DNA of 22,109 nt. Origin: a virus. Below the pieces are notes generated by a model, which was not told the origin of the DNA, did no database searches, and saw nothing but the letters and a program-made list of their open reading frames with translations. The stretch spans positions 1 to 22,109 of the IMG/VR virus record IMGVR_UViG_3300037069_002115; one strand, written 5' to 3'. Shown here piece by piece: positions 1 to 22,109 of the stretch. The translations under genes and the position numbers were made by a program. How positions within the stretch are numbered: the stretch's first letter is position 1; every line of letters starts with the position of its first letter.

Positions 1-41
1 CCAATCTTCGGAGAATGTCACAGGTAGCTAAATAGTTATCA

Positions 42-70
42 TTGACTCACTATCGGCGGTTGCCTAAACT
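42..70 (+). promoter_or_regulatory. Predicted sigma70-type promoter A upstream of the capsid gene
   Basis: A -35 hexamer TTGACT (42-47) is followed after 17 bases by TAAACT (65-70). The predicted start of transcription, about 77, leaves a leader of roughly 38 bases holding a small hairpin (TCGGA, 82-86, pairing with TCCGA, 90-94) and the Shine-Dalgarno AAGGAG (97-102). The same -35 core with 17 or 18 base spacing recurs in four other gaps of this window. The -10 match is moderate, so this is a prediction. Confidence 0.5.
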
Positions 71-114
71 AACTGGGTAATTCGGAACATCCGACCAAGG
101 AGACCCAGAGACCG

Positions 115-1023
115 ATGCCGCTTCTTCAGGCGACCGCCGAACTTCTCTCGCTCGAAACTCTTGAGCGTGGAGTTATCGAAGAGGTCATCAAAAAGGATGA
201 ACTCTTTGCGATGCTGCCGTTCACTAACGTCAACGGCAAGAGCTACACCTACAACCGCGAAAACACGATCGCCAACGGCGCGTTCCTCTCGGTCAACGAG
301 AACGTCCCTGAACAGGCGTCCACCTTCACCCAGGTTACGACCACTCTGCGTATCCTGGCGGGTGACGTTGACGTGGACAAGTTCCTCATCGCCACCATGG
401 AAGACCACAACGACCAAGTGGCGATCCAACTGGCGCAGAAGGCCAAGGGCCTCGGGATGCAGTTCAAGCAAGCGCTTGTGACGGGCGACTCGCTCGCGCA
501 GCCGACCTGCTTCGACGGCATGGCGAAGCTGGTTGATCCCGCCCAGGTGATCGTCGCTGGCACCAATGGTGCGGCGCTGACCCTGAGTATGCTCGACCAA
601 CTGAAGGACCAAGTGATCCAAGGCCCTGACGCCTTCGTCATGCGCCGGGGCACCTTCCGGGCCTACAAGTCCCTCCTGCGCGCTGCCGGCGGGACCCAGC
701 CTCCGATGATCATGCTGGAGAACTTCTCCGGCACGATGACGCCGACCCACGACGGCATCCCGATCCTCGTCTCCGACTACATCCCTGGCACCGACACCCA
801 GGGGACCTCGAATGGCAACTGTTGCGCCATCTACGCGGTCCGCTTCAACGAAGTCGATGGCCTCCACGGGATCACCGGCGGCGGTCAAGGCGGCTTCCAA
901 GTCGAGTCGATCGGCACCGTGCAGAACCGCGACGCCTTCCGCTACCGGCTGAAGTGGTATGTCAGCATGGTCCTGAAGTCGACGCTCTCCATGGCCTCGC
1001 TGGTGGGCATCACCAACGTCTAA
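115..1023 (+). CDS. Major capsid protein (HK97-fold type)
   Basis: A 302-residue protein that I take to be the major head subunit. It has the general layout of phage major capsid proteins: an N-terminal helical arm, a beta-rich extended segment around residues 38-60 with many Asn/Tyr/Thr, a long helix around 95-125, a mixed alpha/beta core, and a C-terminal basic strand near residues 276-290 (RDAFRYRLKWY). It is short and has no N-terminal scaffolding or delta domain, so scaffolding must come from another gene or be dispensable. The start is the ATG behind AAGGAG. A strong terminator follows directly, as is common behind highly expressed capsid genes, and neck genes lie downstream. The identification rests on pattern and gene order, without a database comparison. 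Confidence 0.85.
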   Translation: MPLLQATAELLSLETLERGVIEEVIKKDELFAMLPFTNVNGKSYTYNRENTIANGAFLSVNENVPEQASTFTQVTTTLRILAGDVDVDKFLIATMEDHNDQVAIQLAQKAKGLGMQFKQALVTGDSLAQPTCFDGMAKLVDPAQVIVAGTNGAALTLSMLDQLKDQVIQGPDAFVMRRGTFRAYKSLLRAAGGTQPPMIMLENFSGTMTPTHDGIPILVSDYIPGTDTQGTSNGNCCAIYAVRFNEVDGLHGITGGGQGGFQVESIGTVQNRDAFRYRLKWYVSMVLKSTLSMASLVGITNV

Positions 1024-1028
1024 CGGCG

Positions 1029-1057
1029 TTGACAGTCATTAGTGACTGATCTAACAA
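1029..1057 (+). promoter_or_regulatory. Predicted promoter B overlapping the capsid terminator
   Basis: TTGACA (1029-1034), a 17-base spacer, then TAACAA (1052-1057). The -35 is perfect but the -10 is weak. The predicted start, about 1064, lies inside the left arm of the terminator at 1056-1081, so RNA started here could not form that hairpin and would carry the next gene freely. Upstream RNA would meet the full terminator. Confidence 0.4.
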
Positions 1058-1089
1058 GGGGCGGGCGAAAGCCCGCCCCTTTCGTTTTT
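1056..1089 (+). terminator. Rho-independent terminator behind the capsid gene
   Basis: A perfect 11-bp stem (AAGGGGCGGGC, 1056-1066, with GCCCGCCCCTT, 1071-1081) is closed by a GAAA tetraloop and followed by a T-rich tail (TCGTTTTT, 1082-1089). It is the strongest terminator-like structure in the window. It starts 32 bases behind the capsid stop codon and ends ten bases before the next ATG. Confidence 0.9.
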
Positions 1090-1098
1090 GGAGATTTA

Positions 1099-1584
1099 AT
1101 GCGCGTCAAGATCACTCAGCCTGGATGGCTTACCTACACTGGCGATCTGGGCACCGTTCAGTTCGAGAACGGCGTTTCCATGGCCCCTATGCCTCACCGC
1201 GAGGCGATGGCCCTGGGAGCCTACATTTCGGTCGTTGAAATCGATGAGAACGGCGAAGAGCTTGGCCCGGTGAGCCCCGGCCTCGACCAGGTGCGGGTGA
1301 TGACCGTTGAAGCGGTTGTCGAAGCGCCGATCGTCAGGCTCTCCGACGTGCTCGCCCAGCAGAAGCTGCTGGATGAGGAAGAGCGCGCCAGGCTCGAAGC
1401 CGAAGGCGAGGTTCTGGATGCGCCGGAGCCCGCCCGTCACATCTACAATCAGGACGAACTTGAGGACATCGCCGCCGAAAAAGGCATCGTCGGCCTGCGC
1501 GAGATCGGTGATCCCCTTGGCGTGAAGGGCACTTCGATCCGGGGTCTGATCGCTGACATCCTGCTCAAGCAACCCAAGGCTTAA
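1099..1584 (+). CDS. Small accessory head protein, function unknown
   Basis: A 161-residue acidic protein. The chosen start is ATG 1099 with GGAG at 1090-1093; an in-frame GTG at 1042 is poorer because translation would have to run through the terminator hairpin. Residues 1-50 look like a small beta-barrel (RVKITQPGWLTYTGDLGTVQ), the middle is a Glu/Ala-rich helical stretch, and the last 45 residues contain a helix-turn-helix-like segment (ELEDIAAEKG ... GTSIRGLIADIL) resembling the HeH/LEM or Rho-N-type mini-domains seen at the C-termini of small phage proteins next to capsid genes. Its place directly behind the capsid gene suggests a decoration or head-associated role, but that is inference. 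Confidence 0.7.
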   Translation: MRVKITQPGWLTYTGDLGTVQFENGVSMAPMPHREAMALGAYISVVEIDENGEELGPVSPGLDQVRVMTVEAVVEAPIVRLSDVLAQQKLLDEEERARLEAEGEVLDAPEPARHIYNQDELEDIAAEKGIVGLREIGDPLGVKGTSIRGLIADILLKQPKA

Positions 1585-1595
1585 GGACAAGCCCC

Positions 1596-2468
1596 TTGGT
1601 CGCCCCTACGTCCTTCAGGGCTGGCGCAACCGTCCCGCTGACCATCCCTGTGCCCATGGTCGCGGGAGCCCTCATAGCCTCTCCTACGGTCTCCTATGAG
1701 GTCTTTGACGAGGTAGGCAACGTCGTCCAGGGTCCGACCACCATCAACCCTCCAGCGGCCTCGCAGACGACCATAGCGCTGCTCCTAAGCTCGACGGTCA
1801 ACACGCTCGGAATGATTCCCGATCCCACCATCGTCACCGGGCCGCCCATCCCCGCGCCCAGGGGACTTCGGCAGATCGTTACGACCTTCGTTTCGACCGA
1901 CGGCACCTTTGTCGACACCCAGTATTACGTTCTCAACGCCGCTGACCCGCTGGTCCGGATGGTGAACAGCTTCATCACCACCGCCGAGACCCATCTGACC
2001 CGCTACGAGCTACTCAACATGGACGGCTGGGATCAGTCGACCGAGGACGCCCAACTCGCCGCCCTGGCGACCGCCTATGAGCACATGCTCCAGCTTCGCT
2101 ACCGGTTCCCGATTGGCGAGAACTTCCAGAGCCGGATCGTGGATTTCTACGGCATGAGCGTGGACAACGTGTTCGGCCGCATCTTCATGGTCCTCGCCGA
2201 CATCGCCTACTACACCGACATCGACTTCCAGGGGTGGCCCGGCCAGTTCCAGAACGCGCTCAAGCGCGCCCAGATGGCGGAAGCGAACTTCCTGCTCAAT
2301 GGCGATCCGATCATCGACAAGCGCAACTCAGGTGTGATCGCCGAAGCGATCGGCGAAGCCAAGATGAACTTCCGAACCGTCCCTGACGTGGTGACGCCGG
2401 TGTGCAAGGACGCGCTTCAGCACCTAAGAGGATTCCTCAATAGCTCGATCATCATTGGCAGGGGGTAA
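1596..2468 (+). CDS. Head-tail adaptor-like protein with N-terminal beta domain
   Basis: A 290-residue protein started by TTG with AAGGA at 1583-1587 placed eight bases upstream. Residues 1-120 are Pro/Thr/Val-rich and look like a beta-sandwich; residues 125-290 are mainly helical and end in a segment (residues about 235-290, DPIIDKRNSG ... SSIIIGRG) of the kind found in phage neck proteins sometimes annotated as DnaT-like or gp6-like connectors. In HK97-type order the adaptor that sits on the portal follows the capsid gene and precedes the stopper, which fits here. The additional N-terminal domain makes it longer than the usual adaptor. The family assignment is moderate. Confidence 0.65.
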   Translation: MVAPTSFRAGATVPLTIPVPMVAGALIASPTVSYEVFDEVGNVVQGPTTINPPAASQTTIALLLSSTVNTLGMIPDPTIVTGPPIPAPRGLRQIVTTFVSTDGTFVDTQYYVLNAADPLVRMVNSFITTAETHLTRYELLNMDGWDQSTEDAQLAALATAYEHMLQLRYRFPIGENFQSRIVDFYGMSVDNVFGRIFMVLADIAYYTDIDFQGWPGQFQNALKRAQMAEANFLLNGDPIIDKRNSGVIAEAIGEAKMNFRTVPDVVTPVCKDALQHLRGFLNSSIIIGRG

Positions 2469-2471
2469 GCC

Positions 2472-2825
2472 GTGTTCATCCCCAATGCCACTTGCCAGTT
2501 TTATCAGCGCACCGGCAAACGCGACGTGTTCTCTAACCATTCCTACTATCCGGCTGTCGCGACGCCGTGTTCGGTCGTGACCCTCGACCTGAAAGTGACC
2601 AAGACTCCGCTGAGAGAAGGAGCTTCCGGAACGAGGGGCCGCGCGGAAGAAGAGGTCGGCCTGATCCGGCTGTTGTTCCTGCCGAACTGTCCGATCGCCG
2701 AGGGCGACCTGGTCCAGGTCGAAAACCAGATCGGGGAGGCTATCCGGCTCTTCCCGCGCCGTAACATCCTGGGGAAGATCGATCATATCCAGGTCGATTT
2801 CCGGAAAGGGGCTCTCCCGCAATGA
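2472..2825 (+). CDS. Head closure (stopper)-like protein
   Basis: A 117-residue, beta-rich protein started by GTG, with GGGGG just upstream (2460-2465), four bases behind the adaptor stop. The mid-section contains a pattern typical of phage head closure proteins: a strand ending in LRLLFLPN-type residues, then AEGDLVQVE, the usual 'parameter' strand for small barrel stopper proteins (HK97 gp7/SPP1 gp16 type). Its stop overlaps the start of the next gene (ATGA, 2822-2825), implying translational coupling. The assignment rests on size, fold pattern and position between adaptor and neck genes. Confidence 0.65.
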   Translation: MFIPNATCQFYQRTGKRDVFSNHSYYPAVATPCSVVTLDLKVTKTPLREGASGTRGRAEEEVGLIRLLFLPNCPIAEGDLVQVENQIGEAIRLFPRRNILGKIDHIQVDFRKGALPQ

Positions 2826-3280
2826 GCGGCGTAGACGCCTCTGAGGAAGGCATCATCTGGGAAGGACTCACCCCGGAGGACTTCATCGAAGAACTTCAGG
2901 AGTCCACGGCTCTCACCAGGCGCGAGGCGAAGAAGGTCATGCGCGAGGGCGCGAAGGAGATCATGGAGGCTTCCCGCCAGATGTGCCCGGTGGACCTCCA
3001 TAACCTCGAAGAGGCCCATCATATCGAGGAAATCCGATCTTCCAGGGACAATCTGGAACTCGAAATCGACGTGGGCGGCTTCGTCGGCGGGCGCAACGTC
3101 GATGACTACGCCATGGTCATGCACGAGAGCACCTACAAGCTTGGACCAGGCTCACAGGCAAAGGACGCCAGCAACCCTCCGGACCGCCCCGTCGGCCCGC
3201 AGTTTCTGAGCCGCGCGGTCGACCTATTCGAAGAAAAACTGGTGGAGGCCATCTCCCAGACTCTGGTCCCGGAGAAATAG
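2822..3280 (+). CDS. HK97 gp10-like neck/tail completion protein
   Basis: A 152-residue protein with the signature layout of the HK97 gp10 family: a long amphipathic N-terminal helix (TRREAKKVMREGAKEIMEAS, about residues 36-55), then a 'CPVD' turn at residues 57-60 where the family has its P-x-D/P-x-R-T-G segment, then beta strands, a Y-A-x-x-x-H/E motif (DYAMVMHE, about 95-102), and a C-terminal helix after FLSRAVDLFEEKL. It would act where the head joins the tail. It overlaps the upstream gene by four bases and is followed four bases later by the tail terminator gene. Confidence 0.75.
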   Translation: MSGVDASEEGIIWEGLTPEDFIEELQESTALTRREAKKVMREGAKEIMEASRQMCPVDLHNLEEAHHIEEIRSSRDNLELEIDVGGFVGGRNVDDYAMVMHESTYKLGPGSQAKDASNPPDRPVGPQFLSRAVDLFEEKLVEAISQTLVPEK

Positions 3281-3284
3281 GCCG

Positions 3285-3695
3285 ATGTGGATCGTTGACG
3301 TTGTGAACTACCTCAGAAGCGCCGACATCCCAGGCGTGGGCGATAACGTCTTCGCCTTCACCATGACTGCCGATGAACCGGGCGTAATGGTGGCTTCGCG
3401 AAGCGACGGCCTGAAAACCGATCGCGACATTCCCAACTTCTACAAGGGGGTGATGCAAATCATCGCCCGCGCCCACACGATGCAGGACTCGGTGACGCAG
3501 GCCCAGGCCGTGAGCGATCTCCTTTCGTCCTTTCAGAAGCGCATGGAAGGCAACGATACCGGCCTCGATCTAGGCACCGTCAACTTCTCGTATATCTACC
3601 CAAGCCACCTTCCGATTACATTTCCGCGCTCTGATGGTGACTTTTACGAGTCTAGCGTCAATTTTGATGTTTGCTTCGCGACGCCTAACAGCTAA
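3285..3695 (+). CDS. Tail terminator-like protein (minor capsid/gpU-like)
   Basis: A 136-residue alpha/beta protein whose N-terminal helix (VDVVNYLRS) and the 'PDEPGVMVA' type strand resemble the phage minor capsid or tail terminator families that cap the tube after it reaches the length set by the tape measure. Residues 75-95 form a helix used by these families for ring packing (MQDSVTQAQAVSDLLSSFQ). The last gene of the neck block and the gene directly before the tube protein, this is the expected position for a gpU-type terminator. Its last 20 codons are AT-richer than the rest. Confidence 0.7.
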   Translation: MWIVDVVNYLRSADIPGVGDNVFAFTMTADEPGVMVASRSDGLKTDRDIPNFYKGVMQIIARAHTMQDSVTQAQAVSDLLSSFQKRMEGNDTGLDLGTVNFSYIYPSHLPITFPRSDGDFYESSVNFDVCFATPNS

Positions 3696-3734
3696 AATAG
3701 ACAGCCTCATTGAGATAGAAGGACGCCCTTTCTA

Positions 3735-4274
3735 ATGCCCTATACGGCAACTAACATCCAGAACGTCAAACTTGGCGCTTGCAGCGTGAGCTATGGCGGT
3801 GTGGACCTGGGTCTGACCAAGGGCGGTGTCGCCGTCACTCTCTCGACGCAGAACAAGCCGATCAACGTCGACCAGTTCGGTCAGACGGTGATCAACGACT
3901 ACATCATGGGCCGCTCTGGGACCGTGAAGGTGCCGATGGCCGAAACCGACATCAACAAGCTGGTCGCGGTCATTCCTGGCGCGAGCATCGTGATCGACAA
4001 GAACGTCGGCACCAAGCAGAAGCTGGTGATCCCCACCTCCGTCGGCCAGTCGCTCTACGCCACCGCCCTGCCGCTTATTCTCCACCCGACCGCCAACGCC
4101 GGCACCAACCTCGCCGAGGACGTGACCGTCCCGCTTGCCGCGCCTACCGGCAACGTCACCTTCGACTTCCAAGAGCAGAATGAGCGCGTGTTCATGGTCG
4201 AGTTCACCATGTATCCCGACGCCACCACCGGCCTTCTCTGCACCATCGGTGATCCGAGCGCTTCCGCTACCTAA
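3735..4274 (+). CDS. Major tail protein (tail tube subunit)
   Basis: A 179-residue, beta-dominated protein. The N-terminal half has the strand pattern of tube proteins (VKLGACSVSYGGVDLGLTKG, residues 10-29; then VAVTLSTQ, NVDQFGQTVIND and a 'GRSGTVKVPMAE' strand), which fits a tube-fold related to gpV/Hcp. There is no C-terminal Ig-like extension. It has an AAGGA Shine-Dalgarno at 3719-3723. It sits between the tail terminator and the frameshifted chaperone pair, the position of the tube gene in nearly all siphophages, and is followed by a regulatory gap with two hairpins. Confidence 0.85.
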   Translation: MPYTATNIQNVKLGACSVSYGGVDLGLTKGGVAVTLSTQNKPINVDQFGQTVINDYIMGRSGTVKVPMAETDINKLVAVIPGASIVIDKNVGTKQKLVIPTSVGQSLYATALPLILHPTANAGTNLAEDVTVPLAAPTGNVTFDFQEQNERVFMVEFTMYPDATTGLLCTIGDPSASAT

Positions 4275-4291
4275 TAAGTAGCGAGAACTGA

Positions 4292-4320
4292 TTGACAACG
4301 TTGGCGGGCGGGTTTACTTG
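4292..4320 (+). promoter_or_regulatory. Predicted promoter C overlapping a large hairpin
   Basis: TTGACA (4292-4297), 17 bases, then TACTTG (4315-4320). The -35 is perfect; the -10 is poor. The element is interleaved with the hairpin at 4299-4335: the -10 lies in the loop and the predicted start, about 4327, in the right arm. RNA started here would lack the left arm. Confidence 0.35.
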
Positions 4321-4335
4321 ATCCGCCTGCCAACG
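4299..4335 (+). terminator. Large hairpin behind the tube gene, possible terminator
   Basis: CGTTGGCGGGCGG (4299-4311) pairs with CCGCCTGCCAACG (4323-4335) over 13 positions, one of them a G-U wobble, around an 11-base loop. There is no T-tract behind it, so it is either a factor-assisted terminator, an RNA-stability or processing element, or an operator in DNA form. It begins 25 bases behind the tube stop codon. Confidence 0.5.
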
Positions 4336-4342
4336 CTCAGCG

Positions 4343-4362
4343 CCTTGGGATCACGCCCAAGG
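4343..4362 (+). terminator. Second hairpin of the tube/chaperone gap
   Basis: CCTTGGG (4343-4349) pairs perfectly with CCCAAGG (4356-4362) around ATCACG, followed by CTAATTTG, a weak T-rich tail. It lies 15 bases upstream of the GAGG Shine-Dalgarno (4377-4380) of the chaperone gene and would also sit in the leader of RNA made from promoter C. Confidence 0.4.
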
Positions 4363-4384
4363 TCTAATTTGTCAAAGAGGAACC

Positions 4385-4735
4385 ATGACGAAAATTCTCA
4401 ATCTCGACACCATCGAGACGCCTGAAAAAGTGCTTCACTTCCACGGCGTCGACCACAAGTTCCAACCCTTCACCGTCGAGCAGTTCATCACCGAGATGAA
4501 GCGCGCCGAAGAGCGCGACAAGGATGGCGCGAAGATCGAGACTTCCGAGGCCGTCACGATGATGGTCGCCATGATCAAGCGGTCCTTCCCCACCGTCGAG
4601 GAAGCCGACCTCGCCGTGCTGCCGCTCGATCGGCTGAAGGTGATCAGCGACTTTGTGAACGACGTGAACGAAGAAGAGGGCGTCCAGGCGGTCGAAGCTT
4701 CAAAGCCTGAAGACACCGGCGAAGCAAAAAACTAA
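4385..4735 (+). CDS. Tail assembly chaperone, short form (gpG-like)
   Basis: A 116-residue acidic, helical protein: an N-terminal beta segment (LNLDTIETPEKVLHFHGV), then helices rich in Glu, Lys and Met, with a mid-section (VTMMVAMIKRSFPTVEEADL) that recalls the gpG family of tail chaperones. These coat the tape measure protein before tube polymerisation and leave before maturation. Good GAGG Shine-Dalgarno at 4377-4380. It ends on the slippery codons AAA AAC followed directly by the stop codon TAA, so a fraction of ribosomes can slip back one base and make the longer GT form. Confidence 0.85.
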   Translation: MTKILNLDTIETPEKVLHFHGVDHKFQPFTVEQFITEMKRAEERDKDGAKIETSEAVTMMVAMIKRSFPTVEEADLAVLPLDRLKVISDFVNDVNEEEGVQAVEASKPEDTGEAKN

Positions 4736-4769
4736 CCGGGGAGATCGACTTAAGGGCTATCGATTTCCC
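4726..4769 (+). promoter_or_regulatory. Programmed -1 ribosomal frameshift site
   Basis: The heptamer A AAA AAC (4726-4732) stands in the correct phase (GCA AAA AAC) with the zero-frame stop TAA right behind it. After a spacer of six bases, GGGAGATCGA (4739-4748) pairs with TCGATTTCCC (4760-4769) over ten positions, one a G-U wobble, with an 11-base loop. Slippery site, spacer and stem-loop together form the standard -1 stimulator known from lambda G/GT and relatives. The -1 frame is open from 4732 to 5085. Confidence 0.93.
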
Positions 4770-5085
4770 ATACTTCATCGCCCGCGTGATGCGGTTCTAC
4801 AGCCTTCCTTGGCGGGCTGTTATGGAGCTTCCCCTTCGGGTCTTTTGGAGTCTGAACGCCCAGGTTAACCGCCTGCGGGCCGAGGAGAATCTGGAAAGTC
4901 TCGACGTTAACCTGATGGCTAACCACGGCGACTCCGAAGGCATCACCGGGTTCCGATCTTCGCTCAGAGAAGCGATGGGAACGACTGTCGACGCCCGCGA
5001 GATACCCACGATTGAGACCCACCGCCAGGGTCTCCGCGATCTGATGAAGTTCAACGACGAAACCCTCGGGACGAGCAGCGCCTGA
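4732..5085 (+). CDS. T domain of the GT tail assembly chaperone, made by -1 frameshift
   Basis: This frame supplies 117 residues that are joined by -1 slippage at 4726-4732 to the 116-residue G part, giving a GT protein of about 233 residues. In the family the T part binds the tube protein while the G part coats the tape measure. The first translated segment after the slip is LTGEIDLRAIDFPYFIARV, followed by helices. GTG 4786 and ATG 4789 exist in the frame but have no Shine-Dalgarno and would drop the conserved beginning, so independent initiation is unlikely. The stop TGA overlaps the tape measure ATG (5083-5087), typical for this trio. Confidence 0.85.
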   Translation, partial: LTGEIDLRAIDFPYFIARVMRFYSLPWRAVMELPLRVFWSLNAQVNRLRAEENLESLDVNLMANHGDSEGITGFRSSLREAMGTTVDAREIPTIETHRQGLRDLMKFNDETLGTSSA

Positions 5086-8000
5086 TGGCCGTCCGCACGC
5101 TTAGCGCCACCCTAAACCTCGACACCGGCGTCTTCACCCAGAAGATGGCGATGGCGGCTCGTGACGTTGAGGCGTTCACGAAGTCCCTGAAGAACAACTT
5201 CACCGTCGTCGGCGATGTGAAGAAGGCGCTCACCGATGCGGCCCAGGGCGGCCAGCAGTTCATCTCCGTCCAGCGGACCCTCATGTCCGAGGTCGACAAG
5301 TCGGCTGCGGCGCAACAGAAGTTCCTGGATTCACTCAAGCGCACGTCCGACACGATCGGCAAATCCCAGGGCGACCTACTGCGCTACGAGGCCGCCCAGC
5401 GCGGTGTCGGCAAGGCGGCCGAGGGCCTGATCGCCCAGATCGAGGAGAAAAACGCCGCCCTCAAAGCCGGGCAGGTCGAAGAGCGCCAGGCTATTCAGCT
5501 AGCGGAGCGCATGGCCGTCGCCGAGCGCGAGCGGGGCCTGGCGGCCGAAGCGTTCGTGACCAAGATGCGCCAGGAAATCCTGGTGATGAAGCAGGGCGAG
5601 GATGCGCTTCTTCGCTACAACGCCGCCCAACTGGGTGTTAATCCCGAAGTCCTCGAACGCGAGATCGTCGCCCGCCGGCAACTGATCGAGGAGACCAAAC
5701 AAGCCGAAATCATGTCGCGCAACCAGGTCGCCCTTCAGGAAGACCTGGCGAAGGCCGAGCGCGACAAGACCCTGGCGACCGACGCCTTCATCAACAAGAT
5801 GCGCGAAGAGATCATGTTGATGAAGGAGGGCGAGGACGCCGCTCTTCGCTACCGGGCCGTCAACGCCGGTGTCGCCCCCGATGTGGCCGATCGCGAGATC
5901 GCCGCCCGTCGAGCCGTGATCGTCGAAACCCAGGCCGCCGCGAAGGCGGCCCAGGAACTAGCCAACGCCGAGCGGCTCGCCGAACTGGAAAACAATAGCC
6001 TAGCCACGTCCTTCGACAAGGTCGGCACTCACGCCCGCTCCAGCGGTCGCGCGATCTACGAGATGAACGTGCTGGTCCACGAGTTCGGCTCCGGTCGGAT
6101 CAGACAGGCGATCTCGTCCTTCTCGATCCTCTTGCAGCAGATCGGCATCGCGGGCGGCGCGGTCCTGGGGCTCACGCTCTCGCTGGGCATCCTCTACGGC
6201 CTCTCGCGGCCCCTGGAGGAAGCCGCCAAGAACATGCTGAAGCTGAAGAATAGCGCCGCCCAATTGGGCGTCAGCGTCGGCTTCCTGCAAATGCTGAACA
6301 CCGCCTCACAGCAGTTGGGGGTCAGCACCGAAAAGCTGTTGAACGGCTTTGGTCGCATGGACCAATCCTTCGCCCGCGCCCGCGCCGGGGCGAAGCAACA
6401 GGTCGACGCCTACAAGGCGCTCGGGATCAGCCTCAAGGAAAACTACACTAACGAGCAGCTTTTCCAGAAGGTGCTCCAGGGATGGTCGAAGCTCGGTGAC
6501 GGCCCCCGCAAAGTGACCGTGGCGATGGAGCTTATGGGCCGCGCCGGCAAGGACAACATCGCGGTCCTAGACCAACTCGCCTCGCACATGAAGCAGATCA
6601 ACGCCGACGATCTGAAATACGGCTTGATCAATCCCGCCGCCGTCGAGCAGGGGGCCGACATCGCCCGTGAGTTCGATCAAATGAAGCTGGCGGCCCAGGG
6701 CTTCGGCCTTGCGCTTCTTAACGTTATCGGCCCCGCCCTGACGAAGTTCCTGACAGGAATGACTGAAGGCACCGCGAAGATGACGGCCTTCCTTGGTCAG
6801 AAGAGCACCATAGACGGCTTCAACCAGGCGATGCACACCTTGGGCGAAGGGATGAGTTTTGTGAGCGGGGCTATTTCCGCCCTGGTGAAAAATCTGGTCC
6901 CCCTAGGCGTAGCCCTGGCAATTCTCAATCGCGAAGCGCTAGCCAGCGCGGGTCTTAAGTTGCTCGGAACTAGCCTCGCAGCCGTTGAAGGGGAGATCGC
7001 TCAATTCAAGATCGCTGTAGCCGAGCTTGGAGTAGCGGAAGCCGTAGTTGGGACTACAACTTCCGGATTGGCCGCCTCTTTCCGGGGGCTTCTATCGGCT
7101 CTTGGAGGGCCTATAGGGATTGCGATCATCGGTGTCGCTGCGGCATGGAGCTTCTTCAGCAGGTCCGAGAACGCGGCAAAAACTGCTACTGAGAGTTTCC
7201 GGAATACCCAACAAAACGCGCTCGGCGCTCTCGATAGCGCACAGGCTTTTGTCGAGAAATATCATCTCAAGAATGTTCAGCTTACGAAGTCACTGAATGA
7301 CGTAACCGGAGCCGGGCACGAAGCTACAGGAGCCGCGAAGGGGACCGGGAGCGCCAACAGCGAAGCGGCGAAGGAGGCGCTCGCTCGGGCGGCTGCCGAG
7401 AGGGCTTTGACGGACGCTTTGCTTCTTCAGGCGTCCGCACAAGCTAGAAAGGATGCCTCGACGGCGCAGGGGTGGGCCAACGTAAACCGCGTCGCCTCGA
7501 ATATCTTTGGTGCTAAAATCCTTGGCATAGGACCAGTGAAAGGGTCCGCTGCCGACAAGAGCGCGCGCCTCTTTTCCCAGAGGGCCTCAACTTTTCAGCA
7601 GGGCGCGGACGCCGGCAACAAGGCTGCCGACGCGCTCGATGCTGAACGGAAAAACATGGATGCCCAGGCCCAGGCCATCAGCGCCAAGGTCGCCATCGCC
7701 GCCCAAGGTCCGCCGGCCACCACGCTCGGCGACCCAACGCGGGGCGGCAAGAACGGCAAGGGCAAGAAAACCCCCGCCGACGAGCTTCAGAAGAAGATCG
7801 ACGAAGCCAACGCCAAATCCTCCGCGCTTGAGAAGCTCGGAATGGCGGGCGTCTTCGACGACCCGGTAGCGAAGGCGAGGGCCGACGCGCAGGCCGAGAT
7901 CGACTCCGGCGGGGACGCCTCAAAGCTGAAGCCCGGTGAAGCCGCGAGCTTCGTTGACGCCAAAGGTCACGAGGCGGGAGTCAAAGCCGCCACCGACAAG

Positions 8001-9575
8001 CTGAACGCGATCGCCAGCGCAGCAAAGAAGGCGGCCGAGAGCACCCGCGCGAGTTGGGACGAGTTCGCCGCCGGCCCCGACAAGGCCGAAGCGCCGATAA
8101 TCAAGCTCACCCGCGCCATGGACGAGCAGATTGCCGACATCACCAAACTCGACCCCAAGCTTCGCACAGCCGCCCAGGTGCAAGCCAATCTCAACATCCA
8201 AAATCAGACCGCCGCTGAGATCGCCAAGAATGCGGTCGCGGCGCAACAGAAGCTTGTCGATATTCAGAACGAGCTTGACACCCTTCACTCTAAGAGCCCC
8301 GAGGCGCGACAGTTCATTAAAGAAACGCAGCCTATGATAGACCAGATCGGTCTAGCCAAGAGCCAGGCGACTTCTCCGGGCGCGACCGATCAGCAACGCG
8401 CCGATGCCGTGAAAGCGGTTGACTCAGACACGAACGTCTTGATGTCGAAGGCCGACCTTTTCTGGCAAAAGAACGACTTAGCCGCCACTAAAGAAATCGA
8501 GAATGTAGCCAAGTTCTACATGACGAAGAAGGAAAAGGCTGAAGTAGACTACACAGATGAATTACAGCGAATTAAGGAGGTCACGGACGCATATCTGAAA
8601 CAGACCGGAGACATAACTAAAGCTAACAAGCTTATGAACGACCTGATGATGGCCGCTAACGACAAACGTGCCCAAGCGGAAATGACGGGTCTCCAGGAGG
8701 AAATGCACCAGTGGAGCGATTACACTGGCAACATGCAAGCCAACTCCAAAAAGTGGGCCGACGATTTCGTTAAAGACCTCGAAGACGGCAAGCTGACATT
8801 CAAAAACTTTGGGAACGAAATCCTCCGGGATTGGCTTGATACGACGCTCAAAGCAAAGATTGCGCCGATAATGAACGCCGGCATGAATGGGCTCACGAAC
8901 CTCCTCGGGGGTATCGGGCACAGTGTCTTAGGGTTGCCATTTAGCAAGACTTCCCTGACCGCCGATCCCGCTGCATCCGCACAGCAGCAGGCCGCCTCAA
9001 CTCAGGTCCAGGCCGCCCAGATGCAGCTTCAGGCCGCAAGCAGAATGTCCAGCGGCGCTGGTGGAGGCGCTGGTGGGGGAGGCGGCGGCCTCGGAGGCAT
9101 GTTGGGCTCGCTCCTTGGCCTTGGCGGTGGCGGTGGCGGTGCTGATCTCACGTCGGCCGCCAACAACATGATGATGCTCCCCGAAGGCTTCAATCTGGCG
9201 TCGCTGATTCCAATTATGCACACTGGCGGGATTGTTGGCTCCGAAGGCTCCGCAGAGCGGCGCAGCCTGGCGGCCTTCGTCGGGAACATCCCCAGATACC
9301 ACACCGGGGGCTACGCTGGCCTCCAGCCCGGCGAAGTGCCTGCCATTCTCCAGAAAGGGGAGGGCGTCTTCACCAAGGGCCAGATGAACGCGCTCGGCGC
9401 GCACAAACAGGCACCCAACGTCCAGGTCAACGTCATCAACGAATCCGGGATGCCCATGGGGGCCGAAGAAGGAACGTCGCACTTCGACGGGGAGAAGTTC
9501 ATCCTCGATGTGGTCACAGATCACATTAATAAGCGCGGCCCCTTGCGTACTGCCCTACAAGGGCCGTATAGGTAG
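5085..9575 (+). CDS. Tail tape measure protein
   Basis: A 1496-residue protein that fixes tail length and is later injected. Residues 1-45 form a conserved-looking head (LSATLNLDTGVFTQKM), residues 90-300 are coiled coil built from a roughly 77-residue repeat, hydrophobic segments lie near 344-374, 594-613 and 674-691, and residues about 1218-1267 (KKWADDFVKDLEDGKLTF and following) match the lambda-type tape measure C-terminal domain. A Gly-rich run at about 1323-1354 precedes a C-terminal region with the HTGG-I-V-G and EVPAILQKGEGVFT motifs common in tape measures. At about 0.15 nm per residue the tail would be near 225 nm. Its start overlaps the T-domain stop by one base. Stretches around 6840-7620 and 8290-8950 are AT-richer than the rest. 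Confidence 0.95.
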   Translation: MAVRTLSATLNLDTGVFTQKMAMAARDVEAFTKSLKNNFTVVGDVKKALTDAAQGGQQFISVQRTLMSEVDKSAAAQQKFLDSLKRTSDTIGKSQGDLLRYEAAQRGVGKAAEGLIAQIEEKNAALKAGQVEERQAIQLAERMAVAERERGLAAEAFVTKMRQEILVMKQGEDALLRYNAAQLGVNPEVLEREIVARRQLIEETKQAEIMSRNQVALQEDLAKAERDKTLATDAFINKMREEIMLMKEGEDAALRYRAVNAGVAPDVADREIAARRAVIVETQAAAKAAQELANAERLAELENNSLATSFDKVGTHARSSGRAIYEMNVLVHEFGSGRIRQAISSFSILLQQIGIAGGAVLGLTLSLGILYGLSRPLEEAAKNMLKLKNSAAQLGVSVGFLQMLNTASQQLGVSTEKLLNGFGRMDQSFARARAGAKQQVDAYKALGISLKENYTNEQLFQKVLQGWSKLGDGPRKVTVAMELMGRAGKDNIAVLDQLASHMKQINADDLKYGLINPAAVEQGADIAREFDQMKLAAQGFGLALLNVIGPALTKFLTGMTEGTAKMTAFLGQKSTIDGFNQAMHTLGEGMSFVSGAISALVKNLVPLGVALAILNREALASAGLKLLGTSLAAVEGEIAQFKIAVAELGVAEAVVGTTTSGLAASFRGLLSALGGPIGIAIIGVAAAWSFFSRSENAAKTATESFRNTQQNALGALDSAQAFVEKYHLKNVQLTKSLNDVTGAGHEATGAAKGTGSANSEAAKEALARAAAERALTDALLLQASAQARKDASTAQGWANVNRVASNIFGAKILGIGPVKGSAADKSARLFSQRASTFQQGADAGNKAADALDAERKNMDAQAQAISAKVAIAAQGPPATTLGDPTRGGKNGKGKKTPADELQKKIDEANAKSSALEKLGMAGVFDDPVAKARADAQAEIDSGGDASKLKPGEAASFVDAKGHEAGVKAATDKLNAIASAAKKAAESTRASWDEFAAGPDKAEAPIIKLTRAMDEQIADITKLDPKLRTAAQVQANLNIQNQTAAEIAKNAVAAQQKLVDIQNELDTLHSKSPEARQFIKETQPMIDQIGLAKSQATSPGATDQQRADAVKAVDSDTNVLMSKADLFWQKNDLAATKEIENVAKFYMTKKEKAEVDYTDELQRIKEVTDAYLKQTGDITKANKLMNDLMMAANDKRAQAEMTGLQEEMHQWSDYTGNMQANSKKWADDFVKDLEDGKLTFKNFGNEILRDWLDTTLKAKIAPIMNAGMNGLTNLLGGIGHSVLGLPFSKTSLTADPAASAQQQAASTQVQAAQMQLQAASRMSSGAGGGAGGGGGGLGGMLGSLLGLGGGGGGADLTSAANNMMMLPEGFNLASLIPIMHTGGIVGSEGSAERRSLAAFVGNIPRYHTGGYAGLQPGEVPAILQKGEGVFTKGQMNALGAHKQAPNVQVNVINESGMPMGAEEGTSHFDGEKFILDVVTDHINKRGPLRTALQGPYR
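5355..5930 (+). repeat. Three diverged 77-codon repeats in the tape measure coiled coil
   Basis: The motif G-(E/Q)-(D/G)-x-(L/A)-L-R-Y-x-A-x-x-x-G-V recurs with its LRY at residues 99-101, 176-178 and 254-256 (spacing 77 and 78), each followed by E-x-E-I-A/V-A-R-R and a long Ala/Glu/Lys helix containing LA-x-AER and TKMR-x-E-I-x-x-MK. The DNA copies have diverged at many third positions. Duplication of such units is a simple way for tape measure genes to change tail length. Confidence 0.75.
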
Positions 9576-9581
9576 TCAAAG

Positions 9582-9947
9582 ATGGCTGCTTACCCAACAA
9601 CGATAACATTTCTCGACGCAGCTTCGTTCGTCGCGTCGACCGAAGACCCCTCGATCCCGCCTTCGGACATGGCGGGCGGCTACTCGATCTCCAGGCCACG
9701 GTTCACCCGAACGCCCCGCCGGTCCTGGTCCTTCAAGTATGTGGACATGAGTGACGCCAGCAAAGCCACTTTCGAGGCTTTCTGGCAGTCGGTCTATGGC
9801 GGGGCGAACGCCTTCACTTGGACGGTTCCTCCTACCGGAGAGATCGTCAACGTCCGGTTCGACAAGACGAAATGCTCCTTCAGACGCATCGGCTTTGGTC
9901 CGATCAACATCTGGGAGAGCGAAACAATCACATTGATGGAAGTGTAA
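9582..9947 (+). CDS. Minor tail protein, lambda gpM-like
   Basis: A 121-residue protein with the family pattern of lambda gpM-type distal tail proteins: a strand with R-P-R-F-T-R-T (about residues 38-44), a helix at DASKATFEAFWQSVYGG where the family places its length-measuring helix, then the hallmark N/S-x-F-x-W (NAFTWTVPPTG, about 76-86), V-R-F-D and a final strand ending near E-S-E-T-I-T-L. gpM joins tape measure and tube to the tip complex. Six bases separate it from the tape measure stop, and it starts the tip module, as in lambda (H-M-L-K-I-J). Confidence 0.75.
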   Translation: MAAYPTTITFLDAASFVASTEDPSIPPSDMAGGYSISRPRFTRTPRRSWSFKYVDMSDASKATFEAFWQSVYGGANAFTWTVPPTGEIVNVRFDKTKCSFRRIGFGPINIWESETITLMEV

Positions 9948-9948
9948 T

Positions 9949-10377
9949 ATGGCAAAAGGCAATACCTTCACCAACTCCCTGTTGAAGCTGATTTTCAACG
10001 GCACCACGGTCGCGAACCTCGCTGAAAACGCGAGTTCCGCGCCCTTGGCGAACCTCTACATCGCCCTGCACACCGCCGACCCGACGGCCAGCGGAATTCA
10101 GACCTCCAACGAGATCGGCTACACCGGCTATGGCCGTGTCGCAGTCGCGAGAACCTCTGCGGGGTTCACGGTCAGCGGCGACGTGGTGAACTTCGCTGCC
10201 GCCGTCAACTTTCCGGCAGGCACCGGCGGTGCGGGCACAGCGACCTATTTCTCGATCGGAACGGCCCAAACCGGCACCGGAGAAATCCTCTATTCCGGAC
10301 CCATCAGCCCGACGATCACCTGCGGCAACGGCGTCACGCCCCAACTGACTTCAGCCTCGACCATTACCGAAAGCTGA
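9949..10377 (+). CDS. Phage tail fibre-like small protein
   Basis: A 142-residue, beta-rich protein of a widespread phage family usually annotated as 'tail fibre protein': an N-terminal short helix (FTNSLLKLIFNG), then LANLYIALHTADPTASG, a Tyr/Gly turn (GYTGYGRVAVARTS), and a later pair N-F-A-A-A-V-N-F-P ... A-T-Y-F-S-I-G followed by G-E-I-L-Y-S-G-P and a closing T-I-T-E-S. The family's role in the virion is not settled; here it is inserted between the gpM-like and gpL-like genes, a slot that is empty in lambda. The ATG is one base behind the previous stop, implying coupling. Confidence 0.7.
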   Translation: MAKGNTFTNSLLKLIFNGTTVANLAENASSAPLANLYIALHTADPTASGIQTSNEIGYTGYGRVAVARTSAGFTVSGDVVNFAAAVNFPAGTGGAGTATYFSIGTAQTGTGEILYSGPISPTITCGNGVTPQLTSASTITES

Positions 10378-10394
10378 CGCTTTCTAGCAAAGCG
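10378..10394 (+). other. Small hairpin in the leader of the gpL-like gene
   Basis: CGCTTT (10378-10383) pairs perfectly with AAAGCG (10389-10394) around CTAGC. It fills the place where a Shine-Dalgarno would be expected for the ATG at 10397, and no strong ribosome binding site is visible there. Confidence 0.4.
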
Positions 10395-10396
10395 CC

Positions 10397-11938
10397 ATGA
10401 GCACCCCGGTTACTCTTGGCACCGCCACCCAGGCCGGCGGCGTCGCAACAACTCTCAGCATCACGACCGGCCAGGATACGCCGGCCGGGACGCTGGTTTT
10501 TGCCGTGGCCGGGGTTCACTCCGGCGCGACGGGCATCAGTTCGTTCACCGATAGCGCCGGGAACACCTACACCCAGGGAAATCTCGCCGGCACAGTAACG
10601 CCGAAAATGTGCGCGTTCTGGTGCCTTCTCACCAGCGACTTGCCGTCGGGCGGGACGGCGACGGTCACGTTCTCCAGCACGACTGGCATCCAATATCTGA
10701 TTGTCTGTTCCGTCGCCGGGGTCAGTTCGGGCACCCCCGATGTCAACGGCACCGGCGCAGGAACCACGACCCCCTCGACCACGCCGAGCTATGGCCCGAC
10801 GCCCACGCTGGCCCAGCCCAGTGAGATCGCCTTTGGCTTCGTCGACATCCTCAACGGCGCTTCGAAAACAGTCACTGAAGCTACCGGCTTCAACACACTC
10901 GCCGAACAAGCCAACACCGGCAACGACCTTCTCCATCTCGCCTACCAGGTCACGACTTCCACCGCCGCGCTCACCTACAATCCAACCCTCTCCAGCGGTG
11001 GCGACTGGAACGCCAATATCGTCACCTTTCCGCTTTCCAGCGGCTCGACCGCCAGCGGCGCGGGAGCGGCCACCGGATCGGCCACGGGAGCGGGAACAGG
11101 CGCGGCGACCGATGCGTCCACCGCCGCCGCCACCGGATCAGCTTCGGTCAGCGGCACGGGAGCGTCTAACTCCGGACACAGCGGCGCGGGCACCGCGACC
11201 GGAAGCTCTACGACCAACGTCATATCTGGTGGCACCGCACAGGCCGTAGGAACGGTCGTGGCGGGCGGTTCGGCCGTAGGCAGGCCACCTAACCAGGGCG
11301 GCAGCATGGCCCGCCTGCGCCACGTCTCGGTCGCTACGGCCATAGAGAAGAACCGGGTGGCCTCGGACAAGGCGTTCATCCTTTTGATCTCCTTCGTCGT
11401 CACCGATGCCCTGAACAATTACGTCGAGACCGTCTATCTGGCGCAGAACTCGGAAAACTACGTTTGGCAGGGCAACACCTACATCGCCTCGAACTTCAAG
11501 ATCGACATCAAGTCGAGCGCCGATAGCGAGCCGGAACTACGGATCGATGCGTCTGACCCCTCGGGATTCATTCGCGAACGCATGGCGGCCTACGGGGGCG
11601 GCATCGGGTTTGCGACCACGGTGACGGTGGTCAACACCGGCAACCCCAACCAACCGGCCGAAATCCAGGAAATCTTCGAGATCGTCGGCGCATCCCAGAA
11701 CGGCTTCAATGTCAGCTTCACCCTGGGCGTCGACAACCCCCTGCGCGACAGGTTTCCCCGGCGGCTGATGTATCGCGACCAATGCACGCTTCTCTACAAG
11801 GGGACGCTCTGCAAATACGCGGGTTCGCTCCCGTCCTGCGACTATACTTTCCAAGGTCCCAACGGCTGCACTTTCCATAACAACTCTATAAATTTTGGCG
11901 GCTTCCGGGGTATGCAGACGATCTTTACCAATGGATAG
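10397..11938 (+). CDS. Minor tail protein L-like (Fe-S tip protein) with fused N-terminal beta domain
   Basis: A 513-residue protein in three parts. Residues 1-215 are beta-rich and repetitive in Gly/Thr/Ser (with the D-S-A-G-N-T-Y turn near 52-58), resembling an Ig-like domain found in phage and secreted proteins. Residues 216-303 are a low-complexity Ala/Gly/Ser/Thr linker. Residues 304-513 match the lambda gpL family, whose members coordinate a [4Fe-4S] cluster; the four candidate ligands are Cys463, Cys472, Cys481 and Cys491. Lambda gpL has 232 residues, close to this third part. An in-frame ATG at 11306 with AGGG upstream could yield the gpL part alone. Its end overlaps the gpK-like gene. 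Confidence 0.85.
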   Translation: MSTPVTLGTATQAGGVATTLSITTGQDTPAGTLVFAVAGVHSGATGISSFTDSAGNTYTQGNLAGTVTPKMCAFWCLLTSDLPSGGTATVTFSSTTGIQYLIVCSVAGVSSGTPDVNGTGAGTTTPSTTPSYGPTPTLAQPSEIAFGFVDILNGASKTVTEATGFNTLAEQANTGNDLLHLAYQVTTSTAALTYNPTLSSGGDWNANIVTFPLSSGSTASGAGAATGSATGAGTGAATDASTAAATGSASVSGTGASNSGHSGAGTATGSSTTNVISGGTAQAVGTVVAGGSAVGRPPNQGGSMARLRHVSVATAIEKNRVASDKAFILLISFVVTDALNNYVETVYLAQNSENYVWQGNTYIASNFKIDIKSSADSEPELRIDASDPSGFIRERMAAYGGGIGFATTVTVVNTGNPNQPAEIQEIFEIVGASQNGFNVSFTLGVDNPLRDRFPRRLMYRDQCTLLYKGTLCKYAGSLPSCDYTFQGPNGCTFHNNSINFGGFRGMQTIFTNG

Positions 11939-12359
11939 TATGGGAGCAATTATTGACTACGTGGATTTGATAGGCGTAAAATTCGCCTACGGCGGTCGTG
12001 GTCCGGACTCCTACGATTGCCTGGGCCTGGTCATGGAATGTCACCGCCGCCTTGGCATGGATATTCCTGACTATCGCTCGCCGACGATCCTGGCCGAGAT
12101 CGCCCTGCTGATCGCCCAGGAGCGCGAGAAGTGGACCCTTATCGCCAGGAAGACGCCTGGGGCCGAGCCAATCTCTTCGACCCATCTCACTCCCGGCAGA
12201 ACGATAGAACTCAGAATTCAGGGGCTCGCTTGCCACATAGGTTTCATTCATCGGAAGCGCCGTTTCATTCATGCCTCTGAAGGTACGAACAGCGTTGTCG
12301 ATGAACAACTTTATGACTGGCGAGATCGCATCGTAGGTGTCTATGAATTCGCTGGCTGA
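11931..12359 (+). CDS. NlpC/P60 peptidase, lambda gpK-like tip protein
   Basis: A 142-residue NlpC/P60-type cysteine peptidase of the tail tip. Counting from ATG 11931, the catalytic Cys30 sits in Y-D-C-L-G-L-V-M, His102 in C-H-I-G-F-I-H, and the third polar residue is probably His114 in F-I-H-A-S-E-G, the classical C/H/H order. Lambda gpK has the same domain and is used in tip assembly or cell wall passage; only the peptidase domain is present here, without the N-terminal JAB part of gpK. The gene overlaps the gpL-like stop by eight bases. The start could also be ATG 11940 (139 residues); TTG 11895 is possible but far inside gpL. It is AT-richer than its neighbours. Confidence 0.85.
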   Translation: MDSMGAIIDYVDLIGVKFAYGGRGPDSYDCLGLVMECHRRLGMDIPDYRSPTILAEIALLIAQEREKWTLIARKTPGAEPISSTHLTPGRTIELRIQGLACHIGFIHRKRRFIHASEGTNSVVDEQLYDWRDRIVGVYEFAG

Positions 12360-15300
12360 ATACTACGATGCAGACGTGAGCGAGCCGTTCCTTCGGCTCT
12401 CTATCGTCTACAACCCCTTTATGATGAACGAGATCGCGGTCGAAGAACTAATCTTCGATCCTGCGAAGACGCTCGCCGACTACCTCAAGGGACTCCCAGA
12501 GGAAGTCGAGTGGATCGTCGGCTACGACGGAAAGGCGATCGAGAAGGAGGAGTGGGCCTCGATCACGCCGGAAGAGTATTCCACAATCTCGCTGGTCCGC
12601 GTCCCCGAGGGCGGCCATGGCGCTAAAGGCATCCTTCGAATAGTCGCCATGCTGGCGGTTATCGCGATCGCCGCCTTCGTCGCCCCATACCTGGCCGGTG
12701 CGCTCGCCGGAGCGATGGGCGGCGTCAGCGCCGGCGTGATGGCGGGGATGATCGCGGGCATCACTGGCGCAATCACCATGGTCGGGGCGCTGATCATCAA
12801 CGCCCTTCTGCCGGGCACGTCCAATAAGCCCGAATCTCCTAGCTACGGCGACGACGGACCTAAGAACACCGCCAAAGAGGGCCTGCCGATCCCGAAGGTC
12901 TATGGGAAGTTCCGGGTCGGCGGACAGATCACGGACCTCTTCTCGAAGAACCTTGGCACCACCCGCACGATCGACAACGTTCAGGTGCCTGCCAGCCAAT
13001 ATATGTTTTGCCGCGCCGTCCTGAACGACGGCCCAGTTTCGAACATTCAGGACATCGAGATCAACGGCAACCCCATCACAACGTTCAATGACGTGGAGTT
13101 CCGGGTCTACCACGGCGACAATCCCGCCACTCCCAACGATTGGTTCGATGAAGCCATTCGTCTGATTAACATCAATCAGAAGATATTCGTCGCGCCGATC
13201 ATCTACGAGACCGACGGCCCCGTCGATCGCCTGCGCGCCGACATCGTATTCCCCGGTGGCCTCTATTTCGCCAAGTCCGACGGTAGCCGGGTCTCCCAGA
13301 CCGTCACCTTCGTCCTGAAATACCAGCCGATTGATTCCCTGGGCAACCCGACGGGGCCGCTTCAACCCCTGCCGCTCAGCACCGGAACCCCGCTCACGAA
13401 CGGAACATCGCCGACCGACGGGGCGACGAACGTCTGGACGACAGACCCCAACGCCACCGGCGCGACCTTTCAGTTTCAGACCGGCGATATGGGGATCAAC
13501 ACTGGGCGGTATAGTTCATACCTGGAATACCGAAAGTTCGGCGACATCAACTGGAGCGATGGCCCTATCTATCAGGGCGGCCAATCCCAGTCCTACACGG
13601 GCGCGAACCCGACCGAACTGACGTGGCCGCTGATAAACATAAACATGAGCTTTACGGAGGCGGGACTTTACGAGGTTCGCGCACCCACCGCTGTCATCGG
13701 CGATATTCTTTCCGACTCCTACATCCCGTATTCAAACACGGTTGCAATCGCGACCACTCAGCTAACCGTCACTGATACGACGACCGTCGCCAAACGCATC
13801 ACCTATGAGAGTGGACGGCTCCCCAACAGCCGCTATTCCATCCAGATCAGCCGCACCGTCAACTCGGAAGTTGGAACCAAGAGCTATACCGAGGCGTGGC
13901 TTTCCGATGTTGGCGAAATCAACGTCCAGAACGTTAACCTGAATGGCATCGCTCATATCGATGTAAAGATCAGGGTCGATAACCAATTGTCTTCGGTGCC
14001 GAGTATAACGGCTCTCGTCACCGGCTCGACGATGACCGTTTATGACGATCAGGGCAATGCAACCCCGAACACATATTCGAACAATCCAGCCGACATCGTC
14101 ATAGACATTCTGACCAATAACATTCAGGGAGACGCCTACGACGCATCGAAGATAATATACCCGTCGTTTGCCGATTTCCGCGATTTTTGCACGGCGAACA
14201 GCTTCTTCTTCAACGGCGTTTTCGATCAGGTCCAGACCGTCTGGGACTGCGTGCAGCAAGTCGCCAAGGTCGGTCGCGGCATGGTTGTGCCAAAGGGCAC
14301 CAGGTTCGCCGCGATCTACGATGCGCCGGCCAACCCGGTGCAGATGTTCGGCCCCGGCAACATCGTCAAGGACTCCTTCCAAAAAACCTGGGTCAGCCTC
14401 AACGATCGCGCCAACGAAATCCAGGTTACATTCGCCGACGCCAATAACCTCTACCAGGTGAAAACCCTCCGAACTACCGACGACCAGGCGCTTGCCCAGG
14501 GTGATCGGCTCAAGACTACCAATATCGACGGCTTTGGCATGACCAACCTCGATCAGGTGAGGGCCTTCGCCGACTACAGCGCCAAGCAAAACGCCTACAT
14601 CACCGATTTCATCACCTTCGATGCGCCGCTTGAGTCGATCAGCATGGACCTGGGCGACGTAGCGCTCATTCAGCACGACTCCATCGATTTCACCGAAGGG
14701 GTCTCAGGCCGCCTCGCCGCCGGTTCGACCACGACCGTCATCAAGCTCGATCGACCGGCGACCATGACGGCCGGCAACACCTATTCGCTGCTCGTCATCC
14801 ACGACACGATTCAGCGATACTCGGGAACGATCGCCAGCATCACGAGCAACAAGCTCAACGTTACAGGCTTGCCGGCGGCCCCACTAAACAACATCACCCG
14901 GCTCCAGCAGGGCGGCTACGACATCGACGTCTACCGCGTCACCGCCGGCCCGAATGGAAGCTACTACATCAGCGTCGATGATGCCTCCCATTTGACGACC
15001 GGCGCGATCACGCTCTGGGATACCGACGTTATTGAAGAACAGACCGTCGTCTTCTCGGCCGGAACGTCGGAAACCGTCACCGTCGCCGCCCCGTTCTCCT
15101 GGGCACCGGCGCAATATGCAAACTTCATGTTCGGCCAGGTTGCTACCGTTCAGCTTCCATACCGCTTGCGAAACATATCCGGGGATGGGGTCCATCGCCG
15201 GACGCTGGGCTTCACCAGATACGACGCCAACGCCTACCTTCCCGGCGACTGGTCGACGATCGTCATCGAGAACTCCGGGATCACGTTCAACGTGGCCCAG

Positions 15301-18300
15301 GTCACGGCGCTATCGGCTGACTACGACCCCAATCCGCTCCCGACCCAGGAAACCATTCCGGTTCTGATCTCTTGGCTTTCACCAGGGGTCGGCAGCTACG
15401 GCGGCGCGGATGTGTGGGCCTCGCTCGACGATGGAGTCACGTTCCAGTTTCTCCAGACCGTCCAGAATGTCACTCAGCTTCAATGGCATTTTCAGCGCAA
15501 CCAGGCGCTCATTTTCCGGGTTGTCGCGTTCGACCTCTTCGGCAATAGGGCTCGGGTCGCCGACGCTCCGACCACTGAAGTCGCGCTGGCTCCGAGCGAT
15601 GTTCGTATCGACCCCCCGACAAACCTCGCCTTTACCGTTCCCTATTGGCGGGTTGACGCCGCCGCCACCGTAACGTGGTCCACTCCTGCGGACGGCCTGG
15701 CTCTCGCCTACGAAGTAAGTTGGCAGGCCCTTAACTCGACTGACTACGCCGCCCTCCAGACCTGGTGCGGCTACGGCATTGGCATCACGACCACGCAGAA
15801 CACCGCCCCAACATCGCCCAGCGTCGGCGACATCTGGGTGGACGATACGACCTCACCCAGCACGGTTACGAAATGGAGTGGCTCGGCGTGGGTAGGCTTG
15901 CCGACGAATGTTCTCGCCGAGTCCTCCTACAGCGCCAACGCCCAGATGACCGTCGACTTCGACGTGATCCCGCGCCTTGTCGCGGCGGATTACGTCGTGC
16001 GCGTCCGATCGGTCCGAGGCTACGCCAGATCGCTGTGGAGCTATCTGCCAATGCAGATCGCGGTGCCCACCATGCCGGCGAATATCACCGGCCTGAAGTG
16101 CGAGAACGGCACCGCAGACGCCGCCAGTTCGACCTTCGCCAGCCAGGATGTCCACTTCACCTGGACCGACATCATGGCGAGCCTGTCGGGAACGACGGAC
16201 CAATATGGTGCGCCGTTCTACTTCCAGGACTACCAGGTCAACATCCTCACCCCCGGCGGGACGCTCCTTCGAACCGAGTATGTGACTTCGCCGGCCTACG
16301 TCTACACCTTCAACAAGAACACCCAGGACAACGGCGGGACGCCGATCAAGTCCTTCGTCATCACGGTCTACTTCCGGGGCAAACAGGGTCAGCTTTCAGC
16401 CTCGCATAGCATGACCTGCACGGCGGTATCGCCGCCTACGCCGGTCAACGTCATCACTACTCTCGCTGGCGGCGGCTTCACGCTCGCTTTGCCGCCATGC
16501 CCGCCCCCAGGCTGCGCTGGCATCTTGATCTGGACCTCGCTCACCAGCGGCATCAATCCGATCACCCAGACCCCCTCCTTTGATGGCGGTCCTGGCAACA
16601 GCTTCTATGTCGTCGCCACAGCTAATCAGCTAGTTTATTACCGGGCCGCCTACTATGGCTGGTACGACAAGACTCCCGCTGATCTTAACATCATCGCCGA
16701 AGAGTCGATCACCGTTGCCGGGCTCCTCGCAAGTCAGATCGGGGGTCTAGGCCCATGGGGTCTGGTCAATGTCACCCCTGGAACGACAGCCCCTGGCTCC
16801 CCTGCTGCCGGCGACATCTGGCTAGATTCGTCGGGTGAATCCTACGCCATGCGGCGTTGGGATGGCGGCTTTTGGCAACCCTTCTCGCGAACGGCCACTA
16901 GCCAACTTGTGGATGACGCGAACCTCGGAGGCACCGCCGGATGGACGGGCGTCTCCTCGATCCCCGCTGGGGTGACGGGCGCTGCGACGGGCTTCAACGG
17001 GTCGGGCATCCTTCAAACAGACATCCCTACGTCGCTCGCCAATGCCTCTAGTCTCCTTCGTTATGCCAGCGGTGGTCTCTTCAATGGTGAGCTTACTGCC
17101 GACACAACTATCAATCACGTCTCTGCATCGATCACTGGGCAGCAAGCCTGGGCGACCGCCAAAATAAGCGTGGCGACGACGGCCCCGTCATCGCCAGCGA
17201 CCGGCGATATCTGGATCAACACGACCACGACGCCCAGTGTCTTCAATCGTTGGAATGGGACCGCGTGGATTTCTTCGACGGTCACGAACACAAACCAGAT
17301 CATCGATGGCGCGAACCTCGGCGGGACGGCGGCTTGGGCCGGCGTCTCCTCAATTCCTGGCGGCGTCACTGGTGCCGCGACCGGTTTCAACTCGTCTGGC
17401 ATCCTGCAAACGAATATCCCATCAGCGCTCGCTAATACGTCAAACCTTCTTCGCTATGCCAGTGGAGGACTATTCAGCGGAGAGTTGACCGCAGATACCA
17501 CGATCAATCACATCTCTGCATCGATCACGGGTCAGCAAGCGTGGGCGACAGCAAAGGTGAGTGTGGCGACGACTGCGCCATCGTCCCCGGCGACCGGCGA
17601 TATTTGGATCAACACGACCACGACGCCCAGTGTTTTCAATCGCTGGAATGGCAGCGCCTGGAGCGCCTCCACCGTCACCAACACTAACCAGATCACCGAT
17701 GGCGCGAACCTCGGTGGCACCGCCGCCTGGACTGGGGTGACTTCAAGGCCCGCGAACCTTTCCGCTTTGGGCGGCACCGAACCCATTCAGAACGCCCTCG
17801 TGCCGATGGGCGCGAACATGCTCACCGATAGTGAGTTCATCCGGGCTCCATCTGGAACCGGCGCGACGAATAACGTTCTCTTCTGGAATCACGTCGGCAA
17901 CAACAACACCGGCCTGGCGCTAAGCTGGGGCGTCAACTATAACGACGGCAGCGCCTACTATAACAACAACCAAAGGGTGTTCTTCGCTTTCGCGAACGGA
18001 ACGCCCGCCGCCGGCTCGTTCTTCCAGGTGCGGCCGACCACCATGCTCGGCGCGGTCATAGCGCCATTCGCCTGCCAGCCCGGCGACAGGTTCTTCTTCT
18101 CGATGCAGATCGCCACCTACCGAAGCGGAGTTTCTGCCGGCGTCGACTGGGCGGCCTACGACGGCACCTCCGCTGGCGGCGGCGGGACCTTCGCCACGGC
18201 GACTACCGACATGAATACCGGGGCGGTAAATTGGGCCAGCTTCCAGACGATCAGCGGCTTCCTGACCGTTCCCGCCGACGGAAACCTGAGCAAGAACGTC

Positions 18301-19287
18301 CGGGGCTTCAGTCTGTGGATTAGCTGTGGAGCGGACGCGAGCCAGACCGCCAATCCGTTCTTCTTCATGGCCCAGCCGATGCTCTGCAAGGTGCCGTCGG
18401 GCCAGACTGCGGTTACGCCCTATTCGCCAGGCCATGGCGACCCCGCCGCGATGGTCGACCCCTCGTCCAACCAGTTCCTCGGAACCGGCTCAGTTCCGCC
18501 AACAGTTCCCGGCGGGGCGTTCAGCTATACCTGCAACACGTCATCTGTAACCATTTCTTGGTCAGCCATGACGTTGTACCGGATCGATGGCACAACCATA
18601 TCAGTGACTTCCGGGAGCCTGACGATCAGCAGCCTATCTTCAGGCACATCGTACAAGATATACCCCTATTGCGTAGACACTGGTGGGACTTCTAGTACGG
18701 TCAGCTTCGCCACGGGGGCCAGCGGCGGAACAGGCTCTCCAGCAGCGGCGTATTCCTACAATCCACCAACAACGTATGGAAGCGCCCCAGCCGCCGCTGT
18801 TTCTTATGCCAGAGGGGTCATCAACCTTAACAGCTTTATTGTGTCCACAACCACCAGTGGTACTGGCGGGGGTGGTGGCGGCGGTAGTTCGTGTATGCAC
18901 CCCTCGACCTTGATGATGGTGGAGGACGGCTTCGTCTGCGCCGACGATCTCCAGGTCGGTGATCTTATCAGTTCGCCCTCCGGCTTTGTGGCGATCAAGG
19001 CCATTCAACGCGAAGAGAAATCCCTTTGGATCGCTGTGCAGGTCGATGGTTACTTCAGCCAACGTGTGACGCCAGAACACCTTTTTTATAAGCCCGGCAT
19101 GAACCCGGTTGCAGCCTGTGATCTGCGGCTGGGCGACCTTCTCATGTCTGCTGGCGATCACGTTGAAGTGACGGGCCTGATCTACGACGACGAGCCCGCC
19201 GATCTCGTTGCAATCTCGGTTGACGACCCGCATCTCATTCACGTCGGTATTCCCAACCTCATTAGCCACAACAGTCCGAAGCTATGA
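12343..19287 (+). CDS. Tail tip attachment protein J (gpI+gpJ fusion) with C-terminal Hint domain
   Basis: A 2314-residue host-recognition hub protein. Residues 1-95 look like the ubiquitin-like half of lambda gpI and residues 97-158 are a hydrophobic Gly/Ala-rich membrane-like stretch, so gpI appears fused to gpJ. The gpJ body starts near residue 178 (PIPKVYGKFRVGGQI) and carries the N-E-I-Q-V-T-F type core to about 760. Fibronectin-III-like segments follow (about 1000-1350), then a 131-residue tandem repeat (from 1527), a jelly-roll-like domain (about 1826-2029), another FN3-like segment, a Gly linker and a Hint domain (2184-2310). ATG 12343 has AGGTG close upstream; GTG 12337 would add two residues. 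It overlaps gpK and the next gene. Confidence 0.93.
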   Translation: MNSLAEYYDADVSEPFLRLSIVYNPFMMNEIAVEELIFDPAKTLADYLKGLPEEVEWIVGYDGKAIEKEEWASITPEEYSTISLVRVPEGGHGAKGILRIVAMLAVIAIAAFVAPYLAGALAGAMGGVSAGVMAGMIAGITGAITMVGALIINALLPGTSNKPESPSYGDDGPKNTAKEGLPIPKVYGKFRVGGQITDLFSKNLGTTRTIDNVQVPASQYMFCRAVLNDGPVSNIQDIEINGNPITTFNDVEFRVYHGDNPATPNDWFDEAIRLININQKIFVAPIIYETDGPVDRLRADIVFPGGLYFAKSDGSRVSQTVTFVLKYQPIDSLGNPTGPLQPLPLSTGTPLTNGTSPTDGATNVWTTDPNATGATFQFQTGDMGINTGRYSSYLEYRKFGDINWSDGPIYQGGQSQSYTGANPTELTWPLININMSFTEAGLYEVRAPTAVIGDILSDSYIPYSNTVAIATTQLTVTDTTTVAKRITYESGRLPNSRYSIQISRTVNSEVGTKSYTEAWLSDVGEINVQNVNLNGIAHIDVKIRVDNQLSSVPSITALVTGSTMTVYDDQGNATPNTYSNNPADIVIDILTNNIQGDAYDASKIIYPSFADFRDFCTANSFFFNGVFDQVQTVWDCVQQVAKVGRGMVVPKGTRFAAIYDAPANPVQMFGPGNIVKDSFQKTWVSLNDRANEIQVTFADANNLYQVKTLRTTDDQALAQGDRLKTTNIDGFGMTNLDQVRAFADYSAKQNAYITDFITFDAPLESISMDLGDVALIQHDSIDFTEGVSGRLAAGSTTTVIKLDRPATMTAGNTYSLLVIHDTIQRYSGTIASITSNKLNVTGLPAAPLNNITRLQQGGYDIDVYRVTAGPNGSYYISVDDASHLTTGAITLWDTDVIEEQTVVFSAGTSETVTVAAPFSWAPAQYANFMFGQVATVQLPYRLRNISGDGVHRRTLGFTRYDANAYLPGDWSTIVIENSGITFNVAQVTALSADYDPNPLPTQETIPVLISWLSPGVGSYGGADVWASLDDGVTFQFLQTVQNVTQLQWHFQRNQALIFRVVAFDLFGNRARVADAPTTEVALAPSDVRIDPPTNLAFTVPYWRVDAAATVTWSTPADGLALAYEVSWQALNSTDYAALQTWCGYGIGITTTQNTAPTSPSVGDIWVDDTTSPSTVTKWSGSAWVGLPTNVLAESSYSANAQMTVDFDVIPRLVAADYVVRVRSVRGYARSLWSYLPMQIAVPTMPANITGLKCENGTADAASSTFASQDVHFTWTDIMASLSGTTDQYGAPFYFQDYQVNILTPGGTLLRTEYVTSPAYVYTFNKNTQDNGGTPIKSFVITVYFRGKQGQLSASHSMTCTAVSPPTPVNVITTLAGGGFTLALPPCPPPGCAGILIWTSLTSGINPITQTPSFDGGPGNSFYVVATANQLVYYRAAYYGWYDKTPADLNIIAEESITVAGLLASQIGGLGPWGLVNVTPGTTAPGSPAAGDIWLDSSGESYAMRRWDGGFWQPFSRTATSQLVDDANLGGTAGWTGVSSIPAGVTGAATGFNGSGILQTDIPTSLANASSLLRYASGGLFNGELTADTTINHVSASITGQQAWATAKISVATTAPSSPATGDIWINTTTTPSVFNRWNGTAWISSTVTNTNQIIDGANLGGTAAWAGVSSIPGGVTGAATGFNSSGILQTNIPSALANTSNLLRYASGGLFSGELTADTTINHISASITGQQAWATAKVSVATTAPSSPATGDIWINTTTTPSVFNRWNGSAWSASTVTNTNQITDGANLGGTAAWTGVTSRPANLSALGGTEPIQNALVPMGANMLTDSEFIRAPSGTGATNNVLFWNHVGNNNTGLALSWGVNYNDGSAYYNNNQRVFFAFANGTPAAGSFFQVRPTTMLGAVIAPFACQPGDRFFFSMQIATYRSGVSAGVDWAAYDGTSAGGGGTFATATTDMNTGAVNWASFQTISGFLTVPADGNLSKNVRGFSLWISCGADASQTANPFFFMAQPMLCKVPSGQTAVTPYSPGHGDPAAMVDPSSNQFLGTGSVPPTVPGGAFSYTCNTSSVTISWSAMTLYRIDGTTISVTSGSLTISSLSSGTSYKIYPYCVDTGGTSSTVSFATGASGGTGSPAAAYSYNPPTTYGSAPAAAVSYARGVINLNSFIVSTTTSGTGGGGGGGSSCMHPSTLMMVEDGFVCADDLQVGDLISSPSGFVAIKAIQREEKSLWIAVQVDGYFSQRVTPEHLFYKPGMNPVAACDLRLGDLLMSAGDHVEVTGLIYDDEPADLVAISVDDPHLIHVGIPNLISHNSPKL
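15799..17661 (+). repeat. Four copies of a GDIW...W motif in gpJ
   Basis: The pattern TAP-x-SP-x-x-GDIW, about ten variable residues, then (K/R)W-x-G-x-x-W occurs at 15799-15891, 16783-16876, 17176-17268 and 17569-17661. The last two are part of the 393-base tandem unit; the first two are scattered and diverged. The conserved Trp and Asp suggest a small ligand-binding or structural beta module. Confidence 0.85.
16921..17786 (+). repeat. Tandem 393-base (131-residue) repeat in gpJ
   Basis: Copy 1 spans 16921-17313, copy 2 spans 17314-17706, and a broken third copy begins at 17707 and fades after about 16 residues. Landmarks are N-L-G-G-T-A at each start (16921, 17314, 17707; spacing exactly 393), then TGAATGFN, LRYASGGLF, ELTADTTINH, ITGQQAWATAK and the GDIW motif. 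The copies differ at many third codon positions yet keep the protein, so the duplication is not recent and is under selection. The two-unit shaft would lengthen the tip fibre. Confidence 0.9.
18892..19272 (+). other. Hint (intein-like, BIL-type) domain within gpJ
   Basis: This 127-residue segment begins with Cys2184 behind a run of seven Gly and two Ser and carries the Hint blocks in order: block A C-M-H-P-S-T-L-M-M-V-E-D-G-F, L-Q-V-G-D-L; block B V-T-P-E-H with the TxxH pair (Thr2243, His2246); R-L-G-D-L; block F L-V-A-I-S-V-D-D-P-H-L-I-H-V; and block G N-L-I-S-H-N with His2309-Asn2310 followed by Ser2311. There is no endonuclease insert. Only SPKL remains behind it. Splicing or cleavage competence is inferred from these residues. 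Confidence 0.9.
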
Positions 19288-19589
19288 AGCGGTATTTCAT
19301 CGTCCCTGACGCTAGCATGGTCTGGACCTCCCCGATCGGGGTTTGGCACAGCGTGGACCTGGGCAGCCATGGGCCGAAGGGCGCGGGGTATCATGTCGTG
19401 TGCCTGGAAGGACAAATGGGCGCTCCACCGGACGGATGGGTTCCGATGCCCAACCTGGCCGATCCCAAGACTCCGCTAAAGAACAAGGTTGATCACCTGC
19501 TCCTTGCCGACGTGGGCATCACTGGCGAGGAGACGATGTATGAAGCAGCGGAGAAGCTTGGGGAAAAACACCACATGCTGACCCCGTAG
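19284..19589 (+). CDS. Hypothetical protein behind gpJ
   Basis: A 101-residue protein that I do not recognise. It has no signal peptide or membrane segment. It is Pro/Gly/Trp-rich in the middle (GAPPDGWVPMPNLADPKTP) and ends in a helix (MYEAAEKLGEKHHML). Its ATG overlaps the last codon and stop of gpJ (ATGA), so it is coupled to the translation of the Hint domain. Its position resembles those of small tip or fibre-assembly genes found after gpJ in many phages. It precedes the gap with promoter D. Confidence 0.65.
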   Translation: MKRYFIVPDASMVWTSPIGVWHSVDLGSHGPKGAGYHVVCLEGQMGAPPDGWVPMPNLADPKTPLKNKVDHLLLADVGITGEETMYEAAEKLGEKHHMLTP

Positions 19590-19593
19590 CCCA

Positions 19594-19622
19594 TTGACAG
19601 CCTAATTCGGCCTCGATAAATA
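19594..19622 (+). promoter_or_regulatory. Predicted promoter D for the methyltransferase block
   Basis: TTGACA (19594-19599), 17 bases, TAAATA (19617-19622), predicted start about 19629, then AGGAG (19632-19636) and ATG 19646. An inverted repeat, ATAGTC (19620-19625) and GACTAT (19636-19641), overlaps the -10 and the last base of the Shine-Dalgarno. It is the best-looking of the non-lysis promoters in this window. Confidence 0.55.
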
Positions 19623-19645
19623 GTCAGTAATAGGAGACTATCGTT

Positions 19646-20098
19646 ATGGACAATCCAACCCCGACCCCGGTCGAGCCGCTTCGTGGTTCGCCGCCAATCA
19701 CGCAGAATCTGGTGAACGTCATCGCCGGTGAGATGGCGACGCTTCCCAAGTGGGCCTTGAAGGCGCTTCTGTCGCTGACCGACAGGCCCATCCCCGAGAA
19801 GGCCGTCTATGGGATGGAGACCCTCTATTCGGCGAGGGAGTCTCTACATGCGACTGGCCTGGCGGCGCTCGTCGCCTTTGCGGAAGTTGTTAGCTTCTAC
19901 AAGTGGTTTGCCCAGGGAACCGATGGTCGCGCCTTCCAGATCGAACAGTTTGCCCGCCACGCGCGCGGGGAAGCCGTCCCGGCGGTGGAAGCGCCAGCGA
20001 ACGAGCCCGAGTGGGATGATCCCGCGAAGCTGCCGCCCCCAGTCGAGCCTGCGCCTGCCGAAGCGGCTCACGCTGAAGCCGTCGAGGCCGCGAAATGA
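19646..20098 (+). CDS. Hypothetical protein with acidic Pro/Ala tail
   Basis: A 150-residue protein of unknown function with a good AGGAG Shine-Dalgarno nine bases before the ATG. Residues 1-20 are Pro-rich, residues 20-105 are helical with Ala/Leu/Phe-rich stretches (ATGLAALVAFAEVVSFYKWF, too polar in places for a convincing membrane helix), and the last 40 are Pro/Glu/Ala-rich and disordered-looking. No catalytic motif was recognised. It overlaps the next gene by four bases and follows promoter D, so it probably starts a three- or four-gene unit. Confidence 0.65.
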   Translation: MDNPTPTPVEPLRGSPPITQNLVNVIAGEMATLPKWALKALLSLTDRPIPEKAVYGMETLYSARESLHATGLAALVAFAEVVSFYKWFAQGTDGRAFQIEQFARHARGEAVPAVEAPANEPEWDDPAKLPPPVEPAPAEAAHAEAVEAAK

Positions 20099-20334
20099 GC
20101 ACCCGGCAGGAACTCGATGCGAAACTGGAGGATGTGGGCGCGAGAGCCGACGGCCTTCAACGGGTCGTGGACGAACTCAATCGCGAAAAGAACGGCGTTG
20201 TGCTGTGCTTCGAAGAGGCGGTGAAACTCTCTGGCGAGAAGGACCGGGAGATCGTCCTGCTCCGCGCTCGCGTCAGGGAATTTGAAAACCATTTCCGCGC
20301 CACGCAAGGCAATCCCGGCGAACGAGTAGGCTAG
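20095..20334 (+). CDS. Small coiled-coil protein
   Basis: A 79-residue protein made almost entirely of charged heptads (LDAKLEDVGARADGLQRVVD and EKDREIVLLRARVREFE), which predicts a coiled coil. No function can be given from sequence. Its ATG overlaps the upstream stop (ATGA) and its stop TAG is directly followed by the GTG start of the methyltransferase, so the three genes are translationally linked. Confidence 0.65.
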   Translation: MSTRQELDAKLEDVGARADGLQRVVDELNREKNGVVLCFEEAVKLSGEKDREIVLLRARVREFENHFRATQGNPGERVG

Positions 20335-20922
20335 GTGGTCTGGGACGCGCTCCCAGAAGGCACCTTCGACGTCATTGTTGCCGACCCGCCCTGGTCCTAC
20401 TACGGCCAGCAGGGCAAGTGGGGCGCAGCGGCGAAGTTTTACCCTACCGTAGCTGACGCCGCTGTCGTCTCGCTCCCGATTGAGCAACTGCTCCGCGAGA
20501 CGGGAATCCTCTTCCTTTGGGCCACGTCGCCCAGGCTCGATGCCGCCATGGAGTGCCTGAAAGCTTGGAAGCTCAGCTTCCGGGGAGTCGCCTTCGTCTG
20601 GGTCAAGTCGCGCAAGGACGGCCAGCCGATCGGAGCCCAAGGGGTTCGACCATCGATCGTGAAGCCTACCGCCGAATATGTCCTGGCGGCCAGCCGCGTC
20701 TCCAAGGGCCGCCCGATGAAGCTCCACGACGAAAGCATCCCCAACGTGGTCCTCGCGACCAGGCGCGAACACTCGCGCAAGCCCGACGCCATCCAGGACC
20801 ACATCGAGCGCATGTATCCCCAGAGCGCCAAGCTGGAATTGTTCGCGCGCACCCAACGTCCGGGATGGACCTCTTGGGGCAATCAAACCGACCAATTTTC
20901 CAGTCTAGTTAGTCACGAATAA
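20335..20922 (+). CDS. MT-A70 family DNA adenine N6-methyltransferase
   Basis: A 195-residue methyltransferase that would transfer a methyl group from S-adenosylmethionine to adenine N6. The catalytic motif is DPPW at residues 17-20 (V-I-V-A-D-P-P-W-S-Y), near the N-terminus as in small MT-A70 proteins; L-F-L-W-A-T (about 60-65), F-V-W-V-K (about 85-89), the T-A-E-Y-V-L-A segment (about 110-117) and H-S-x-K-P (RREHSRKPD, about 142-150) complete the family pattern. The GTG start directly abuts the previous stop. The usual role in phages is self-modification against host restriction; target sequence unknown. It stands between tail and lysis genes, without a partner endonuclease, so it is an orphan modification enzyme. 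Confidence 0.93.
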   Translation: MVWDALPEGTFDVIVADPPWSYYGQQGKWGAAAKFYPTVADAAVVSLPIEQLLRETGILFLWATSPRLDAAMECLKAWKLSFRGVAFVWVKSRKDGQPIGAQGVRPSIVKPTAEYVLAASRVSKGRPMKLHDESIPNVVLATRREHSRKPDAIQDHIERMYPQSAKLELFARTQRPGWTSWGNQTDQFSSLVSHE

Positions 20923-20945
20923 CAACTTGTCGCGCCTTCAAATTA

Positions 20946-20975
20946 TTGACCAAGCATCAACGGCAGTAGTAAAAT
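20946..20975 (+). promoter_or_regulatory. Predicted promoter E of the lysis module, probably leaderless
   Basis: TTGACC (20946-20951), 18 bases, TAAAAT (20970-20975), the best -10 in the window. Seven bases downstream is position 20982, the A of the next ATG, so the RNA may begin with the start codon. An inverted repeat of AAGCATC (20952-20958) and GATGCTT (20981-20987) spans spacer, -10 and start codon and may act as an operator or as an RNA hairpin in read-through transcripts. Confidence 0.6.
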
Positions 20976-20981
20976 ACACGG

Positions 20982-21365
20982 ATGCTTCCGGATGGTCTGC
21001 CATCAACTGAGACTGTTCTCGCGGAAGTGCGCGGTCTCGCGGCTGCGATTCAAGTTCGGTTCGACGGTATCCATACCCAGCAAGCCGATATGAAACAGTG
21101 GCTCGGTCGCCTATCGGAAGCGATCGACCGCCAAACGGAAGTAACAGCCAAACTGGTCGGCGTTGAGTTGCGACTGGGGCACAATGAAGCCGACATTAGC
21201 GACCTTCGGCTGGACGTGGACGAACTAGGGAAGAACATCGGAGCCATCGAAACCGAGAACGTCAAGACGCACTTCGTCAGAAACGGCTTTCTCGCGGTGA
21301 TCACTTCGACAATCGTCGGGATCGTTATCGCGGTCTTTGGCGGCATCTTCCATAACGGGATATAA
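20982..21365 (+). CDS. XhlA/holin-like membrane protein with coiled coil
   Basis: A 127-residue protein with a long N-terminal coiled-coil region (residues about 10-95) and one C-terminal membrane helix (FLAVITSTIVGIVIAVFGGIF, about residues 102-122) ending in a short tail. This layout resembles XhlA-type lysis proteins, which help holins or hold the enzyme at the membrane. It has no Shine-Dalgarno; the predicted promoter would start the RNA at the A of its ATG. The L,D-transpeptidase-like gene follows after five bases. An alternative is a plain membrane anchor of unknown use. Confidence 0.7.
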   Translation: MLPDGLPSTETVLAEVRGLAAAIQVRFDGIHTQQADMKQWLGRLSEAIDRQTEVTAKLVGVELRLGHNEADISDLRLDVDELGKNIGAIETENVKTHFVRNGFLAVITSTIVGIVIAVFGGIFHNGI

Positions 21366-21370
21366 AACTC

Positions 21371-21727
21371 TTGTGGACTTACAAACAAAGCACGGGTGAA
21401 CTGTCACTGGACGGCAAGGTTGTCGGCTGCGGATATTCCGGGCACGAGAACGGCGTCAATAACCCCGCCCTGGAAGCTGACCCCGGCATTGGCCCCATCC
21501 CACGCGGTCACTGGACCATCGGGCCGGCACACTCTTCGCCCCACACTGGGCCGCTGACGATGAACCTCGATCCGGTTGGCTTCGATCCGCACGGCCGAAG
21601 CCTCTTCCGTCTACATGGTGACAACAGCGCGGACAACGAGTCCGCCTCGCGCGGTTGCATCATCATGGACCGGGTGATCCGGGAGAAGGTCGCGGAAAGC
21701 GCCGACCGAACCCTGGAGGTGGTCTGA
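21371..21727 (+). CDS. DUF2778 / Tlde1-type L,D-transpeptidase-fold protein, candidate endolysin
   Basis: A 118-residue protein that begins M-W-T-Y-K-Q-S-T-G-E-L-S-L-D-G as DUF2778/Tlde1 proteins do, with the N-N-P segment (about 30-32), G-P-I-P-R-G (41-46), and the catalytic block L-H-G-D (His82) and S-A-S-R-G-C-I-I (Cys96), the H...SxGC pattern of L,D-transpeptidases. Members of this family cut or exchange peptidoglycan peptide stems; the place between two small membrane proteins makes it the likely phage lysis enzyme. There is no signal peptide, so it needs a holin or partner to reach the wall. It starts at TTG 21371, since the next in-frame ATG would lose the conserved beginning. Confidence 0.88.
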   Translation: MWTYKQSTGELSLDGKVVGCGYSGHENGVNNPALEADPGIGPIPRGHWTIGPAHSSPHTGPLTMNLDPVGFDPHGRSLFRLHGDNSADNESASRGCIIMDRVIREKVAESADRTLEVV

Positions 21728-21728
21728 A

Positions 21729-22016
21729 ATGGCGATGTTCAACTGGCGTGCGATCAGAATCCACATCCCCAAACCTGTCCGGGACATCCTCACCGGCCCC
21801 GACAACGCCACCTATGACGGTCTTCGCGTCGCCTCGATCCTCGGGGTGATCGTCTATCTCGTTTATGCCGGGATCGACCTCATCGTTCGAAAGCACGGCT
21901 TCGATTGCGTCTCCTTCGGAACCGGCTTCGCGGCCATCGCCGGCGGAACCGGCGTCGGGGTCGCGATCAAGCAGATGACCGGATCGGAGCCCCCATGCCC
22001 ACCCCCCTCGACCTGA
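21729..22016 (+). CDS. Small membrane protein, holin candidate
   Basis: A 95-residue protein with a first membrane helix (VASILGVIVYLVYAGIDLIV, about residues 34-53) and a second, Gly/Ala-rich hydrophobic segment (GTGFAAIAGGTGVGVAI, about 64-80), preceded by a basic N-terminus. This two-helix layout is seen in class II holins and in the small holin-like proteins that stand beside spanin genes. It starts one base behind the endolysin stop and overlaps the next gene, so the lysis genes are closely coupled. Whether it or the 20982 gene is the actual holin cannot be told from sequence. Confidence 0.65.
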   Translation: MAMFNWRAIRIHIPKPVRDILTGPDNATYDGLRVASILGVIVYLVYAGIDLIVRKHGFDCVSFGTGFAAIAGGTGVGVAIKQMTGSEPPCPPPST

Positions 22017-22109
22017 TCCCCGGAGTCGGGTCCTTCTTCGCCACCATCCGAACTGGCTTGATCGTCGGCTCCTCGGCTTTCGTCATCGGCGGCGCGAGCG
22101 GAGCTTTCT
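21995..22109 (+). CDS. Partial membrane protein, cut by window end (spanin candidate)
   Basis: ATG 21995 has GGAG at 21986-21989, five bases upstream, and opens a frame that stays open for the remaining 38 codons. The peptide starts M-P-T-P-L-D-L-I-P and contains an N-terminal hydrophobic segment (T-G-L-I-V-G-S-S-A-F-V-I-G-G-A). An N-terminal membrane anchor behind a holin-like gene fits an i-spanin (Rz-like), but only the first 38 residues are visible and no periplasmic part can be judged. Confidence 0.6.
   Translation, partial: MPTPLDLIPGVGSFFATIRTGLIVGSSAFVIGGASGAF

What the first reader, a model, noticed from the sequence alone, without database searches (positions are those of the whole stretch)
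18892..19287. Tail-tip protein gpJ ends in a complete Hint/intein-like domain
The segment has the conserved blocks of Hint domains in order: first residue Cys2184, TxxH (Thr2243/His2246), the D-D-P-H-L-I-H-V type block F, and terminal His2309-Asn2310 with Ser2311 as the +1 nucleophile. It is 127 residues long with no endonuclease insert, so it is closer to bacterial intein-like (BIL) domains than to a mobile intein. It follows a seven-Gly linker and leaves only SPKL behind it. Possible outcomes, all inferred: excision with ligation of SPKL; cleavage that trims gpJ during tail maturation; or a thioester that links the receptor-binding tip to a partner or to the host surface. An intein in the usual sense would interrupt a conserved site; here it caps the terminus of a fast-evolving receptor-binding protein, which argues for a function in processing or attachment.
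Basis: partly seen in the sequence, partly recalled or inferred. Interest (0 to 1): 0.85.

Follow-up and report, generated by a model that had tools for sequence, protein, structure and literature searches.

The report
Self-processing Hint cap on phage tail tip
The tip protein of this phage's tail ends in an intein-like self-cutting domain, and a survey of many phages shows that such end-caps are common and almost always followed by a short lysine-containing tail, which suggests that the domain removes itself and joins the tail protein to that lysine, as an intein-like domain of a ciliate is known to do.

Summary
Confirmed. gpJ (12337-19287) ends in a complete 127-residue Hint domain, Cys2186 to Asn2312, behind seven glycines and before the tail SPKL. 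A profile built without the window finds it end to end (E 6.5e-8). A structure model (pLDDT 91) matches BIL domain 2lwy at Z 20.4, 1.4 A over 128 residues. None of 70 gpJ relatives with a complete 3' end has it.

It is one of a wide class: Gly-rich linker, Hint with HN, short variable tail, on phage tail and fibre proteins, including other gpJs (L153, L199, L217) and cultured phages (Alexandra, AD1, fHe-Yen9-02, NCTB). The tail nearly always carries lysine: 42 of 43 clusters (16 expected), 67 of 68 distinct tails. Five clusters unseen when I predicted this all had it.

Best explanation (inferred): thioester at Ser2185-Cys2186, attack by the tail lysine, then Asn cyclisation, giving an isopeptide-capped gpJ. 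A ciliate BIL domain, BUBL1 BIL2, is reported to work this way. Plain autocleavage is the main rival. No biochemistry was possible. I found no paper on Hint caps of tail-tip proteins in the open library.

The parts
12337..19287 (+). gpJ, tail-tip / host-specificity protein, 2316 aa (GTG start)
18865..18885 (+). seven-glycine linker before the Hint domain
   Evidence: Gly-rich linkers precede most related Hints, also in loci found without a Gly criterion
18892..19272 (+). Hint domain, Cys2186-Asn2312, 127 aa
18892..18894 (+). Cys2186, predicted N-S acyl shift residue (block A)
   Evidence: invariant in alignment A5; present in all loci of the block-A-free search that hold this position
19069..19080 (+). 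TPEH, block B (Thr2245, His2248)
   Evidence: His invariant and Thr at least 90% in A5
19267..19272 (+). His2311-Asn2312, block G (Asn cyclisation)
19273..19284 (+). C-terminal tail Ser-Pro-Lys-Leu; Lys2315 (19279-19281) is the proposed nucleophile
   Evidence: Lys in tails of 42 of 43 clusters of related Hints

Best explanation
The end of gpJ is an active, BIL-like Hint domain used as a self-removing cap. Proposed steps: (1) N-S acyl shift at Ser2185-Cys2186, helped by TPEH, makes a thioester at the end of the flexible Gly7-Ser2 linker; (2) the side-chain amine of the tail lysine (Lys2315 in SPKL, in cis or from a neighbouring subunit) attacks the thioester in place of the +1 Cys/Ser/Thr of inteins; (3) Asn2312 cyclises, releasing the Hint. 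The product would be gpJ whose C-terminus is joined by an isopeptide bond to the short lysine peptide. Shown: domain, fold, active-site residues, architecture, rarity of a +1 nucleophile across relatives, near-universal tail lysine. Inferred: every chemical step, when it occurs, and what the capped product does for the tail tip. My confidence in parts: Hint domain about 0.98; chemically active about 0.85; lysine as the acyl acceptor about 0.5.
For: Fold and residues. Cys1 is kept in all of the relatives fetched by a search that did not use block A and that hold this position, and HN in nearly all. Lysine: 34 of 35 discovery clusters against 9.9 expected from other C-termini; the prediction was written down and two more scans run, after which all 5 clusters not seen before had it (L402, L403, L410, L414, L417). 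With 2432 non-overlapping control genes: 42 of 43 against 16.0 expected, none of 200,000 simulations reached it. With windows of the same proteins as control: 36 of 38 against 7.0. Within clusters the tails diverge while Lys stays: SEQVKE/ALAIKE/VEQTDKF, LSAKT/FSEKT/YSDKQIPD. Cultured phages read afterwards: VDLVSKAEKN, KVD, APVDQKH. Lysine was no search criterion. Precedent: BUBL1 BIL2 makes a Lys isopeptide bond (PMC8616854), and is among the top fold matches.
Against: No direct biochemistry. The window's own tail has Ser at +1, so ordinary splicing is not excluded for this one protein, and Lys in a 4-residue C-terminus occurs by chance in 24% of control genes. The lysine sits anywhere from +1 to +10, so its geometry is loose. 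One C-terminal cluster lacks it (L118, QLHQHDYN). The benefit of attaching a short peptide is unclear. Three of the 8 'new' clusters had been displayed earlier. No close relative of this exact protein was found.
Confidence: 0.5

Rival explanations
1. Plain BIL-type autocleavage: thioester hydrolysis at Cys2186 and Asn cyclisation trim the Hint off gpJ during or after tail assembly, with the lysine serving another role.
For: A-type BILs are described as lacking a +1 nucleophile and giving mainly cleaved products (PMC7664689, PMC7765530). +1 is rarely C/S/T here.
Against: Does not explain why lysine is kept in 42 of 43 tail clusters when only a discarded peptide would carry it.
Confidence: 0.25
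2. The thioester is attacked in trans by a lysine or other amine elsewhere: a tail lysine of the neighbouring gpJ subunit, another virion protein or the host surface, so that the tip becomes cross-linked.
For: BUBL1 BIL2 conjugates its ubiquitin-like domain to different substrates (PMC8616854). A second Hint-like class without HN exists on similar proteins, for which only chemistry at the N-terminal junction would be possible.
Against: No partner is indicated; the next gene (19284-19589) has no relative in the fetched loci. HN conservation suggests that the downstream junction is cut as well.
Confidence: 0.12
3. Canonical splicing through Ser2313, joining SPKL to the linker by a normal peptide bond.
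For: Ser at +1 and all catalytic residues are present.
Against: +1 is not kept in the class, close relatives vary S/A/V, the C-extein is four residues, and the block F Asp of inteins is Ala here.
Confidence: 0.07
4. A catalytically idle structural end-cap, or the relic of an intein.
For: No activity has been shown.
Against: Cys1, block B His, HN and the tail lysine are kept across Hints that share only about 16-26% identity with the window.
Confidence: 0.06

Closest known systems
Bacterial intein-like domain of Clostridium thermocellum (PDB 2lwy)
   Same: Best sequence match among solved structures (E 1.8e-5) and joint best fold match (Z 20.4); similar size, same active-site blocks.
   Different: Not on a phage tail protein. 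BILs are described as lacking a +1 nucleophile; the window has Ser there.
BUBL1 BIL2 of Tetrahymena (PDB 6y75, 6tmm)
   Same: Hint domain reported to transfer its N-extein to a lysine amine downstream, without ATP (PMC8616854); fold Z 18.9. The mechanism proposed here is the same in kind.
   Different: Flanked by ubiquitin-like domains in a ciliate; here a phage tail tip with a 4-residue tail. Activity not shown here.
Tail proteins of cultured jumbo phages: Erwinia phage Alexandra gp114, Dickeya phage AD1 gp108, Yersinia phage fHe-Yen9-02 gp333; also NCTB 'large intein domain protein'
   Same: C-terminal Hint with HN and a short lysine tail: TDIVAKAEKK, VDLVSKAEKN, APVDQKH, KVD.
   Different: Collagen-like (read for Alexandra) or other fibre proteins, not gpJ; little or no Gly linker in the Alexandra, AD1 and fHe-Yen9-02 proteins. 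Annotated only as hypothetical, tail, virion structural or intein domain protein.
gpJ proteins of IMG/VR contigs L153, L199, L217
   Same: gpJ ending in Gly linker, Hint, HN, then SEQVKE, ALAIKE, AAKP.
   Different: Hint domains differ strongly in sequence and are longer (151 aa in L153 and L199).
CdiA BIL domains and PT-HINT of polymorphic toxins
   Same: Pfam PT-HINT is the family matched; autoprocessing Hints in surface-delivered proteins (PMC4725963).
   Different: There a toxin domain follows the Hint; here only SPKL.

Membership tests
HINT (Hedgehog/intein) superfamily | Hint fold | tested here: met
   Model pLDDT 91; 2lwy Z 20.4, 1at0 Hedgehog Z 17.6
HINT (Hedgehog/intein) superfamily | Block A Cys/Ser/Thr, block B His, in order | tested here: met
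   Cys2186, Thr2245-x-x-His2248; invariant or nearly so in A5
Bacterial intein-like domain, A-type | C-terminal His-Asn | tested here: met
   His2311-Asn2312
Bacterial intein-like domain, A-type | No nucleophile (C/S/T) at +1 | tested here: not met
   Ser2313 in the window, although most relatives lack one; hence filed as BIL-like, not as A-type BIL
Bacterial intein-like domain, A-type | Sits in a variable, non-conserved part of its host protein | tested here: met
   C-terminus of gpJ; absent from 70 of 70 gpJ relatives with a complete 3' end
Mobile intein | Interrupts a conserved site with a functional C-extein | tested here: not met
   Only SPKL follows
Mobile intein | +1 Cys/Ser/Thr | tested here: met
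   Ser2313
Mobile intein | Splices | not testable with these tools
   Needs protein
Hedgehog Hog domain | Sterol-recognition region after Hint | tested here: not met
   Protein ends 4 residues after Hint
BUBL-type BIL (lysine acceptor) | Lysine downstream that accepts the N-extein as isopeptide | not testable with these tools
   Lysine present in the window and in 42 of 43 related clusters; the reaction itself is untested
BUBL-type BIL (lysine acceptor) | Flanked by ubiquitin-like domains | tested here: not met
   gpJ before, SPKL after

The most novel reading that the evidence does not exclude
A widespread family of phage-encoded Hint domains performs ATP-free, self-contained isopeptide ligation: the end of a tail-tip or fibre protein is transferred through a Gly-linker thioester to a lysine kept in a short C-terminal tail, in cis or between subunits. 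The lysine replaces the +1 nucleophile of inteins, and the reaction caps or cross-links virion proteins.
Probability: 0.4. Interest if true: 0.92.

Novelty: new variant of a known kind. Interest (0 to 1): 0.78.

Why it matters
Hint domains in phages are described in the papers I could read as mobile inteins in terminases, helicases and reductases. Here they form a recurrent end-cap of tail tips and fibres, with a conserved lysine tail that reads as an acceptor. If the lysine is the acceptor, phages use self-contained isopeptide chemistry on receptor-binding structures, a source of new protein-ligation tools and a directly testable maturation step. The prediction is simple: one lysine replacement and one mass-spectrum in a cultured phage or an E. 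coli construct would decide it.

Tried and rejected
Close relatives of this exact Hint or gpJ: none by peptide patterns in viral contigs; only weak toxin-type Hints in phages and plasmids. Single-sequence folding failed. The region before the linker showed no shared domain with other Hint proteins. The next gene (19284-19589) has no relative in the fetched loci, so no partner is claimed. N-terminal gpJ Hints had no match in cultured phages. Ordinary inteins and toxin-type Hints turned up by the consensus query (Microcystis DNA polymerase L091, Ruminococcus phages L004, L092) were set aside. A toxin role was considered and dropped: nothing but SPKL follows. Papers on Hint or inteins with tail-tip terms gave nothing relevant; the original BIL and BUBL papers were not held. 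Bias to note: most loci came from patterns that demand Cys1 and a Gly linker, so their frequency there proves nothing; only searches are free of it. The consensus query was written by me as a generic Hint, so its matches were judged only by what their own sequences show.

Full report
What is there. The window is a 22,109-base IMG/VR virus contig. ORF 12337-19287 codes for a 2316-aa gpJ (PHROG 31, E 3.7e-85; Phage-tail_3). Its last 131 residues are a 127-residue Hint domain plus SPKL, behind seven glycines and two serines.

Is it a real Hint. Alone the segment just passes Pfam's PT-HINT cut-off (27.9 against 27.7 bits) and finds BIL domain 2lwy in the PDB (E 1.8e-5). A profile built from 38 other Hints with the window left out finds it at E 6.5e-8 from its first to its last position. 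The structure model on alignment A5 has pLDDT 91.0 and pTM 0.81. Its best matches are the gp41-1 intein, 2lwy (Z 20.4, rmsd 1.4, 128 aligned) and other inteins; BUBL1 BIL2 reaches 18.9 and Hedgehog 17.6. Cys2186, TPEH and His-Asn align with the columns that are invariant or nearly so in A5. The block F position that is Asp in inteins (own knowledge, supported in general terms by PMC7765530) and Asn in most relatives is Ala here.

Is it part of gpJ in general. No. A gpJ alignment gave 80 viral loci; of all gpJ relatives with a complete 3' end, 0 of 70 carry a Hint. It is an accessory end-cap.

How common is the arrangement. Three placements occur: at the C-terminus with HN and a short tail; at the N-terminus of gpJ (L105, L127, L129 and others, PHROG 31 E below 1e-160) or inside a gpI-like tail assembly protein between glycine stretches (L100, L123); and a Hint-like C-terminus without HN. 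Other gpJs with a C-terminal Hint are L153 (2685 aa, PHROG 31 E 6e-108), L199 and L217. Searches by similarity, without the pattern, found the same end-cap in cultured phages: Alexandra and related Erwinia phages, Alcaligenes phage Afa-NA1, Dickeya phage AD1, Yersinia phage fHe-Yen9-02, and NCTB.

Are the catalytic residues kept for a reason. Most loci were fetched by a pattern that demands Cys1, so I ran a search with the Hint minus block A. In its 23 loci the Cys is present wherever the sequence reaches it, and HN in nearly all. The Gly linker is also frequent there, though not universal.

The +1 residue. Inteins need C, S or T after Asn. In 31 clusters of C-terminal Hints the +1 residue is V5, L5, M4, I3, S3, A3, F2, K2, Q, P, Y, N; in the final set of 38 clusters 7 have S or T and none C. 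Close relatives change it freely (S, A, V in the L153 group). So Ser2313 of the window is not a class feature.

The lysine. What the tails share is lysine. In the discovery set 34 of 35 clusters have it (9.9 expected). I wrote the prediction down before two more scans; all 8 further clusters have it. Three of those 8 (L385, L388, L394) had been displayed before, so the honest count of unseen ones is 5 of 5. Against 2432 non-overlapping control genes the total is 42 of 43 with 16.0 expected; against windows of the same proteins 36 of 38 with 7.0 expected; 67 of 68 distinct tails have it. Arginine is not enriched (8, 17.6 expected), so this is not simply positive charge. Three further tails from cultured phages, read afterwards, have it too. 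Internal Hints have lysine at +1 in 18 of 36 clusters and within ten residues in 30 (14.1 expected). The position in C-terminal tails runs from +1 to +10.

Mechanism. BUBL1 BIL2, a Hint domain of a ciliate, is reported to form an isopeptide bond between its N-extein and a downstream lysine, without ATP (PMC8616854). The phage end-caps have the same elements: Cys1, block B His, HN, no regular +1 nucleophile, and a kept downstream lysine. I therefore propose lysine attack on the Cys thioester, followed by Asn cyclisation. For the window this gives gpJ ending in its glycine linker, joined to the side chain of Lys2315 of SPKL. Whether the lysine acts within one chain or between subunits cannot be told. 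Every chemical step is inferred. The window's tail alone proves little: 24% of control genes have a lysine in their last four residues. The case rests on the class.

What is known. Reviews describe A- and B-type BILs as cleaving domains in variable bacterial proteins (PMC7765530, PMC7664689, PMC5874633) and a BIL in CdiA of Pseudomonas as autocleaving (PMC4725963). Phage papers that mention Hint treat it as an intein of terminase and similar genes. I found no description of Hint caps on gpJ or of the tail lysine; the library lacks most subscription journals, so this is not proof of absence.

Verdict.

Noticed in passing
L105, L127, L129, L163, L173, L174 and others: Lambda-type gpJ proteins that carry a Hint domain at their N-terminus, between Gly-rich stretches; L173 has two in tandem. 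+1 is A, G, K, T or S.
   Followed up: partly
L100, L106, L112, L123, L143, L159: gpI-like tail assembly proteins with an internal Hint between glycine stretches, followed in all six by HN-GGGGK.
   Followed up: partly
L351, L364, L372: Bacterial proteins with tandem Hint domains joined by HNKGGGG-type linkers, reminiscent of the tandem arrangement of BUBL loci.
   Followed up: no
L104, L111, L114, L128, L137 and others: A second C-terminal Hint-like class on Gly-rich phage proteins that lacks HN and ends NVNILNA or NVNTLNAS; only N-terminal-junction chemistry would be possible.
   Followed up: no
L033:16559-17740 and 18430-19620: Two collagen-like fibre proteins of a phage with a related gpJ end in a Cys-rich stretch and a domain whose first part looks like Hint but without HN.
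   Followed up: no
L089 and L464: Alcaligenes phage Afa-NA1 and Salmonella phage Sen-NF share what reads as the same Hint-capped tail protein, although their stated hosts are very different.
   Followed up: no
window 20335-20922: MT-A70 type methyltransferase gene behind the tail genes (Pfam E 6e-30).
   Followed up: no
window 21371-21727: Protein with a Tlde1 domain (Pfam E 1.5e-12), possibly the lysis enzyme, next to a small protein with a hydrophobic C-terminal stretch.
   Followed up: no
window, C-terminal half of gpJ before the Hint (within 15800-18500): gpJ contains near-identical repeats (APSSPATGDIWINTTTTPSVFNRWNG and ANLGGTAAWTGV types).
   Followed up: no
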